Notes under the pieces: model-generated | Seen by the model: only the letters and a program-made list of their open reading frames with translations | Told to the model about the DNA's origin: nothing | Database searches by the model: none | IMG/VR virus record: IMGVR_UViG_3300046000_006960 | Span: 1 to 53,760 of that record | Direction: 5' to 3' (one strand) | Source of the DNA: a virus | Length of the DNA: 53,760 bases | Position numbers and translations under genes: made by a program | Part shown: positions 1 through 53,760 of the stretch, in pieces | How the letters are laid out: each line of letters starts with the position of its first letter | Numbering within the stretch: position 1 is the stretch's first letter

Positions 1-3000
1 TACAACTTGCTCTTCTTCCAGACCTTGTTGCTCTTCTTTACTTTGAAGATCGTTTTCTATCTCTTGATTATTAAGCTCTTCTTCTTTTTGCTTAATGATT
101 TCTTTTATATAAGGGTTTTCAACTAAAGGATTAATGTTTTCTTTCTTATATGTTTTTAAATCATTCCAAAACTTTAATTCATTATCTATAGATGTTATTG
201 CTAACTTATCTATAATAGATTTTTCTAGTCTTTTTAATTTTTCTTTTTCAGACTTTAAATTTTGTTTAGCTTCAAATAATGCTTTTGTAGTTTTTATTAA
301 TTCTTCTTTAATAAACTTATGGTCAGCAACATTTTCATTTTTAATCTTACCCTCAGAAGTTAATAAAGATTTAATTACATTTCTTAATGCATCAGCATAC
401 CCTTCTAATCCTTCAATAGAATTTTCTAAATATTCAATATGCTCTTCTGAAGTTAACTTAGTAGCAAGCAATCTTTCTATAGAATGTCTATGTTCTTTAA
501 ATATTTCCTTATTTTGTTCTAAGTAATCAATTATTTCTGCAATAGAATTAAAATCAGTTTTTTCAATTTGCTCATATCTGTTAAAAACATATTCAATGTT
601 TTTATCAAGTTGTTTCAAATCTTTTTTAATCTCACCTTTAATTCCTTCAAGATATTCTATTTGCTTTTCTACTTTTTTAAGAGCATCTTGACTATCTTTA
701 ATCAACTCTTTTATAAGTTTAGCATTTCTACCTCTTGGAGATTTATCTTGAGCATCTAAACCTTTAATTATTGCATTCTTTTGTTTTACTAAATCATTTA
801 TTTCAGAATCTATTTCTGACATAAAATCATTTAAAGCAGTAACTTCTTGATCAAATGAATCAACTATTTCTGATAAAAATGTTTTAAATTCATCTCTATC
901 TTGTATTTTTTTAGTTATTTTTTCTTCTAAACTTTTTACTGTATCACTTATTTTAGACGAACTAATATTAATAGATTTTAATTTTTCTAAATTAAGCTGA
1001 AGGTTTTCTAAAGAGTCATTTTCATTTACACTTCTAGATAAATCATCTAATATTTCATTTTCCGCAACTTTATCATAATACTCTTTAGTATCTAAAGGAG
1101 TATGAGGTCTAGATAACATTTTATCTAAATCTTCTTTATTTTCTGCAGACTTGATATTATTTATTAAATCATCGGCTTCCTGAATTGCTTCATCTGATGT
1201 TTTTGCACTAAGTTCATTATCTTTTTTAACAAAGTCATCAAAAGTCTCATTAATGTTTTTACCTTGCCATATGTCAGAAATATCTTTTTTACTTTTTTCT
1301 ATTTCTTTTTTTAATGCATTATATTCTTCATTAGTTTTAGATAATAATTCATTGTTTTTAATAGCCTCTTTGGTTCTTTCAGCTCTAGCTATCATTTCAT
1401 CATTAGATATAGTTCCTCCTTTCATATTAGCTACTGGAAATTCAGCGGCTTCATCATATAAAGGATCTATTCCTAATTCATCAAAAATATTATTTCTTTT
1501 TTCTTCTAGCTTTTGTAACTTAGTTTCATTTGCTCTTAACTTATGTTTTGAATTTAAGTAAGAAGCATTTAATCTATTTAAAAATCTATCTTTTTGATCT
1601 TGATTAGCAGACTCGTTATCTAAACTAATTACATCTCTACTAAAATCACCAAACTTTTGATTTTGTTTTTGAAGGTATTTAGCAGTTTCTAATATTTCAT
1701 TCATGAAGTTTTTAGACTTATCTTTCTCATCAGAAGATTGATCTCTTTCTACTATTTCATTTAACTTGACATCTTCTCTTAGCTTTTGTTCTAAAGCCTT
1801 AATACCTATTTCTCCATTATGAATAGATGGCAAGACCATATTAAATATAGCTTCTCTTTTTAACTTGTCAACAACTTCTGTATTTCCAGTTTGAACTGCT
1901 AAATCAAATAGTTTTGATTGTTGTTCAGAAAAATTTAAAGATTTAGCAAGATTATAAACTTCTTTATTATCTAAAAGTCTTTCAGTGGTATCATTGCCAT
2001 CTTTGTCTTTTTTATATTTGTAACTTCCATCTTCATTTTGTTGATATATTTTATTATCAAAAATATCATTAAAATTAGTTATTTGAGAATCTATATTATC
2101 TAATACTTCATTAGTATATTTTCTATTAGCAACATCTTCTTTTCTGCCTTGATAAGACATCATTGGACCACCTAATGCTCCACCTAAAAATATAGCTTTT
2201 TGACCTTCAACAGAAGAAACAGTGTTTACATATTCTTTAGCAAAATCTCCAACGGTTTCAGAAATTTGATCAACATAACTTCTATTATCTTTTTTGCCAA
2301 GCTTATTTTGCATTGCTCTTTTAACATTAAAGTTTTCAGTAGTAGTTTGTAATCCTTCTTCGCCAAAACCTTCAGTTAAAAGAGCTTTTCCTACTTTACC
2401 TACTGACCTTCCAGCTCTATTTACAATACCTTTAATGCCTTGCTCTGCAGATCGCTCAAACTTTTGAGCAGCCTTGCCCCATATAGCTTTGTGCATGATT
2501 GCATTAGGGCCTAAAAGAATACCAACATTAGTTACAAAAGTATTTCTCATAGCCAATGCACGTTGTTCTTTAAAAGCTTCTTCTGCTACATCTGTAGAGG
2601 CTTTTGCAGATAACTCATTGTATTTATTTATATCTATAGAACCATTTCTTCTTTGAACATCTAATTCTTGTAGTTTTTTTGCTACTTTTTGTTGATGATC
2701 TGTACTTCCTACATAACTTTTAATAAAATCAGGCATCTTTCTTTCTAAATCATCACCAACACCTTTAGCTTCTGCTCCAGCCTCTAACAAAGTATTAGAT
2801 GTGATTGCCAAACCACTATCTATTGTTTTTCCAGTAATTCCCATAAATTTTAAAGCACTAACTCCTTCTTCAGCTTTTCCAGCCATTGAAGTATATTTTG
2901 CTAATTTTGCGCTATTTGCAGCTGCTCCAATTAATTTACTTCCAAGTCCTAAATATTCAAAACCAGCGCCAGGAGCCATCATACCTATAATAAAACCAAG

Positions 3001-3576
3001 CCCATCCGCTCCATCTGTAGCCCAAAATGCGGTTGAAGATATATTTGCCCAAAGATTTCCTTCTTTAACGGCTTTAGCTGTATAAACAGGCATTAATTCA
3101 GTATTAATTTTTTCATTCATACTATCCACTGCTTTAATCCATGGATTGTTAAAAGCGGTGTCTATAAACGAATGTTCATCTTTGCCAGAAATTAAATCTT
3201 GAGTATTTTCAGCTGTAGCTTGAATCATCCCTCCAATAACTCCAGGTATTTTTGCAATTTCAGCTCCAGCCTTAATTATAGCTCTTCCTGGTGTTTTTAA
3301 AAGTTGTTCTGTTCCTGATTGATTTTGAGCCCTTAACTCGTTATAAGGATCTTCAGCTTTTAAATCTACAAACTGATCTAAAAATGGATTAGTTCCTTCT
3401 CTGACTTCATCTTGATTATAACTATTAAAATTAACTCTGTGTTTTTCTTTGTTAAATGCATTATTTACAACTAGATTTCTTTTTTTCTTTGTATTTTGCT
3501 TTTTAAAGTTTTCATCTAAAGTATTAAGAAAGTTTTTATCATAACTGCCTAAAAGTCCTTCATCTTCTTCTTCCAT
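1..3576 (-). CDS. Giant internal virion (cargo-type) protein, 3' end missing
   Basis: The reading frame starts at an ATG at 3576 and stays open for 1192 codons to the left edge, so the C-terminus is outside the window. Residues about 1-60 are charged. Residues about 130-420 carry Gly/Ala-rich amphipathic or hydrophobic segments (for example GFIIGMMAPGAGFEYLGLG and AIFLGGALGGPMM). The remainder is Lys/Glu-rich with long predicted coiled coils. It begins 2 nt after the stop of the 675-residue gene, so the two are co-transcribed. crAss-like phages end their structural module with very large capsid-packaged proteins, including the virion RNA polymerase. I see no polymerase DxDxD motif in the visible part, so I call it only a cargo or ejection protein. 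Confidence 0.75.
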   Translation of the reverse strand, partial: MEEEDEGLLGSYDKNFLNTLDENFKKQNTKKKRNLVVNNAFNKEKHRVNFNSYNQDEVREGTNPFLDQFVDLKAEDPYNELRAQNQSGTEQLLKTPGRAIIKAGAEIAKIPGVIGGMIQATAENTQDLISGKDEHSFIDTAFNNPWIKAVDSMNEKINTELMPVYTAKAVKEGNLWANISSTAFWATDGADGLGFIIGMMAPGAGFEYLGLGSKLIGAAANSAKLAKYTSMAGKAEEGVSALKFMGITGKTIDSGLAITSNTLLEAGAEAKGVGDDLERKMPDFIKSYVGSTDHQQKVAKKLQELDVQRRNGSIDINKYNELSAKASTDVAEEAFKEQRALAMRNTFVTNVGILLGPNAIMHKAIWGKAAQKFERSAEQGIKGIVNRAGRSVGKVGKALLTEGFGEEGLQTTTENFNVKRAMQNKLGKKDNRSYVDQISETVGDFAKEYVNTVSSVEGQKAIFLGGALGGPMMSYQGRKEDVANRKYTNEVLDNIDSQITNFNDIFDNKIYQQNEDGSYKYKKDKDGNDTTERLLDNKEVYNLAKSLNFSEQQSKLFDLAVQTGNTEVVDKLKREAIFNMVLPSIHNGEIGIKALEQKLREDVKLNEIVERDQSSDEKDKSKNFMNEILETAKYLQKQNQKFGDFSRDVISLDNESANQDQKDRFLNRLNASYLNSKHKLRANETKLQKLEEKRNNIFDELGIDPLYDEAAEFPVANMKGGTISNDEMIARAERTKEAIKNNELLSKTNEEYNALKKEIEKSKKDISDIWQGKNINETFDDFVKKDNELSAKTSDEAIQEADDLINNIKSAENKEDLDKMLSRPHTPLDTKEYYDKVAENEILDDLSRSVNENDSLENLQLNLEKLKSINISSSKISDTVKSLEEKITKKIQDRDEFKTFLSEIVDSFDQEVTALNDFMSEIDSEINDLVKQKNAIIKGLDAQDKSPRGRNAKLIKELIKDSQDALKKVEKQIEYLEGIKGEIKKDLKQLDKNIEYVFNRYEQIEKTDFNSIAEIIDYLEQNKEIFKEHRHSIERLLATKLTSEEHIEYLENSIEGLEGYADALRNVIKSLLTSEGKIKNENVADHKFIKEELIKTTKALFEAKQNLKSEKEKLKRLEKSIIDKLAITSIDNELKFWNDLKTYKKENINPLVENPYIKEIIKQKEEELNNQEIENDLQSKEEQQGLEEEQVV

Positions 3577-3578
3577 AA

Positions 3579-5606
3579 TTAATTTTTATTATTTGGATAT
3601 TTAGTAAGCAATTGAGAAGGTTTTACGCCTCTTTTTATTGCTCTATAATTTAATGCTTGTTGAGCATCGCTATCACTATTATATCTTGCTGCTAATTCTT
3701 TATTTGTTAAATCAGCATAGGCATTATTTACTAGTGAAGTATAAACTTCTTGTCCTTGAAAGTTGCCAGTAATTCCATTAACTGTTCCTTTGTTTTTATA
3801 AAAATTAGCAATAGCTCCTGTTAAATTTTTATAACCTGGAGCAGAACCAGTATCTGCTGAATTTGTAAATCTTTTTAATTTAAATGTCACAGTAACTTGT
3901 TTTTTAGAACCTCCATATTCATCTTTACGCTTAACGCCTTGAGTGTCATACTCATTTGCGTCTTCATTGGTAGTAAATACAGCAGTAATTTCTGGAGATT
4001 TATTGTCTCCATATGTTTTTATATTACTTATTTTAAAAGATTTTTGATCTGAATTTTTAAGTAAATCTTGAATATTAGCAACATCTTCATCGGTCACATC
4101 TTTTCTAAAGCCTCCAGTAGTTTGAACGCCAGTTAAATCTAGAACGCTAGATATATTTGGAATTCCTTTTAATACCGTGGCAACATTTTCATTATGTAGA
4201 TTCCACTCTCCCTCTTCTTTAGGAGTAGACGGCATGTAAGAATAATTATGTCTTAAAGAAGATGATTTTTGCCAAGCATCGTTTTTAAGTTTTTTTCTTT
4301 GTGATAAAATTTTATCCATATAAGATAAATCTTTATCTTGCATTATTAATTTTAAATCAGGATCAGATTGCTTTCCTTTAAAAGACCCTACGCCTTTACT
4401 AAATAACAATCTAGGTAAAATACTTGGATCTTTTTTAACCGCAATAACTTCTTCTTGAGTCATATTCATTTTTTTAGCAAGTCTTTCCCATTTTGAATAT
4501 TCTTTTTTAAATGTTATGTCGTTGGCTTTGTAATCTTTGTTTTGAGTTAACTTAGCATCTGCTTCTCTTCTTAATTCAATTAAATCATCTAACTTTGCTT
4601 GATCTGCAGGATTTAAGCTTTTAGAACTAGACAATCTTTTTATTTCACTTAATACGTCTGAATATTCTTCATAATTAGTAGCGTCGCTTTTTATTTCAGT
4701 ATCGTTGCTAATTATTTGCCCAGCAGGACCTTCTTCGTCAGATTTTTCAGGTTTTGGAGGAGCGTTATAGTTTGCACTTTCAGATATTTTATTAATGTCT
4801 GAATTTTCAAGCATTGAATTAAAGTCATTAATAATTCTATCTTTATTTAATCCTATTCCAGCATGTGTCGCCCATTTTTTACCCTCGCCATTTGGATTGT
4901 CCCATGTATCCAATGCTGAATTAAGTGCAGCTTGAACTTGATCAGTGTTTTTAGATTTAATTCTATCTCCATTTCTAGTAACTTCCCAAAAACTACCATC
5001 AGGACCATATTCTAAATGATGTCCAGCTGAAGAAATTCCCTCAATAGTTTTTCCTAATATTGAATGAGCTCTAGATAAATACTGACCATAATCTTGATAA
5101 GCAGGAGCTCCAAGAGGTTCTATGTTTGTAATTTTACCATCTTTAAATCCAGTATAATTATTCTCAACATAATTGTTCCAATTTTTTTCAGCTTGATCTT
5201 TTCCTATTTTAGAAACTTCAGTTGCATTTTTTATGTAATCATCATGTTCTTTGTTAAAAATAGCTTTTGCTGCATTTATTTTACCAAATTCTCCCATAGG
5301 AGAAACTAAATCTTGATACTTTCTATTTAAAGCAATTGTTTTACCAATCATATCATTGTTTATTCCGTGCTTAGATAATTCAGTAGCAGTATTATCTAAT
5401 TCTGACTCAATACCTTTTTTTAATTCTAAAGCTGTGTCATAATGAAATTTCAATGGATCAACTTTCGCTATACCAGCTCTTATTAATTCGTTTTCAGCTA
5501 ATAATTTATCATGCTTTTCACGTTTCATCATTGGAACAAAAGCTAATTCCTGCATAGTTTGAGGAGTATATCCTGAAACTGTAATATCATCATAACGATT
5601 ACTCAT
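3579..5606 (-). CDS. Large internal virion protein, 675 aa
   Basis: A soluble, strongly charged 675-residue protein with Lys/Glu-rich helical stretches and no membrane segment or recognisable enzyme motif. The N-terminus (SNRYDDITVSGYTPQTMQEL) resembles the start of crAss-like cargo/tail proteins that lie between the large tail protein and the virion RNA polymerase; this is recognition by position and style, not a search result. Its start overlaps the end of the GIY-YIG endonuclease gene by 8 bp, and the giant protein follows 2 nt downstream. The likely role is packaging in the capsid and ejection with DNA. Confidence 0.65.
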   Translation of the reverse strand: MSNRYDDITVSGYTPQTMQELAFVPMMKREKHDKLLAENELIRAGIAKVDPLKFHYDTALELKKGIESELDNTATELSKHGINNDMIGKTIALNRKYQDLVSPMGEFGKINAAKAIFNKEHDDYIKNATEVSKIGKDQAEKNWNNYVENNYTGFKDGKITNIEPLGAPAYQDYGQYLSRAHSILGKTIEGISSAGHHLEYGPDGSFWEVTRNGDRIKSKNTDQVQAALNSALDTWDNPNGEGKKWATHAGIGLNKDRIINDFNSMLENSDINKISESANYNAPPKPEKSDEEGPAGQIISNDTEIKSDATNYEEYSDVLSEIKRLSSSKSLNPADQAKLDDLIELRREADAKLTQNKDYKANDITFKKEYSKWERLAKKMNMTQEEVIAVKKDPSILPRLLFSKGVGSFKGKQSDPDLKLIMQDKDLSYMDKILSQRKKLKNDAWQKSSSLRHNYSYMPSTPKEEGEWNLHNENVATVLKGIPNISSVLDLTGVQTTGGFRKDVTDEDVANIQDLLKNSDQKSFKISNIKTYGDNKSPEITAVFTTNEDANEYDTQGVKRKDEYGGSKKQVTVTFKLKRFTNSADTGSAPGYKNLTGAIANFYKNKGTVNGITGNFQGQEVYTSLVNNAYADLTNKELAARYNSDSDAQQALNYRAIKRGVKPSQLLTKYPNNKN

Positions 5607-6159
5607 CTTTCAAAAATTTAAATGTTGTTTTATTTTTTTTAATACCATTAATTTGTTGACCAAAAGAACTGTAATTAAAATTATTTTCTAAAGCACATTG
5701 TCTAACAGAACTCCAAATTTTACCAGTAACAGTGCAAATTATTTTTTTAGCTTGACCATTATTTTTTATCATCTTTTCAACATGTTCTTTTGATAATTTT
5801 TTATTTTTCCAAAATCTTAATGGATTTTTTAATAAAAAATCAGATTTTATTTTTTTAGTTTTTTCAGAAACAATCATTCCAAAATTTCCATCACCACCAT
5901 CTGTAAGATTACACAATACACCTGTACTGTTATTTATTCTACCATAATGATAAATTAAAATAATTTCTAATTCAATAGCATCTTCTTTTGATAAGTTTGA
6001 TTTTAATATTTGGATTTCATAATCTGATTTACTTACAATTTTTTTCCAAAAATTACTTCTACCATATTTAATATATGGTCTTTTTTTATTTCCAATACCA
6101 ATATAAAACACTTGATTGTTATCTAATCTCATGTGTCTATATATACAATAATCATTCAT
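5599..6159 (-). CDS. Free-standing GIY-YIG homing endonuclease (first of three)
   Basis: A 186-residue GIY-YIG nuclease. The catalytic module is at residues about 3-80: a Y-x-Y (YCIYRH) and Y-I-G (VFYIGIG) pair, followed by the Glu-containing helix (KEDAIELEIILIYHYGR). A NUMOD3-like segment (SEKTKKIKSDFLLKNP, SKEHVEKM) follows. The C-terminal DNA-binding helix region ends KNKTTFKFLKD. The same end (KNKT-x-x-x-FL) closes the two other GIY-YIG proteins in the window. It is inserted between two virion genes, overlapping both by one to eight bases. It probably cleaves relatives lacking it and spreads by repair. Confidence 0.88.
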   Translation of the reverse strand: MNDYCIYRHMRLDNNQVFYIGIGNKKRPYIKYGRSNFWKKIVSKSDYEIQILKSNLSKEDAIELEIILIYHYGRINNSTGVLCNLTDGGDGNFGMIVSEKTKKIKSDFLLKNPLRFWKNKKLSKEHVEKMIKNNGQAKKIICTVTGKIWSSVRQCALENNFNYSSFGQQINGIKKNKTTFKFLKDE

Positions 6160-9100
6160 TATCTTCTTCCTATTTTACTCATTTTTAAATATCCTCCATA
6201 AGCATGCTGAGTAGTTTCTCCAGCAATTTGTTCTGCAGTTTTCTTTGCTCCAGTCTTGTTATGAACATAAAATTTACCATCCCAAGTATATCCTAAAGCC
6301 TCTGCTAATGAATTTTTATTTACTTCTTCTTTCCCAACAGATCCTAAATCTGTTCCAATTGATCCAAGTAATTTAGACTTTTGATTTCTATAATTAGCTT
6401 GGTTTCTATCATTAATTTCTAATTGATTATTAGATTGACCTATATTAGCTTGATCTACACCTAAATTAAATTGTTGTCCTGCTAAATTTTGACCAGCATT
6501 ATATTCATTCATTTTTGCATAAGCATCACTCATTCCTCTAATTCTTCCAGCTGTAGTTCCAACTAAATTAGCTCTTAATGCAGATTCTGAACCAGCAGTT
6601 GCATTTGTTAATCCAGCAACACTATTATTCATTTCATTAGAAACTTGATTTTGAATACGATTTTCATCCATATACGTTGGTTTGTATCTGTTAGATAATC
6701 TATCTAATACAACTCCTGATGGTTTTTTAAGTTGAGATAATTGAAATGCATTCATAGCAATTGGAGCATATTTTAACATTTTACTACCATTTCTTTCAAA
6801 CCAGTTATCGCTAGATTCTCCAGTATCTCCTCCTTTATCAAAGTAATTCATATAGCCACCTTCAGCTTTTATATCTTTTGTAGAAGAAGATTTTTCAGTT
6901 CTACAAGCATCTCCTGCCGCAGAAAAACCATTCTTTAAGTTTTGTTGTCCAACATCTTTAGCTTTTTGCTGCTTTTCAACATATTTAGAATATTCAGCCT
7001 CAGTTTTGCCTGGATTTTCTGACAACCATTTATCTATATAATACCTGTCTGGAGCATTTTTAGTGTAATTATACATTGTTTGATATTCTCTCAATTGAGG
7101 AGTTGTTCTTATATTTCCGTTCTCATCTTTTCTAAGAACTTGTGCAGCTTCTTGAATAAACTTATCATTTCTCATTTCAAGAGGAGAATATCCAGATGAA
7201 TTAAATCTTATATTTTGACCAGAATTAGTAGGAGTAGTTACATAATTTACTGGAGCATAATTCATTGGAGCAACATTATTGGGATTAGATACTGTAAATT
7301 CCAATTCTCCTCCTATAGCAAATTTGTCACTAAAAGCATTATTTGCAGATGTAGCACTAGATCTTGCTTGTTGAACTTTTTGTTTTTCAAAAGTAGAATT
7401 ACCTGTAAACATTCCTACCATAGGCATATCGCTAATGTTTCCAGTTTCTAATGCTGATCCAATTCCTTTAATAGTTCCTAAAGGACTAACCATAGAAGCA
7501 ATTCCTTTTCCTATTTTAGAATCTCCAGCAATACCAGTTATTAATGAATCAGCAGCTCCAGCAGCTGCTCCAGCGCCAGGTATAAAAGCATTTAATGCAG
7601 TAGTAGTCATATTTTTAGCCGCATCTGCCCCTTTGTCTCCAGGCTGAGCAATTCTATTAGATTGAAATTGTTTTCCTATTCCGTCAACAGCACCAAACAT
7701 TCCTTGGTTTTCATCTAAAAAATCAACCATTCCGCCTTTGTCATATCTTTTTATAAAACCTCCATAGGCAGACATTCCAGGTTGTTGCATTTCTCGCTCC
7801 ATTCCTTCTTGAGGCATTTCTTGTTGTCCAACAAATTCTTCCATTCCTTGAGGAACTTGTTGATTTTCAAAACCAGGAGATTGTTGTGCATTTTGAAGTA
7901 TAGCCTGTTCTTTTTGAGCTTCTTCAGCTTTTATTGCCTCTTGAGCTTGTTTTAACCTGTTTAAATGCTCTTTGTGAGTCATCTTATCAGGATTACTATT
8001 TTTATCTTTAAAAGGCTTATCAATCACCTTAGAAGCTTCAGCAAATGTTTTACCTTTAATTGAGTTTGGTAATTTAAATTGTTTTACTAAATCTTCATTA
8101 ATATATAATCTATCTGAGTAAATATATTTACCATTTGGTGTTTTAATAGAAGTTTCACCTTGCTCAACCATTGCGTTTGGTCCTTGAGGTATTCCACCAT
8201 TTGGATTTTGCTCATGAGTACCTCCTTCGTTAAATTGGTTTAAGGTACCACCTTCTGCGTATCTTTTCATATTGTTATTTAAATAATTGTTGTATTTAGC
8301 ATTTAAGTTGTTATTTATTTGACCACCATCAGCATGTTTAATTAAGCCATTACTACTATAATAATCAGCTAATTGCGCATTAGGTATTTGAATTTCTTCT
8401 CCAGTTTTTCTTCCATATTGCACAGCTTCTCTTGGAGTTAATTTACTTAATAGTCCTAACTCATTTTGAATAACTGTAGGGCTCACAAAAGCATTGCCAT
8501 TATTGTCTGTCGAGTATTGCATTAGGTGAGTTGTTCTTGAACCGTCATCGTTTACAATGTAAGGATATTCACCTGGATTTAATGCTCTTTGAACAAAATT
8601 TTTATCTTTATTTCTTTCAGTAATAACTCTAGACATTAGTTCATTTTCATAAGCTGATCTTACTGGTGGCTCTATGTTTCCTCCAAGTTTATATTGCTTT
8701 ATCAATCCAATATTAGGAACGTCAATTCCAAATGTAATTTTTTTAATCCACGGCCCGTTTTCTAACGGTTGAAAATCGTCAACTATTTTTGATAACTTTG
8801 CTTTAGGCATTCCTTCAACTTTTATTCTAGAATTAAATTCAGCTAAAGCTTTTTTAGCCTCATTATAATCTTCAAATTTTACATTTGTTGCTCCTGGAAG
8901 TATTTTGTCATTATTACTAAATATTTTGTTTTTACCTGAATTATTTAATGGTATATATTGTTCTTCATTTGTCCACTTAAATTGTTTAGGATTTTCTGCT
9001 CTTCGCATCATGTTATAAAAACTATCTGTACTTAAAGATTTTTGTTCAAGAATTTTTGATCCTTTAGGTATAAATTGCTCTAAATGCTTATAAGCTTTAC

Positions 9101-10007
9101 CAGCACTTAATCCTCCTTCTGCTACATCTGCACTAAAATAATAAACAGGATTTCCTAATTTATCTACTGATGTTTTTAAAGCTATTTCTCCTTTATTTGG
9201 GACAACAACTTTTTTAACAATCTCTTTGTTAATTCCTTTTCTTAATGGGGTTTGTTCAATTAATCCATTGTCTAATTGTGTTTCCGTCCATTGTGGTAAT
9301 AATTTCTTCTTAACTTTAGCTGAAGACCTTTCTAAATTAAGCCTAGGTTGATTAACATCTATATTAAGTTCTGGCTCAATTTCCGGTAAAGTATAATTTT
9401 TTTTAGGGTTAAATTTAGATAATAAACTTTCTTCTTTACTTAATATTTTTCCTGCATTATTAGCTAGTCTTCCTAAAGATTTATATTCTGAAATTAATGG
9501 CAATACATTTAAAGCATTAATATTTGCATTTTTGTAATCTCTCCAAGCAGCAGGTAATTGTCCATTTTTTAAATTAACTACAGCTTTACCTAAGTTTTGA
9601 GTTACTTGAACGCCTTGATCTGTATAAAATGCAGGATTAACAACATCTATAACTGCGTCAAGAGAATTCCTTTCTCCTCTACTAAAATTTTCAGGAAGAT
9701 TTTCATTTCTTGCAGCGTAACCAAAAGCAGTTAGCGGATTTAACGATATTTCTTTTAATTTAGATGATGTAGACTGTGGAGTAGATGTTTTAATAGTTCC
9801 TTGTTTATCTATTAATTGTTGTACTCTTCTTTCTTCAATTTGTTTAGCAGTTAGTTTTTTATCTAATTTAGGTGTAATTATATTTGTGTTATCTCTTTGC
9901 GTATAATTAATTTCTTTGCCTTTTTCTTTAAATTTATTTTTACGATTTATTGAATTATTAATAAAACTATTTACAGTAGAAAGTTGTATTTTTTTTGGAT
10001 CTGGCAT
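6159..10007 (-). CDS. Very large virion structural/cargo protein, 1282 aa
   Basis: A 1282-residue protein of mixed composition. The central region contains repeated Gly-Gly turns (HADGGQ, YAEGGTL, NEGGTHEQNPNGG) and a Gln/Glu-rich coiled stretch. There is a Gly/Ala-rich possible membrane-active segment near 830 (FIPGAGAAAGAADSLITG), and the C-terminal third is Asn/Gln-rich. Proteins with this GG-repeat style follow the stabilisation/muzzle protein in crAss-like genomes and are packaged cargo. It has its own host-type promoter at 10092-10122 and lies downstream of a terminator, so it heads a separate late transcription unit with the 186-, 675- and >1192-residue genes. Confidence 0.7.
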   Translation of the reverse strand: MPDPKKIQLSTVNSFINNSINRKNKFKEKGKEINYTQRDNTNIITPKLDKKLTAKQIEERRVQQLIDKQGTIKTSTPQSTSSKLKEISLNPLTAFGYAARNENLPENFSRGERNSLDAVIDVVNPAFYTDQGVQVTQNLGKAVVNLKNGQLPAAWRDYKNANINALNVLPLISEYKSLGRLANNAGKILSKEESLLSKFNPKKNYTLPEIEPELNIDVNQPRLNLERSSAKVKKKLLPQWTETQLDNGLIEQTPLRKGINKEIVKKVVVPNKGEIALKTSVDKLGNPVYYFSADVAEGGLSAGKAYKHLEQFIPKGSKILEQKSLSTDSFYNMMRRAENPKQFKWTNEEQYIPLNNSGKNKIFSNNDKILPGATNVKFEDYNEAKKALAEFNSRIKVEGMPKAKLSKIVDDFQPLENGPWIKKITFGIDVPNIGLIKQYKLGGNIEPPVRSAYENELMSRVITERNKDKNFVQRALNPGEYPYIVNDDGSRTTHLMQYSTDNNGNAFVSPTVIQNELGLLSKLTPREAVQYGRKTGEEIQIPNAQLADYYSSNGLIKHADGGQINNNLNAKYNNYLNNNMKRYAEGGTLNQFNEGGTHEQNPNGGIPQGPNAMVEQGETSIKTPNGKYIYSDRLYINEDLVKQFKLPNSIKGKTFAEASKVIDKPFKDKNSNPDKMTHKEHLNRLKQAQEAIKAEEAQKEQAILQNAQQSPGFENQQVPQGMEEFVGQQEMPQEGMEREMQQPGMSAYGGFIKRYDKGGMVDFLDENQGMFGAVDGIGKQFQSNRIAQPGDKGADAAKNMTTTALNAFIPGAGAAAGAADSLITGIAGDSKIGKGIASMVSPLGTIKGIGSALETGNISDMPMVGMFTGNSTFEKQKVQQARSSATSANNAFSDKFAIGGELEFTVSNPNNVAPMNYAPVNYVTTPTNSGQNIRFNSSGYSPLEMRNDKFIQEAAQVLRKDENGNIRTTPQLREYQTMYNYTKNAPDRYYIDKWLSENPGKTEAEYSKYVEKQQKAKDVGQQNLKNGFSAAGDACRTEKSSSTKDIKAEGGYMNYFDKGGDTGESSDNWFERNGSKMLKYAPIAMNAFQLSQLKKPSGVVLDRLSNRYKPTYMDENRIQNQVSNEMNNSVAGLTNATAGSESALRANLVGTTAGRIRGMSDAYAKMNEYNAGQNLAGQQFNLGVDQANIGQSNNQLEINDRNQANYRNQKSKLLGSIGTDLGSVGKEEVNKNSLAEALGYTWDGKFYVHNKTGAKKTAEQIAGETTQHAYGGYLKMSKIGRR

Positions 10008-10028
10008 TATTTATTATTTTTTAATTAT

Positions 10029-10061
10029 AAAAAAAGGAGAAGAAAATTAATCCTTCTCCTT
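10029..10061 (-). terminator. Intrinsic terminator after the 1507-residue tail gene
   Basis: On the minus strand AAGGAGAAG pairs perfectly with CTTCTCCTT (9 bp, 10-nt loop) and is followed by a run of T. It lies about 95 nt past the stop of the large tail gene and just downstream of the 10092-10122 promoter's start region, so that promoter's transcript begins ahead of this hairpin; some read-through must occur if the promoter is used. Confidence 0.8.
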
Positions 10062-10091
10062 AAAGTTTATTGTGTTATAAGTTTAGTTTTA

Positions 10092-10122
10092 CAAATATAA
10101 GAAATATTTTAATTAATTCCAA
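10092..10122 (-). promoter_or_regulatory. Bacteroidota-type promoter (TTG-20-TATATTTG)
   Basis: On the minus strand TTG is followed after exactly 20 bp by TATATTTG, matching the known Bacteroidota consensus of a -33 TTG and -7 TAnnTTTG. It drives the 1282-residue virion gene and those beyond. Confidence 0.75.
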
Positions 10123-10154
10123 GAAAATATTAAAATATTTTATAATTTATTTTA

Positions 10155-13100
10155 TTATATAGTGTAGAATATGTTTACTGGGTGTAATACAAACTTATAA
10201 TTATTTGTATTATCAAACTGTAATTTAAGTTTAATGTAGCTACCTCTAATTCTTTCTCTTTTGTTATATTGTCTTGGAATTAGTGCATTCCAATCTCTAA
10301 ACTTTCTACGTAGATTATTATTTCTACCTACTAACAAAGGAGTGACTGCATTACCTATATTACTGTCTTGGTAATCACTATAAGCTCTTATGCCTGTTAA
10401 AGTTTTATCTGGCTGATCTACATTATTTAAATAGCACTCAGACTTAAAATTAACGTTATCAAATATGCAATCTGAATCATATTCAGGATTTACATTTAAA
10501 ACAACATAAGAAGGATAGTATTGTCCAAAAAATTTGTTATACTCTCCGCTGTATTGTTTATATATAGATTTTGAATCTTGAGGTACTGCAAAAAACTTAT
10601 CTCCTCTGCTTATATATCTACTTGGTAAATAATCAAACATAGACACAAAAGCTTTTGAGTTATCATCAAAATTAATAGTAAAAGATTGGTTATCTTGTAA
10701 AAAAGTAAAGAACACTTCATTATTAAGATAATCATATCCAGAAGCTATACCAGCTCTAACTATTGGGTTGTCAACATTAATAAGTGGTTTATTAACATTA
10801 TTGACAAAGTAAGGATGCATTCCTTTTAAATCAGATAACTCGTTTACATCTTGACCTGAACATATATGTAAATTATTATTTATAGTATCATAGAAGTAAA
10901 ATGCAGTAGGAGAATTTACAACGCTCCATTTATTTTTAGTCCCTAATTCAGTAGTAATATATTTATATCTTTCTAATACATTACCAGTACCTAACTGAAC
11001 AGCTATACCATCAGAACCTTGAACTTGTACTCTAGGTTGTATAGATATAAATGCAACTGCATTATCTTGTAAGGTAAATAATTCATCTTTAAAACTATGA
11101 AGATTATTAATTGGTCCAAACTTACCGTCTAAAGTCATAACTTCATTTTGTAATATATCTGTCCAATTATCTATTATTTCTCCAGCAACTTTTACTTTAC
11201 TCACAATAATATTAGTGTCAAAGTTTTTAGCTTTCTTAAAATTGTAGTCAGTATTCCTTCTAATAATTAAATCTGAAGGCTGAGAATAAACATAATTATA
11301 TTTATGGTAGTCTTCATCTTTTATTTGAAATTTAGAATCCCACTCTCCAAAACTTACATCATTTCTATTTTTTAAATCTACAGTTGTTTCAGTCGTGAAT
11401 TCAACTATTTCTTCATATTGTTTAGTTCCTTGATTATTAACATCTGTGTCTTTTCTAACTATCCTTAAAAATCTAAAGTTTTGAACATAAGTATCTCCTG
11501 GGGATTTAATATAATTTGTACTGTTAAATATCTTTTGATAACTACCTATTTCGACATAATTAGTTCTTTTTTTATCTTCCCAGCTATTTCCACCATATAT
11601 ACCTCCTAAATATATTTCATCATTAGTCTTAACCAACTCACCTATTAAACCATTATTATCTCCCGTTATGCCAGAACTTACGGCAATTTGTTCCAAAGAA
11701 AGCCTGTCCCAGTTTTCAGTCACATCTGTATTTGGTCCAGTTACAAATGTAATACATTTATTATTGTCACTATTAACAGAAACAATTCTTCTTCCAAAAT
11801 CACCATCATTAGAATAACTGCTATCTCCATCAGTTAAGCAACTTTGTAATGAATTTGAATATCTGTAGTTTACATCATTATTGTACGTTGTAAAATCTTG
11901 TCCTCTTTCAGTAATTTCAGGTGTTCCATATAAATCATAAATAGTAGTTCCAGATGAAGGATTAAAATAATTAGTAAAAGAAGTAGCAAAAGGAGTAACA
12001 ATAAAATTGTTATTTAAGGATTGTTTCATTAAATCTGTTCCTCCTACAGCATTTTCTAATTTAGCATATAAATTTACTTTTCCATGTAATTCTTGAGTTG
12101 AATTTATAACTAAACAATAAGAGAAAACCCTACTTGGGTTAAATGTTGAAGAAGTAAAAGAGTCATTTCTTTCAATAGAAGAATTTCCAATAACTGCAGA
12201 TAATTCTTCTAAAATATTTTCACCATTTAAATCAGAACATATTCTTACATCGTAAGGAATAGTAGTGTATCCAGTATTTATTAATATGTCATATTTTATA
12301 TTTAATGCATTATAATCTGAATTTAACTTCATAATTATATTTTTATCAAAATAAAATTTATAAATAAGAGTGTATGTTGGGTCAGTTCCAGAAGTTATAC
12401 TTAAAGGATTTGGAATTTGAATTAAATTATTAGACACATAAGTATCTGTAACTTCTATGTTCCCATATCCTCTGTAAAATAAATTTGTTTCCGTAACATT
12501 AGGGTCACTTCCTCCAGGGTGAGCTATTATTCCAGTATCGAGATTATTATATGGATCACCAGTTATGACTCCTATAGAAGAAGAATAAAATGGAGATATA
12601 CCATTATAAGCTTTTGATTCAGTTGTGCCTCCATCACTTATATTAACTTCTTTACTCCAAGAAGCATTATAAACATTTTTTAAAGCTCCTTTAATTTTTA
12701 ACTTTAATCCTGCACTAACAGATATATTATTGTTAAATAATATTTCAGGAGAGTACATTTGAAGCATAGGATTAAACTGCCAAAATTTACCAGATGCATC
12801 TCTATCTCCATAATAAGGAGATGTTACTTCATTTCCAGGATTAGGGCCTCCTCCTACATGCACAAGATTTTCAAGATGGTTACATGTGATTAATGGCCTT
12901 GTATTTCCATAAGAAGAATCTTTGTTAAAATTTCTTAACAATAAATTTGGAAGCTTAGGATCTTCTTTACTGTATTGTTTGATTTGATCAGTAGTAAATT
13001 CTTCCATAGCAGACTTATGATTAAACATCATTGTGCCTAATATTCCATTAGCTATAATAGTTTTATCATTTTGAGTTCTTTCAGCAACTAATATTTTGTA

Positions 13101-14678
13101 TCCAACAGGAATATCATAATCAGATTGAAAATTTGAAGAATTGTTTAACCAAACATAAAAGTCTGATTTTAATGTAGTAGTTAAAGAATTATATTTTTTA
13201 TCTAAATTACCATTTCTTGCTTTAAAATCTGCAATCCATTGAGGTAAAGTTAGTTGACCATATTTATTGTAGAATTGAATAGCTATACGATATATTTCTT
13301 CATCCTTAAAATAAGTAGCATCATTATCTAAAGTGGTAGATTGAGTTAATTCATATTTTATATATTTACCTTCTCCTCCATAAGTTGTGCCATTAAGATT
13401 AAATTTATATAAGTCATAATCTAAATTTATAGAATCTTTTTTATCTTGATAGTTATCAGTAAATGTATTTGTAATAGTTCTCTCTTCCCCAGTTATTCCG
13501 TTAACTACAGGAGTTGTGTCTCCTGGCTCATATTTTTTAATATTATCATAAACTTTACAAACTCCTGAACTATTAAAGCTATATGCTCTAAAATCTTTTT
13601 TAATGTCAAAATTAATTTCTTTATAGTTCGCTTGAAATAATCTATTGAACTTAGAGTTTATGTGCTTTGATATAATTATGTCGGAACCTAAAAATAAAAA
13701 TTCTTCTAAAGATATTGAAGATATTGTTGTTCCATCATCAAATATTTGTATAGCTCCAGAACTTGGTATTTCTGAATCATTTATTATACTTATAGAAGGC
13801 TCTTCGTGATAAGAAGTGTATTTGATTGCATATATCTTTATATGAGTATATGTTTTATCTATATCTTTTATGTTTACAATTGGTATTGTATTCACTTTAG
13901 AATTAACGGCTCCACCACCTAATATTCCATTAGTTAATGAAACCATTTTACTAAATGGAGATAGTTTTGTTTGCGAAGAATTTGATCTATATAAGTTATA
14001 AGCGTATTGTATTCTTCCAGCAGTATGTATTCCTCCAGTTGTTGTAGATAATATAATTGGCTCATTTAAACCATAAGTACCAACCATGTTGATTACATTT
14101 GAAGGAAGATCTATTAACTCTTCTATGTCGCCATTAAATATAGAATGGTTTATATTAATAAATCTCATTTGATATTTTGAATCAACCCAATAAACTTTAT
14201 CTATTTTTTCATTTTCAAAGTTATTTAGCGCTTGTATTGGATTGTTAATACTAAAACCTAGATTTCTTAAATATAACAATCTTATAGAATAGTTTTCATA
14301 ATCTATTGTCCAAATACAATCAAATCCATAATTATCTGTTGTAAATAATATTAATTTACTTCTAGAATTTACATGTCCAACTATTGTTTGAGATAAACTT
14401 TGTTGTGTTGAATTATATTGAGTATTAATTTCGCTATTTATATAACTTAAATTATTACTGCCATAAGTTATTATTTTTGTTGAATAATTTATTACTGGCG
14501 TTGGGATACTTAATACTAATTCGTTACCTTTTTCATTAGTAATAGATCCAGTACTTTGAGTATCAGTAGCTACAATTCTTATGTTACGACCTTCAAAATA
14601 AAAATCATTACTAAATTGTGACTGTGCTACGTCTTGCATCATTCCTTTAAAGGAATGTTTAATTGATTTATTTGACAT
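10155..14678 (-). CDS. crAss-like tail stabilisation/muzzle-type protein, 1507 aa
   Basis: The N-terminus (KHSFKGMMQDVAQSQF, then YFEGRNIRI, then TNEKGNE) is the hallmark start of the large protein annotated as stabilisation protein in crAss-like phages; this is my strongest lineage marker apart from the capsid genes. The 1507 residues are rich in Asn, Ser, Thr and Tyr with predicted beta structure throughout and no membrane segment. In the crAss001 virion proteins at this position form part of the tail barrel and muzzle; applying that here is inference. It is followed by a terminator and preceded, after a 23-nt gap, by the second GIY-YIG gene, which separates it from the connector-type gene. 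Confidence 0.82.
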   Translation of the reverse strand: MSNKSIKHSFKGMMQDVAQSQFSNDFYFEGRNIRIVATDTQSTGSITNEKGNELVLSIPTPVINYSTKIITYGSNNLSYINSEINTQYNSTQQSLSQTIVGHVNSRSKLILFTTDNYGFDCIWTIDYENYSIRLLYLRNLGFSINNPIQALNNFENEKIDKVYWVDSKYQMRFININHSIFNGDIEELIDLPSNVINMVGTYGLNEPIILSTTTGGIHTAGRIQYAYNLYRSNSSQTKLSPFSKMVSLTNGILGGGAVNSKVNTIPIVNIKDIDKTYTHIKIYAIKYTSYHEEPSISIINDSEIPSSGAIQIFDDGTTISSISLEEFLFLGSDIIISKHINSKFNRLFQANYKEINFDIKKDFRAYSFNSSGVCKVYDNIKKYEPGDTTPVVNGITGEERTITNTFTDNYQDKKDSINLDYDLYKFNLNGTTYGGEGKYIKYELTQSTTLDNDATYFKDEEIYRIAIQFYNKYGQLTLPQWIADFKARNGNLDKKYNSLTTTLKSDFYVWLNNSSNFQSDYDIPVGYKILVAERTQNDKTIIANGILGTMMFNHKSAMEEFTTDQIKQYSKEDPKLPNLLLRNFNKDSSYGNTRPLITCNHLENLVHVGGGPNPGNEVTSPYYGDRDASGKFWQFNPMLQMYSPEILFNNNISVSAGLKLKIKGALKNVYNASWSKEVNISDGGTTESKAYNGISPFYSSSIGVITGDPYNNLDTGIIAHPGGSDPNVTETNLFYRGYGNIEVTDTYVSNNLIQIPNPLSITSGTDPTYTLIYKFYFDKNIIMKLNSDYNALNIKYDILINTGYTTIPYDVRICSDLNGENILEELSAVIGNSSIERNDSFTSSTFNPSRVFSYCLVINSTQELHGKVNLYAKLENAVGGTDLMKQSLNNNFIVTPFATSFTNYFNPSSGTTIYDLYGTPEITERGQDFTTYNNDVNYRYSNSLQSCLTDGDSSYSNDGDFGRRIVSVNSDNNKCITFVTGPNTDVTENWDRLSLEQIAVSSGITGDNNGLIGELVKTNDEIYLGGIYGGNSWEDKKRTNYVEIGSYQKIFNSTNYIKSPGDTYVQNFRFLRIVRKDTDVNNQGTKQYEEIVEFTTETTVDLKNRNDVSFGEWDSKFQIKDEDYHKYNYVYSQPSDLIIRRNTDYNFKKAKNFDTNIIVSKVKVAGEIIDNWTDILQNEVMTLDGKFGPINNLHSFKDELFTLQDNAVAFISIQPRVQVQGSDGIAVQLGTGNVLERYKYITTELGTKNKWSVVNSPTAFYFYDTINNNLHICSGQDVNELSDLKGMHPYFVNNVNKPLINVDNPIVRAGIASGYDYLNNEVFFTFLQDNQSFTINFDDNSKAFVSMFDYLPSRYISRGDKFFAVPQDSKSIYKQYSGEYNKFFGQYYPSYVVLNVNPEYDSDCIFDNVNFKSECYLNNVDQPDKTLTGIRAYSDYQDSNIGNAVTPLLVGRNNNLRRKFRDWNALIPRQYNKRERIRGSYIKLKLQFDNTNNYKFVLHPVNIFYTI

Positions 14679-14700
14679 TCTTCAAAAATGTTTTAATTTG

Positions 14701-15387
14701 TTAATGTAAATATTGTATTGTTGTTTTATTTTTTCTATAACCTCTTAAATATTTTGATAACATTTTCATAGGTATATTTAAATCATTAGCACACTCTGTA
14801 ATTGAGTTCCAAATTTTATTTGTTTCAATACATATTACTTTTTTAGACATTTTATTTTCTCCTAATTTTTTTCCAACATTTGAAAACTTTTCATTTTTTC
14901 TAGCAATACTGAGTATTTCTTTATGTTCTTCTGATATTATTTTTCCTTTATTACTAAAAGATATTTTTAATTTAGTTTCATCTGAACAAGGTCTAGTTTT
15001 CATAAAATTACTTATTTGCAACCTTCGCTCAATTGAATTTCTTTTAACTCCTTTATTACCTAAACTTATTTTCTGTTTAGTTTCATTTGATAATTTCCCA
15101 GATTTATCACATGTTTCAGTAAGCTTACAATTTAAACCTTTTACACTTAAAACATCATAATAATCCTGCCAATATCTTTCTTTTTCATTAAGAACATTTA
15201 TATCACATTCTTCAACTATTTCAAATTTATGGCTGTCTATTCCATATTTTAAAAAAGATAATTTAAGTCTTTTATGTGATTTATTTTGATTTATATTTTT
15301 ATAAGAAGAAAATCTTCTATCAATATCAACACTTTGTCCAATATAAATTCTATTTTTTGGAGATATTATTTTATATATTCCTATCAT
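14701..15387 (-). CDS. Free-standing GIY-YIG homing endonuclease with NUMOD3 repeats (second of three)
   Basis: A 228-residue protein with a textbook GIY-YIG core: GIYKI at residues 3-7, YIGQS at 16-20 and R24/R25 nearby, with the catalytic Glu helix in NVLNEKERYWQDYYD. Two or three NUMOD3 motifs follow (SNETKQKISLGNKG, SDETKLKISFSNKG, SEEHKEIL). The C-terminus (TNKIWNSITECANDL, then KNKTTIQYLH) is a helix-turn-helix-like DNA-binding module shared with the other two. Its ATG overlaps the TGA of the upstream connector-type gene (ATGA), so it is translationally coupled to a late gene. Confidence 0.93.
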   Translation of the reverse strand: MIGIYKIISPKNRIYIGQSVDIDRRFSSYKNINQNKSHKRLKLSFLKYGIDSHKFEIVEECDINVLNEKERYWQDYYDVLSVKGLNCKLTETCDKSGKLSNETKQKISLGNKGVKRNSIERRLQISNFMKTRPCSDETKLKISFSNKGKIISEEHKEILSIARKNEKFSNVGKKLGENKMSKKVICIETNKIWNSITECANDLNIPMKMLSKYLRGYRKNKTTIQYLH

Positions 15388-16139
15388 CTGAAGCGGCGAA
15401 TTCTTTCTTTTTCACCCATTTTCTTAAAGAAGTTTTGATGAGCTGTTGTATTAATAATAAGTTTGTTAATAGAATTCATCATTGATTCCATCATATCTTC
15501 ATTAGGCATTTGCAGAGCAGTATAAGCTGAAGGCATATAGAAATATCTTTTTTGTTGAATATAATCAAACGCTTTGTCCGTTACTTTACCCATCATCCAT
15601 AATGGCTCCAAGTATCTATTTAATACATAGTATTCCATTCCTATCATTACAGTTTCATTGTCAGGTATTAACGGATATCCATCTTCATCTAACATTAAGC
15701 CTTTATAAGCAATCTCAATACATCCTTCTCTCATTGAAGTAAATATAATTCCTTTTTGAATTTTATAGGTAAACTCACTTCTTCTGTGATTACCTCTTAA
15801 ATCAAATTCAGTATCTTGCTCATTTTGATGTTCCGCTGGATCTATATGATAAGTATTTGTGGCCTCTCTCATTGCAATAAAGCTACCTTTCTGACCATCA
15901 TTATTAGAATCTAAATACCTAACTCCATCTATTTTTATAATGTCACAAGGTAATTCTGCTTTGTATGAAACCAAGTCTGTTGAAAAAGTCTTTGTTTCGT
16001 ATGCTGTAGGAGCTCCTAATAATTTAATAAATTCTAGTGCATATTCAGCACATTCTTCATATGTAAGTTCTGAAGCAAGTGGATTTTTTAATATTTTCCA
16101 CATTATTCTTCCTAACGATACGTAATTTCCATTTGTCAT
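15384..16139 (-). CDS. Conserved crAss-like head-tail connector/ring candidate, 251 aa
   Basis: A 251-residue soluble protein (starts TNGNYVSLGRIMWKIL) with alternating helices and strands. Proteins like this sit directly before the stabilisation protein in crAss-like genomes and are virion proteins of the neck or ring. The assignment rests on position and recognisable sequence style. It ends TGA, immediately followed in frame by TAG, a tandem stop. The stop overlaps the GIY-YIG start. The upstream 176-residue gene ends 2 nt before it. Confidence 0.65.
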   Translation of the reverse strand: MTNGNYVSLGRIMWKILKNPLASELTYEECAEYALEFIKLLGAPTAYETKTFSTDLVSYKAELPCDIIKIDGVRYLDSNNDGQKGSFIAMREATNTYHIDPAEHQNEQDTEFDLRGNHRRSEFTYKIQKGIIFTSMREGCIEIAYKGLMLDEDGYPLIPDNETVMIGMEYYVLNRYLEPLWMMGKVTDKAFDYIQQKRYFYMPSAYTALQMPNEDMMESMMNSINKLIINTTAHQNFFKKMGEKERIRRFR

Positions 16140-16141
16140 TT

Positions 16142-16672
16142 TTAATATAGTAAAAAGGTGTCGTATTTATCTTTTGTGTCGTCTTTTATTCTTTCACCAA
16201 GAAGTCTGTTAAAACTCCTGCATGATTTAAAGTTGTATAATCTTTTATTCATAAATGGATATATATATTTTTTAAAGTAAACTCTAAATACATATTTTGA
16301 AGTATGAGAATTTGAATATCTTACTAGTAATTTTTTATCTCTAGCTTCTTCATCTTCATTCCACAACTTGTTAGTCTCAACCCAATCAACAGGCGTTGTA
16401 TTTATTAATTTACCATCAACTATCCTAGGTATCCTTTTATCTTTTTTAATACAAAGACTAGCTCCTAAATAAGGCAATACATATTCTAGATTATCCTCAA
16501 TAATAATATCAACTAATTCTTCATTAAATTGAGATATTATTTTGCTATAAATACTTTTACTTATTTTTATATTATCATTATTTTCCTTAAAAAATAAATA
16601 GTAATCTTTTATGCCATAATGAGTTTTAATTTTGCCTTCAGTTCTTTTCTTCTTAGATATCATTATTAGCAT
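16142..16672 (-). CDS. Structural-module protein of unknown function, 176 aa
   Basis: A basic 176-residue protein (Lys/Arg/Tyr-rich) without recognised domains. Two starts are possible, three codons apart (MLIM or MISKKK); the first overlaps the preceding gene by 20 bp. It lies between two neck/tail candidates in one co-directional run, so a minor virion or assembly role is likely. I do not recognise the family. Confidence 0.6.
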   Translation of the reverse strand: MLIMISKKKRTEGKIKTHYGIKDYYLFFKENNDNIKISKSIYSKIISQFNEELVDIIIEDNLEYVLPYLGASLCIKKDKRIPRIVDGKLINTTPVDWVETNKLWNEDEEARDKKLLVRYSNSHTSKYVFRVYFKKYIYPFMNKRLYNFKSCRSFNRLLGERIKDDTKDKYDTFLLY

Positions 16673-17339
16673 CGTTTTCTTTATCTTCAGGAACAGTAAG
16701 TTGTTTAGTTAACTCTTTAACTATTTCTGATTTTATTAAGTCAATATAATGAGGCTGAATAGGATAGTCAACTGTATTTATATCAAAACAAGGAGTTGCG
16801 TCTGTACAGTTACAGCAATTTGTATAATCTTTTAAATCTAAAGGATCTTCAAAAACTCCAGTTACAGTTATACACTCTAACATGTTTAAACTATCTTCAT
16901 CACTAAGTAGATAGATGTATCTATCATTATCTAAGAACGTAAATATACCTTTACTAAATGGAGAGCTACTACTGTAAACTGCTTTTGCTTTTGTAGTAAA
17001 ATTAAAAGGAACACCTATTCTTTTTGTAGATTTAACACTTGTTATTGCTGATTTTATGTGAAGTTCAATTGGCTTAGGAATTGGCCTTTTTGTTCTTAGA
17101 ATAGTTTCACAATCATAATCTATATTACACTCACTTGCTTTAACTCTTTCCAAGCCCAAACATAATGTTTGAGTTACAGAAATATCAGTAGTCCTTTGGT
17201 AATTATTTAGCTCTTGTCTAAGATATTTAGATCGTTTAAGACCAAATAGATATATTATATATCTATCGTCTATCTCTCCATCAGATGTGTACTGCTTTAA
17301 TTGTTCGCGTACATCATAAATTATTTTTTCTAGTACCAT
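16653..17339 (-). CDS. Structural-module protein with Cys cluster, 228 aa
   Basis: A 228-residue protein. Residues about 170-185 hold a Cys cluster (NCCNCTDATPCFD) that could bind metal. The N-terminal helix starts VLEKIIYDVREQL. It is the first gene after the exonuclease unit's terminator and overlaps the next gene by 20 bp. Position between the lysis region and the tail gene suggests a connector or tail role. It is not recognised by sequence. Confidence 0.6.
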   Translation of the reverse strand: MVLEKIIYDVREQLKQYTSDGEIDDRYIIYLFGLKRSKYLRQELNNYQRTTDISVTQTLCLGLERVKASECNIDYDCETILRTKRPIPKPIELHIKSAITSVKSTKRIGVPFNFTTKAKAVYSSSSPFSKGIFTFLDNDRYIYLLSDEDSLNMLECITVTGVFEDPLDLKDYTNCCNCTDATPCFDINTVDYPIQPHYIDLIKSEIVKELTKQLTVPEDKENDANNDI

Positions 17340-17350
17340 TTTTCATTTAT

Positions 17351-17384
17351 AAAAAAAGCTCCCAACTGGTGAGTTAAGAGCTTT
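17351..17384 (-). terminator. Intrinsic terminator after the exonuclease gene
   Basis: On the minus strand AAAGCTC and GAGCTTT pair around a 16-nt loop and run into a T tract. It follows the exonuclease stop by about 10 nt and isolates that gene from the tail genes beyond. Confidence 0.75.
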
Positions 17385-17392
17385 CGTTAATA

Positions 17393-18325
17393 TTATTTAT
17401 TTAATATGTATTTGTTGTAATTAGTATTTGACATTTCAAACATTCTGTTATTATCTAAATCTTTCATAATTCTTTTAATTGTTCCAGTATTTGTAGTTAC
17501 TGTTTTAATCAATTGTAGATTGTAATTTCCAGATACAGGAGAACTATATTTTACTTCATCATTTAACACTCCAACATGCAATCTTGGATTATCTAGATAC
17601 TGCAACTCGTTATAAACTTTTTCAAGCTGCCTAACATCTTCATCGCAATAATCTAACATATCTTTCATAGCCTCTCTGTCATTCAACATAACCACTTTAT
17701 TCCACAAATCTGGAGTTGTTTGAATTTTTCCTTCAAAACCTAAAAATTTAGAAATATAATCTAGTCTGTTTGAGTTTAAATAAAGTTTAGCTTTTGCAAC
17801 CTTTAAAGTATCAAATTGTTTGTAATTTGGAAGCATTGGTATTCTATGAAATAGAGCTCTAGTTTTTAACCATTTAATATCAAAGTTATCTCCGTTGTGA
17901 GCCACTATTAAATCAGCTTCGTTTAAAACTTCTACAAATTGTTCTATTAAGAATTTATCACATTGTTTATTATCCCATGTTAAATTATAAACCTCATCTT
18001 CGCCTTGCCATTTATAAGAAATACATATAATTGCTCTTTCTTTAATAATTTGATTAGGCATTATGTTTTGTTTATAACCAGCTCTCCAGAACCATCCTAT
18101 GTTAGGACTTGTTTCTAAATCGTATATTAACACTTTAGCTGTTTTAGTTTTTATTTTTAAGGATGTATTCTTAATTTCTTGATTGCATTCTCTTAAGGCT
18201 ATTTTGCAGTTTCCAACTGTAGTTTCAAACCCTTTACTTCTTAAATGATTTCTAAGTCTTTTAGATCCTTCTTTTAAATAACCTGGTTTTGCAATTAAAA
18301 AAGCTTTTATTTCTTGTAAATTCAT
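17393..18325 (-). CDS. DnaQ/PolB-like 3'-5' exonuclease, 310 aa
   Basis: A DEDD-family 3'-5' exonuclease. The three motifs are visible: Exo I DLETS at about residue 69-73 (LIYDLETSPNIG), Exo II HNGDNFDIKWL at about 143-153, and Exo III YCDEDVRQLEKVY at about 226-238. The N-terminal 60 residues are extra and unassigned. There is no polymerase domain at 310 residues, so it is a stand-alone nuclease that would degrade DNA in replication, repair or host takeover. It is an odd neighbour for virion genes. It has its own promoter of the spacer-conserved class (18350-18380) and its own terminator, so it forms a one-gene unit and is probably expressed earlier than the surrounding genes. Confidence 0.85.
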   Translation of the reverse strand: MNLQEIKAFLIAKPGYLKEGSKRLRNHLRSKGFETTVGNCKIALRECNQEIKNTSLKIKTKTAKVLIYDLETSPNIGWFWRAGYKQNIMPNQIIKERAIICISYKWQGEDEVYNLTWDNKQCDKFLIEQFVEVLNEADLIVAHNGDNFDIKWLKTRALFHRIPMLPNYKQFDTLKVAKAKLYLNSNRLDYISKFLGFEGKIQTTPDLWNKVVMLNDREAMKDMLDYCDEDVRQLEKVYNELQYLDNPRLHVGVLNDEVKYSSPVSGNYNLQLIKTVTTNTGTIKRIMKDLDNNRMFEMSNTNYNKYILNK

Positions 18326-18349
18326 ATAGTATGTTTTATATTTATTTTA

Positions 18350-18380
18350 CAAAGTTACAACAAATATTTGACATTTCCAA
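18350..18380 (-). promoter_or_regulatory. Bacteroidota-type promoter, conserved-spacer class
   Basis: On the minus strand: TTG, 20 bp, TAACTTTG. The spacer carries TGTCA and, directly before the -7 element, TTTGTTG. The same spacer words occur at 43386-43416 and 43820-43850. It is placed to transcribe the exonuclease gene. Confidence 0.75.
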
Positions 18381-18404
18381 ATATTTTATCACTTTTTTTA
18401 TAAT

Positions 18405-18995
18405 TTATTTTTTTATATTGATAAATCTAAAAGAATATCCAAGATAAATGTTACTATTTGTATCGTATCCAGTACTAAACAAGTCGCCTCTTTTGTTTTG
18501 AAAAAAGATATTACCTTTAGTTCCAAAATTATTTAATTGTAAATTATTAAATGTTTCAAAACCTCCATATAAAGCAAATACTGTTTTCTTTTCAGGCAAC
18601 CTAGCTTTAATTGTTATTGTAGGAGCTATTTTAAGAAGTTCTCCTTTAGTTTCTGTAAAAATAGATACGTCAGCTATACTATCATTAAATTCGTTCTTGT
18701 ATTGTCTTATTTTAGTTGCATTAGCAAACATTTCTAATTTAACACTATCTTTTGCCTTTTCAAAAACTTTAACTTCCACAGTATCAACTCTACCTTTTAA
18801 AAATACAGTATCTCCTTTTATAGTTTTGTATTTAGTTACAAATTTAGTTGCTATTTCTTCTGGAAAATATATTGTGTCATATTGCTTAATTATTTTATCT
18901 TTATAAGTTATCTTATCTCCTTTGCAACTTCTTTGTAAGAACAATAATGTGCATAAAACAAGAATAACTATATAAGGTACATATCTTTTATCCAT
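18405..18995 (-). CDS. Membrane-anchored lysis-region protein (spanin-like candidate), 196 aa
   Basis: An N-terminal hydrophobic segment (VPYIVILVLCTLLFL, residues 6-20) is followed by a Cys and a charged, strand/coil-rich ectodomain. The C-terminal 60 residues look like amphipathic beta strands (LYGGFETF, NIYLGYSFRF) as in outer-membrane-facing proteins. It starts at the stop of the glucosaminidase gene. The topology and neighbourhood suit a spanin or an envelope protein of the lysis step. The family is not firmly recognised. Confidence 0.6.
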   Translation of the reverse strand: MDKRYVPYIVILVLCTLLFLQRSCKGDKITYKDKIIKQYDTIYFPEEIATKFVTKYKTIKGDTVFLKGRVDTVEVKVFEKAKDSVKLEMFANATKIRQYKNEFNDSIADVSIFTETKGELLKIAPTITIKARLPEKKTVFALYGGFETFNNLQLNNFGTKGNIFFQNKRGDLFSTGYDTNSNIYLGYSFRFINIKK

Positions 18996-19498
18996 TATTT
19001 AGGTAGTCTTTTTATAACAGATTTCATTACCTGTTTTAATTGTTCTGCATAATCAGGAGCGGTTGCGTAACCAGCCTTTGCGATTTCATCAAAAAATAAC
19101 GTAGGTGTATTTTTTACTTTTATAGCTTTTGCGTATCTAGGATTCTTTAAAAAGAAATTAACATGATCTGTAAATGCTAGCTCAGCAGAAGGATATTTTC
19201 TAAAATAATCTTTTACTGTATACTTAAATTTATTTCCTGCTTTTACAATTTTTAATATTACAGGAAACTTAACTTTATCAGTAGACAAATACTCCGTTGT
19301 TGTAATTAATTGCTCATTACCATTTACTCCATCAGTATCTTTAATACCAAAGAAGTTGTTTCCCACAGCCTTCTGACCCCAGCCACTCTCAAGCGCACCC
19401 TGAGTCAGAGGTATGAGGTAATGAAATCCTGTTTTAGCCTCTACTTTTTTAGCTTCTGGCAAATATGTTTTTACAAATTCTTCTGGTGTAATATTCAT
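18995..19498 (-). CDS. Glucosaminidase-type endolysin (GH73/FlgJ-like), 167 aa
   Basis: A single-domain peptidoglycan hydrolase. The N-terminal block (PEEFVKTYLPEAKKVEAKTG, then LIPLTQGALESGWG) carries the catalytic Glu in ALESGWG at about residue 38. NNFFGIK and the later YPSAELAFTDHVNFFL block are typical of the GH73 mannosyl-glycoprotein endo-beta-N-acetylglucosaminidase fold. The length of 167 residues equals one catalytic domain with no binding module and no signal peptide, so a holin is needed to release it. It overlaps the GIY-YIG stop (ATGA) and abuts the membrane protein gene. Confidence 0.88.
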   Translation of the reverse strand: MNITPEEFVKTYLPEAKKVEAKTGFHYLIPLTQGALESGWGQKAVGNNFFGIKDTDGVNGNEQLITTTEYLSTDKVKFPVILKIVKAGNKFKYTVKDYFRKYPSAELAFTDHVNFFLKNPRYAKAIKVKNTPTLFFDEIAKAGYATAPDYAEQLKQVMKSVIKRLPK

Positions 19499-20109
19499 AT
19501 TAAAAATTTTAAAGATGTTTTATTTTTATTTTGTCCTATTAACATTGCTGTTAAAGTTGTTCTTTTCATATTAAAAAATTCAGCAGCTATAGAGGAACTT
19601 TCAAATATTTTATTTGTACAAGTATCTATTACTTTTTTAGCAGATGGATTTTTACCTCCTTTAGTAGCTTTTGAAATATTAGATCTCCATTCATTAGAAA
19701 ATACCTTACCTTTCATCCAAATGTTTTTACCTTTAAAGGCTTTTGATCTTTTTTGTTTTTCATCATCAGACATTTTATGTCCAGAACAACCTTTCCCTCC
19801 TTTAGATATATTACATAATTTATTTCCAGATTTTATGTAATAATCAATCCAATAAATTTCTCTGTCTTCCCATTTTTCTAAACACTCTTCTATTATTTCC
19901 ATAATTGGTTTTTTACCATCTTTTAAAAAAGTTAATAACCAGTTTGATAAATGTTTACTTTTTGAGTTTAATTGTATTTTGTAATTAGAATGTTGTATAT
20001 ATCTTTTTTTTGGCTCAATAGATTTTCCAACATATTTAATTTCTAATGTATCTGGATGTTTTAATATATAAATATATGTAATTTTATTATCACATTCTTC
20101 TGGTGTCAT
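19495..20109 (-). CDS. Free-standing GIY-YIG homing endonuclease inside the lysis cassette (third of three)
   Basis: A 204-residue protein with the GIY-YIG core as YIYIL (residues 12-16) and YVGKS (26-30), then KKRYIQH and the catalytic Glu helix (CLEKWEDREIYWIDYY). NUMOD3-like segments (SDDEKQKRSKAFKGKN, SNEWRSNISKATKG) follow. The C-terminal module ends KNKTSLKFL as in the other two. It is wedged between the coiled-coil membrane protein and the endolysin, overlapping the endolysin start as ATGA, so it is coupled to lysis-gene translation. Confidence 0.92.
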   Translation of the reverse strand: MTPEECDNKITYIYILKHPDTLEIKYVGKSIEPKKRYIQHSNYKIQLNSKSKHLSNWLLTFLKDGKKPIMEIIEECLEKWEDREIYWIDYYIKSGNKLCNISKGGKGCSGHKMSDDEKQKRSKAFKGKNIWMKGKVFSNEWRSNISKATKGGKNPSAKKVIDTCTNKIFESSSIAAEFFNMKRTTLTAMLIGQNKNKTSLKFLI

Positions 20110-20504
20110 TATTTTGTTTTTTTGTATTTATCTAATTCTAACTTTAGTTTTTCACAAAACAACTTTAATGCTTCGTGATCTCTAGCTAAAGCTTCGTGTT
20201 TCTCCATTAACTGTCTATGAAGTTTTTCCCAATTTTGAGAAACTTCAACTTCTCTTGCGTAGGCCAATTGAATAGTGTTAAATTGATCTTGTAAACTTCT
20301 TAAATCTGATTTAAAATCTTTAATTTCAACTTTAAGACTTTCTCTATCTTCTTTTAATTCATCAACTAATCCACTATATATTGCTTCAACTTTAGTAAGA
20401 AAATCAGCTTTTGAATTTTTCTTATTAAAAAGATAATTAATAATTGTAGTAATAGTTCCTGTACCTACTATGCTTTGCCAGTTTTGAGAAAACCAATCGT
20501 TCAT
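20109..20504 (-). CDS. Membrane-anchored coiled-coil protein, lysis region, 131 aa
   Basis: A short N-terminal hydrophobic segment (residues about 9-26) precedes a continuous Lys/Glu/Leu heptad region to the C-terminus (residues 35-131). This is the layout of inner-membrane spanins and of some small phage membrane proteins. It sits between a multi-pass membrane protein and the endolysin (with a homing endonuclease inserted). An i-spanin or holin-accessory role is inference. Confidence 0.6.
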   Translation of the reverse strand: MNDWFSQNWQSIVGTGTITTIINYLFNKKNSKADFLTKVEAIYSGLVDELKEDRESLKVEIKDFKSDLRSLQDQFNTIQLAYAREVEVSQNWEKLHRQLMEKHEALARDHEALKLFCEKLKLELDKYKKTK

Positions 20505-20515
20505 TTTTATTTTTT

Positions 20516-20899
20516 TTAATTATTTATCAGTATGTAAATTATTGCCCCCAATATACCTCCATAAGCACCAGCATGTACGTCACACCAGTCAAACTTAGCT
20601 TTCCCTGTATCTTCTAAATACCCTTCTCTTATGATATTTACAAGATAACCAATTACCCATCCACATAGTATTTGAAACCAAATAGGTGTATCTACTAAGT
20701 GCATATTAACACACATAAATCTTATTACTACAAAAGATATAGCAATGGATATAAAAAAATGTAAGTAGTGTCTTTGTTTAAAAAAGTTTTCGCCAAACAC
20801 TTTTGGTATAGCTGTAAAGCCTCCTGACAAGAATTTTAAAAATCCTGGTACTGCTGAAAAATCTGGTATTAGATCTTGTAAAATTTGTTTTAGTTTCAT
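20516..20899 (-). CDS. Multi-pass membrane protein, holin candidate, 127 aa
   Basis: Two or three membrane segments: about residues 47-65 (LHFFISIAISFVVIRFMCV), 71-88 (IWFQILCGWVIGYLVN) and 113-126 (AYGGILGAIIYILI). A DWCDVHAGAYGG motif lies between the last two. Holins are small multi-pass proteins beside the endolysin, which fits, but the D-x-x-D-V-H-A-G-A-Y-G-G motif hints at a conserved family with its own chemistry. The start overlaps the preceding gene by 4 bp. Confidence 0.6.
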   Translation of the reverse strand: MKLKQILQDLIPDFSAVPGFLKFLSGGFTAIPKVFGENFFKQRHYLHFFISIAISFVVIRFMCVNMHLVDTPIWFQILCGWVIGYLVNIIREGYLEDTGKAKFDWCDVHAGAYGGILGAIIYILINN

Positions 20900-21243
20900 A
20901 AGTTGTTATTTATTGAGTTTTTACAGTGATCTTTATCTATAAAGTCTAAAATACTACATAATATTTTTCCTGTTTTTGTTAATGTATTATCTCTTTGGTT
21001 TTTTCCTAATACTGAGGATATTGTTTCTCCTATTGTTCCAAACTGATAACCTTGTTTGGTTATTAATAATTTATTCCAAGTAGCTCTAAACTCTCTATTT
21101 GCAAAAACATCTATGTTTCTTGCAGTGCTTTTAAAATATCCTTTTTTAACATTAACTACAAAATAATTTATAAGTGTTATTGGTAGTAAAAGTATATAAG
21201 CTAATATAAATAGTATAAAATTCATTTTATATGTTTGATGCAC
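20896..21243 (-). CDS. Single-pass membrane protein, 115 aa
   Basis: An N-terminal membrane segment (residues about 7-30, MNFILFILAYILLLPITLINYFV in part) is followed by a soluble tail with FANREFRATWNKLL and the motif ETISSVLGKNQR. Proteins with that motif are frequent in flavobacterial and Bacteroidota phages, without known function as far as I recall. It overlaps both neighbours and lies between the fibre genes and the holin candidate. Confidence 0.55.
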   Translation of the reverse strand: MHQTYKMNFILFILAYILLLPITLINYFVVNVKKGYFKSTARNIDVFANREFRATWNKLLITKQGYQFGTIGETISSVLGKNQRDNTLTKTGKILCSILDFIDKDHCKNSINNNL

Positions 21244-21667
21244 TTATAAATATATTGTCCAAATCTAAACTTGTTAATCCTAGTTGTGTAGCAAGGTTTA
21301 TAAGAAGTTGATTATTTCTTTCAAATAAAGTTGCATCATTCCAAGATATTGATGTTAATGAACGTTGAGGTTCTGGTAGTTGATTTATAGCATTATCAAT
21401 CAATGTTAAATCAAATCCACTTATTGTTAATTGGAGTTTTAACTGAAGTTTTGTTACTGTTTCAGGAACTAGACTTTTACTGTATTCATCAATTTCTTCT
21501 TGCGTAGCTCCCTCATAATATTCTCTTGTATCAAAATTAAAATAAGGTTTTAAACACCAGAATGTTCTTATTTCTGTAACAAGAGTTTCTGTTGGTAAAC
21601 ATTCATTAGAAGCTGTACCATATAATTCTCTACCTGTAGCTGTTTCTATTACTCTTTTTATCTCCAT
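21227..21667 (-). CDS. Small protein downstream of the tail fibre, 146 aa
   Basis: An acidic, all-soluble 146-residue protein with a C-terminal helical half (TKLQLKLQLTISGFDLTLID...). It starts 4 nt after the fibre gene stop. Fibre genes are often followed by a small attachment or assembly-chaperone gene, so that is the best guess from context alone. Confidence 0.5.
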   Translation of the reverse strand: MEIKRVIETATGRELYGTASNECLPTETLVTEIRTFWCLKPYFNFDTREYYEGATQEEIDEYSKSLVPETVTKLQLKLQLTISGFDLTLIDNAINQLPEPQRSLTSISWNDATLFERNNQLLINLATQLGLTSLDLDNIFISASNI

Positions 21668-21671
21668 TATT

Positions 21672-24170
21672 TTAATTTGTTATACTTGCTAATTGAAATG
21701 TAATTGAGTCTGTTATTGATACAAATTGTATTGTAAAAAAAACATACAAATCTGATGCTGTATTATATACAACAGAACCTCCTACTGTATTGGTTGCTGC
21801 TATATCAAAAGCAACAGAACTATTTACATTATAAGTATAAAGATTACCTCCTGCTAAATTAGGGGTTCTACTCATATAACCATAAGTAGCTGCTGCTGTT
21901 AATTGCAATATTGCTATTTGTGTAGCGGTAGCTGGATTATTTACAGTGTTTATTTTAACTCTCATATTAGCTACTGATAATGATCCTTTAGTTGTTTTAT
22001 ACAATAAGTTTAATATATCATTAGTATTAAATGTATTTGCTGGAATCGTTGTTTGTGCAACTACTGTTTCTGTAGTACCTATGACTGACCCTAAATATGT
22101 AGCTTGAGTTGAGTTTAACCACTTAAATGGTGTATAACTTAAGGCATTTTGTTTTAAAGCTAAAGCATCAAAAACAGAATTTTGACTTGGAGCTTTATCT
22201 ATAACACCATCAGTTATACTATCTTCAATTATAGTTTTGTTCTTCCATAAAGAAGTTGATGACTCAAAAATTACTGCTTGTCCATTAGTAGGAGTATTTG
22301 TAATCAAATCTACATCGTGTATTTCTTTTAATTCAAATCCATTCTGTACTTTAACAAATATCTCACCATTTCCTGCACTTACTTTAGTAACTATTCCTAT
22401 GAATACTAAATGAGCTGGAGCATAAGGTTTATTTATAAGTCCATATATTAAAGCACCATTTACGCCTAACCATACAGGATCTCCTGCTGTTGTACCTGCA
22501 GTATTTAATCCTCCAAGTAAACCTTCTGTAACTACAAAACCTGTTTGTGTTCCACCAGTAGTTGTAATGTCAGATTGCATAAGACCCATAGTCTTACTTG
22601 ATGTAGCTTCATAGGTATTACTTGCTTTTCCAACAAGCATATTTGTGCCATTACTACTTGTAACATATACTGCAGTTCCTTTAGTTATTAGACCTACACC
22701 ATTATTCTTTACAGTATGTTTTACTACTGAAGTCCAATCAGCATAATTCTCTTGCCAAGTAGCATTATAATCAGTAGCATCTACTTTTGTAAGTATTTGC
22801 CCTGCTGTTCCTCCTGCAGGAAGTCCTCCTCCTGTAGGTATATCATCTATAGTTGCTAACGTATAAGTGCCAGAGGTCGATTTTACTGGAAGTTGAAATA
22901 TTGTGTCGGCAACAGTTTGAGAAGCATTAGATTGTAACTTTTGCTCAGCTACAGAACTAACGCCATTTCTTAAATACAATCCGTCTTGTTTAATTATTAA
23001 TCTTGGATTAAAAGATATCGCATAAGACGCTAATGTAATAGTGTTTCCTGCTAAAGCAGTATATTTACCTAAAGGTGTATTATTTATTGCTAAAATATTA
23101 TTTAATGAATTACCTCCAGTAGCATTATCTAAATTAGAAAGTCCAGGCACGACCCACGAATTATTAAATCTTGAGTAATATTTAGAATCATTAGGCGCAT
23201 CAGATATTCCAGGAGAAGGTATGTCAGAAATTAAAGCAAAAGTACCTCCATTAACAGGAAAATAATAATTATTGTTATGAGATGTATCGTCTAATAAAAG
23301 ATTTATTCTTTTATATCCAAAATTACCATCTTTAATTAATTCAAAACCAGACGGAGAAACTATTAATTCTGAATAATTTAATAATGAACTAGTTTGAGAA
23401 CTTAATGATATTCTATCTGCGGTAACTCCTAATTGGGAAACATAATCAAGATTTAAAGCAGTTTGTGAAATATTGTTGTATTGAATGTTAAAACTAGTTT
23501 TATTGTTGGGGTCTGAAGTGTTTTGTCTTTCAATTTGAAAACTACTAACCGTGCTCCAATTATGACCTCCATCAAACCAATTTTCAAACCCATCATCTTG
23601 CAATAAAAAATAAGTTCCAGTCCCGCTACCACCAGTTCCTATTTGTATGTCATTAGTTGTAATGTAACCATTGTCTGTAACATCTTGTAATGTATAGCTA
23701 GGTACAGATGTTATATATCCTGCTGGATTACTGGATAAAGGGTAATAATTATCACTTACCCAAGATTGACTAGCATAATTATTACTCACCCAAGATTCAG
23801 TAGCATATCCAGTTAAAGAAGGTATGTCTGAAGTTAAAGCTATAGTTCCTGACAAGCCAGGTAAGCTCCAACCAACTGCAGGCCCACTGTAAGATAATGT
23901 CCCAGAGTTAAGTTGTAATCCATAAGGAGAAAGTACACTTTGATTTCCAGCAAAATCATCTAAAATTAATCCTACATATGGCATATATTGAAGGTTATAA
24001 TTTGTATCAAAATTATCACTGATTCCAAAACTATAACCATCAGCATAAAAATTACCAGCTATAATTGATCCTACAGTTATTCCATTTGTAGTAATATTAC
24101 CATTATCAGTAACTTCTTGAAGATTTAAAGCTGAGCCATAATTTCCTAATGAATTATCTATGTCTGCCAT
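21672..24170 (-). CDS. Large fibre/receptor-binding protein, 832 aa
   Basis: An 832-residue Gly/Ser/Thr/Asn-rich protein with fibre character. A unit LQ-(E/D)-VTDNG-x-ITTN occurs twice in the N-terminal half (near residues 18 and 160). Two adjacent ESWVSNNYA / QSWVSDNYY units lie near 120-140, typical of trimeric beta-helical or coiled tail fibres. The C-terminal 180 residues differ and resemble a globular knob. The middle (PAGGTAGQILTKVDATDYNATWQ) is a motif common in phage fibres. It is the largest gene of the fibre cluster and the best candidate receptor-binding protein. Confidence 0.78.
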   Translation of the reverse strand: MADIDNSLGNYGSALNLQEVTDNGNITTNGITVGSIIAGNFYADGYSFGISDNFDTNYNLQYMPYVGLILDDFAGNQSVLSPYGLQLNSGTLSYSGPAVGWSLPGLSGTIALTSDIPSLTGYATESWVSNNYASQSWVSDNYYPLSSNPAGYITSVPSYTLQDVTDNGYITTNDIQIGTGGSGTGTYFLLQDDGFENWFDGGHNWSTVSSFQIERQNTSDPNNKTSFNIQYNNISQTALNLDYVSQLGVTADRISLSSQTSSLLNYSELIVSPSGFELIKDGNFGYKRINLLLDDTSHNNNYYFPVNGGTFALISDIPSPGISDAPNDSKYYSRFNNSWVVPGLSNLDNATGGNSLNNILAINNTPLGKYTALAGNTITLASYAISFNPRLIIKQDGLYLRNGVSSVAEQKLQSNASQTVADTIFQLPVKSTSGTYTLATIDDIPTGGGLPAGGTAGQILTKVDATDYNATWQENYADWTSVVKHTVKNNGVGLITKGTAVYVTSSNGTNMLVGKASNTYEATSSKTMGLMQSDITTTGGTQTGFVVTEGLLGGLNTAGTTAGDPVWLGVNGALIYGLINKPYAPAHLVFIGIVTKVSAGNGEIFVKVQNGFELKEIHDVDLITNTPTNGQAVIFESSTSLWKNKTIIEDSITDGVIDKAPSQNSVFDALALKQNALSYTPFKWLNSTQATYLGSVIGTTETVVAQTTIPANTFNTNDILNLLYKTTKGSLSVANMRVKINTVNNPATATQIAILQLTAAATYGYMSRTPNLAGGNLYTYNVNSSVAFDIAATNTVGGSVVYNTASDLYVFFTIQFVSITDSITFQLASITN

Positions 24171-24568
24171 TACAATGTAGGTATTAAATATTCAACTACA
24201 ACCGTTGCTCCAGCTTTAACTTTAAATGAAAAAGATGTTTGATTAAGAGTTGTTACTGTATTGTTAAGTACAGATCCTTTTGGATAACTAACTGTTATTG
24301 AATTTATAGTTTGAGTAATTGATCCATTTGTAACCATTACAGATATAGAATGAAACGTATTTATTGGGTATGTTACAACTTGGTCTGAAACTGGTTGATA
24401 CACTTCTTGAATCATTGTATCATAACGAGCTCCTCCATTTGCGCAAGTATTAACTGCAGCAACTAATTCAGTAAGTTTTCTTAAATCTTCATTTTTTATT
24501 TTATTACAGTCTTGAAATGCAATTAACAATTCATTCACTGTTTGTGATATTTCATTACACTGTATCAT
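24170..24568 (-). CDS. Small structural protein in the fibre cluster, 132 aa
   Basis: The N-terminal half is helical (VNELLIAFQDCNK). The C-terminal half is beta-rich (residues 60-132), resembling a small jelly-roll or head/tail decoration domain. Its stop overlaps the start of the big fibre gene by one base. A fibre-adaptor or decoration role is inferred from context. Confidence 0.5.
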   Translation of the reverse strand: MIQCNEISQTVNELLIAFQDCNKIKNEDLRKLTELVAAVNTCANGGARYDTMIQEVYQPVSDQVVTYPINTFHSISVMVTNGSITQTINSITVSYPKGSVLNNTVTTLNQTSFSFKVKAGATVVVEYLIPTL

Positions 24569-24580
24569 ATTTTATTTAAA

Positions 24581-24892
24581 TTAAACACATGGTCCATCAT
24601 ATGTTATTGTTAACGCTGGTATTACTGAAGGAGCAATTCTATATACACTTCCTTGTATTGCACAGATATAACCTTCTAATGATATTTCAAAAGGACATTG
24701 ATTTCCCGGCTCTGGATTAATTGGCATATAGGCAATAATACTTTGCAAGTCGCCATTACAATCTGTGTATCCAAAAGTAGCATCATATCCGCCAAGACCT
24801 TTAAATGTTCCTCCAGGAACCATAACGCAATCTCCAACAAAAGGAACTACATCTTGTTCTGTTCTTAGTATATTTTTTTTAAAAGATCTCAT
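24581..24892 (-). CDS. Small beta-rich protein in the fibre cluster, 103 aa
   Basis: A 103-residue protein with Cys at several positions (DCVMVPGG, DCNGDLQS, QCPFEIS, GYICAIQGS, final PCV). It is co-transcribed with fibre genes at 2-12-nt spacing. The family is not recognised; it is probably a small virion protein. Confidence 0.45.
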   Translation of the reverse strand: MRSFKKNILRTEQDVVPFVGDCVMVPGGTFKGLGGYDATFGYTDCNGDLQSIIAYMPINPEPGNQCPFEISLEGYICAIQGSVYRIAPSVIPALTITYDGPCV

Positions 24893-24894
24893 TA

Positions 24895-25689
24895 TTAAAC
24901 TTTCGTATTACCTAATAAAAACCAATTAGGATTGTTTAATTCTTTTTCAAGCATTACTTGATAATTTACTCCTTTTATTTTATAACCTACAGGAGTATAC
25001 AATGTATCGCTTCCTGTAGAAACAAATGTTACGGTGCCAGATCCTTTTTGAATAAATCCTATAGACAAACTATCTGACAATCCAGACGGAACAGATATAG
25101 TAACGTTGTTTGTTGAATTATTTATAAATATAGTATAGTTATTATCGGCATTTGTTATTGTATAATTAGTAGTAACTGTAATAATTTTTTGTAAATTATT
25201 TGCAGTAGCATCTGTGCCATTAGTTCCATTAGTTCCATTAGAACCATTGGTTACTGTATATGTCTGAGTAGTTGAATCAGTGTATGTTATTCTGTATGTA
25301 TCAACTAGTCCTACTGTACTTATTTTTACAATAGAAGTTATTCCTTTCCCTGGAGGACCAGTAAGTCCTTGCGGCCCAGTAAGATTTACTATGAAAAAAT
25401 TAAATGATTTGCCAGAATAATCTATTCCATTGCAAATAACTCCAGATGGATAAGTAAAGTCACTAACAACTAATCCAGTATCCTCCTGTCCAACAGGAAC
25501 TTCTTTCCACTCATACACTGTTCTTTCTTCTTGACAGAATATTCTTAATCCATCATAATACGTATAAGCTAAATTATCATTCAATCCTAAATCAGCCAAT
25601 GTAGCTTCATTTAAACAATAAGCCTTATAATCTAATGGTATTTGTGATGTTATATTTAACCCTGTCGGTATGTTTGAAAAATTTGACAT
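24895..25689 (-). CDS. Collagen-like fibre protein, 264 aa
   Basis: The central region holds Gly-x-y triplets: TGPQGLTGPPGKG at about 108-120 and GSNGTNGTNGTDA at about 147-159, separated by a short beta domain. The C-terminal 100 residues form a Thr/Asn-rich beta domain (TVTTNYTITNADNNYTIFIN) of the kind used as phage adhesins. Collagen-like repeats are common in phage head and tail fibres. Which end attaches to the virion cannot be told from sequence. Confidence 0.75.
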   Translation of the reverse strand: MSNFSNIPTGLNITSQIPLDYKAYCLNEATLADLGLNDNLAYTYYDGLRIFCQEERTVYEWKEVPVGQEDTGLVVSDFTYPSGVICNGIDYSGKSFNFFIVNLTGPQGLTGPPGKGITSIVKISTVGLVDTYRITYTDSTTQTYTVTNGSNGTNGTNGTDATANNLQKIITVTTNYTITNADNNYTIFINNSTNNVTISVPSGLSDSLSIGFIQKGSGTVTFVSTGSDTLYTPVGYKIKGVNYQVMLEKELNNPNWFLLGNTKV

Positions 25690-25691
25690 TA

Positions 25692-26180
25692 TTAATTTTT
25701 TACTATTATTTGAAATGAAGTTCTGGCTAGAAATGAATCAGATGGTGTATTTCCAGGAACGCTTATGCTATATACTGAAAACCAGTAGGTTCCAACTCCA
25801 TCAGTCCCAATTGTCATTTCATTTCTACTTGACACCGGGTTGTTTCCAGATCCTACTAAATAAAATGATTTTGTTAAATAGTCTGAAGAAGTTAACCCAG
25901 CTATAGATATACTGTATATACCCGTAGCAGTTCTTGCCATTGTTATTGCTCCAGAGAAATCATTTTTAAAAATTGTCATTGTCGGAGCGGACGTTCCTGA
26001 TTGATCTAAAAATCCTCTCAATTCTCGAACCCCTCCGGTAGATACCGTAGCCACTTGTTGATCAACATAGTCAACCAAAGCTTTCATATCGTTACCTAAA
26101 GTGACATTACTTAAGCTTTTTACTAAAGTTTTATTGGTAACATCTGTATCTATTTGTGTTTTTAATTGTGTATTAGTCAT
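25692..26180 (-). CDS. Fibre-cluster protein, 162 aa
   Basis: The first 50 residues are helical (TQIDTDVTNKTLVKSLSN...), followed by a Gly/Ser/Thr-rich beta domain ending in FQIIVKN. Such a helix-then-beta layout suits a short trimeric fibre or adaptor. It abuts its neighbours within 1-3 nt. There is no firm family assignment. Confidence 0.5.
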   Translation of the reverse strand: MTNTQLKTQIDTDVTNKTLVKSLSNVTLGNDMKALVDYVDQQVATVSTGGVRELRGFLDQSGTSAPTMTIFKNDFSGAITMARTATGIYSISIAGLTSSDYLTKSFYLVGSGNNPVSSRNEMTIGTDGVGTYWFSVYSISVPGNTPSDSFLARTSFQIIVKN

Positions 26181-26884
26181 TAGTTAAATATATCGTTAAA
26201 TGTGTCGTTAAAAATTCCAGTGTCAAAAATATTGTTTGTTTTTTTAATTTTAAAAAATATATTTCCATGGCTATATACATTCTTAGAAACAAACAACATT
26301 GTTTTTATTGAGTGAATATAAGCAATATCAAAAGTGTTAGTTACGTCGTTGTTAAGTACATCATATATTTTATACTCTTCAGTATCTAATGCCTCTGTGA
26401 TTGAAAAACAAATTCTGCCTATATTGGTATATTCTATTGTTTTGCCTATAACAAAATTTTCTTTTGTATCGTATTTCTTATTTAAAAAATAACCACTATT
26501 AGTAATTAAACTTAATATATTATATATTGTTGTATTTAAACTACTTTCTTGCCAATAATGAATTTTATTTGTCATCGTGTAATCATTACAGTCAGCTGAT
26601 TCAGCTTGCGTAAATTGAGACATAACTGGCGCAATATATCCTTGTATATGTGATACCGGACATATGTATTCTGTATTAAAATAAAAATGTCTATACAGTT
26701 CCATCAGCGTTCTTCTCTGATTGTGAGTTAATTCAATACAACATCCGTTTAGCAATTTAAATATAATATTTAATACATATAAATCTATTGATTTTAATTT
26801 ACCATTTACCCTTCCTAAATTATATATTTTATCTAAAGAACTAATTAATACAGACGTGTTATTTAATTCGTTAATTTCTAGCAT
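26180..26884 (-). CDS. Unknown virion-module protein, 234 aa
   Basis: A 234-residue soluble protein, helical in the first half and beta-rich in the second, with a curious FNDTFNDIFN C-terminus. It lies between a Cys-rich protein and the fibre genes at 1-3-nt spacing. I do not recognise it. Confidence 0.45.
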   Translation of the reverse strand: MLEINELNNTSVLISSLDKIYNLGRVNGKLKSIDLYVLNIIFKLLNGCCIELTHNQRRTLMELYRHFYFNTEYICPVSHIQGYIAPVMSQFTQAESADCNDYTMTNKIHYWQESSLNTTIYNILSLITNSGYFLNKKYDTKENFVIGKTIEYTNIGRICFSITEALDTEEYKIYDVLNNDVTNTFDIAYIHSIKTMLFVSKNVYSHGNIFFKIKKTNNIFDTGIFNDTFNDIFN

Positions 26885-26886
26885 GT

Positions 26887-27453
26887 TTAAGATTGTATGA
26901 ATTGACTACAGTTGTTACAAGTAACTGTATTACAGTTTGTACATTGATGTAGTGAACATAGTTTTTTTAATTTATGAACATTTGATATTGCTTGTAAATA
27001 AAAGCCTAGTTCAATTGAGGTTTTTACTGAGTCTATTAAAAGACTTATTGTTACAAGTAAATTTTTATTAGTTAAGTCTTTACAGCTTATAATATCTTTT
27101 TTAGATAAATAATCTAACATACAAGCATAATAAGGTAAAAGACTATATGTGATTCCAAGAGCAGGTATTAAGCAAGTGCTACATGTTTCTTCAGGAGCAT
27201 CGCTTTCTACTTCAATGAAGTATATATCTTCAAATTTTAATATACCTAATTCATTAGCTGAAACAATAAATACTTCTTTATTATTAATAGCCTCTATTTT
27301 ATATCCTAAATTTGTAGCTAAAGTATAGTCCTTAAAAGAATCCATATTCCATAATAAAATAGAAGTTATATTATAACCTGTAGTTGTTTCGACATCAATA
27401 GCTAATTGACTTCCGTCATTTATTATTTCAAAATTATTTATAGTTATCGCCAT
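26887..27453 (-). CDS. Protein with Cys-rich C-terminus, 188 aa
   Basis: The C-terminal 25 residues carry CSLHQCTNCNTVTCNNCSQF, five Cys plus His in pairs, which may bind zinc. A further CSTC is at about residue 91. The N-terminal 80 residues look beta-rich (INNFEIINDGSQLAIDVETT). It is the first gene after the terminator of the 335-residue structural gene and opens the fibre cluster. Function is unknown. Confidence 0.5.
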   Translation of the reverse strand: MAITINNFEIINDGSQLAIDVETTTGYNITSILLWNMDSFKDYTLATNLGYKIEAINNKEVFIVSANELGILKFEDIYFIEVESDAPEETCSTCLIPALGITYSLLPYYACMLDYLSKKDIISCKDLTNKNLLVTISLLIDSVKTSIELGFYLQAISNVHKLKKLCSLHQCTNCNTVTCNNCSQFIQS

Positions 27454-27465
27454 ATTTTTTTATAT

Positions 27466-27500
27466 AAAAAAAAGGGAAGCAAGTTTTCACTTAACTTCCC
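27466..27500 (-). terminator. Intrinsic terminator after the 335-residue structural gene
   Basis: On the minus strand GGGAAG pairs with CTTCCC, with additional inner pairs AGT/ACT, followed by eight T. It lies 20 nt past the stop of the upstream gene. Confidence 0.82.
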
Positions 27501-27519
27501 TCATTTATTAGGTTATTTA

Positions 27520-28527
27520 TTATACTACTGCTAAGTTAGCAGGAACAACCGCATAAGATCCAACAGCAGTTCTAATACTAGTTAAAATAGTGTTAGTTGC
27601 AGCGTTGTTAGCTAATGTATCGGTCACTTTGTCAATCATGATTGTAAGAACTTTGTATTGTCTTTCAACAGAAGTTGCTTTACGAGGAGTATAGTAAACT
27701 ATATTCAAAGTATTGTAAACTCCAGTTGGAGAAGCATAATATGGAGTTGAGAAATCAGCAGGATAACCAGTTTGTCTGTAAACCTCATATTTATATCCTT
27801 TAGTAAACCATTCGTAATTGATAGCATGTTTTGCAGTACCACTTCCTGGATTTGGAGCAGTAGTTAAAGCTACTGTAACCAATCCTGTATTTTGAGTAAT
27901 CAATGTTACATCAAATGCATTTGAGTAAGATTTACCTAAAACATCAAATTCAATTTGTTTTCCTATAATTTTACCAGGAACAACTTTTTGAAATTTACCT
28001 TCAATAGTAAAAGTTGAAGCTCCTGTAGAAACTACAGCTAATTCAAAGTTTCCTCTTTTCATTAAGTTTTTTTGTAAAGAAGCAACTAAGCCGTCTTTTA
28101 CTTGTGTGGCAGTTTCTGATGCTGCACCAGTTACATAAAAACCTTGAATGATTGCAAAATTCTCAGGAGATAAAGATCCACCGTCGTTATACAATCTAAC
28201 TTCAATTTCGTAAGTAGTATTAGTAGTTGGAGATCCAACTGTACAAGTTACTTTCTTTTGAGTTTCAGCAAGATAAGTTCCTAATGTCACTTTCTCTACA
28301 TATCTAGGGTCTACTACATCAGAAAATTCATAGTTTAATCCTTTTGTAGAATCACCTGCAGTTTTTTGAACTACTTTAAAAGGTACATTGGCAGCAGCGG
28401 CAGTACCTGATTCACTTAAAACTTTAAGTGCTTTGTCAGCAGCATTTGCAATAAATCCTTGAATAGTTGTTTCAGTTGATGCTGAATTACCAATAAGTAA
28501 TTCGCCGACTTGATTTGGTCCAAACAT
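27520..28527 (-). CDS. Probable auxiliary capsid or abundant structural protein, 335 aa
   Basis: A 335-residue Thr/Ala/Val-rich, beta-predicted protein with few Lys/Asn runs and a more balanced base composition than its neighbours, as also seen in the MCP gene. That, together with its own strong terminator, suggests abundant synthesis. It lies three genes after the MCP, where crAss001 encodes its auxiliary capsid protein. The name is inference; a tail-tube or sheath-like role is an alternative. Confidence 0.55.
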   Translation of the reverse strand: MFGPNQVGELLIGNSASTETTIQGFIANAADKALKVLSESGTAAAANVPFKVVQKTAGDSTKGLNYEFSDVVDPRYVEKVTLGTYLAETQKKVTCTVGSPTTNTTYEIEVRLYNDGGSLSPENFAIIQGFYVTGAASETATQVKDGLVASLQKNLMKRGNFELAVVSTGASTFTIEGKFQKVVPGKIIGKQIEFDVLGKSYSNAFDVTLITQNTGLVTVALTTAPNPGSGTAKHAINYEWFTKGYKYEVYRQTGYPADFSTPYYASPTGVYNTLNIVYYTPRKATSVERQYKVLTIMIDKVTDTLANNAATNTILTSIRTAVGSYAVVPANLAVV

Positions 28528-28559
28528 AATTTATTTATTTAATTTATTAATTTATTAAT

Positions 28560-29297
28560 TTATTCATTTCTTGTATCTAACTGAATTTTTGATTCTAAGT
28601 TAGAAGGTTTGTAATCTCTTAATGCAATCTCAATAGCTCTATCTAAAATTTCTCTATGAATTTCTTCATTAAGCATACAAGTTTGTTCTGCCGTCTGACC
28701 GTCTATAGATAACCCTTCAGAAGGAAAGGATGTTAATAGATTTGAAATAATTATAGGAGAAGGATATTTTATGTATCTACATTGATATTCTGTAATATTA
28801 TATGCACTTATAAGTTCAACAACTTTATCAGCCCCAATAGTAGAATAATCTATTCTCCAAACATGTTTTTCATCAGGTCTTTTAAACGGATTTTTTATTT
28901 GTGTATTAAACTCATCATGAGTTTTAACATAAACACTTATATTTGTATTATTAAGACAATCAGTCGAGGAGACTTTTACAGACTCATATACTGGTAAAAA
29001 TACATTATTAGGTATTTTAAATATTTGAGAGGAAGGAATAATCTTGTTTGCAGAAGTTATTTTTGTGGTAGATTTATTATCTACTAAAAGTTCTTTTAAA
29101 TCAACTCTTCTTTTTTCAGTACCCTCAAATCCTTTTTTATATTTGTTTCCTAATGGATTGTAATAATCTTTTATAATTTCTAATTGAGCTTTAGTCAAGT
29201 AAACTGATAACTCATAATCATCAATAGATGGAGCTGAGTTACTAGCAATCGCATTGTAGTGGATATTAAACTCGTTTTTAAACTCTTTTGTAGTCAT
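28560..29297 (-). CDS. Conserved crAss-like head-completion/ring candidate, 245 aa
   Basis: A 245-residue protein with SVYLTKAQLEIIKDYYNP (about residues 28-45) and a C-terminal helix HREILDRAIEIALRDYKP. This LTKAQ-E-x-x-K-x-Y signature recurs in crAss-like structural proteins located after the MCP. Its start overlaps the preceding stop by one base. A neck-ring or head-completion role is likely but not shown. Confidence 0.58.
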   Translation of the reverse strand: MTTKEFKNEFNIHYNAIASNSAPSIDDYELSVYLTKAQLEIIKDYYNPLGNKYKKGFEGTEKRRVDLKELLVDNKSTTKITSANKIIPSSQIFKIPNNVFLPVYESVKVSSTDCLNNTNISVYVKTHDEFNTQIKNPFKRPDEKHVWRIDYSTIGADKVVELISAYNITEYQCRYIKYPSPIIISNLLTSFPSEGLSIDGQTAEQTCMLNEEIHREILDRAIEIALRDYKPSNLESKIQLDTRNE

Positions 29298-30160
29298 TAT
29301 TTATTGTTTAAAGTTTTAGCTTCAATAAAAGATCTAACTTCTTGATGTTTTGGATTATCTAAATATGTAACTGCATTTTCAAATGTAGCTATCTGTCCAT
29401 TTTCACATAAATCTAAACCATCAGATGTTTTATATTTATTTCCAGCTTTAACAATTATTTTTTTGTCAATAGCATCTTGAATAAGAAGTTTGGTATCTAG
29501 TGACTTATCTTTAATCAAAGAAACAAATAATTCTGGTTTACTATCTAAGTATTCTTCTACTTTTGTTTGTAACCACGCTAATCCTGAATCAGCAGATATA
29601 GGTTTATTTGTTAATAAACTCAATATACCAATAAGCTTAGCTTTATCGTCTTCAATTTTTCCGTAAAGTTTAAATGCTTCTTTCTTGTTATCAAAACCAA
29701 CTTTCTTTTCATTAAGTTCTTCATCTCCAGAAGTAATTACAAACTGGTATGTTTGTTTTTTATTTCTATCAGACCAAGTTTGAGCAACATCATCTTTTAA
29801 GTTTAATAATATCTTATATGAAATATAATCCATAGGATTACTTAAATCAAAAGTATTATCGTCTTTAAATAATGCTACAAAATGATTTTGCCAAAATTCA
29901 CCATATACTGATAAATCTAATCCAGTTAAATCCTCTATAGTTGTTTTTTCTTCTTTTGTCAAAACGTTAGCTAATGAGCCATTTCTTAACATTGGACATT
30001 GGAATCTTTTAACAGACCCAGATAGCATTCCTCCAGATATAACATGATCTTCAGATACATGTGATGCCATTCCTTTTTTTCTATGAATATATTTAACTTT
30101 AATTACCTCACTTGGTAAAGAAAAGTTTGATAAAATTTCTTCTTTAATCTCTTTTCCCAT
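29297..30160 (-). CDS. Conserved protein downstream of the MCP, 287 aa
   Basis: A 287-residue Lys/Asp-rich soluble protein. Residues about 40-75 (VISGGMLSGSVKRFQCPMLRNG) and the run KEEKTTIEDLTGLDLSVYGEFWQNHFVALF look conserved in crAss-like relatives; the second part is helical. It follows the MCP terminator and precedes the head-completion candidate with a one-base overlap. It is likely a virion protein. Confidence 0.55.
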   Translation of the reverse strand: MGKEIKEEILSNFSLPSEVIKVKYIHRKKGMASHVSEDHVISGGMLSGSVKRFQCPMLRNGSLANVLTKEEKTTIEDLTGLDLSVYGEFWQNHFVALFKDDNTFDLSNPMDYISYKILLNLKDDVAQTWSDRNKKQTYQFVITSGDEELNEKKVGFDNKKEAFKLYGKIEDDKAKLIGILSLLTNKPISADSGLAWLQTKVEEYLDSKPELFVSLIKDKSLDTKLLIQDAIDKKIIVKAGNKYKTSDGLDLCENGQIATFENAVTYLDNPKHQEVRSFIEAKTLNNK

Positions 30161-30183
30161 TTTAATTCTCCCTATTAAATTTT

Positions 30184-30217
30184 AAAAAAAAGAGGTGTTT
30201 TTTTTGGCACACCTCTT
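30184..30217 (-). terminator. Strong intrinsic terminator after the MCP gene
   Basis: On the minus strand a perfect 9-bp stem AAGAGGTGT/ACACCTCTT with a 10-nt loop runs straight into eight T. It lies 20 nt after the MCP stop and probably sets MCP transcript levels above those of downstream genes. Confidence 0.88.
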
Positions 30218-30236
30218 AAAAGCCTATCTAATTCTA

Positions 30237-31742
30237 TTAGTCTATAATAGAAGGTTTCAATGTAGCAGTTCTTGATGGATCTTTAACCATTGCTCCAGTA
30301 CCACACATAGCGGTCATTGTAGCAGAGTCTTCCATTAATTGCATAATTCCACCTCTACGTCCAGAGAAAGGATCTCTAATACCAGCCATATAACCACGTA
30401 ACTCATCATCGCCACGTACTTTAATTTTTTGGATATTAGGCTCTTCCATAGATCCAATATATAAGATATCATATCTGTAAGACTCAGCAACTCCACCATC
30501 AGGGTGTAATACTTTGTTACGAACTTTATCGTCATACATTGGGTCAACTTCTAACATAATGTGAATATTGTTAGGAGCTCTCCATTCTGTGAATTGGAAT
30601 CCACCTTGGAAAGAATTGTCATGAAACTTAGAGCTAGTTTGTTTAACTGCATTTTGGTTAGTGTTATCAAAGATAGCTTTCCAACCAGAAGCAGCCGCAG
30701 TACAAGCACGATTAAATTGTGCAGCTCCACGCTCTCCAGTTCTTAACATGAATTTTCTTTCGTCAAAATCTAACTTACCTTCAGACAACTCAGATAATAC
30801 ATCTTCTAAAAGACGAATAGAGAATCTATTGTAAGTAATAGTATTTGAAACTTCCATTTGCTCTCTAATACCAGAACCAGCTTTGATTTCAATATTAGCA
30901 TTTCCTTTGTTTAAGAAACGTCCGTTTTCATCTCTGTTTGTTTTACCAAACATAATTGTACGTGATTTAATTCTTGAAAAAGCTTTTTCAAACTGCCAGT
31001 ATACTTCTTGCATCCAAGTAGCAGATTTGTGTACTTTTCCAGTGTTAGGATCTCTAGTTTCAATACCAGCAAAATATACTGGCTCTACTTTAGCATCTAT
31101 CATAGCTCCTGAAACTTTATGTTCCATACGTAATGTAGAAACTGAGTTTCTCATTAAGTAAGGTGATGTAAATTGAATTCCAGCACCTTGAGTTGAAAGC
31201 TCGTCTTCAGCGTAAGAAGATTCAATAGAGAATCTATTACCTCCTACAAGCTCGTCTCCAGGAATACCAGCAAGTGATTCTTGACCACCCCATACTTCAC
31301 ATTCGTAAACGTAATTTCCACCTTCTTCAAAAGGCTCATCTAAAATTCTAATTTGGTATACATCTGGACGAGGTCCTGCAATAACATGCATTTTAGTAAA
31401 CCATTTCTCAGCAAAAACTAATTGGAATTTTGTTCTTGCTACTCCAACTCCTGTGTCACTAGATGCAACTACAGCTCCTTGGAATCTTGCTTCAACAAGT
31501 GGAATATTTCTTTCGTCACTACCAACTACTTTCCATACGAAATCATCTGCAGTGTTTAATACTTTCTCAGGGAATAAAGATAAAGTTGTATCTAAATTTT
31601 TCATTCCTGAGTTTTGTAGCAAAACAGTTGTTAATGGAGAAACTAATTGTGGCTGACTTCCAAAAATAGCACCAATGTGATTTTTCAGTGTTAACCCTGA
31701 CCAAGCTTTTCCTTTGGTCATTACAAACTTACCTAAACTCAT
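30237..31742 (-). CDS. Major capsid protein, crAss-like, 501 aa
   Basis: A 501-residue HK97-fold-type major capsid protein of the crAss-like family. Recognisable parts are the N-terminal TKGKAWSGLTLKNHIGAIFG, the DDFVWKVVGSDERNIPLVEA stretch near residue 70, QEVYWQFEKAFSRIKSRTIMFG in the middle, and the conserved GERGAAQFNRA. The length matches crAss MCPs (about 490-510). The gene has fewer AT-rich codons than its surroundings, as expected for the most abundant virion protein. It lies 27 nt after the scaffold candidate and is followed by a strong terminator. Confidence 0.92.
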   Translation of the reverse strand: MSLGKFVMTKGKAWSGLTLKNHIGAIFGSQPQLVSPLTTVLLQNSGMKNLDTTLSLFPEKVLNTADDFVWKVVGSDERNIPLVEARFQGAVVASSDTGVGVARTKFQLVFAEKWFTKMHVIAGPRPDVYQIRILDEPFEEGGNYVYECEVWGGQESLAGIPGDELVGGNRFSIESSYAEDELSTQGAGIQFTSPYLMRNSVSTLRMEHKVSGAMIDAKVEPVYFAGIETRDPNTGKVHKSATWMQEVYWQFEKAFSRIKSRTIMFGKTNRDENGRFLNKGNANIEIKAGSGIREQMEVSNTITYNRFSIRLLEDVLSELSEGKLDFDERKFMLRTGERGAAQFNRACTAAASGWKAIFDNTNQNAVKQTSSKFHDNSFQGGFQFTEWRAPNNIHIMLEVDPMYDDKVRNKVLHPDGGVAESYRYDILYIGSMEEPNIQKIKVRGDDELRGYMAGIRDPFSGRRGGIMQLMEDSATMTAMCGTGAMVKDPSRTATLKPSIID

Positions 31743-31768
31743 TTAATTTAATTTTAATTATTTATTTT

Positions 31769-32836
31769 TTATATTACTAACTCGGATCCAAAACCGCCGT
31801 AGCTGTTTGAATCTTGCATATAGCCTGGTGTTCCATTATCTTCAAACTTTGTTTTTCTTAGTACTTTTTCTAAAGTCTTTGTGGCTTTAGAATTTACCGT
31901 TGTTTGAAACTTACCTAAATCAGTAAAGCCATTGGTTAACTCATAAAAGTAATACATTCTAGTATCAAACTCTATTGGGTTCATTCCTCTGTCTTTCATT
32001 AACTTATTTTCAAACTCTCCTGTTTGAGGATTTTTAGCGACAATTTCTGTCATAGTTTTAAATACCTTTTCTTGTAATACTTTTGTATTTGGTATTCCTT
32101 TTACTATTTCAGGAGATTCAAATATATACTTTTTAATAGCATTATCTGTTTGCTCTTGTTGCTCTTTTTGTAATTTAAGATTTTCTTTATATCTTTCTTG
32201 CTCGAATTCTATTTGTCTGTTTTCAAACTCTTTTAGACTTTCTTTAGATTCCAAAGCATCTTCTAATATAACATCCTCTCCTAAATCAATTGTTTTTCTA
32301 AGCATCTTTCTTGCTCTGTCTTCAGATAACCCTTGATTCAGATAATCTCTATAGATCATGTCTTTAGCGATTTCCAAATTATCTCTTAAATAATCTTCGT
32401 CAATATTATCTAAATCAATTATTGCTTTTTTTGAAACTGCTATTTGATCAACATCTAAATTATCAAGATAATCTTGTAATCTACGTTCTGTCTGTATATC
32501 AATTTCTTTTTTTAAGACACCAACAAAATCATCTGTTGTTTTAATATTTTCTGAAGACTCCAGTGAAGGTATAATTCCTTGTTCAAAAAGAACATTGGCG
32601 ATGGAAGAATAGAGATTGGGAGAAGATTCGTCATCGGAAAAATCACCTTCACTATTATCGTCTTCTTCCCCATCTACGTTCTCCTGAAGTCCATCATCTA
32701 CTTCATCAATAGGTTTATCTTGTAATTGATCGTCAGCATCATCTGCTGGTTGATCGTCATTGTCTTGTGTAAAACCGTCATAATTTAATTCTATTCCAGA
32801 ACCAAATATAGACATTAAATCTTTTTCATCTTCCAT
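31769..32836 (-). CDS. Acidic capsid scaffold candidate, 355 aa
   Basis: The first 80 residues are extremely acidic (DNDDQPADDADDQ, EEDDNSEGDFSDDES). They are followed by a long Glu/Lys/Arg helical region (residues about 100-260) predicted to be coiled coil. Acidic, helical proteins between portal and MCP are typical scaffolding proteins. The promoter at 32866-32896 lies just upstream, so it begins the scaffold-MCP transcript. No protease domain is visible. Confidence 0.7.
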   Translation of the reverse strand: MEDEKDLMSIFGSGIELNYDGFTQDNDDQPADDADDQLQDKPIDEVDDGLQENVDGEEDDNSEGDFSDDESSPNLYSSIANVLFEQGIIPSLESSENIKTTDDFVGVLKKEIDIQTERRLQDYLDNLDVDQIAVSKKAIIDLDNIDEDYLRDNLEIAKDMIYRDYLNQGLSEDRARKMLRKTIDLGEDVILEDALESKESLKEFENRQIEFEQERYKENLKLQKEQQEQTDNAIKKYIFESPEIVKGIPNTKVLQEKVFKTMTEIVAKNPQTGEFENKLMKDRGMNPIEFDTRMYYFYELTNGFTDLGKFQTTVNSKATKTLEKVLRKTKFEDNGTPGYMQDSNSYGGFGSELVI

Positions 32837-32865
32837 AATTTTTCTCCCTATTTATTATAAAGCTA

Positions 32866-32896
32866 CAAATATAAGCTATTTTTATTCTTAATCCAA
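32866..32896 (-). promoter_or_regulatory. Bacteroidota-type promoter before scaffold and MCP genes
   Basis: On the minus strand: TTG, 20 bp, TATATTTG, 30 nt ahead of the scaffold-candidate start. The exact match to the host consensus and the position suggest it is the main promoter for capsid genes. Confidence 0.78.
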
Positions 32897-32944
32897 AAAA
32901 ATATTCAATTATTTTAATTTTTTTTATATTAAGCAATAGCTTTT

Positions 32945-35347
32945 TTATGTAGTTTTCTTTTTCTGCATTTTCTGAATCTTGTGAGATTCTTGTTCTAACT
33001 TAACATTATCATTATGTTTTCTCATGTCATTTTCAAGTTCTTTCATTTTAAGAATGTAATTTTCTCTTTTTTGTTCAACTTGTAATGCAAACTTCTCTCT
33101 TTCTAAAGGATCTTGAATTCCATCTCCATTTAAATCGCCTCCGCTAACTTCTGACTGTAATAAAGCAATATCGTATCTAGTTTGATTATCTCTTTGATTT
33201 TTAATATCTTCAAGTTCTAATTTTCTGTTTTCAATATCAGCAGCTTGTGCCATTGCAGCTTGATTATCTTTAGATTGTTGTTGAGATGCTTCAGATTGTC
33301 TTTGATGTAATTGATCTTCTGCTTCTTCTAGTCTTCTTCTCATATCCATTAATGAAGGACTGAAGTAAATATCCATTATAGTAGAAAGGCTTCCTCCGCT
33401 TTGTAAGAATGCTTGAGCGTTTTGTTTTATCATTTGCTCAAGTTCAATAGTTTTAGAAGAAGTGGTTAATACTATTCCATAGTCTTGCTCACAGAAATCC
33501 TCATCTTCAATGTTTAAGATTTGAATAGATTGATCGTCTAATATAAATTGAACCTTTTTGTTATTACCTCTTAAAGCCTCTTTTGCTGTTTCTAGAAAAC
33601 ATTCTAATACTCTTATTTTACATTGCTCGTGCAACATAAACCAGTACTCTGTAATGTGAGATGATTGATTTACAGATCTTTCAACTCCACCAACAGTTTC
33701 TCTATTTTCTATTTGACCTTGACGTTGAGCAGTAACTCCTGCAATCTCGCCCATTTCAGCTTTAATAAATTCTAGCAATTGAATATGTTGTTGAATATAA
33801 GATCCTGTTTCCATATCCATAACACGCCCACCTTGAGTATTCATTGATCCAGCTAACTTACCAGTTGCCGCTCCTTGATTTCCTTCTTTAAATGAGTCTA
33901 TTACAGCTATTTTATTTACAACAGCAAAGTGCATCCATTTATCTATTTCCCAGTTATTAGGTACTTTAGCAATATCTAATTCAAATATTTTACCATAGTT
34001 TGTTGCTATAGCTTTATTTAATCTATCCCAAATAACATCGTACATGTATTGATAGTTTTTACATCTATCAACTAAAGATACTGCTTTGGATTGATTTGTA
34101 TTGTATATTTGACCTATAATACCTGGACCACAAACAGAAGGATTATATATTTTATTATACTGTACTTTACGAGGTTTTAAGTTAAGATAAATGTCTTTAC
34201 CAACTTTTACTCCTTCCCACCATTCACTTACCCACAATGAAGTAGATTCTTCTCCTAAATCTTTATTTGGAATATATTCTTCTGATACTGTTTTAAATTG
34301 TTCAGTGCCATATTCATCATAGAATTTTATTTTCTTAACTTGCTTGATTGATTTCCATAATACTTTTAGTACACGGATGTTACCAGTATCATCAGTATAG
34401 TTAGATCCAAAAAAGTGACCATTTAGTTCTGCTAAATTAAAGATAGTGTCATACATACCCTCAACTCCAGTGTTTAATGCATCACGTAATAATACGTGAT
34501 TATTTTGGTCATCAGAATAAGAACCTTTTGAAGATGTTGTACTATAGTTTAATATATAGTCAATGTCTTCTGGCTTTAGTTCGTCATGATATACATCTAT
34601 AATTCTATGAGGGCTCCAGTGATCCTGTATAATAATAATAGATGAATCTTCAATTCTATCTGAATTACCTGATCTAACAGTATGAACTTTTAATGGATTT
34701 AACTTTGTTAATACCGGTTCATTTTGAATTATATCACATTGATAAATTTCTTCAGCAAATATTAAAGCATCCTTAAATCCGTCATTAAATATTCTATCAA
34801 ACCTTTGTTCTTGAGAATAATGTTTTAATATTTGACTTGCAGTTTTCTCTCTAATATCTTGCCAAGTATACTTCATGTGTTTACCAAGTTCTTCCATTTT
34901 AGCTTTTAATTCTTCTTCAGAATAATTAGCTTGTAAAAACTCAGTAACTTTTTGTTGTAAGAATGTTTTCTTATCTTCTTCTTTCTTTGTTATAGCATCA
35001 GGATTAGTAACTATACAATTCCAATCAAACCTTCTTTTAATCTCTTCTCCAACAAGCAAGTCTATTTTAGGAACTACTATTGGGTGATGAGGAATATTAT
35101 CTGGAACAAATGAAGCATCTATTTGATGTGGGTTTACAACGTTAGATAAATCTCTTACATCTATAATGCCATTATACATGTTTAAGTTTATGATCTTATT
35201 TTGCAAACTTTTTCTAACTCTTTCGTTATTATAGAAAGAGTGTCTATCTGCGTAGTCTACACAAGATTTTCTCCATTCCAAATTCTTTTGTTTATAAGGT
35301 AATCTTTGTCTTGGTAAAACCAGCGAATTTATTCTTGGTGTTGACAT
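32945..35347 (-). CDS. Portal protein, crAss-like, 800 aa
   Basis: An 800-residue portal. Recognition rests on size, position between TerL and the scaffold/MCP pair, and crAss-portal-like stretches: KIDLLVGEEIKRRFDW (about 93-108), FHPSVCGPGIIGQ-like YNPSVCGPGIIGQ (near 410) and the MFHE-type VNQSSHITEYWFMLHEQ crown region. The C-terminal 150 residues are a Gln/Glu-rich coiled coil containing a canonical EF-hand loop, DLNGDGIQDPLE, which suggests calcium binding. It forms the dodecameric DNA channel at one capsid vertex. Confidence 0.85.
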   Translation of the reverse strand: MSTPRINSLVLPRQRLPYKQKNLEWRKSCVDYADRHSFYNNERVRKSLQNKIINLNMYNGIIDVRDLSNVVNPHQIDASFVPDNIPHHPIVVPKIDLLVGEEIKRRFDWNCIVTNPDAITKKEEDKKTFLQQKVTEFLQANYSEEELKAKMEELGKHMKYTWQDIREKTASQILKHYSQEQRFDRIFNDGFKDALIFAEEIYQCDIIQNEPVLTKLNPLKVHTVRSGNSDRIEDSSIIIIQDHWSPHRIIDVYHDELKPEDIDYILNYSTTSSKGSYSDDQNNHVLLRDALNTGVEGMYDTIFNLAELNGHFFGSNYTDDTGNIRVLKVLWKSIKQVKKIKFYDEYGTEQFKTVSEEYIPNKDLGEESTSLWVSEWWEGVKVGKDIYLNLKPRKVQYNKIYNPSVCGPGIIGQIYNTNQSKAVSLVDRCKNYQYMYDVIWDRLNKAIATNYGKIFELDIAKVPNNWEIDKWMHFAVVNKIAVIDSFKEGNQGAATGKLAGSMNTQGGRVMDMETGSYIQQHIQLLEFIKAEMGEIAGVTAQRQGQIENRETVGGVERSVNQSSHITEYWFMLHEQCKIRVLECFLETAKEALRGNNKKVQFILDDQSIQILNIEDEDFCEQDYGIVLTTSSKTIELEQMIKQNAQAFLQSGGSLSTIMDIYFSPSLMDMRRRLEEAEDQLHQRQSEASQQQSKDNQAAMAQAADIENRKLELEDIKNQRDNQTRYDIALLQSEVSGGDLNGDGIQDPLEREKFALQVEQKRENYILKMKELENDMRKHNDNVKLEQESHKIQKMQKKKTT

Positions 35348-35373
35348 AAGTTTTAATTAATATTTTTAACTTG

Positions 35374-35404
35374 CTAATATACTAAAAATTTAATCTAAAT
35401 CCAA
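35374..35404 (-). promoter_or_regulatory. Probable promoter before the portal gene (variant -7)
   Basis: On the minus strand: TTG, 20 bp, TATATTAG, one mismatch from TAnnTTTG. Spacing equals that of the other promoters and it lies 27 nt ahead of the portal start. Confidence 0.5.
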
Positions 35405-35452
35405 ATAAATCCAGATAAAAGATTAAATTTTTAATATTAAGTAATAGCTTTT

Positions 35453-37687
35453 TTAGTAATGTTGCTTTCTTGCATTCCAGTTTCTTTCAAAGAATTTATC
35501 ATTAGAAACTTGATCTATTTTTTTGTGCTGATTAGCTATAGCCGCATTAGTTCTTTTTACTCTATCTTCTCTAAGCAGAAATAACATACCTCCTGCAGAT
35601 ACACGGTCAAAGTTGCCATCACTATTCCAAGCAACACATTCTTCTAAATAAGGTATGCTTCTTATGTGATGTAGCTTTAAACTATTATCTTCTTCATCTC
35701 CTTCGTTATATTGCGTAAGCATGTATTGTGCCTGAAGTAATCTTCCCCATTTATTTATCTCTCGATTAGCATGAGTTCCTTTAGCTTTGTTTCCATATAG
35801 ATTAGTAGCTTTTACCATATCCATATCTTTAAGTATCTGAGGCACATCGCATAAATAATGCAAACAATTTCTTGCATCAAAATAACTAAACAAACCTTTT
35901 AAGTTGCTTTCGTAGTTTGCTTCTGCATTATAAAATTTAAGAAGTCTTAATGACAGTTCATAAGCATCATTTGCTAATCTTGGTCTTCCTGTATATTCAG
36001 CAACAATTCTATCTGTAAAAGTATCCATTATTAAAATACTAAATAAAGATGTTCCTGTGTCTGCGTCAATAGGGTCAATACCAGCAATATATCTTCCTCT
36101 TTGTATTTCTCCATGACCATTTTTCTTTGGCATTTCAAATATTTCAAGACAACCTGTTCTATCTGTATCAGAACTATCATAAGCTCTTAACGGATATTTA
36201 TCAGATGTAGGTTTCCATTCAACTTCACCTGTAGGGCCGTAAACTAATTCTCCAATATAATGTTCTGCTAAAAATGATTCCTTTTTAGGACCTATGCTTT
36301 CTAGATAGTCTTTTATATCAGCTACAGGAAATACTGTTCCCTCAGTACGCATAATTGCCTCCTGTGGCGTTATAGGTTCCTCTGCTTTCTTTTGAGTAAT
36401 AGCTCTGGCATCAGATGAATTATATTTGACTTCATGTCTATCTAATAAAATTTCAATCAAAGCTTTTATTACATCAGGCTCACCATTTACTTCATCATAA
36501 CATTCATTACGATTTAAATATGCTCCCCAAAAGAATCCACATTCTAAATCGCCATTTGCTCCTTTATCAAAAACATTAGGGATTCCTAATATATTATAAG
36601 CTCCTGGTTTATAAAATAGTTTCTCAGACCCAGCAAATGAGGCTCCTTCAACTCCACCGGTTCCTCCTGCAAGCATAAATCCAAATGATACTCCACCATC
36701 CTCTACTGCTTTTCTGTTAACGTTCCATGCTTTTTCAAGATTAGGAAACAATCCATCTTCTTCGTAATGTATTAATGGCCCACGAATACCCCTTGCTTTA
36801 TCAGGGTTATCTTTTAATGATATCCCAAACACAGATGATAACAATCCTTTACGAGATCCATATTCATCTTTATATCCTAATTGAATATTCATTTCTTTTG
36901 TGGCATCAATAGTACGCATACGAGGCAAAGGAGTATGTTCTGCTATCCAGTCTAATGTATCTAATACTTTACCCCATATTCCTTTATCTCCAGACAAGAA
37001 TCCTTTATCAGATGCTAAATGGAAATTAGGATTACCAGATCCAGGAAATACATACATATTTCTTGGTGACTCTGATGCATTCTTGAAACTAAATCCAATA
37101 CCACGAGTTTTTAATACTTTACCATGTTTACCTAAACGTTTAGCTCTTGCTGTATAGTGAAAATAAAGATAATCACCTAACCATGGTTTAGCAAACTTTT
37201 TAACACGCTCTCCTTGACTACGCTCTCCTTTACCACTTTTAGCAATAGTTTGAACCAACCAAATAGGGCTGTAATTCCAGTAAAAATACAACTCGCCAGG
37301 AATCCATTCTCCATCAGACTCTCTAACTATACCATACTTCCATTTAATTAATTCTTGCTTCCAATACTCTGCGTATTCTGATTTAGGGTTACTATTTGGT
37401 TGCAGATTAGTATACCTTCCATTGTTCTCAAAGAATATAGCTGGTTGTCTAAAATAATCCATATCTTCAAGTATGTGAGGATTAGTGATGTCAACATCTA
37501 TCCTATTATCATCATACAGTTCTGACTTTGGCCTATCTTTAGCGTAACCACGAATACTCTCGTGAGCAATAAGATTTTTTACAAACTTAATAGTTGATGT
37601 ATATTCTACAAGGTTTTCATATACTTCTCTTGGCAACGATTGTCTTAATTCATCAGTTATTACAGTTTGGTATTTATTTAATTCCAT
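35453..37687 (-). CDS. terL: Terminase large subunit, 744 aa
   Basis: The DNA-packaging motor. The ATPase half shows a deviant Walker A around residues 192-203 (LKTRGIGFSFKNA) and a Walker B-type strand ending in acidic residues (GPLIHYEEDGLF, near 305), followed by a Gly-rich coupling segment (LAGGTGGVEGA). The nuclease half begins with YIAGIDPIDAD near 535 and has a second acidic strand at SYFDARN near 610. The 744-residue length is typical of crAss-like TerL. It overlaps the GroEL-like stop by 10 bp and is followed by the portal gene. Confidence 0.9.
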   Translation of the reverse strand: MELNKYQTVITDELRQSLPREVYENLVEYTSTIKFVKNLIAHESIRGYAKDRPKSELYDDNRIDVDITNPHILEDMDYFRQPAIFFENNGRYTNLQPNSNPKSEYAEYWKQELIKWKYGIVRESDGEWIPGELYFYWNYSPIWLVQTIAKSGKGERSQGERVKKFAKPWLGDYLYFHYTARAKRLGKHGKVLKTRGIGFSFKNASESPRNMYVFPGSGNPNFHLASDKGFLSGDKGIWGKVLDTLDWIAEHTPLPRMRTIDATKEMNIQLGYKDEYGSRKGLLSSVFGISLKDNPDKARGIRGPLIHYEEDGLFPNLEKAWNVNRKAVEDGGVSFGFMLAGGTGGVEGASFAGSEKLFYKPGAYNILGIPNVFDKGANGDLECGFFWGAYLNRNECYDEVNGEPDVIKALIEILLDRHEVKYNSSDARAITQKKAEEPITPQEAIMRTEGTVFPVADIKDYLESIGPKKESFLAEHYIGELVYGPTGEVEWKPTSDKYPLRAYDSSDTDRTGCLEIFEMPKKNGHGEIQRGRYIAGIDPIDADTGTSLFSILIMDTFTDRIVAEYTGRPRLANDAYELSLRLLKFYNAEANYESNLKGLFSYFDARNCLHYLCDVPQILKDMDMVKATNLYGNKAKGTHANREINKWGRLLQAQYMLTQYNEGDEEDNSLKLHHIRSIPYLEECVAWNSDGNFDRVSAGGMLFLLREDRVKRTNAAIANQHKKIDQVSNDKFFERNWNARKQHY

Positions 37688-39126
37688 TCGTTTTTATTTA
37701 AAACAATACAGTCTGTTGATAAAACTGTTTTAGCAATAGATACTGCGTTTTCTAATGCACACCTAGTAACCTTAAGTGGATCTATGATATTTTGTTCAAA
37801 CATATTTTTAATATGATTAGCATTAATTATGTTTTTAGGCGTATCTAAAGCTTTAAAAATAGCACATGCTTCAGGATACATAAACATATCCATAATCATA
37901 TCGTTAGCCCAATATAATGCTAATCCACCGCCTTCCACAATGCCTTCTTCTAATGCGCATGCTACAGCTTTAACCGCATCATCATATCTATCGTACTTTT
38001 CTTTAACCTCAATTTCAGATCCACCGCCTACTTTAATTAGGGCAACTTTAGCTGTTAGATTTTCAATACGTTTATTAATGATTTCTACATCATGCTTAGT
38101 TAGTTCTTTTGATTTAGATAACTCTGTAAGATTATCTATAATATCAGCAACATCAACATCGTCATGCTTAATTAGTAAAGAATTATTTTTAGTTATTTTA
38201 CAAGACTTTAGTTTTCCAAAAGTATTTGCTGTAGATTTGCCAATGGCAGTCATTATTTCTGCTCCAGTAAAGTCAGATATGTCTCTAAGGAAATCTTTTC
38301 TTACAGGGCCAAATCCTGGTGTTTTAATAACACATAATTGAATGTTACCACTCAATACATTAGATTCTAACTTACGTAATTCTTTTTCAACTATATCTTC
38401 TGTTATAATTAATAGCGGTTTCCCTGATTGTGCAAATGTATTTAGTACTCCTTGTAATGGTATTAAATCTGTTAATTTACCATCTATAATTAATACGGAT
38501 GGATCGATAAATAAACACTCTCCTTTTTTAAGGTTATTTACGAAATGCTTAGAAAAATAAGATACATCTAATTGCATTCCATCAATTAACTCTACAGAAT
38601 CTTTTTGATTAGTAGACTCCTCAACTTTAATTATATTAGAAAAATTGTAAGCTTGTTGAATAATATCGCCAATCTGTATATCGTTATTAGCAGATATACT
38701 TGCAACATATTTAATCTCTTCATGTTTTAATTCTTTTGAATTAAGTTTTAATTGTTCAATTACTTTTGGTATAATTTCATCAAACGCTTTATTAATTTCA
38801 TTTGAATCAAAATCTTTTAAGTTTTGTATAAAAGCATTAGCTAATACAATTGCAGTGGTAGTTCCATCTCCAGCTAAATCAACTTGCAATTCAGCAACTT
38901 CTTTTACTAATTGTGCGCCTATGTTTTCTATTGCATTTTTAAAACTTACCTCTCTAGCTACAGATACGCCGTCCTTTGTTATTTTATATTTATTAAACTC
39001 AGTGCTATCTGGTATAATTACTGTTTTACCATTAGGCCCCATTGTTTTTGACACTGCGTCACATAACTTTTGGATTCCATTAAACAATAAGTTTCTTGCT
39101 TCTTTTTCAAAGTATATTTCTTCCAT
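37678..39126 (-). CDS. groEL: Phage GroEL-like chaperonin, 482 aa
   Basis: A group I chaperonin subunit. ATP-site motifs are intact: ITKDGVSVA with D52 and LAGDGTTTA with D87, both at the same residue numbers as in E. coli GroEL, plus VGGGSEIEVKEK and YDDAVKA, where the catalytic Asp398 equivalent falls. Apical-domain words (LIIDGKLTDL, VIKTPGFGPVRKDFL, DFTGAE) and the late NAVSIAKTVLSTDCIV block are present. It is about 65 residues shorter than GroEL (545): several loops are trimmed and the Gly-Met tail is absent. It lies immediately before TerL (10-bp overlap), four genes after a GroES-like gene. It probably helps fold phage virion proteins. Confidence 0.92.
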   Translation of the reverse strand: MEEIYFEKEARNLLFNGIQKLCDAVSKTMGPNGKTVIIPDSTEFNKYKITKDGVSVAREVSFKNAIENIGAQLVKEVAELQVDLAGDGTTTAIVLANAFIQNLKDFDSNEINKAFDEIIPKVIEQLKLNSKELKHEEIKYVASISANNDIQIGDIIQQAYNFSNIIKVEESTNQKDSVELIDGMQLDVSYFSKHFVNNLKKGECLFIDPSVLIIDGKLTDLIPLQGVLNTFAQSGKPLLIITEDIVEKELRKLESNVLSGNIQLCVIKTPGFGPVRKDFLRDISDFTGAEIMTAIGKSTANTFGKLKSCKITKNNSLLIKHDDVDVADIIDNLTELSKSKELTKHDVEIINKRIENLTAKVALIKVGGGSEIEVKEKYDRYDDAVKAVACALEEGIVEGGGLALYWANDMIMDMFMYPEACAIFKALDTPKNIINANHIKNMFEQNIIDPLKVTRCALENAVSIAKTVLSTDCIVLNKNEWN

Positions 39127-39130
39127 AATT

Positions 39131-39694
39131 TTATATGCCTGTAAATCCGTCCTCGAACAAACCCATCGTTCTACTTCCTTTAGTTCTTCCTTCTAATTCT
39201 TTTTGCTCAGCTATAACTTCCTTGTATGCTGCTTTTAGATTCTTCATAATTTCAGGTAATGTTTTTTGAGAAGCGGTTATCATTGGCAACGTTGTAACAG
39301 TACCTCCTTTGTCTGTTCTCTCTCTAAGCAAATCAGCAGTCATTTCTAAGTACTCGCTTGTATCATTAGCTGACTTCAATGCACTTTTATACAACTTAGC
39401 TATAACACTTACACTTCTTTCCTCATAAAAATTAATAGCATCCTGCATTATGGAATCTAATTTCCAATCTGTTGGCAATCCAATGTCTTTTATTATTTCT
39501 TTTAATTTTTCACCATCAGTATAATGAACATAATCTGATCTAACATCAGTGTAAAAATAAATAAATAACATTTCTTTGAAAGCCATTTCCTTGTTACGAC
39601 TTTTATCTCTTTTAAGAATAGCCTTAAAAGGCAACAGCCCCCATGCTTCTTCTGATACATGGAGGTTGTAGTCTTTCATTTCAAATAATTTCAT
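39131..39694 (-). CDS. Conserved protein between chaperonin genes, 187 aa
   Basis: A 187-residue mainly helical protein with LFEMKDYNLHVSEEAWGLLPFKAI at the N-terminus and a Lys/Glu-rich C-terminal helix. It resembles conserved proteins seen upstream of TerL in Bacteroidota phages. A small-terminase role is possible from position, but no DNA-binding motif is evident. It starts one base into the stop of the 60-residue gene and ends 5 nt before the GroEL-like gene. Confidence 0.55.
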   Translation of the reverse strand: MKLFEMKDYNLHVSEEAWGLLPFKAILKRDKSRNKEMAFKEMLFIYFYTDVRSDYVHYTDGEKLKEIIKDIGLPTDWKLDSIMQDAINFYEERSVSVIAKLYKSALKSANDTSEYLEMTADLLRERTDKGGTVTTLPMITASQKTLPEIMKNLKAAYKEVIAEQKELEGRTKGSRTMGLFEDGFTGI

Positions 39695-39876
39695 TATTTT
39701 TTAACTTTCTCTTCTTTTTTAACTTCTTCGTTAACTTCTGAACTGTTAATGTATTCTCTTTTAACAATTTCCATAGCTGTGTTAATTGTTGATGAATCTT
39801 GCAAGTTAAATACACCTGCTTTCGCTGAAGCGTTTAACGCTTGCTCTAAAATCTTAATTGCTTGTTCCGTATTCAT
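39694..39876 (-). CDS. Small helical protein, 60 aa
   Basis: A 60-residue protein, helical (TEQAIKILEQALNASAKAGV), with a Lys/Glu-rich tail ending KKEEKVKK. It is coupled by one-base overlap to the 187-residue gene. Unknown function. Confidence 0.6.
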   Translation of the reverse strand: MNTEQAIKILEQALNASAKAGVFNLQDSSTINTAMEIVKREYINSSEVNEEVKKEEKVKK

Positions 39877-39877
39877 A

Positions 39878-40000
39878 TTATTTATTTATTGCTTTATGTA
39901 ATTTTTTATAACAATACACTACATCTTCAGTGTACCATTCTTCACTAGACGCACTTTTTAAAATTATTTTTAGTAATTTTAATTTATGTTTTGTCTTCAT
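39878..40000 (-). CDS. Small basic protein, 40 aa
   Basis: A 40-codon gene that reads MKTKHKLKLLKIILKS then SASSEEWYTEDVVYCYKKL. It starts exactly at the stop of the GroES-like gene (one-base overlap) and ends 1 nt before the 60-residue gene, which supports it as a real, coupled gene despite its size. Unknown function. Confidence 0.6.
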   Translation of the reverse strand: MKTKHKLKLLKIILKSASSEEWYTEDVVYCYKKLHKAINK

Positions 40001-40365
40001 TATCTATTATCTTTTGCTTTTATTACTCTATCTTCTACTAATGCAAATGCATTTCCATCAATATTTACTAAATCTAATTGGATCTCTCTTACTTCTTCAT
40101 ATTGATTTGTTGATTCATATCCTTTTGGTTTCATTAACTTTTCAATATCAATTAATACTTTTTGACCAACTTCAACTCCGTTTACCATAGGTCCTTTCGC
40201 AACAACAAACTGACAGTCTGATAATACATTGTCTGACAGTACCATGCCACCATCTTCTTCTAAACTATTTAAAGTAATATATACTTTATTAAACATTGGT
40301 TCTAATGGAAACTTACCCATTAAATCTAAAACGTCACCTTGTGTTAACCTTTTTTGTTCTCCCAT
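40000..40365 (-). CDS. groES: Phage GroES-like co-chaperonin, 121 aa
   Basis: A Cpn10-type protein. A mobile-loop equivalent (LEEDGGMVLSDN, residues about 33-44) contains GGMVL, matching the GGIVL that docks GroES onto GroEL. It is followed by FVVAKGP and VEVGQKVLIDIEKL, which correspond to the VVAVG...VKVGD-x-V-x-F core, and by a C-terminal FALVEDRVIKAK strand. It is about 25 residues longer than GroES (97), mainly at the N-terminus. The GroEL-like partner is encoded 0.9 kb downstream in the same direction, so both could form a phage-specific folding chamber. Confidence 0.82.
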   Translation of the reverse strand: MGEQKRLTQGDVLDLMGKFPLEPMFNKVYITLNSLEEDGGMVLSDNVLSDCQFVVAKGPMVNGVEVGQKVLIDIEKLMKPKGYESTNQYEEVREIQLDLVNIDGNAFALVEDRVIKAKDNR

Positions 40366-40637
40366 TTCTCTTTTAAATTATTCTTTTGCTTATTTAATTT
40401 TTCATACACCTTATAATTAGTATATATTTTGCCAATATAAGGATATATAAAATTTGTTTTTAATTTATTAAAATCATCTTCATTATTAATGCCATCTAAA
40501 TCTAGATTAGATATTGTTTCTCTAGTAAACTTGTATGGAGATGAAACTATCTTTCTAATATCGTCATCTCTTAAATTAAACTCTAATCCAAGTTTGTGTA
40601 TTAGCATTTTTAATTTACTATTCTCTATTTTGCTCAT
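40344..40637 (-). CDS. Conserved small phage protein, 97 aa
   Basis: A 97-residue helical protein with DDDIRKIVSSPYKFTRE and LKTNFIYPYIGKIY, words I recognise from many Bacteroidota phage proteins of unknown function. It overlaps the GroES-like gene by 22 bp and the upstream gene by 20 bp. A DNA-packaging or structural accessory role is possible from its position. Confidence 0.62.
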   Translation of the reverse strand: MSKIENSKLKMLIHKLGLEFNLRDDDIRKIVSSPYKFTRETISNLDLDGINNEDDFNKLKTNFIYPYIGKIYTNYKVYEKLNKQKNNLKEKWENKKG

Positions 40638-41025
40638 TACCTACAATATTAAAATTAAATATAACTTTAAAATTCTTTGCATTTAGATCTAACTCTGGAA
40701 TAAATATAGGTGATATCTTTCCATCTACTATAATATTCTTTTTCCTTAAAATAGTTAATATATTTTGTAAAGCATTATCACTTAATCCTTTAGCAAAAAT
40801 CTCATCCTCTTTTATTTTTAACTTAGTATCATAATCAAATAATATCTTCCAAAGTATTTTATCATTTGTTGTTTCTTTTCTGTACTGGTAATGATAGTAT
40901 AAAAGTAAAGCTAATACTTGTTGCTGTTGATTATTTAATTTATGAAATGCCTTGGTTATATCTAACCATCTAAAAAATAAATCTTTAATCTTTATGTTAA
41001 GATTAGCTACTTTTACGTTATTCAT
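40618..41025 (-). CDS. Conserved phage protein, helical, 135 aa
   Basis: A 135-residue protein with LNNQQQQVLALLLYYHY and GLSDNALQNILTILRKKNII, the latter resembling a winged-helix recognition segment. The C-terminus is beta (FKVIFNFNIV). It could be a small DNA-binding protein, for example a regulator or small terminase, but this is inference only. Confidence 0.55.
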   Translation of the reverse strand: MNNVKVANLNIKIKDLFFRWLDITKAFHKLNNQQQQVLALLLYYHYQYRKETTNDKILWKILFDYDTKLKIKEDEIFAKGLSDNALQNILTILRKKNIIVDGKISPIFIPELDLNAKNFKVIFNFNIVGNEQNRE

Positions 41026-41335
41026 CTTTTAATTTTAAATACTCTTTATATTTGTAAATATTTTCAAACTCTTTTAGTTCGTTTACAGCTCCACACCTCA
41101 TGCATACATTGTTGTCTATTTCATCAGATACAATATGCAAGCTTTTACAGTGTCTGCAAGCTACAACTGGGTCATCGTCATAGTTATTTTTACTATCTTC
41201 CATTATTTTATTTAATTTTAATTCTAATTCATTTACATAACTAGTATCGAACACTGGAAATGGAGCCATACTGTTGTAATATTTCATATGTTTAAGATAC
41301 TTCTTTAAGTAATCTTTTATTATCTTGCTTTTCAT
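41018..41335 (-). CDS. Zinc-ribbon protein, 105 aa
   Basis: A C-x2-C ... C-x2-C pair (CRHCKSLH ... VCMRCGAVNE, residues about 60-82) forms a likely zinc ribbon. The long start overlaps the upstream gene by 44 bp; an internal Met at residue 17 would start just past the upstream stop instead. Zinc ribbons of this kind bind nucleic acid or protein. Confidence 0.55.
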   Translation of the reverse strand: MKSKIIKDYLKKYLKHMKYYNSMAPFPVFDTSYVNELELKLNKIMEDSKNNYDDDPVVACRHCKSLHIVSDEIDNNVCMRCGAVNELKEFENIYKYKEYLKLKDE

Positions 41336-41516
41336 GTTTTATATTTATCTCAGCATCCCATAGATTGTTATTGTTAATTATTTTTATGTCATAAAAGTAT
41401 CCAGAATGTTTTTGTTTAAATGTACTTATATTTGTAACAATTACATCTAACTCATTTAGTAATTCTTTTAGTGGTTTATTTTGCAGTTTATATACGTTAC
41501 TTAATGTCATTGTCAT
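41292..41516 (-). CDS. Small protein of unknown function, 74 aa
   Basis: A 74-residue protein, N-terminally helical (VYKLQNKPLKELLNELDVIV), then beta (GYFYDIKIINNNNLWDAEINI). Part of the overlapping small-gene run led by the 43386-43416 promoter. Confidence 0.5.
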   Translation of the reverse strand: MTMTLSNVYKLQNKPLKELLNELDVIVTNISTFKQKHSGYFYDIKIINNNNLWDAEINIKHEKQDNKRLLKEVS

Positions 41517-41790
41517 TTTTATATTTATCCCAATCAGGTTTACTCATTAGATTTGGAAATCTTTCTCCTTTATTGCAACTTTCACTAACATATAATTTTC
41601 CAGGCAAATCACAGTGACAAACTTTACAAGCTCCTTCTTTCATGCAGTCAGAACATATTAACATTCTATATGCAACTTGTTCTTTTATATGATCTTGCTG
41701 AATACCTGCGCTGGCTAATAACATTTTAGAGTTACCTTCTAAAAAGGATTTAATATTTTTCAGGTTAATCTTTGGCTTGTTCTGTTCCAT
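41497..41790 (-). CDS. Cys-rich small phage protein, 97 aa
   Basis: A cluster CSDCMKEGACKVCHC followed by ESCNKGERFP gives six Cys and one His in about 30 residues, a probable metal-binding knuckle. This pattern with the closing PxWDKYK is common in small proteins of Bacteroidota phages. Function is unknown. It overlaps both neighbours by 20-26 bp. Confidence 0.6.
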   Translation of the reverse strand: MEQNKPKINLKNIKSFLEGNSKMLLASAGIQQDHIKEQVAYRMLICSDCMKEGACKVCHCDLPGKLYVSESCNKGERFPNLMSKPDWDKYKNDNDIK

Positions 41791-41977
41791 TTAATTCTTT
41801 TTCTAATAATTCTTCTATAGTAAATACGTCAAATACTAATCCTTTAGCTTCTGTGTTTCTAATAAAAAAATAAGGTATACTAAATATTTCTTTATCTTTG
41901 TTTTTCATTAAATTAAATGAAGTAAGAAATTTAAACTGTTGTTTCGTTAATCTTGCTTTGACTCTCTTCTTTTCCAT
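41765..41977 (-). CDS. Small basic protein, 70 aa
   Basis: The N-terminus is Lys/Arg-rich (EKKRVKARLTKQQFKFL), the C-terminus acidic. It overlaps the upstream gene by 47 bp; a later start is possible. Unknown. Confidence 0.45.
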   Translation of the reverse strand: MEKKRVKARLTKQQFKFLTSFNLMKNKDKEIFSIPYFFIRNTEAKGLVFDVFTIEELLEKELNGTEQAKD

Positions 41978-42209
41978 GATGTAATTTTCCTAATACTACA
42001 AATTTTTCCATTGAATCTAAATCTCTACCAATAATAGGATTTACGTATTCGTTTATATTCTCTTCATTGTATTCTAAAGACGGATCTAAATCTTTTGCAA
42101 TTACATCCATCTCTCCAAGTATTTTATAAAAAGCTTTTACATGAGCTTTTGTTTTCTTTCTTTCCGCTAACTTCACTTGTCTTTGTCCGTTTTTATTATA
42201 TGTACTCAT
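41931..42209 (-). CDS. Small protein of unknown function, 92 aa
   Basis: A 92-residue helical charged protein (AHVKAFYKILGEMDVIAKDL). Its ATG shares a base with the preceding stop. Unknown function. Confidence 0.5.
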   Translation of the reverse strand: MSTYNKNGQRQVKLAERKKTKAHVKAFYKILGEMDVIAKDLDPSLEYNEENINEYVNPIIGRDLDSMEKFVVLGKLHHGKEESQSKINETTV

Positions 42210-42511
42210 TATGGTTCTAATTTAGGAAAGTTTAATATTTCTTTTTTATCAACAAATAGTCCTTTGTTTTCAAAGTTAACTAATTTGTTATATCTTTTTC
42301 TACTCATTACTACACAATCAATTTCCATTTCTACATCTGATATATCATTGTTAGGATATCCTTGCTTAGTTTTAACTAAATCAGTGTGCTCTCTGATTAC
42401 ATCAAATAACATTGTTCTTTTAGCAAAGTCTAAGTTTTGCTGATTCATTGTTCCACTATTATTTAAATTAATAGCATGTGTTTGTTTTTTATATAAAATT
42501 ATATCTTCCAT
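42209..42511 (-). CDS. Small protein of unknown function, 100 aa
   Basis: A 100-residue protein; the middle is helical (LDFAKRTMLFDVIREH) and the acidic strand DISDVEMEIDCVVM follows. It is joined to both neighbours by one-base overlaps, showing translational coupling. Confidence 0.5.
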   Translation of the reverse strand: MEDIILYKKQTHAINLNNSGTMNQQNLDFAKRTMLFDVIREHTDLVKTKQGYPNNDISDVEMEIDCVVMSRKRYNKLVNFENKGLFVDKKEILNFPKLEP

Positions 42512-42777
42512 TAATTTAGTCTTTTAATTATTAAAGCATTATCAAACATATTAAAGTTTTCATCTAAAAATAATTGCTCTCTTATCTTAGTATTCTTATC
42601 TGCTACATATATCTGTGCAGTGAGAACTTGTTTATCATTTCTAAATAACCCTACATTAATATCTAGTAGTCTATCATTACTTCTCCATTTATGAGTATAG
42701 TAATTATATAAGTTAAATAAATCTTTTCTATTTTGTATTAAATCTCTTCTAATTGTATCGTGTATTTGTTCTATCAT
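42511..42777 (-). CDS. Small protein of unknown function, 88 aa
   Basis: An 88-residue protein: helical first half (IRRDLIQNRKDLFNLYNYY), beta second half (LTAQIYVAD). One-base overlaps on both sides. Unknown. Confidence 0.5.
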   Translation of the reverse strand: MIEQIHDTIRRDLIQNRKDLFNLYNYYTHKWRSNDRLLDINVGLFRNDKQVLTAQIYVADKNTKIREQLFLDENFNMFDNALIIKRLN

Positions 42778-42965
42778 TATTCGCTTGTGTGTTTTAAAAA
42801 TTGACTTAAACTCATATGCTTAAATCTTTCATTTAATTTATATTCTAATGTTCCTTTTGTATTTACATTTTTAATATATTCTTCTCTTTCTAAAAATATT
42901 TCTAGATCTGAATAATTTCTATTTAAATCAATACCTTTCCATTTATTTTTTATATCTTCTTCCAT
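42777..42965 (-). CDS. Small charged protein, 62 aa
   Basis: A 62-residue helical, charged protein (YSDLEIFLEREEYIKNVNTK). It overlaps the upstream gene by 23 bp. Unknown. Confidence 0.45.
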   Translation of the reverse strand: MEEDIKNKWKGIDLNRNYSDLEIFLEREEYIKNVNTKGTLEYKLNERFKHMSLSQFLKHTSE

Positions 42966-43137
42966 CTGGCTTAGTAGGATGTTGTTTGTTATATTCCTTA
43001 AACAACATAGAATTAAATTTATCTATGTCAAATCCTTTTTCTGTTTGATAACTTGTTTTACTAATCCTATTATTATCTGGCAGTATAACTTTATCTTTTA
43101 ACCATATTATCTTTTTAAACCAATCTCTATAATTCAT
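42943..43137 (-). CDS. Small protein, 64 aa
   Basis: A 64-residue basic protein ending KPDGRRYKK. It overlaps the first gene of the operon by 11 bp. Unknown. Confidence 0.45.
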   Translation of the reverse strand: MNYRDWFKKIIWLKDKVILPDNNRISKTSYQTEKGFDIDKFNSMLFKEYNKQHPTKPDGRRYKK

Positions 43138-43360
43138 TATATCTATTTACTAAGTATCTTGTAAACTCATTATTATCAAATCTTTGTTGTAAATCCATAA
43201 ACAATTTAGCAAATGTTTTACTACCATCTGGTAAATATATATGATATTTATCTTGTGTTATTCCTTCTGACCAAGCCATAAATCCATTAGGATGTTCTGG
43301 AGAATTTATAACTGTCGCTTCAAAGTAAGGACATTCTAATTCATTATTTTCATCACTCAT
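43127..43360 (-). CDS. First gene of the minus-strand small-gene operon, 77 aa
   Basis: A 77-residue acidic protein (FEATVINSPEHPNGFMAWSEG). It starts 26 nt past the -7 element of the 43386-43416 promoter, so it leads the long leftward transcript. No known family. Confidence 0.55.
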   Translation of the reverse strand: MSDENNELECPYFEATVINSPEHPNGFMAWSEGITQDKYHIYLPDGSKTFAKLFMDLQQRFDNNEFTRYLVNRYNEL

Positions 43361-43385
43361 TTAACTTCTAATTTTAAATCTTGTA

Positions 43386-43416
43386 CAAAGATACAACAAA
43401 TAAATGACATATGCAA
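43386..43416 (-). promoter_or_regulatory. Bacteroidota-type promoter, conserved-spacer class, start of the leftward operon
   Basis: On the minus strand: TTG, 20 bp, TATCTTTG, with TGTCA and TTTGTTG inside the spacer. It drives the overlapping small genes from 43360 leftwards. Confidence 0.8.
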
Positions 43417-43463
43417 GTTTTTTTGCAATTATTTTTAAAAAAAGTGAAAATAATTTAAAAGGC

Positions 43464-43500
43464 ATAAAAAAACCCACTAAAACAATAAGTTAAAGTGGGT
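43464..43500 (-). terminator. Intrinsic terminator of the minus-strand ncRNA
   Basis: On the minus strand a perfect 7-bp stem ACCCACT/AGTGGGT is followed by seven T. It lies downstream of the 43820-43850 promoter with only non-coding sequence between, and upstream of the next promoter. Confidence 0.82.
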
Positions 43501-43815
43501 GTAATAAAAGTAATTGCAATTTAGCCCTGTCTTTTTTAGACTGTCCAGACTACTTTATCTTAAACATAAGTTTCCTATAACTATAACGTTGTTATAAGTT
43601 TACTTTAAATAGTTATTTAATTAATATATATGGCGAGGTTTCCCACAAAACTGTTGTTCTGCAGAAACCCTTGGCTTACCAGTGTTATTGAAGTCGTCAT
43701 ACCTCGCTAAACCCGTACCTACATTATCTATCCTCTTTTGCCCTGGACTGTGATTGCAATAATCACTATAATGTAGCAACAATATCCTTAATAAGTTGCC
43801 TGTTTATTTTACTGA
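43464..43815 (-). ncRNA. Candidate structured ncRNA, about 345 nt, family unknown
   Basis: No plausible gene lies here, but a promoter and a terminator bracket it on the minus strand. Pairings visible are: CTACATTAT/ATAATGTAG (43719-43727 with 43768-43776, 9 bp) enclosing a GTGATT/AATCAC hairpin (43750-43766); GCGAGGT/ACCTCGC (43633-43639 with 43701-43707); a 200-nt long-range GTCCAG/CTGGAC pairing (43543-43548 with 43743-43748); TATAAC/GTTATA (43582-43596); and GTCT/AGAC (43529-43541). These nest without clash. I looked for RNase P, 6S and tmRNA signatures and found none. Transcription start is estimated from the promoter. Confidence 0.65.
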
Positions 43816-43819
43816 GCCA

Positions 43820-43850
43820 CAAAGATACAACATTTATTTGACAAATCCAA
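43820..43850 (-). promoter_or_regulatory. Bacteroidota-type promoter for the ncRNA, conserved-spacer class
   Basis: On the minus strand: TTG, 20 bp, TATCTTTG, with spacer words TGTCA and TGTTG as in the two other members of this class. Directly downstream is the structured non-coding stretch. Confidence 0.8.
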
Positions 43851-43953
43851 ATTTTTTAGTAACTATTTTCATATATTTTATATTACCTATAGCTTTTATT
43901 GTAAAAAATATTTTTTAAAAAAATTTTTCAAAACGTTTTTTATTAATGTAAGA

Positions 43954-44032
43954 GTGAGATAACCCAACATCATGCCCCGACCTTTTTCAAATTTTGGGAT
44001 ATACCCGTGGCTTTTTGCTACAGGTATCTCAC
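43954..44032 (+). promoter_or_regulatory. Multi-helix structured leader before the 154-aa gene
   Basis: GTGAGATA pairs perfectly with TATCTCAC, closing a 79-nt element. Inside are hairpins GGG-ATATA-CCC and GTGGC-TTTTT-GCTAC plus further CCC/GGG pairing possibilities. It lies 85 nt ahead of the start of the 154-residue gene. It could be a regulatory leader, an RNA-processing element or a free RNA. It does not match any riboswitch I can recall. Confidence 0.5.
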
Positions 44033-44046
44033 AAATTGTCTAACTT

Positions 44047-44076
44047 GAATAATACGCGATGAATCAGCGATTATTC
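44047..44076 (+). repeat. Perfect inverted repeat in the leader
   Basis: GAATAAT/ATTATTC with inner CGC/GCG forms a 10-pair hairpin with one bulged base on each side. It is 41 nt ahead of the ATG at 44117 and may act in mRNA stability or as an operator. Confidence 0.5.
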
Positions 44077-44116
44077 TACAAAACAAAGCAGGCGTGCTTA
44101 ATAATACGTTATAGTT

Positions 44117-44581
44117 ATGGAAATTACTAAAGAAAGAGCAGAACAAATCATTAACAAACGTTCGTTAGTTGAGCAAGCAGGTGTTCCTTACAAAAAAGTA
44201 GAAGTACTTTATGTAGGATATACTGACGCAGACGGCGACGCTTTTGTTAATGATGAAACAGGCGAAGAATTCGCTATTGTTAGTTTCAATGCAGTAACAC
44301 CTTATCAGCTTGAGAAAGCTGTTGAAGATTTTGTTGCAGAAGATTATGATTCAGCTACTAATCATAAAGTATCTATGCGTATGCCTATTAAACAAGCTAA
44401 TCTTGTTTCTAAAGGTTGTCCAGGTACTTTAATTCTTCGCGAGGCTGAAGTAGAAGTTGACGGAGAGAAAGTAATTGGTTTATTTGCTAAATCATTTACA
44501 CCTGCGCAAGCTGTTGATAGTAAGAAAGTATCTCTTGCAGATTTACTTGCTAAAGCATCAGCACCAGCTGTTACAGCTTAA
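44117..44581 (+). CDS. Probably highly expressed early protein of unknown function, 154 aa
   Basis: A 154-residue acidic protein (KKVEVLYVGYTDADGDAF, then DETGEEFAIVSFN) with an Ala/Pro-rich C-terminal tail (LAKASAPAVTA). No known domain is evident. The first rightward gene after the divergence point, it has a long structured leader and a strong terminator directly behind it. Its codon use is visibly richer in G/C than neighbouring small genes. All three suggest a monocistronic, abundant product, for example a DNA-binding or host-takeover protein, but that is inference. Confidence 0.75.
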   Translation: MEITKERAEQIINKRSLVEQAGVPYKKVEVLYVGYTDADGDAFVNDETGEEFAIVSFNAVTPYQLEKAVEDFVAEDYDSATNHKVSMRMPIKQANLVSKGCPGTLILREAEVEVDGEKVIGLFAKSFTPAQAVDSKKVSLADLLAKASAPAVTA

Positions 44582-44588
44582 TAATTAT

Positions 44589-44617
44589 AGGCTACCTTCG
44601 GGTAGCTTATTTTTTTT
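44589..44617 (+). terminator. Strong intrinsic terminator, UUCG tetraloop
   Basis: GCTACC-TTCG-GGTAGC followed by TTATTTTTTTT, with A/G-T pairs extending the stem. It begins 8 nt after the stop of the 154-residue gene. The UUCG loop is the most stable tetraloop. Confidence 0.93.
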
Positions 44618-44878
44618 GACATTCATAACTATATTAGCTACGTATTCAGTACGTGAGTAGTAGCCACATATTTTTGATTTAGACATCGTGAGTATTTTGT
44701 TTGACTTTGATTGTGTGAGTGGTAGTACGTGAGTATATCCCTTCACATTCCAATTGCGTACCATCTCACAAACAAACTTTGCAAAATAGTAAATATATAT
44801 AGCTTTTTAAGTTATTTCCCATCTACTATCAAACACCTAATTCGTAACTAATTAAAAACAAATAAATACAAAATCATT
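44618..44878 (+). promoter_or_regulatory. Non-coding region with four GTGAGT-type repeats
   Basis: There is no gene. TACGTGAGTA occurs at 44650-44659 and 44726-44735, TCGTGAGTA at 44686-44694, and a weaker TGTGAGTGG at 44714-44722, all in the same orientation. The last full copy is closed by a matching CATCTCAC at about 44762-44769. Repeated same-direction motifs between a terminator and the next gene suggest protein-binding sites or phage-specific promoters. No TTG-20-TAnnTTTG promoter is present. Confidence 0.45.
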
Positions 44879-45007
44879 ATGAAATTTCAAATAATTGGAC
44901 AAGACAATTTTATTTACGGACTATTCCCTACAAAAATTTGTGCTAATTTAGCACTAAAAGGTATGAATATTATGCTTGAGGGATTAAGAGTAGAAAAGAT
45001 TAAATAA
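44879..45007 (+). CDS. Small protein, 42 aa
   Basis: An ORF of 42 codons reading MKFQIIGQDNFIYGLFPTKI then CANLALKGMNIMLEGLRVEK. It has the same A-rich leader ending in ATTATG as the other rightward genes. Unknown function. Confidence 0.55.
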   Translation: MKFQIIGQDNFIYGLFPTKICANLALKGMNIMLEGLRVEKIK

Positions 45008-45010
45008 AAA

Positions 45011-45082
45011 AATCAACTACCAACAGATGATTGGCATACTTTAGAGGAGCATTAAAGGACATAACATATGCTATAGTTGATT
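45011..45082 (+). ncRNA. Candidate three-way-junction RNA, 72 nt
   Basis: AATCAACTA pairs perfectly with TAGTTGATT (9 bp). Inside are hairpins CCAA-CAGATGA-TTGG and CATA..TATG with an inner CTTTA/TAAAG stem. All helices are compatible. It starts 3 nt after a stop codon. It is not a tRNA because the T-arm is absent. Family unknown. Confidence 0.45.
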
Positions 45083-45159
45083 TAAATTCATAACACATAA
45101 GGTTTTTAGGTAGCACTCTTATTGAGTTGTAAACTATTGTAAAAAATTACCATTGTGTT

Positions 45160-45404
45160 GCAACCCTAGAAGCGGGGTTCAATGTAGATATAATGCGAAG
45201 TGAAACTACATTTATTTCAAATACTTTGATATAAAACTAATCACCATTTTATAATTAAGCCAATTAAGGCCAGTGACGAGCTGTTTATATTATGTTTATT
45301 CAATTACAGAGAAGGATTAGACTCTCTTGATATATCAAAGTATTAACTATTCAGAACCATTTAAGGTTGTTATTAAACGAGTTGTAAGTTTAAGTTTAAT
45401 AACG
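45160..45404 (+). ncRNA. Candidate structured RNA with a 14-bp long-range stem
   Basis: AATACTTTGATATA (45220-45233) is exactly complementary to TATATCAAAGTATT (45331-45344), closing about 97 nt. It is flanked by AATGTAG/CTACATT (45181-45212), AACCC/GGGTT (45162-45179) and a 10-bp hairpin GTTATTAAAC/GTTTAATAAC (45369-45403). No credible coding sequence lies in the roughly 630 nt from 45008 to 45637. The serial helices suggest a large structured RNA or several elements. Confidence 0.5.
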
Positions 45405-45637
45405 TAAAATTAACAAAAGAATAACTTTCATTATGGGAAATCAAAATCGTTTTATCTTTATTGCTTTAGATATGTAAGTCGTTACAGTAGAGTTTAGCAA
45501 ACTCGATCAGAAAAAACTCAATAACTTTCCAAGATGTTGAGGACACCAGTTTCTATACAATACATGTTGATATATGTTCGACCATATGTTAAGTATAGTT
45601 TTAGGTGTAAAACACAAAACTAATTAAATTAAATATT

Positions 45638-45835
45638 ATGAAAAACACAAAAATTATGGTAGCTTTTATAGCTATAACATTATGCACTTGGTGCTTAATA
45701 GGTCTGATAGTATATACATTATCTTCAATGAATTACAAAGAATCAATGTGTAATCAAGGAACATTTTTCTTAATGTTATTAGTAGGTTGGCTTCCAGGAG
45801 TAATTGTTTCAGCTGATTTAGAAGATGAATTATAA
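45638..45835 (+). CDS. Small membrane protein, two membrane segments, 65 aa
   Basis: Hydrophobic segments at about residues 8-30 and 42-58 with a short acidic tail (SADLEDEL). The leader AATTAAATATTATG matches the group's A-rich start context. It may act at the host inner membrane, for example in exclusion; that is a guess. Confidence 0.65.
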   Translation: MKNTKIMVAFIAITLCTWCLIGLIVYTLSSMNYKESMCNQGTFFLMLLVGWLPGVIVSADLEDEL

Positions 45836-45843
45836 CTAATATT

Positions 45844-45966
45844 ATGAAAAAAAGATTAAGATTTTATTGGGACAACAAAGAAGTTATTGGTATTTTAGCA
45901 TTGTTATTGTTTTCTTTAACAATGCTATTAATTATAATCAACAATGCTATTGAATATGTATTGTAA
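45844..45966 (+). CDS. Small single-pass membrane protein, 40 aa
   Basis: A basic N-terminus (KKRLRFYWDNK) and a membrane helix at residues 15-33 (IGILALLLFSLTMLLIII). It starts 8 nt after the previous small membrane protein gene. Unknown function; probably co-translated. Confidence 0.6.
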   Translation: MKKRLRFYWDNKEVIGILALLLFSLTMLLIIINNAIEYVL

Positions 45967-46225
45967 TTACAATATTAATAACTTTAACTACAACAAAGAA
46001 AACAACACACTAATTGGAAATGAAGAGGAGTTACATATAGACAGTGTAACTCCTTATTTTCCTAACTGTAGAAAACAATTCTTTGTTAGTAATGATAAAA
46101 CTAAAAACTTTAGAAGATTTAGATTATCATTAGAAACGTGCTATTATTATATATTTGAATCAGAAGACAAAATCAAATGTATAGTAAATAAAAAGCTGAA
46201 TATGTTTTCAGCAGGTAACTTTTAA
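45944..46225 (+). CDS. Small protein, 93 aa, start uncertain
   Basis: The frame overlaps the end of the 40-residue gene by 23 bp. A start four codons later (45956) is equally possible. The N-terminus is Asn/Tyr-rich (YNINNFNYNKENN); the second half looks properly folded (FPNCRKQFFVSN ... SLETCYYYIFES). Unknown function. Confidence 0.5.
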   Translation: MLLNMYCNYNINNFNYNKENNTLIGNEEELHIDSVTPYFPNCRKQFFVSNDKTKNFRRFRLSLETCYYYIFESEDKIKCIVNKKLNMFSAGNF

Positions 46226-46234
46226 ATAAATAAA

Positions 46235-46330
46235 ATGTCAAAGAAAATTAAATTATATGGTAGATTCTTAAGAAAAGAACTATCATTCAAAAAACTAGCG
46301 AAAGCCGCTAGTGAAGTTCAAAATTATTAA
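46235..46330 (+). CDS. Small basic peptide, 31 aa
   Basis: Reads MSKKIKLYGRFLRKELSFKK then LAKAASEVQNY. It starts 9 nt after the previous stop and precedes the next gene by 18 nt, with the typical A-rich start. Possibly a nucleic-acid or protein-binding peptide. Confidence 0.5.
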   Translation: MSKKIKLYGRFLRKELSFKKLAKAASEVQNY

Positions 46331-46348
46331 CAAATTAAATTAAACATT

Positions 46349-46699
46349 ATGGGAACAATAATAGTTATTGGATTAGCAATATTTTTATTGATATCAGCAA
46401 TTGTATTGTCAAAAACAGAAACTCCTGTTCATTTAGATGGTGCAAACAAACCAATTACATCTCAAGACGGACTTGAAGATGTAATTAAAGAACCTGTTGT
46501 AAATACAGATATTGTATTAGACAAAAAAGAATTAGAAGTAGAGTTTGTAGAAAAACAACCTACTAAAAAATTAAAAGGAATTAGGCAATTATCGGATCAT
46601 ATTGCTACAGTTGTAGAAAATAATCCTGATTCTAAAAAACATTTAAACAAACGTCAACGTAAAACAGTTGATAAAATTGTTAAAGAAAAGAAACAATGA
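46349..46699 (+). CDS. Membrane-anchored basic protein, 116 aa
   Basis: A membrane segment at residues 2-21 (GTIIVIGLAIFLLISAIVL) is followed by an acidic middle and a Lys-rich C-terminus (KHLNKRQRKTVDKIVKEKKQ). It stops with TGA. Unknown function. Confidence 0.6.
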   Translation: MGTIIVIGLAIFLLISAIVLSKTETPVHLDGANKPITSQDGLEDVIKEPVVNTDIVLDKKELEVEFVEKQPTKKLKGIRQLSDHIATVVENNPDSKKHLNKRQRKTVDKIVKEKKQ

Positions 46700-46704
46700 A
46701 TTCT

Positions 46705-46819
46705 GGTAGTTCATTACCATTTGTTAAGACAGTAAATTAATAAAAAACTACCAATGCTCGCTGTTAGGCTACACACACAACAAAAAGGGTTTATATTACG
46801 ATAGCAAACCAGAAACCCT
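46705..46819 (+). repeat. Two stem-closed non-coding elements upstream of tmRNA
   Basis: GGTAGTT (46705-46711) pairs with AACTACC (46746-46752), and AGGGTTT (46786-46792) with AAACCCT (46813-46819). They fill the gap between the 116-residue gene and the tmRNA, with no coding sequence. They may be processing elements of a common transcript. Confidence 0.4.
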
Positions 46820-47435
46820 GAAAGACCAAGGTTGGTAAATAGTAGTTCGCGGGAGAGCACCTACTTTAAAAATAGCGATCCCATCATGGGGGTGCCTGGT
46901 TTTGACAGGTTACTAATAATTAATACAATCAGCCAGAGAGATAACTGTAAACTAAGGTGAATTAAATAAACGACAAAAATACAACAGCTCAAACAAGAGC
47001 AAACATGCAAGTGGTTCATAACATCTTAAATGGTGGAACTTCAGTATCAACAGAAATGTTGATTGCTGCGTAATATTTTTAGATTATTTTAAGGATTTCC
47101 TTGTTAGATTAAACAAGGTGGTGGAATCACTGATTAATCAGTTGACCTCGTGTATCTAAACACATAAAACTATAGTGAAGCTGTATAAATTGTATTAAGG
47201 AATGTAATTTGGACGGGAGTTTGAGAACGGACTCACTATGTAGGGATATGTAGTTAAAAATTGGAAGAATTGCTGGAACACTAAAGCCATTTAGGTATGT
47301 ACAAAATTACAGTACACTAAGTAGTCAATCAGCAGCCGAGCTTACTGGCGGAAGTAAGAAGGTTCAACGACTAGGGAATCTAAGGATAGCCCACAGCCTC
47401 CAACACCTAGAACAGGTGATGATATAGTCTAATCA

Positions 47436-47855
47436 CTAGTGAAAACTAGTGCAGAAAAATAGCCTTTCATAAGCTAATTTTCTATCGTATTCTATTATAG
47501 AATATTTACCATTCTTTTTAGTTACAATATTATGATACTTTAATATAGTATTGATTCTATGTAATTTTTTAGAATGATGAGAATTTAATAATTCACAAAG
47601 CTTGTAACATACTTGATTGCTACTTGCAGATAAAGAATAGCCAATAGAATGGCTTGTCTTTTTAGCTGGTTTTGTACTGATTGAAAGTTTTAAATTATAA
47701 TTTAACAATAAATATTGTTGAATTTCTAATAAAAGATTTTTATCAGTATTTGTAAAATCAATTTTAATACAACGAAATTTGTCATCTTTAGATTGATAAG
47801 ACATTGTAATTGAGCCATCTGCATCAAAAAAACCTGAAATGTAATTTAAGTCCAT
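47436..47855 (-). CDS. LAGLIDADG homing endonuclease inside the tmRNA intron, 139 aa
   Basis: A single-motif LAGLIDADG protein. The motif is LNYISGFFDADGSITM at residues 3-18, with the catalytic Asp in the DADGS part. The later LSASSNQVCYKLCELLNSH and YHNIVTKKNGKYSII segments fit the family. At 139 residues with one motif it must act as a homodimer. It is read opposite to the tmRNA, from its own promoter, and its stop codon falls inside the intron's P9 hairpin. It presumably cuts intron-less ssrA T-loop sequences. Confidence 0.9.
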   Translation of the reverse strand: MDLNYISGFFDADGSITMSYQSKDDKFRCIKIDFTNTDKNLLLEIQQYLLLNYNLKLSISTKPAKKTSHSIGYSLSASSNQVCYKLCELLNSHHSKKLHRINTILKYHNIVTKKNGKYSIIEYDRKLAYERLFFCTSFH

Positions 47856-47889
47856 AATAATAGGATAAGGGTTATATATACGTTAGGTG

Positions 47890-47920
47890 CAAATATACAA
47901 AATTTAATTACAAAAAACAA
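47890..47920 (-). promoter_or_regulatory. Bacteroidota-type promoter of the intron endonuclease
   Basis: On the minus strand: TTG, 20 bp, TATATTTG, 35 nt ahead of the endonuclease ATG and wholly inside the intron. It makes the endonuclease independent of tmRNA transcription. Confidence 0.75.
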
Positions 47921-47986
47921 GTAAATGTTAAATTATTTTATAATAATTTTTATAATGAATTATAAATGCGATTCTCCCCACCTCCA

Positions 47987-48257
47987 CTATATTTAATCTC
48001 TAAAATGGCAGAGAATAGGATTATATTAAAGTCACTGCATCCACTAACGATAATTGTATTTATATACAATTGTTTATTAAGTCTAAATCAGTCTAAACAA
48101 TATAATGCAAATTTGTGAGCAGTACGCCACTCACTTAAATAGAACAAAATTAAGGGTCTTAATAAATGTTAAAGATATTGAATCTGTCTATTATATATAG
48201 ACCCTTATTTTTTAAATTATAAATTATAACAAAATTATTAACTAACAATTAAATATT
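47987..48257 (+). other. Non-coding stretch after tmRNA with hairpins and a terminator-like element
   Basis: No gene. It contains an AATTGTA/TACAATT hairpin near 48054-48073, a GTGAG...CTCAC arm at about 48115-48134, and AAGGGTCT (48152-48159) pairing with AGACCCTT (48199-48206) followed by ATTTTTT. The last is a terminator-like stem with an unusually long 39-nt interior and could end tmRNA transcription. Confidence 0.5.
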
Positions 48258-48437
48258 ATGAGTAATACAATAAAAGAACATGATGAAAAGCGTAAAGATT
48301 TATGGATAAAAGCTTGGTGCGCAACTGCAAACGCAAATGATTGTAAGCATACGAGTACAGCTACAAGATACGCAGATGAGGCGTTAAAAGCTTTTGATGA
48401 TAGATTTCCAAAGCCAACAATCACTAAAGACGCTTAA
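48258..48437 (+). CDS. Small protein, 59 aa
   Basis: A 59-residue soluble protein with normal codon use and two Cys (AWCATANANDCKH), ending PKPTITKDA. A-rich leader AATTAAATATTATG. Unknown function. Confidence 0.6.
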   Translation: MSNTIKEHDEKRKDLWIKAWCATANANDCKHTSTATRYADEALKAFDDRFPKPTITKDA

Positions 48438-48439
48438 TA

Positions 48440-48544
48440 ATGAATAATATACAATATATAAGATTATGGTTTCCAGATGGTGAATTTACCTATGTACATA
48501 TTTGGAATACTATTGATTTAAATAATTGTTTAAAACTTAACTAA
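48440..48544 (+). CDS. Small protein, 34 aa
   Basis: Reads MNNIQYIRLWFPDGEFTYVH then IWNTIDLNNCLKLN. It starts 2 nt after the preceding stop. Unknown; probably coupled. Confidence 0.5.
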   Translation: MNNIQYIRLWFPDGEFTYVHIWNTIDLNNCLKLN

Positions 48545-48557
48545 AACTAAAAACATT

Positions 48558-48887
48558 ATGAAAACAGAATTAAAATCTATATCTCAGCTTGAAAAAGCAG
48601 GATATAAAGGAACAAAAGTGATGTCAATGATTAAAGCTATTGAATCACAAGAAATTTTTAAACATTTACGACTTGTACAACAAGATGAATTTAGTAGATG
48701 TAAAAACAAATACAATAAGTTAGGTTATTTAACGCAACCATACTTTAGTTATTTATGGAACCTTTATTGGAACTTTGTATTAAATGATTTTAGATATGAA
48801 TCGTCAAAATCATGGACAGAGGTAACAAAGATTAAGAATGTTCAAACAGAACATATTGGAATGAAAATATTAAAATCTTTTAAATAA
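48558..48887 (+). CDS. Basic protein, 109 aa
   Basis: A 109-residue Lys/Tyr-rich helical protein (SISQLEKAGYKGTKVMSMIK). No known domain. Leader ends ACATTATG. It may bind nucleic acid given its charge. Confidence 0.6.
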   Translation: MKTELKSISQLEKAGYKGTKVMSMIKAIESQEIFKHLRLVQQDEFSRCKNKYNKLGYLTQPYFSYLWNLYWNFVLNDFRYESSKSWTEVTKIKNVQTEHIGMKILKSFK

Positions 48888-48888
48888 A

Positions 48889-48961
48889 ATAAAATATATC
48901 CAACGAGAACAAAAGTTCGGGAAGAAAGCAGTATAATACGTCTTGGTTCTGCATATTTTAT
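48889..48961 (+). ncRNA. Candidate small junction RNA, 73 nt
   Basis: ATAAAATA pairs with TATTTTAT, enclosing GAAC-AAAA-GTTC and a GCAG...CTGC arm. It is laid out like the 45011-45082 element: outer stem with two inner hairpins, placed right after a stop codon. Not a tRNA. Confidence 0.4.
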
Positions 48962-48983
48962 ATAAACTAATTAATTAAAAATT

Positions 48984-49157
48984 ATGAACACACAAAACAC
49001 ACCAAAAATTACTGCGAACAATAGTAACAGTAATAAGAATAAATTCTTCAAAAAAGAAGTAAAATTCAATTCACAACAACAACTTCAAGCTTATTTAGCT
49101 GATGCTGTTGTAAGTAACAAGCGTAAAGCATTCAATCTTACTGTTAAGATTGGTTAA
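48984..49157 (+). CDS. Small basic protein, 57 aa
   Basis: Asn/Lys-rich N-terminus (NNSNSNKNKFFKKEVKF), then QQQLQAYLADAVVSNKRK and AFNLTVKIG. Lysine excess suggests DNA or RNA binding. Typical A-rich start context. Confidence 0.6.
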   Translation: MNTQNTPKITANNSNSNKNKFFKKEVKFNSQQQLQAYLADAVVSNKRKAFNLTVKIG

Positions 49158-49168
49158 TATATTATATT

Positions 49169-49441
49169 ATGTTACGCCGTTTCAAACGATACATTGCTTA
49201 TAAGTTTATAGGTTATGTACCTGGTACTAGTAAATTAGCTACAATGGAAGCTAAAAGACTATCAAAACATATATTTGAGAATTGGGACGAAAACTCTCAA
49301 TTAATTATCTTAGATGATATTAAAATGAATTTAATTGAAATGAGAGAGAATCAAATTAAAAACAAAGAGATAGAAATTATTCAAGCTCAACAAAATTTAA
49401 AATCATTGCAATATAACTTTAGTAAATTGCAATTGAAATAA
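49169..49441 (+). CDS. Small helical protein, 90 aa
   Basis: The N-terminus is basic (LRRFKRYIAYKFIGYVPG); the C-terminal half is a long coiled-coil helix (MNLIEMRENQIKNKEIEIIQ). It could attach to membranes or self-associate. It ends 5 nt before the first tRNA. Confidence 0.6.
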   Translation: MLRRFKRYIAYKFIGYVPGTSKLATMEAKRLSKHIFENWDENSQLIILDDIKMNLIEMRENQIKNKEIEIIQAQQNLKSLQYNFSKLQLK

Positions 49442-49446
49442 TAAAA

Positions 49447-49521
49447 GTCTTAATCGTACAATAGTGAGTATTCTCTATATTTTTTATAGAGACAATTTAG
49501 GTTCAAGTCCTAATTAAGATA
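49447..49521 (+). tRNA. tRNA with abnormal anticodon arm, possibly Lys (TTT)
   Basis: Acceptor GTCTTAA/TTAAGAT (one G-U), D-arm GTAC-8nt-GTAT, T-arm TTAGG-TTCAAGT-CCTAA, 5-nt variable loop, discriminator A, no encoded CCA. The anticodon arm is two bases too long: CTCTA/TAGAG closes a nine-base loop TATTTTTTA, or a sixth pair leaves the seven-base loop ATTTTTT, giving anticodon TTT at 49481-49483. The rest of the cloverleaf is standard. Confidence 0.75.
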
Positions 49522-49526
49522 TCGTA

Positions 49527-49581
49527 TTTAGATAAAAGAAAAAGGTGCGTTCGTCAGTACAGGGAAGAGGTCCTATCTAAA
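49527..49581 (+). other. Stem-closed spacer between the two tRNAs
   Basis: TTTAGATA pairs perfectly with TATCTAAA (8 bp) around 39 nt. It fills the inter-tRNA gap and could be an RNA-processing substrate. It is not a tRNA. Confidence 0.4.
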
Positions 49582-49591
49582 TTGGAACATA

Positions 49592-49663
49592 ATCTGTATC
49601 TGCTAAGGGTAAGCTGCCTAGCTTGGTGTTAGGAGAACGTGGGTTCGATCCCCATTACAGGTT
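49592..49663 (+). tRNA. tRNA-Pro (TGG)
   Basis: Acceptor ATCTGTA/TACAGGT (one U-G), D-arm GCT-loop-AGC with GGG in the loop, anticodon stem CCTAG/TTAGG (one G-U) with loop CTTGGTG, anticodon TGG at 49624-49626, variable AGAAC, and T-arm GTGGG-TTCGATC-CCCAT. All spacing is canonical. Discriminator T; CCA is not encoded. Position 10-25 is a mismatch. Confidence 0.85.
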
Positions 49664-49702
49664 CAAATAAACTTCATAATGTTTATTTATTAGTTAGTTA
49701 AT

Positions 49703-49757
49703 AATGTGAGTGAAACTTAGCGTCCAGTCTGTGGAATAGGAGTAGCTCACATTTTTT
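49703..49757 (+). terminator. Terminator-like stem after the tRNA genes
   Basis: AATGTGAG pairs with CTCACATT and is followed by six T. The interior is 35 nt with a small CCA-GTCTG-TGG hairpin. It probably ends the tRNA transcript; its large loop is unusual for a terminator. Confidence 0.55.
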
Positions 49758-49800
49758 AAATATTAGAAAACAATTAAAAACAATAAAAAATTAAATAATT

Positions 49801-49929
49801 ATGACAATATGGAAAATAGTATGTGTGACATACTTTCAGCTAGGAGTTAATGTTATAGGATTACCTATAGGTATTAATCATTATCAATGGGAAGCAAATA
49901 AAATTAAAACATCAAAATATCATGGATAA
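49801..49929 (+). CDS. Small protein, 42 aa
   Basis: Reads MTIWKIVCVTYFQLGVNVIG then LPIGINHYQWEANKIKT. The first 25 residues are hydrophobic, possibly one membrane segment. A-rich leader. Unknown. Confidence 0.55.
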   Translation: MTIWKIVCVTYFQLGVNVIGLPIGINHYQWEANKIKTSKYHG

Positions 49930-49999
49930 AAAAGAAATTGATTATTTAGATCAAATGGATTTAGATGGATGGTTTAATGGCCAAGTTATATGTTCCTAA
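49922..49999 (+). CDS. Acidic mini-protein, 25 aa
   Basis: Reads MDKKEIDYLDQMDLDGWFNG then QVICS. It overlaps the previous stop by 8 bp. Its very acidic composition is distinct. Low certainty because of size. Confidence 0.4.
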   Translation: MDKKEIDYLDQMDLDGWFNGQVICS

Positions 50000-50015
50000 T
50001 TAATAAATAAATAAA

Positions 50016-50564
50016 ATGAAAAAAGAAAAATATGTGGAATGCTTACAAGTTGTAAGTAATGTTTTTTACAAAGTAGGTAAATTGTATAAAATAATTGACG
50101 AATCTTTATTGCCATCTCAATTAAATATAATGGCAGAAAATGGAACTGAATCTAAAATAATAAATTGGACTGAAGATTTTTTATCAGCAGGAAATAATTG
50201 TTTTAAAATAGTAGAATGTTATTGTAATCAAGAAAAATGTAAAGACCAAGTGTTATCAAAAGAATTTAACAACGATATTTCAACTGTACAATCTTCAGAA
50301 GGAGCTGTATTTGAATTAGGCGATAAAATTACTGTATTTACAAGAACTTCTCCAAACAAAGGTAAAATGTTTACAATTCAAGGTTTTAGATGGAATAATA
50401 ATAAAACATCTATATGTGCTCTTACTGAATCACATGGTAAAAATGGTATTGGTTTAGACAAAATAGAATTATATGTTGAAACTAAAAAAGAATTAAGTTT
50501 ATTCGAACAAGCTAAAATTAAATACCCTGCAGGATGTAGAGTAAACAATGCAGGTATTATTTGA
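50016..50564 (+). CDS. Phage protein cut by an in-frame TGA, 182 aa
   Basis: A 182-residue protein with a beta-rich middle (DKITVFTRTSPNKGKMFTIQ) and a C-terminal KYPAGCRVNNAGI block. The reading frame continues past the TGA at 50562-50564 for 48 more codons to a TAA at 50711. The gene probably encoded 231 residues or uses readthrough. Related in design to the next gene (repeated small domains of unknown function). Tandem beta domains ending in KWAEII-type words are common in Bacteroidota phage hypotheticals. Confidence 0.65.
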   Translation: MKKEKYVECLQVVSNVFYKVGKLYKIIDESLLPSQLNIMAENGTESKIINWTEDFLSAGNNCFKIVECYCNQEKCKDQVLSKEFNNDISTVQSSEGAVFELGDKITVFTRTSPNKGKMFTIQGFRWNNNKTSICALTESHGKNGIGLDKIELYVETKKELSLFEQAKIKYPAGCRVNNAGII

Positions 50565-50711
50565 GTTGCGGCAATCCATTATCCAGGAGATTTTACATGT
50601 GGACCTGTTTTTGAAGATAAAATTAATTACATAACAAATAATTCATTAGAAGGGGATGGTAGAACAATTTATAATAAGCTAACAAAATCGTGGGCTGAAA
50701 TAATAATTTAA
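50565..50711 (+). pseudogene. In-frame remnant of the 50016 gene downstream of its TGA
   Basis: 48 sense codons in the same frame: VAAIHYPGDFTCGPVFEDK, then NYITNNSLEGDG, ending KLTKSWAEIII. The sequence keeps coding character and has no start codon of its own at a sensible place. It ends 3 nt before the next ATG, the spacing expected of an intact upstream gene. Confidence 0.6.
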
Positions 50712-50714
50712 ATT

Positions 50715-51464
50715 ATGAAAAAATATAAATTAATAAAAGAATATCCGGGCAGTCCAATACTAGGATCTTTTACAGAAGGCACAAGTGAATCAGGGAAGTC
50801 TTGTAAAGTTATTAGACCAGACGGAATTACTTTTAGTAATTCTTTTGGATGGTATTGGGTGGAAAATTATCCAGAATTTTGGGAATTAGTAATTGAAAAA
50901 GATTATAAAGTGTTATCTATGAAATGTAATATATCAGGGTGTTTTCATTCTAATAATTGTGAATCAAGTATTGATTTTATGTTAGAAAATAAATATTCTA
51001 TTCATTCAGTTAAAAGGTTATCTGATGGAGAAATATTTACTATTGGTGATTTATGTAGCCCTATAGGTAAATATGATGACAATAAATGTATTTTAAATAG
51101 AATATGGTTTTGTGATCCAGGATGTCTAAGGTTATCAAGTGATAATTTTACATTAGGAATTAATGATATTCAAAAAGTTAAACAACCGTTATTTACAACT
51201 AAAGACGGTGTTGATATTTTTAAAGGAGATTCTTATTGTAAAGTAAATCATTATTCTGATTATAGTATTGTATCTGGATTTACAGCTCAAGGATCACATG
51301 AAAACTATGAAGGTTTAAAATTCTCAACCAAAGAATCTGCTCAAGAATATGTTTTAATGAATAAGCCTTGTTTGTCTGTTAGAAATATTATGTCTGAGAT
51401 ATCTTTAACAGATACTGAAAAAAAAACACTAAAAAGTTTAATCGAAAAAAAATTAAATAAATAG
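50715..51464 (+). CDS. Multi-domain phage protein of unknown function, 249 aa
   Basis: An N-terminal domain KYKLIKEYPGSPILGSF ... ENYPEFWELV (residues 3-60) is of a type often seen in Bacteroidota phage proteins. A Cys-containing middle (MKCNISGCFHSNNCESS) and a second beta domain (GEIFTIGDLCSPIG ... FTLGINDIQKV) follow. The tail ends in a Lys-rich helix (DTEKKTLKSLIEKKLNK). It is paralogous in style to the preceding gene. Unknown function. Confidence 0.65.
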   Translation: MKKYKLIKEYPGSPILGSFTEGTSESGKSCKVIRPDGITFSNSFGWYWVENYPEFWELVIEKDYKVLSMKCNISGCFHSNNCESSIDFMLENKYSIHSVKRLSDGEIFTIGDLCSPIGKYDDNKCILNRIWFCDPGCLRLSSDNFTLGINDIQKVKQPLFTTKDGVDIFKGDSYCKVNHYSDYSIVSGFTAQGSHENYEGLKFSTKESAQEYVLMNKPCLSVRNIMSEISLTDTEKKTLKSLIEKKLNK

Positions 51465-51466
51465 AT

Positions 51467-51637
51467 ATGAATTTAACAACAGTAACGTATCATTTTGAAG
51501 ATGGTACAAAGCAGGTTTCTCAAATTAACAAAGCAATGTTGAGAGATGAAAAAGGAAGATTAAGATCTCAAGAACAAATCATGAAAGTATTTGATGATAC
51601 AGCTCATGATCTTGGAGCAATTAAGTTTGAATTGTAG
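51467..51637 (+). CDS. Small protein, 56 aa
   Basis: A 56-residue protein: beta N-terminus (TTVTYHFEDGTKQVSQI), helical C-terminus. It starts 2 nt after the previous stop and ends TAG, overlapping a GTG start. Unknown. Confidence 0.55.
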   Translation: MNLTTVTYHFEDGTKQVSQINKAMLRDEKGRLRSQEQIMKVFDDTAHDLGAIKFEL

Positions 51638-51813
51638 TGATTTCAACTATAATTATTACTGTTATTTTTATAGTAGCTATTATATTTTTTTTAGGTTTTA
51701 TTCTACATTTAGGATATTTAATAATAACTCCTAGTAATAAATTATCAACAGATGATTTTGGAAAAAAGAATATGATAATAAAATACTTTAAACGTAAAAA
51801 TGATTGTAAATAA
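51637..51813 (+). CDS. Small membrane protein with GTG start, 58 aa
   Basis: GTG overlaps the G of the preceding TAG. Residues 2-30 form one or two membrane helices (ISTIIITVIFIVAIIFFLGF); the tail is basic (MIIKYFKRKNDCK). A GTG start is the only one that includes the membrane helix. Confidence 0.5.
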   Translation: MISTIIITVIFIVAIIFFLGFILHLGYLIITPSNKLSTDDFGKKNMIIKYFKRKNDCK

Positions 51814-52198
51814 AAAACCATTAGCAGGAAATATATTTGTAAGAATTAATAATAAATTCTACGAAATACCTGATGTGCCATTATTTAAAACTAAATCTAA
51901 TAAAGATGTGTATCTTTGTGGTTTATCAATGATTAATGAAGGTTATAATAAATACAAAACAATAGCTACTGTAAAAATAATAGAGGAAAATAAATATGAA
52001 GAAGTTCCTTTTGAATTGATTAAAAAATTTATTGATTATAAGTTTAGAAAAATTGTAATAGATAATGATGAATATGACATCCCATTACATATAATAGACG
52101 AACTAAAAAGTAAATTAAGTAAATTACATAAAAAAGACATAAGGTCTTTAAATTTAATAAAAGAAGAATATAATAAATATATTTTTAAACAAAATTAA
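51800..52198 (+). CDS. Basic protein of unknown function, 132 aa
   Basis: A 132-residue Lys/Ile-rich protein: beta first half (NIFVRINNKFYEIPDVPLF), helical second half (LHIIDELKSKLSKLHKKD). It overlaps the membrane protein's end by 14 bp. Unknown. Confidence 0.55.
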   Translation: MIVNKKPLAGNIFVRINNKFYEIPDVPLFKTKSNKDVYLCGLSMINEGYNKYKTIATVKIIEENKYEEVPFELIKKFIDYKFRKIVIDNDEYDIPLHIIDELKSKLSKLHKKDIRSLNLIKEEYNKYIFKQN

Positions 52199-52200
52199 TT

Positions 52201-52401
52201 ATGGTCAAACAATATTCCCAATTATCATTGGCTGTAGACTTAGTTAGTTATGAATACAAAACCTCTAATCCTATAATTATATCTGAAAAAATTGAAGAAG
52301 ATTTAGGATTAGAGTATACTATTCATCAAGTAGCTGATTATATGGATATTAATAAATTTGAAGATTATGAAAAACAATCAAACATGATACAATATGTGTA
52401 A
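52201..52401 (+). CDS. Small protein, 66 aa
   Basis: An acidic, helical 66-residue protein (ISEKIEEDLGLEYTIHQVAD), looking like a small helix-turn-helix fold, but no firm match. It overlaps the next gene by 8 bp. Confidence 0.5.
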   Translation: MVKQYSQLSLAVDLVSYEYKTSNPIIISEKIEEDLGLEYTIHQVADYMDINKFEDYEKQSNMIQYV

Positions 52402-52585
52402 CAATTTAGTACAATGTCCTGAATGTATTGGTGCAAAAGAAATAATGATCCCTAAAGAAACTAAAGGATTTAAATATGTTTCTTGCAACTTATGTAATGG
52501 AGAAGGAAAAGTTCATCCACAAATAGCAGATGATTTCATATTTGCTATGACTGAAGATGATTTTGAAACAAACGATGATTGGTAA
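52394..52585 (+). CDS. Zinc-knuckle protein, DnaJ Cys-motif-like, 63 aa
   Basis: CPECIGAKEIMIP ... CNLCNGEGKV gives two C-x2-C pairs spaced like one DnaJ-type zinc finger (CxxCxGxG). A further CNNLVQ-CPEC start adds Cys. The tail is acidic (MTEDDFETNDDW). It could bind an unfolded protein or nucleic acid. Confidence 0.6.
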   Translation: MCNNLVQCPECIGAKEIMIPKETKGFKYVSCNLCNGEGKVHPQIADDFIFAMTEDDFETNDDW

Positions 52586-52965
52586 TGGAAAAAGAATTTA
52601 TACCTTACGAACAAGCATTAGTTCTAAAAGAATTAGGATTTGATGAACCTTGTTTAGTTTTTTGGACAAATACTCCTAAATATAAAGGAGATAACATACA
52701 ATTATGTATTACTGATGGGATGCATGGTTATTCTCCTGATTCAATTTCATTTAAACAAGATTTTCTTAGAGAAGGTGAAGTTTTAGCTCCACTTTACCAA
52801 CAAGCATTTAGATGGTTTAGAGATAAACATAATTTACATTGCAATATAGATCCGTGGGGTTATTGTATTTACGATGATAATCAAACTGAAAAAACAGGTT
52901 TTAAGTCTTATAAAAAATCACAAACTGAATGTTTAAAGAAATTAATAGAAATAGTAAAAGAATGA
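52585..52965 (+). CDS. Conserved Bacteroidota phage protein, 126 aa
   Basis: Starts at ATG 52585, overlapping the previous TAA (TAATG). Words such as YEQALVLKELGFDEPCL, LYQQAFRWFRDKH and WGYCIYDD recur in many phages and prophages of this phylum as an uncharacterised family. It ends TGA overlapping the next ATG. Confidence 0.68.
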   Translation: MEKEFIPYEQALVLKELGFDEPCLVFWTNTPKYKGDNIQLCITDGMHGYSPDSISFKQDFLREGEVLAPLYQQAFRWFRDKHNLHCNIDPWGYCIYDDNQTEKTGFKSYKKSQTECLKKLIEIVKE

Positions 52966-53357
52966 AAAAAAACTTAATTGCAGTATATGGTTCATTACGA
53001 AAAGAAATGGGTAATGATTACATATTAAAAAATGCTGAATATTTAGGAGAATTTAAGACAGAACCTATTTTTAGCTTATATAGTCTAGGATCATATCCAG
53101 GACTAAAAGAAAATGGATCTACTTCAGTAGTAATGGAAGTTTATGAAGTAGATGATGTTACAGCTAATCGCGTTGATAGTCTTGAAGGATATTCTCCTGA
53201 TTCACCAGCTACATTTTACGATAAAATTCCAATTAAAACACCTTACGGTGATGCTAGTGTCTATACTTACGTAAATAACATACCAGAAGATAGATTAGTA
53301 GAGTCAGGTGATTGGAAAGAATATAAAACAGCGTATTTTTCACCAACAATGAATTAA
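52962..53357 (+). CDS. Gamma-glutamylcyclotransferase-like (AIG2) protein, 131 aa
   Basis: The N-terminal IAVYGSLRKEMGNDYIL holds the family YGSLR substrate loop. GSYPGLKENG and VDSLEGYSPDSPATFYDKIPI follow, with the general-base Glu position in DSLEGY. The 131-residue length is typical of GGCT/AIG2 proteins. The start chosen (ATGA with the preceding stop) makes YGSLR begin about nine residues in, as in relatives. Phage copies may act on a gamma-glutamyl-amine or simply share the fold. Confidence 0.8.
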   Translation: MKKNLIAVYGSLRKEMGNDYILKNAEYLGEFKTEPIFSLYSLGSYPGLKENGSTSVVMEVYEVDDVTANRVDSLEGYSPDSPATFYDKIPIKTPYGDASVYTYVNNIPEDRLVESGDWKEYKTAYFSPTMN

Positions 53358-53375
53358 TAATTTAAAAACAAAATT

Positions 53376-53699
53376 ATGGAATTAAGTAAAATAAAGAATA
53401 CTTGTTCAATGTTTGAACTTGGTGATGTTAATTATCTTGAAGATAAGACAAAAAAAAATTTTGATACATTTATTATTCAAGAGTTTGTTAAATTAGGTAT
53501 TAATCCTAATAAAGAAAACTATGCAATAATCTATAATTGCACAAATTCAACAAATTATAAAGCAGCAAAAAAATTAGGCTTTAAACAAGTTGCTAGATAC
53601 AAAGGGTATTCTCACGATAGAGATGTAAAAGTATTAATTTGGAAATCAAACAAATACAGTTTAATAGAAAAACTTGAAGTGTTTTTTAAATTCAGATAA
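53376..53699 (+). CDS. Phage protein, possibly GNAT-related, 107 aa
   Basis: Residues about 55-80 (NCTNSTNYKAAKKLGFKQVA) resemble the end of a GNAT acetyltransferase fold (N-x-A-x-x-x-KLGF), but the acetyl-CoA loop is not seen at 107 residues. The N-terminus (SMFELGDVNYLED) is a separate segment. Tentative. Confidence 0.5.
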   Translation: MELSKIKNTCSMFELGDVNYLEDKTKKNFDTFIIQEFVKLGINPNKENYAIIYNCTNSTNYKAAKKLGFKQVARYKGYSHDRDVKVLIWKSNKYSLIEKLEVFFKFR

Positions 53700-53704
53700 A
53701 TTAA

Positions 53705-53760
53705 ATGATAGAAAATTCTTATATACTTGATTTCCAAGTATTGAAAGAACAGAATATCCC
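53705..53760 (+). CDS. Partial gene at the right edge
   Basis: ATG at 53705 followed by 18 open codons (MIENSYILDFQVLKEQNI), cut by the window end. It begins 5 nt after the previous stop. Too short to assign. Confidence 0.45.
   Translation, partial: MIENSYILDFQVLKEQNI

Follow-up and report, generated by a model that had tools for sequence, protein, structure and literature searches.

A pseudoknotted RNA at the divergence point of crAss-like phage genomes as a probable stand-alone non-coding gene

What lies at the point where the leftward and rightward genes of a crAss-like phage diverge? The DNA analyzed here (the window, 53,760 nucleotides) is a 53.8-kb virus record of a crAss-like phage, whose terminase shares 39–42% identity with the terminases of Steigviridae from the gut and of other crAss-like phages, and 46–91% with those of 80 environmental contigs. 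Leftward of about 43.4 kb are found the structural block, the terminase and a chaperonin, all transcribed leftward; rightward of it, the genes run mostly rightward. Exactly at this divergence point is a non-coding unit on the minus strand (43851–43460), consisting of a promoter, about 350 nt without a conserved ORF, and a hairpin terminator. To our knowledge, the non-coding RNAs of crAss-like phages are almost unexplored. A review of the Crassvirales names tRNAs and no other non-coding RNA (PMC10136315), and no description of the present RNA was located in the literature. The unit is most probably a stand-alone structured RNA gene with a host-type promoter, its own terminator and a pseudoknotted core, acting in trans and carried as a cassette in a fixed slot.

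The promoter (43820–43851, minus strand; TTTGGATTTGTCAAATAAATGTTGTATCTTTG) contains TTTG as its -33-like element and TATCTTTG as its -7-like element. The Bacteroidota promoter consensus is TAnnTTTG with an upstream TTTG (PMC7366714), and the motif falls into the primary-sigma (sigma-ABfr) class of these bacteria, with TAnnTTTG at -7 and TTTG near -33 of a predicted start site. The window contains three instances of the extended motif (0.01 expected). The two other near-matches are at 18380–18350, preceding an ORF with detected exonuclease domains (17393–18325), and at 43416–43386, where a separate minus-strand promoter of the leftward operon is located downstream of the RNA terminator. The bare TTTG-n-TAnnTTTG pattern is weakly enriched (8 versus 3.8 expected, with 4 of 100 shuffles reaching 8). 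The intrinsic terminator (43464–43499, minus strand) is a CCCACT...AGTGGG hairpin followed by seven T residues (CCCACTTTAACTTATTGTTTTAGTGGG + TTTTTTT; -13.7 kcal/mol). From the positions of promoter and terminator, the transcript is predicted to span 43460–43813 on the minus strand. A sequence-only reading of the window had proposed a complete non-coding unit of this kind, with a minus-strand host-type promoter of the same class as those of the leftward operon and the exonuclease, about 345 nt without a gene, and a clean terminator; each of these parts was found, and the whole arrangement of promoter, RNA and terminator is repeated in relatives, together with strong covariation.

Relatives of the RNA occur in more than 20 environmental crAss-like phage contigs, as a single copy per contig. 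A blastn search of 80 terminase-related loci with the RNA gave about 18 real matches, and a pattern built on the best-conserved stretch revealed additional copies in IMG/VR. A covariance model built on ten copies (R1) produced 27 hits in 60 sources, the window scoring 168 bits (E 3.9e-29). Twenty of 50 whole records were positive, with one copy each; many terminase relatives thus lack the RNA, which indicates that it is not essential to the group. The same model, which recovers these 20 phage records, gave no hit in 395 Bacteroidota genomes, nor in the eight phage genomes crAss001, phi14:2, cr126_1, DAC15, bajarodcaudo virus 1, cr106_1, cr108_1 and MA9V-1. DNA similarity searches against 50,697 phage records returned promoter matches only, or nothing, and no match to the RNA; protein-based searches with both flanking genes retrieved no relatives, and a second pattern, on hairpin P1 (below), did not extend the family to more distant members (E 0.07 for the best new hit). 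A scan of bacterial genome contigs with the first pattern gave eight hits, which were all rejected because their sequence resembles chance matches within coding DNA.

The RNA is oriented along the strand of the terminase block in all loci, with opposite-strand genes beyond it wherever the locus extends far enough. The promoter is retained in nearly all of the 21 distinct copies, and TAnnTTTG is located 25–28 nt upstream of the RNA core in 18 of them. A hairpin followed by a T-run is present in 20 of the 21 despite differing sequence, the exception being L010.

The 21 copies were aligned manually by structure, since an automated fold (MAFFT/RNAalifold) missed most of stem P2 and cannot represent a pseudoknot. 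The conserved structured core, as defined by model R1 (43608–43799, about 190 nt; this and all elements below are on the minus strand), has a predicted fold, fixed by covariation, of P1, P2 and P3/P4 plus a pseudoknot whose two parts join the P1 loop to the internal loop of P3. Hairpin P1 (43776–43799) has the form GCAAC-[14-nt loop]-GTTG(C); its stem is invariant in the 21 sequences, so its pairing is assigned by complementarity, without covariation support of its own. The P2 arm (43719–43776) follows just 3' of P1 and is closed by CTACATTAT/ATAATGTAG. Its five scored pairs are paired in 105 of 105 cells with three to five pair types each, a count slightly biased toward pairing by the two registers given to the P2 3' strand in the alignment, and its tip differs entirely between relatives, being rebuilt in each subtype. 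An invariant linker, GGGUUU (43709–43714), is located between P2 and the P3 stem (GCGAGGU/ACCUCGC, 43633–43707), which encloses a conserved internal loop (AUGACRACUUC...CCAAG) and hairpin P4 (43669–43644), the latter predicted by folding each relative. In P3, 95.2% of cells are paired and three pairs have changed on both sides. The first part of the pseudoknot (PK1) pairs AUU of the P1 loop (43781–43783) with AAU of the P3 internal loop (43689–43687), and the second (PK2) pairs UUAUU (43790–43794) with GGUAA (43680–43676) of the same two loops. Both are paired in 21 of 21 copies, with changes on both sides in three of three and three of five pairs, respectively, and PK2 lengthens to 8 bp in L058-type RNAs, as read from their sequences. 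The invariant loops of the RNA are GACRACUUC, GGGUUU and GGAAACC. A GGUUU/AAGCC pairing suggested by visual inspection was discarded, as it is nearly invariant and overlaps PK2.

A structure-blind scan of all column pairs against a tree-based null gave the highest ranks to pairs within P3 and P2, and it also returned the P1-loop/P3-internal-loop pairs of PK1 and PK2, which had not been expected. E was below 0.2 for some pairs only, with several pseudoknot pairs at 0.9–9. Taken together, the scored helices are paired in 98.6% of cells, compared to 77.1% (sd 1.3) in shuffled alignments and 30–45% for slid partners. The covariation score is 0.642 versus 0.230 in shuffles (reached by 0 of 500), and 14 of 24 pairs show changes on both sides (119 cells versus 40.8 in shuffles), counts that include related copies and hence changes that are not all independent events. 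The fold is fixed by evolution to the base pair, and the predicted loop–loop pseudoknot is directly testable by mutation.

The sequence-only reading had described a different architecture, with nested long-range helices including one spanning 200 nt, and had named covariation at the same locus as a check. The RNA does fold better than shuffled sequences (z = -3.05, 0 of 100 shuffles), and its minimum-energy fold contains such helices, among them 43802–43778 with 43546–43572. However, they are not conserved: their 3' strand lies in a tail and an optional module of about 58 nt that are missing from most relatives, and their 5' strand is already used by P1 and the covariation-supported pseudoknot. 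Loss of the helices in relatives, which the reading had itself named as refuting, applies to the 200-nt helix, whereas another set, the pseudoknotted one, is conserved very well. The optional module of the 3' part (AGTAGTCTGGACAGTCTAAAAAAGACAGGGCTAAATTGCAATTACTT, about 43506–43562, within the region 43500–43570, minus strand; ends approximate, from sequence comparison) was found elsewhere only in L119 (11965–12025) and its duplicate L133.

A folded RNA followed by a terminator is also the classic layout of a cis-acting leader, such as a riboswitch or attenuator, that would gate passage through the terminator into the leftward operon, and the L010 copy lacks a terminator and is directed toward an ORF. 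This reading is unlikely, since 19 of the 21 loci have a further TAnnTTTG motif ahead of the next ORF, the first downstream gene varies among the phages that carry the RNA, and the sequence and distance of the terminator vary freely among relatives. A tRNA can also share the unit, as in L016, where a tRNA-Thr is inserted between the promoter TAnnTTTG and the RNA.

Comparison of the loci showed that the RNA behaves as a cassette which phages exchange at one fixed site. Identities of RNA and terminase are nearly uncorrelated (r = 0.17 for 14 phages): L022 and L028 share 98% identity in the terminase and 59% in the RNA, whereas L058 and L028 share 71% and 97%, respectively. In L060, L062 and L211, the slot with the same promoter region is occupied by another structured RNA of about 300 nt (L060:2955–3255, L062:955–1250, L211:7860–8110; minus strand). 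It resembles the R1 RNA in slot, promoter region, a like terminator and compensatory changes (five pairs with changes on both sides, from three sequences) and differs from it in sequence and fold; it is absent from Rfam, and in L060 it is followed by an ORF with a T5orf172/MUG113 domain (L060:3267–3809). Phages L049 and L060 share 99% identity across 18 kb, and 93–96% upstream, yet between the shared promoter and the like terminator L049 contains the R1 RNA and L060 the alternative RNA plus the T5orf172 ORF. Three further loci, all without the R1 RNA, contain unusually long gene-free stretches of 0.7–1.4 kb near the divergence point (L072:1258–2618, L077:498–1918 and L048:802–1536), which may hold further RNAs.

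The strong discordance between RNA and terminase similarity, together with the T5orf172-domain ORF of the alternative cassette, could also reflect selfish spread, by a mobile RNA element or the remnant of an intron. This is likewise unlikely, since the R1 cassette contains no endonuclease, interrupts no gene, matches neither group I nor group II introns in Rfam, and is found at one site in one orientation with its promoter and terminator (20 of 21) kept. A transcript that primes DNA synthesis at the divergence point, as a replication primer or origin element, is hardly more than a slim prospect: its position is fixed and the cumulative GC-skew minimum of the window falls here, but a skew change is expected anyway where the gene strand switches, the RNA is missing in many relatives, and an unrelated RNA replaces it in a near-identical phage. 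That the conservation reflects a short protein opened by AUGACRACUUC (MTTSITL.SQ...) is very improbable because, although 20 of 21 copies have an AUG with an MTTS-starting ORF, L058 has ACG in place of the start codon, the ORF varies from 11 to 97 codons, its reading frames shift within P4, and the variable nucleotides of the shared ORF part covary with the P1 loop.

The RNA is therefore best described as a structured non-coding RNA gene, with its own promoter and terminator, no conserved ORF and compensatory changes; it is neither an mRNA nor an intron, nor does it serve as leader to the following gene. No known family had been recognized by the sequence-only reading, and a search of Rfam 15 at the gathering threshold, with the window and six relatives, gave no match at the RNA, the best hits being at chance level (E 0.2–5.8). 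Neither ARAGORN nor Rfam detected a tRNA or tmRNA at the RNA; the true tRNAs and the tmRNA are located elsewhere. Known stand-alone RNAs of phages and bacteria that are large and structured, and whose function is not obvious, include GOLLD, ROOL and OLE; in contrast to these, the present RNA has no Rfam match, a core of only about 190 nt and another architecture. In the Steigviridae phages crAss001 and cr126_1, a comparable position upstream of the block with the small genes and the terminase is occupied by about 20 tRNA genes, likewise non-coding and encoded on the same strand; compared to tRNAs, the RNA is larger, pseudoknotted and devoid of an acceptor stem or T-loop. A tmRNA is encoded by the same phage clade on the opposite strand, at a distance of a few kb, but it is a separate gene, and the RNA has no tRNA-like domain or conserved tag ORF. 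We class the RNA as a new family within phage-encoded structured RNAs, a known general kind, and not as categorically new, because no new mechanism is demonstrated.

The gene boundaries (by consensus), fold, conservation, site and cassette exchange are results of computation; a mode of action can be proposed from them. The host-type promoter suggests that host RNA polymerase would transcribe the RNA, presumably early in infection, and its terminator would stop transcription ahead of the leftward operon, for which another promoter is present. The compact fold, with its pseudoknot and invariant loops, suggests binding or catalysis in trans, and the folded RNA would most likely act by binding a protein or the translation machinery. 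Its association with tRNAs, and with a tmRNA encoded by these phages, points to a role in translation or RNA processing, although the argument from the tRNA slot is positional. The replacement of one RNA type by another in phages that are otherwise alike points to host adaptation and would also fit a role in defence. Since tRNAs also occur in the slot and the type of RNA changes without regard to the phage backbone, we tentatively guess that the partner is a host factor in translation, RNA processing or defence. Once worked out, this partner could show how phages handle host translation or defence. It is also possible, though doubtful, that the RNA represents a new phage RNA class, perhaps catalytic or a decoy or RNP scaffold, whose cassettes are swapped to suit the host at a dedicated "RNA slot"; the fixed site at the divergence point holds tRNAs, the R1 RNA or an unrelated structured RNA in related phages.

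The tmRNA gene of the window (46888–47990, plus strand; Rfam tmRNA 21.9 bits, E 3.7e-6) is interrupted within the T-loop by an insert of 747 nt (47222–47968). The insert has group I-like features (an upstream U, a terminal G and the motifs GTTCAACGACTA and GATGATATAGTC) and contains, on the opposite strand, a LAGLIDADG endonuclease ORF (47436–47855; Pfam E 2e-9). Joining the flanks restores GGGAG-TTCGATT-CTCCC, and the relatives L058 and L119 contain unsplit tmRNAs. Group I introns in the T-loop are known from bacterial tmRNAs (PMC11915505); here, in contrast, the split gene is phage-borne.

Close to the RNA, a plus-strand region of about 180 nt (43935–44116) that precedes a rightward 154-residue gene contains several inverted-repeat-like stretches (e.g. 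AATAATACGCGATGAATCAGCGATTATT); it may represent a structured 5' UTR of that gene. Three minus-strand ORFs amid the structural genes (5599–6159, 14701–15387 and 19495–20109) look, from their sequences (e.g. MIGIYKIISPKNRIYIGQSVD), like GIY-YIG homing endonucleases.

Follow-up and report, generated by a model that had tools for sequence, protein, structure and literature searches.

A group I intron with an antisense LAGLIDADG endonuclease gene splits the tmRNA gene of a crAss-like phage in the T-loop

Positions 46888-47986 of the window (the whole 53,760-nt stretch of DNA analysed, IMG/VR record IMGVR_UViG_3300046000_006960) encode the tmRNA of a crAss-like phage, presumably one that infects Bacteroidota, and a group I intron interrupts this gene within the T-loop. 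An intact gene for a LAGLIDADG homing endonuclease lies inside the intron on the opposite strand. Our reading, to which we give a probability of about 0.9, is that a mobile intron invaded the phage tmRNA gene; self-splicing is predicted to restore the T-loop, and the endonuclease is predicted to spread the intron.

The 5' exon (46888..47221, plus strand) begins with the acceptor 5' strand, GGGGGTG, at 46888. It continues through the D-like and pseudoknot regions, the tag frame and the T-stem 5' strand, and terminates as GGAC-GGGAG-TT, the last two bases being the first two of the T-loop. The 3' exon (47969..47986, plus strand) supplies the rest of the T-loop (CGATT), the other T-stem strand (CTCCC), the acceptor 3' strand (CACCTCC) and A73. 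CCA is absent from the gene, and ACTA directly follows the acceptor strand. Joining the exons gave a T-stem with all five pairs (GGGAG/CTCCC), a T-loop TTCGATT that fits TTCRANY, and an acceptor stem with seven of seven pairs, including one G-U. The sequence-only reading had proposed a tmRNA gene split in its T-loop, with just these elements restored by excision of 47222-47968; the gene was reconstituted as claimed, and the coordinates proved exact to the base. The combination of T-stem, T-loop, acceptor stem and terminal G at the joint was found in none of 20,000 Markov-simulated 2-kb stretches, which rules out a chance T-arm joint.

ARAGORN called no tmRNA on the raw window. With the intron removed in silico, it called one with the tag DKNTTAQTRANMQVVHNILNGGTSVSTEMLIAA followed by a stop. 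The frame (46972..47073, plus strand; positions 85-186 of the spliced tmRNA) has 33 codons plus the stop, and its product ends in TEMLIAA, a small hydrophobic end of the AA type. The Rfam tmRNA model RF00023 matched only the 5' part, at 46895-47218 (21.9 bits, E 3.3e-6), which falls short of the model's gathering score, 47, since the 3' part of the tmRNA is displaced. In the covariance-model check suggested earlier, the tmRNA 5' part and the intron core were placed; a match to the 5' part alone, with a score under gathering, is what a split gene should give.

The intron (47222..47968, plus strand) is 747 nt long and ends in G, its boundaries being set by reconstitution of the T-arm. The insertion point lies between T-loop bases 2 and 3. 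This is subsite 3 of the four loop subsites 2, 3, 7 and 8, in the numbering of the Figure 2 legend of PMC11915505 as interpreted here. The group I model RF00028 matched 47184-47451 with 80.2 bits (E 1.2e-20; gathering score 50). P1 (47217..47234, plus strand) is formed by exon GAGUU (47217-47221) and guide GACUC (47230-47234), and has the expected U.G pair at the 5' splice site, as previously claimed. The catalytic core, P2-P9, spans 47222..47464 (plus strand); compensatory changes were present at 34 of its 48 predicted pairs among 21 relatives. The conserved P3-P8 and P7 core, the splice-site U.G and the terminal G all place the element among the group I introns. Weak snoRNA-like Rfam matches inside the intron, with scores far under gathering, were put down to chance.

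The same features were seen in the relatives. The 5' splice-site U.G was present in 26 of 26 parsed introns, the parse having demanded U or C at that site plus a terminal G. P1 spanned five bases in 25 of them, and the guide tracked the exon from intron to intron (GAGTT with GACTC, GGGTT with GACCC). None of the 26 unspliced genes was called by ARAGORN; after splicing in silico 19 were called, and the other seven stayed uncalled.

The endonuclease gene (47855-47436, minus strand) follows P9 and encodes 139 aa with matches to PF14528 (E 2e-9) and PF00961. All 26 family members matched Pfam LAGLIDADG models, and the motif GFFDADG was invariant in the 26 sequences. The AlphaFold2 model (pLDDT 94) found its best PDB fold matches in the homing endonucleases I-Vdi141I and I-OnuI and in I-CreI variants. 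Motif and fold thus agree on a LAGLIDADG enzyme. Both this antisense gene and its wide family of relatives had been overlooked in the sequence-only reading.

A pattern match placed a Bacteroidota-type -7 promoter-like element, TATATTTG, at 47897-47890 (minus strand), 42 nt before the endonuclease start. The same octamer precedes the antisense copies L003, L034 and L043, and the near variants TATATTTA and TAGATTTA precede other antisense copies as well as the sense copies L049 and L054. This short motif, recurring before copies in both orientations, suggests that the endonuclease gene carries its own promoter along.

The inverted repeat of the T-stem and loop would suit a LAGLIDADG enzyme with a single motif, which presumably acts as a dimer. 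Enzymes of this kind leave four-base overhangs. The spacing of four bases between subsites 3 and 7 would correspond to the length of this overhang.

Relatives were collected by an endonuclease-only search of IMG/VR and GTDB genomes. All 30 homologues with E <= 1e-12, the window included, were each located within a tmRNA gene or directly next to one. In eighteen the endonuclease gene is intronic and antisense, at subsite 3 (window, L003, L004, L034-L042), subsite 7 (L007, L053, L062, L063) or subsite 8 (L008, L043). In seven it is intronic and sense (L044, L046, L049, L054, L064, L065 and L050, the last on a contig with only the 3' exon of the tmRNA). Another three directly follow a tmRNA whose intron has no endonuclease gene: L005 (subsite 3), L006 (subsite 2) and L045, whose intron has a non-G end and was assigned to subsite 3 by eye. 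The remaining two, L047 and L048, lie just downstream of an intronless tmRNA. The family thus occurs with all four subsites, in both orientations, and free-standing. This complete linkage to tmRNA genes lends indirect support to the T-arm as the target of the endonuclease. The free, intron-adjacent and in-intron arrangements are the stages expected under collaborative homing, for which the steps leading to composite mobile introns have been described (PMC3984707).

Beyond this set, a weaker homologue in Phaeodactylibacter (L066), a short gene adjoining an intronless chromosomal tmRNA, is probably a remnant. A remote homologue (L052) has a tmRNA-like signature several hundred bases off. The distant LAGLIDADG matches L051, L055-L061 and L067 were rejected as not of the same family, and no tmRNA was found near them.

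Several details of the relatives are recorded here. In L047 (~838-811) and L048 (~1386-1355, both minus strand) the T-loop is an odd eight-base AGTCGGAG where TTCRANY would be usual, which may represent an allele resistant to cutting. In L045, the motif of the tmRNA 3' end, CACCTCCACC, occurs again after the downstream endonuclease (~3955-3942, minus strand), like a displaced target end. The L004 tmRNA (~4970-4740, minus strand) has about 200 extra nt past the tag stop, giving a 5' exon of about 530 nt. L005, L006, L045 and L047, where the endonuclease is free-standing just downstream, belong to a different phage group, whose tags share the end GL(L/V/I)R/S..EV(A/T)VA.

At about 23-41 aa the phage tags are long; they share a conserved core, Q..ANM, and in most cases finish with an AA-type end (window 46972-47073, L003, L007, L023, L034-L041, L075-L078). 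This pattern is common to Crassvirales, Callevirus and Fipvunavirus; tags of the bacterial relatives are of the ordinary length, 9 aa. In the phage tag frames the third codon positions are the most variable, which suggests selection on the tag peptide in these phages. In two crAss-like relatives, L086 (1465-1821) and L085 (~1528-2080), on the records of L032 and L014, the T-arm half precedes the acceptor 5' half. These appear to be circularly permuted, two-piece tmRNA genes, with tags ANIFAINNAPVRLAA and ANIFAINNEPLRMVA (L086, L085); ARAGORN called only L086.

The intron-core tree bore on the origin of the subsites. L044 (subsite 3), L043 (subsite 8) and L062/L063 (subsite 7) formed one clade with support 98/99, in a tree from a 151-column alignment that omitted the P1-P2 columns, had many weak forks and carries unsettled bootstrap values. 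Within this clade P3-P8 are almost alike and P1 is rewritten, and the subsites are mixed in the endonuclease tree too. A supported clade covering subsites 3, 7 and 8 indicates that introns switched subsite at least there, by rewriting of the guide. Founding events in other lineages would be compatible with such a change in one clade. We consider it an even proposition that a LAGLIDADG lineage dedicated to the tmRNA T-arm moves between phages and Bacteroidota hosts and has formed partnerships with group I introns repeatedly, the four known subsites arising at least partly by switching and free, collaborating and composite forms coexisting. That the subsites stem only from separate invasions, each joined independently by the endonuclease family, seems to us doubtful. 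It would accord with the multiple founding events proposed for bacterial tmRNA introns in the main text of PMC11915505, with the many weak forks of the short core tree, and with the separability of intron and endonuclease in the free-standing cases (L005, L006, L045, L047, L048). The union of three subsites in one clade, with nearly identical P3-P8 and a rewritten P1, argues against it.

The window record is an uncultured metagenomic fragment of 53.8 kb. Its terminase, portal and major head protein matches are crAss-like, the head protein being 63% identical to that of Crassvirales phage phi14:2, so the earlier assignment to a crAss-like phage stood. Most of the longer intron-bearing viral records also have crAss-like terminase or head-protein matches. 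A GroEL-like chaperonin gene (37678-39126) directly adjoins the window terminase gene. Genes of the group I intron endonuclease type (TIGR01453) lie among the structural genes at 14701-15387 and 19495-20109, the latter match being under the curated cut-off.

Among close phages the intron is patchily distributed. It is present in the window and L003 but absent from L012, L013 and L015, all of which belong to a single TerL clade with full support. A sample of phage tmRNAs gathered by pseudoknot pattern, independently of the intron, contained at least 96 intact T-arms and at least four with an intron, all of these with the endonuclease motif; at least 18 were unresolved or cut off. A tmRNA intron of this type was present in two of 395 Bacteroidia genomes, one being the search-centre genome. 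Further intron-model matches in Bacteroidia genomes, L116-L121, could not be read as introns of a tmRNA T-loop. A search of 50,697 annotated phages gave no copy of the endonuclease, and none of the longest group I intron matches inspected there proved to be a tmRNA intron; about 100 more records had shorter matches. The matches in J2-1, Shewanella 1/4, Vibrio 1.187.O and S-SRM01 were located at RNR, terminase or psbA; the matches in HM1, HNL01 and pYD6-A had surroundings without informative annotation. Relatives of the endonuclease at the same tmRNA spot in phages and some bacteria make what was known as a rarity look like a shared mobile element.

The sequences themselves show the gene anatomy, the class of the intron, conserved pairing in its RNA, an intact reading frame, linkage of the whole family to tmRNA, a patchy distribution and a change of subsite. 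For the steps of splicing, cleavage and homing, and for what the tmRNA does during infection, we propose the following course. A mobile group I intron would have invaded the phage tmRNA gene at T-loop subsite 3. The precursor would self-splice, by guanosine attack after U47221 and ligation to C47969, and so restore the T-loop. End processing and CCA addition would then yield a tmRNA of roughly 350 nt whose tag has 33 aa. The LAGLIDADG gene, which seems to have a promoter of its own on the opposite strand, would provide an enzyme that cuts intronless T-arms in the DNA of the host or of another phage infecting the same cell, and repair would then insert a copy of the intron. Intron and endonuclease are separable and would have converged as partners on a single conserved target. 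With the intron removed by self-splicing, the phage would still make tmRNA. That the phage depends on self-splicing for its rescue RNA is a sound inference.

It is improbable that the phage tmRNA is a decaying passenger, poorly spliced or dispensable, with the split gene tolerated as junk. The host has its own tmRNA, intron-bearing phage tmRNAs are the minority in the sample above, and ARAGORN left some spliced relatives uncalled. Decay is contradicted, however, by covariation throughout the intron core and between guide and exon, by the intact catalytic motif and reading frame, and by the restored 7-bp acceptor and 5-bp T-stem. Still less likely is a control device, in which splicing is timed or conditional and the unspliced precursor or the 5' part acts in its own right, for instance by delaying the phage tmRNA or occupying SmpB. 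A mycobacteriophage molecule with a tmRNA tRNA-like domain can inhibit host tmRNA (PMC4131195; main text of PMC11915505), and folding could be disturbed when the endonuclease gene is transcribed antisense; but the sequence has no pointer to a switch, and since most close phages are intronless, control by the intron can hardly be needed. A chimeric assembly, or a piece of host DNA wrongly assigned to a phage, might be suspected in a metagenomic contig whose intron and enzyme also occur in bacterial chromosomes (L062-L065, in tmRNAs with ordinary short tags), but is hardly credible: the split layout recurs in 23 further viral contigs, which come from different samples, so that we reject the chimera, and the phage tags are unlike bacterial tags and share contigs with phage hallmark genes.

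Invasion by a mobile, self-splicing intron would turn tmRNA introns from a bacterial curiosity into an element common to phages and their hosts. Some phages may have to splice an RNA before their own means of ribosome rescue becomes usable. Phage tmRNAs of this kind escape standard tools because the T-loop is split. The relatives form a natural series in which the pairing of free-standing endonucleases with introns can be tested, and the origin of the subsites, by separate invasions or by switching, becomes testable.

Bacterial tmRNA T-loop introns, those at subsite 3 in Bacteroidia included, are already known, some with LAGLIDADG genes. The main text of PMC11915505 describes 883 sequences at four subsites (2, 3, 7, 8), with subsite 3 confined to the class Bacteroidia, and homing endonuclease genes, recognised by LAGLIDADG homology, in 36 of the 883, after P9 or in P7.1. 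Those introns and that of the window are alike in the T-loop site, the -1 U paired with G and the terminal G. They come from bacterial genomes, whereas ours is on a phage contig; that text has none longer than 700 bp, against 747 here, and gives no orientation for the endonuclease genes, which in the window is antisense. It counts 79 phage tmRNAs and mentions no phage intron, and it favours multiple founding events, whereas one supported intron clade here covers three subsites. The clostridial intron mentioned in the sequence-only reading agrees with this literature, which is mostly on Bacillota and subsite 7, but the window belongs to subsite 3, in that text a Bacteroidia-only site. No report of a phage tmRNA intron was found in the literature covered, mostly openly readable papers and PMC11915505 apart from its supplement.

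The T4-type, DNA polymerase and RNR phage introns (PMC3984707) likewise combine a phage gene, a peripheral endonuclease and collaborative homing, but they interrupt protein genes and mostly have GIY-YIG, HNH or similar enzymes, in contrast to the non-coding RNA gene and opposite-strand LAGLIDADG gene of the window. The myxomycete rDNA intron Dsq.L2066 (PMC9548176) also has an opposite-strand endonuclease gene in the P9 region within an RNA gene, and a related intron has a sense copy; its enzyme, however, is of the His-Cys type and its setting is eukaryotic nuclear rDNA. Phage-encoded ssrA is also present in Crassvirales phi14:2, where the T-arm is uninterrupted, and in methylophage Melnitz, whose two-piece tmRNA is described with no mention of an intron (PMC9004378). 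The window enzyme resembles the single-motif I-CreI type in its one LAGLIDADG motif, size and fold, with a low sequence identity of 11-18% to the best PDB fold matches. As far as could be checked, the phage setting and the antisense LAGLIDADG gene are new, and so are a single endonuclease family over four subsites, in both orientations and free-standing, and a change of subsite within an intron lineage.

Follow-up and report, generated by a model that had tools for sequence, protein, structure and literature searches.

The tmRNA gene of a Crassvirales phage is split in its T-loop by a group I intron, and this intron contains, on the strand opposite the ribozyme, an intact LAGLIDADG homing endonuclease gene preceded by a Bacteroidota-type promoter motif. 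We hold the anatomy and conservation of this antisense arrangement with high confidence. It is very probably best explained as a mobile T-loop intron carrying a reversed, self-contained cassette of promoter and endonuclease gene that would home into intron-less tmRNA genes. The window, meaning the whole stretch of 53,760 nucleotides analysed here, is recognisable as a Crassvirales record by its muzzle and cargo domains, portal, terminase, and major head protein. It also encodes a GroEL-like chaperonin (37678-39126; Cpn60 E value, 8e-42; PHROG groEL) adjoining the terminase gene. The features of the locus are as follows.

46888..47221, plus strand: tmRNA 5' exon (ARAGORN on the intron-removed sequence; RF00023 partial match, 21.9 bits)
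47222..47968, plus strand: group I intron, 747 nt, at T-loop position 3 (TT^CGATT) (RF00028; boundary search)
47222..47451, plus strand: ribozyme part, P1 to P9 (43-pair consensus over 21 relatives)
47434..47451, plus strand: P9 hairpin CACTAGT-GAAA-ACTAGTG, in which the endonuclease gene has its final codons and its stop
47436..47855, minus strand: LAGLIDADG homing endonuclease gene, 139 aa, single motif YISGFFDADGSI (ORF, Pfam, model)
47890..47897, minus strand: -7 element TATATTTG (motif search, conservation)
47918..47920, minus strand: -33 element TTG, 20 nt from the -7 element
47969..47986, plus strand: tmRNA 3' exon (boundary search; ARAGORN on the joined exons)

The tmRNA gene occupies 46888-47986 on the plus strand. 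ARAGORN did not detect a tmRNA in the uncut window and recovered a complete one after in silico removal of the intron. The 5' exon supplies the acceptor strand GGGGGTG, the tag reading frame (...EMLIAA*), the T-stem strand GGGAG, and T-loop bases 1 and 2, and the 3' exon supplies the CGATT of the loop, the T-stem strand CTCCC, the acceptor strand CACCTCC, and the discriminator A. Joined, they read GGGAG-TTCGATT-CTCCC, with 5 of 5 T-stem and 7 of 7 acceptor pairs formed, and the product combines a tRNA-like domain with a tag frame that has a resume sequence and a stop (ARAGORN tag DKNTTAQTRANMQVVHNILNGGTSVSTEMLIAA*). Exon rejoining and ARAGORN on the intron-removed gene thus bear out the original prediction that the interruption lies in the T-loop of a tmRNA. 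Across the wider set of loci described below, the spliced tmRNA went unrecognised by ARAGORN in 7 of 26, and splice sites there were assigned from T-stem and acceptor pairing or by inspection. The tag in the window (46972-47073) is long, at 33 aa ending in EMLIAA*, as are those of several related phage tmRNAs; bacterial copies have short tags of the GESNYALAA type. No exact TTG-N18-22-TANNTTTG match, the host-type promoter, was found for the tmRNA itself just upstream of 46888.

The intron matches RF00028 with 80.2 bits (E value, 2e-20; gathering score, 50), and its ends, GGGAG-TT^...G^CGATT-CTCCC, have the U at -1 and the terminal G of the usual rules. Its assignment to T-loop position 3 follows the numbering in a figure legend of PMC11915505. 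Among 21 introns, 34 of the 43 consensus pairs showed two-sided compensatory changes, the P9 pairs included. On this anatomy and covariation, the ribozyme appears intact and the tmRNA transcript is predicted to self-splice. P9 (47434-47451) holds the endonuclease stop codon (47436-47438) and 16 nt of the ORF, placing the stop inside this hairpin as predicted, and by direct reading the GAAA loop is the complement of TTT-C, a Phe codon and the first base of the next codon. Since P9 covaries among relatives, the stretch in which ORF and P9 overlap serves both strands.

The endonuclease ORF runs intact from ATG to TAG and lies wholly within the RF00028 intron on the opposite strand, in agreement with the claim that a LAGLIDADG gene is read antisense to the intron. 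Pfam matches were LAGLIDADG_3 (E value, 2e-9) and LAGLIDADG_1 (E value, 4e-6), and PF14528 scored 37.9 bits against a cut-off of 22.5; only LAGLIDADG families exceeded their cut-offs, and the protein did not qualify as a His-Cys box enzyme. The AlphaFold model (mean pLDDT, 94) has the LAGLIDADG fold, and the best Foldseek match was the archaeal I-Vdi141I, followed by I-OnuI and I-CreI variants. The GFFDADG motif, with the catalytic Asp, is invariant in an alignment of 31 rows. LAGLIDADG enzymes with a single motif in each chain work as homodimers, and the endonuclease probably does the same, presumably cutting within the T-arm; family membership also gives good grounds for assigning it a homing function.

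Two other accounts of the ORF were weighed. That the frame arose by chance opposite the intron, or is decaying there, is hardly conceivable: one relative (L046) has indeed decayed to 79 aa, but nothing of the kind is seen in the window; Pfam scores lie above cut-off, length and motif are conserved, and dN/dS was below 0.4 in 12 of 12 pairs. It is also very unlikely that the protein serves mainly as a maturase aiding splicing of the intron. LAGLIDADG proteins can act as maturases for group I introns, and the bifunctional I-AniI was among the matches; however, introns of the same kind occur without an internal gene (L003, L004, and L023), the cassette also adjoins tmRNA genes that have no intron (L025 and L027), and the invariant catalytic Asp runs contrary to a maturase-only role.

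Bacteroidota-type promoters have the consensus TTTG / TAnnTTTG, with -33 and -7 elements about 20 nt apart. Judged by this consensus, TTG-N20-TATATTTG at 47920 to 47890 on the minus strand has both elements and the spacing of a promoter of this type, inside the intron and 34 nt upstream of the ATG. In dinucleotide shuffles of the same upstream stretch, its score was reached in 3 of 1,000. Such single-locus values ranged from 0.000 to 0.16, and the loci with a conserved promoter are related. Because a single match is common in AT-rich DNA, the claim is carried by conservation and not by the match. At 11 other antisense loci, TTG stands exactly 20 nt from a TANATTTR-like element (variants of the -7 element include TAACTTTG in L017 and TATATTAG in L010), and eight loci align at the same promoter columns despite distances to the ATG of 23 to 53 nt. 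The host-type promoter predicted inside the intron is thus found there, with conserved spacing. It was absent or unclear upstream of L042 and L043 (both bacterial MAGs), L005, L006, and L033, and since none was found at L042, L043, L006, and L033, a private promoter is not universal.

The upstream blocks of antisense copies (L002 and L011) and sense copies (L028 and L034) match at 19 to 21 of 24 bases, where 200 shuffles reached a maximum of 17 to 18; the block of L018 is weaker (18 of 24). A block common to both orientations makes promoter and gene look like one cassette. The same motif lies 25 to 85 nt upstream of other minus-strand genes of the phage, including those for a cargo-domain protein and for a polymerase-exonuclease-like protein, which makes it look like a kind of promoter in use by this phage and not like chance. 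From these conserved elements we predict, with moderate confidence, that the motif is active as a promoter; gene and promoter probably move together.

The upstream region also bears on a reading in which the endonuclease shuts off its own promoter by binding a degenerate copy of the T-arm there, as I-TevI does. Upstream of the gene in L002, a stretch agrees with the reconstructed T-arm of that locus at 19 of 31 positions, the top score in its 6 kb, and weaker resemblance is seen in L016 (18 of 31), L034 (16 of 31), and the window (16 of 31). For I-TevI itself such autorepression has been demonstrated, with an operator that matches the homing site at 15 of 20 positions (PMC2988022). Against this, single-locus chance values ran from 0.01 to 0.9 among loci that are related, several loci lack the resemblance, and what matched in L005 and L006 was the 3' exon of the locus itself. 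Promoter mimicry of the homing site is therefore suggestive in L002 and L016 and weak elsewhere, and autorepression, although compatible with the cassette reading as an additional layer, is possible but doubtful.

Scans of viral contigs and bacterial genomes yielded about 30 related endonuclease genes in three layouts, the close relatives being situated within a tmRNA gene or next to one.

Layout A, inside the intron and antisense (18 loci: the window and 17 further, two of them bacterial MAGs): the window, L001, L002, L005, L006, L008, L010-L018, L033, L042, L043
Layout B, inside the intron and sense: L021, L024, L028, L034, L044, L045, and, by inspection, the truncated L030
Layout C, outside, downstream and convergent, beside a tmRNA whose intron has no endonuclease gene: L003, L004, L023
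Layout C, outside, downstream and convergent, beside an intron-less tmRNA: L025, L027, L032, L046

Boundaries of L018, L024, L033, L034, L043, L045, L003, L004, and L023 were read by eye. The two MAGs in layout A, L042 and L043, are Flavobacteriaceae with the tmRNA tag GESNYALAA. The gene end overlaps P9 in all 17 layout A loci that were run (L013 was left out, having the same protein as L012). On the protein tree, 13 antisense copies form one clade (100/100), and layouts cluster, with 3 changes versus 10.8 for shuffled labels. Values of dN/dS were 0.12 to 0.38 among antisense copies and 0.10 to 0.38 over all 12 pairs tested; by this measure the endonuclease is under purifying selection. Recurrence of the layout, low dN/dS, and aligned promoter spacing together argue that the arrangement is more than chance. 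Sense and outside relatives keep the same endonuclease, indicating that antisense placement is not required for its function.

Searched with the endonuclease profile, 397 family-level and 395 class-level genomes each returned only the query genome itself, which suggests that the endonuclease is rare in bacteria. Cultured phages had no close relative, only ones of 27 to 29%; none was found in plasmids, and further viral scans added no close relatives.

Several loci are unusual in other ways. L046 (3001-3240), in a Phaeodactylibacter MAG, is the decayed 79-aa remnant, lying beside an intron-less tmRNA. On the minus strand of L033, a circularly permuted tmRNA (5' piece from near 2145) is combined with a T-loop intron (2439-3059) and an antisense endonuclease gene; 7 of 7 acceptor and 5 of 5 T-stem pairs form, and the two pieces cofold at -50.2 kcal/mol versus -33.2 ± 2.7 kcal/mol for shuffles. 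Neither Rfam nor ARAGORN recognised this tmRNA, and a permuted-plus-intron form is absent from the form table of PMC11915505. In L023, the tmRNA 3' end (CACCTCCACCAA) is present twice, flanking the adjacent endonuclease gene (2501-2902) as if the insertion had brought its own 3' end, and the intron there appears to end in A, not G. A displaced tmRNA 3' end was rejected as a general feature, as the CATCTCC-like stretches at L003, L004, and L027 are apparently part of the cassette upstream block; the replaced-3'-end reading was retained for L023 only.

Introns associated with this endonuclease family occupy T-loop positions 2, 3, 7, and 8, which are all four known subsites. Position 2 is used in L004, and within the 13-member clade alone the intron stands at position 3 (the window), 7 (L042 and L043), or 8 (L018). 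The T-arm is a natural inverted repeat, GGGAG-TTCGATT-CTCCC, whose two stem strands change together, and such a repeat would suit a homodimeric endonuclease. Uninterrupted T-arms of this type were found in at least 120 stretches of viral contigs. The cultured crAss-like Cellulophaga phage phi14:2 has a tmRNA of 72% similarity that ARAGORN reads without an intron, a possible target for the endonuclease; this uninterrupted gene (L007, 3002-3471) is missing from the annotation of the GenBank record. More distant relatives overlap an annotated tmRNA gene in Sphingobium phage Lacusarx (L232, 2420-3308; 28 to 29%) and a tRNA-Ser gene in Gordonia phage WilliamBoone (L233, 2977-3504; annotated as an HNH endonuclease), and both overlaps agree with a preference of the endonuclease for tRNA-like arms.

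In the mechanism that we propose, a cassette of promoter and single-motif LAGLIDADG ORF would have been inserted in reverse after P9. The tmRNA transcript would remove the intron by its own ribozyme, and the opposite strand would supply the endonuclease under control of its own Bacteroidota-type promoter; the promoter is conserved, and we infer its transcription. With a promoter of its own, endonuclease expression would be independent of the tmRNA promoter and of unspliced RNA. The probable homodimer would then cut T-arm DNA of intron-less tmRNA genes, and repair of the break from an intron-bearing copy would spread the intron, as family knowledge suggests. Reverse placement may be tolerated since the cassette does not rely on the sense transcript for anything and the complement of P9 can encode its 3' end.

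The original prediction went further, proposing a switch in which antisense RNA blocks folding or splicing of the pre-tmRNA, making endonuclease and tmRNA expression mutually exclusive. The promoter is conserved, and no minus-strand terminator-like site was found between the ORF end and the tmRNA 5' end, the first lying at 46833-46814, so an antisense transcript could extend across the entire tmRNA. However, the same cassette also occurs in sense and outside layouts, and with many phage genome copies in a cell, one copy could serve as template for the plus-strand transcript and another for the minus-strand transcript; with so many copies, a single convergent promoter would not be enough for mutual exclusion. 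Moreover, each excised intron contains a sequence complementary to the endonuclease mRNA, which makes repression of the endonuclease an equally possible outcome of interference. We consider the switch quite unlikely and any antisense effect more likely a by-product of the cassette's placement; speculatively, it may be the endonuclease that is held down, by convergent transcription of the tmRNA and by excised intron RNA, and not the reverse. A broader scheme, which we regard as unlikely, would have a cassette directed at the T-arm palindrome of tmRNA genes occur in three interchangeable layouts and with introns at all four subsites, the antisense form being an overlapping two-strand unit in which tmRNA transcription and the excised intron RNA would restrain an endonuclease that represses its own T-arm-like promoter.

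These loci address the open question of how endonuclease genes and self-splicing introns join. One family displays, side by side, endonuclease genes adjoining targets with and without an intron as well as genes within the intron, sense or antisense, showing how such genetic parasites come to be assembled. Because the T-arm is naturally palindromic, there is a simple reason for a LAGLIDADG enzyme that has one motif and is probably homodimeric to settle on tmRNA (and tRNA) genes, and for introns to sit at several positions close to one another. In the antisense form, regulation of the endonuclease or of the tmRNA by convergent transcription becomes directly testable.

Group I introns in the tmRNA T-loop are known at four subsites (Williams 2002; PMC11915505), and the window shares gene, loop, and intron class with them. 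According to PMC11915505, 36 of 883 tmRNA introns carry homing endonuclease genes, LAGLIDADG was in the founding set, and 4 of 23 such genes lie after P9; these four may include L042-L045. The text of that survey makes no mention of endonuclease gene strand. What differs here is that the gene is antisense, has its own promoter, occurs in phages, and belongs to one family found at all four subsites. Our search, which covered open-access full text, found no report of an antisense homing endonuclease gene in a bacterial or phage group I intron.

Antisense genes are known in nuclear rDNA group I introns, namely I-DirII and I-DsqI (PMC9548176, PMC3073962, PMC3679873). Like the gene in the window, these lie opposite the ribozyme (I-DsqI in P9), have a presumed promoter of their own, and raise the concern of antisense interference. 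They differ in being eukaryotic His-Cys box genes with a Pol II transcript that has a spliceosomal intron and poly(A), whereas the present gene combines LAGLIDADG with a phage or bacterial promoter. I-TevI of the T4 introns (PMC2988022) resembles it as a phage intron endonuclease with an intron-internal promoter of its own, but is a GIY-YIG enzyme, on the sense strand, in a protein-coding host gene. In collaborative homing (reviewed in PMC3984707), a free-standing endonuclease gene lies beside an intron-bearing target. L003, L004, and L023 resemble this state, having a T-loop intron without an endonuclease gene and the gene just downstream of the tmRNA; the window does not, its gene lying inside the intron. 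Because the same endonuclease family is also intron-internal in both directions, several stages are visible within one family.
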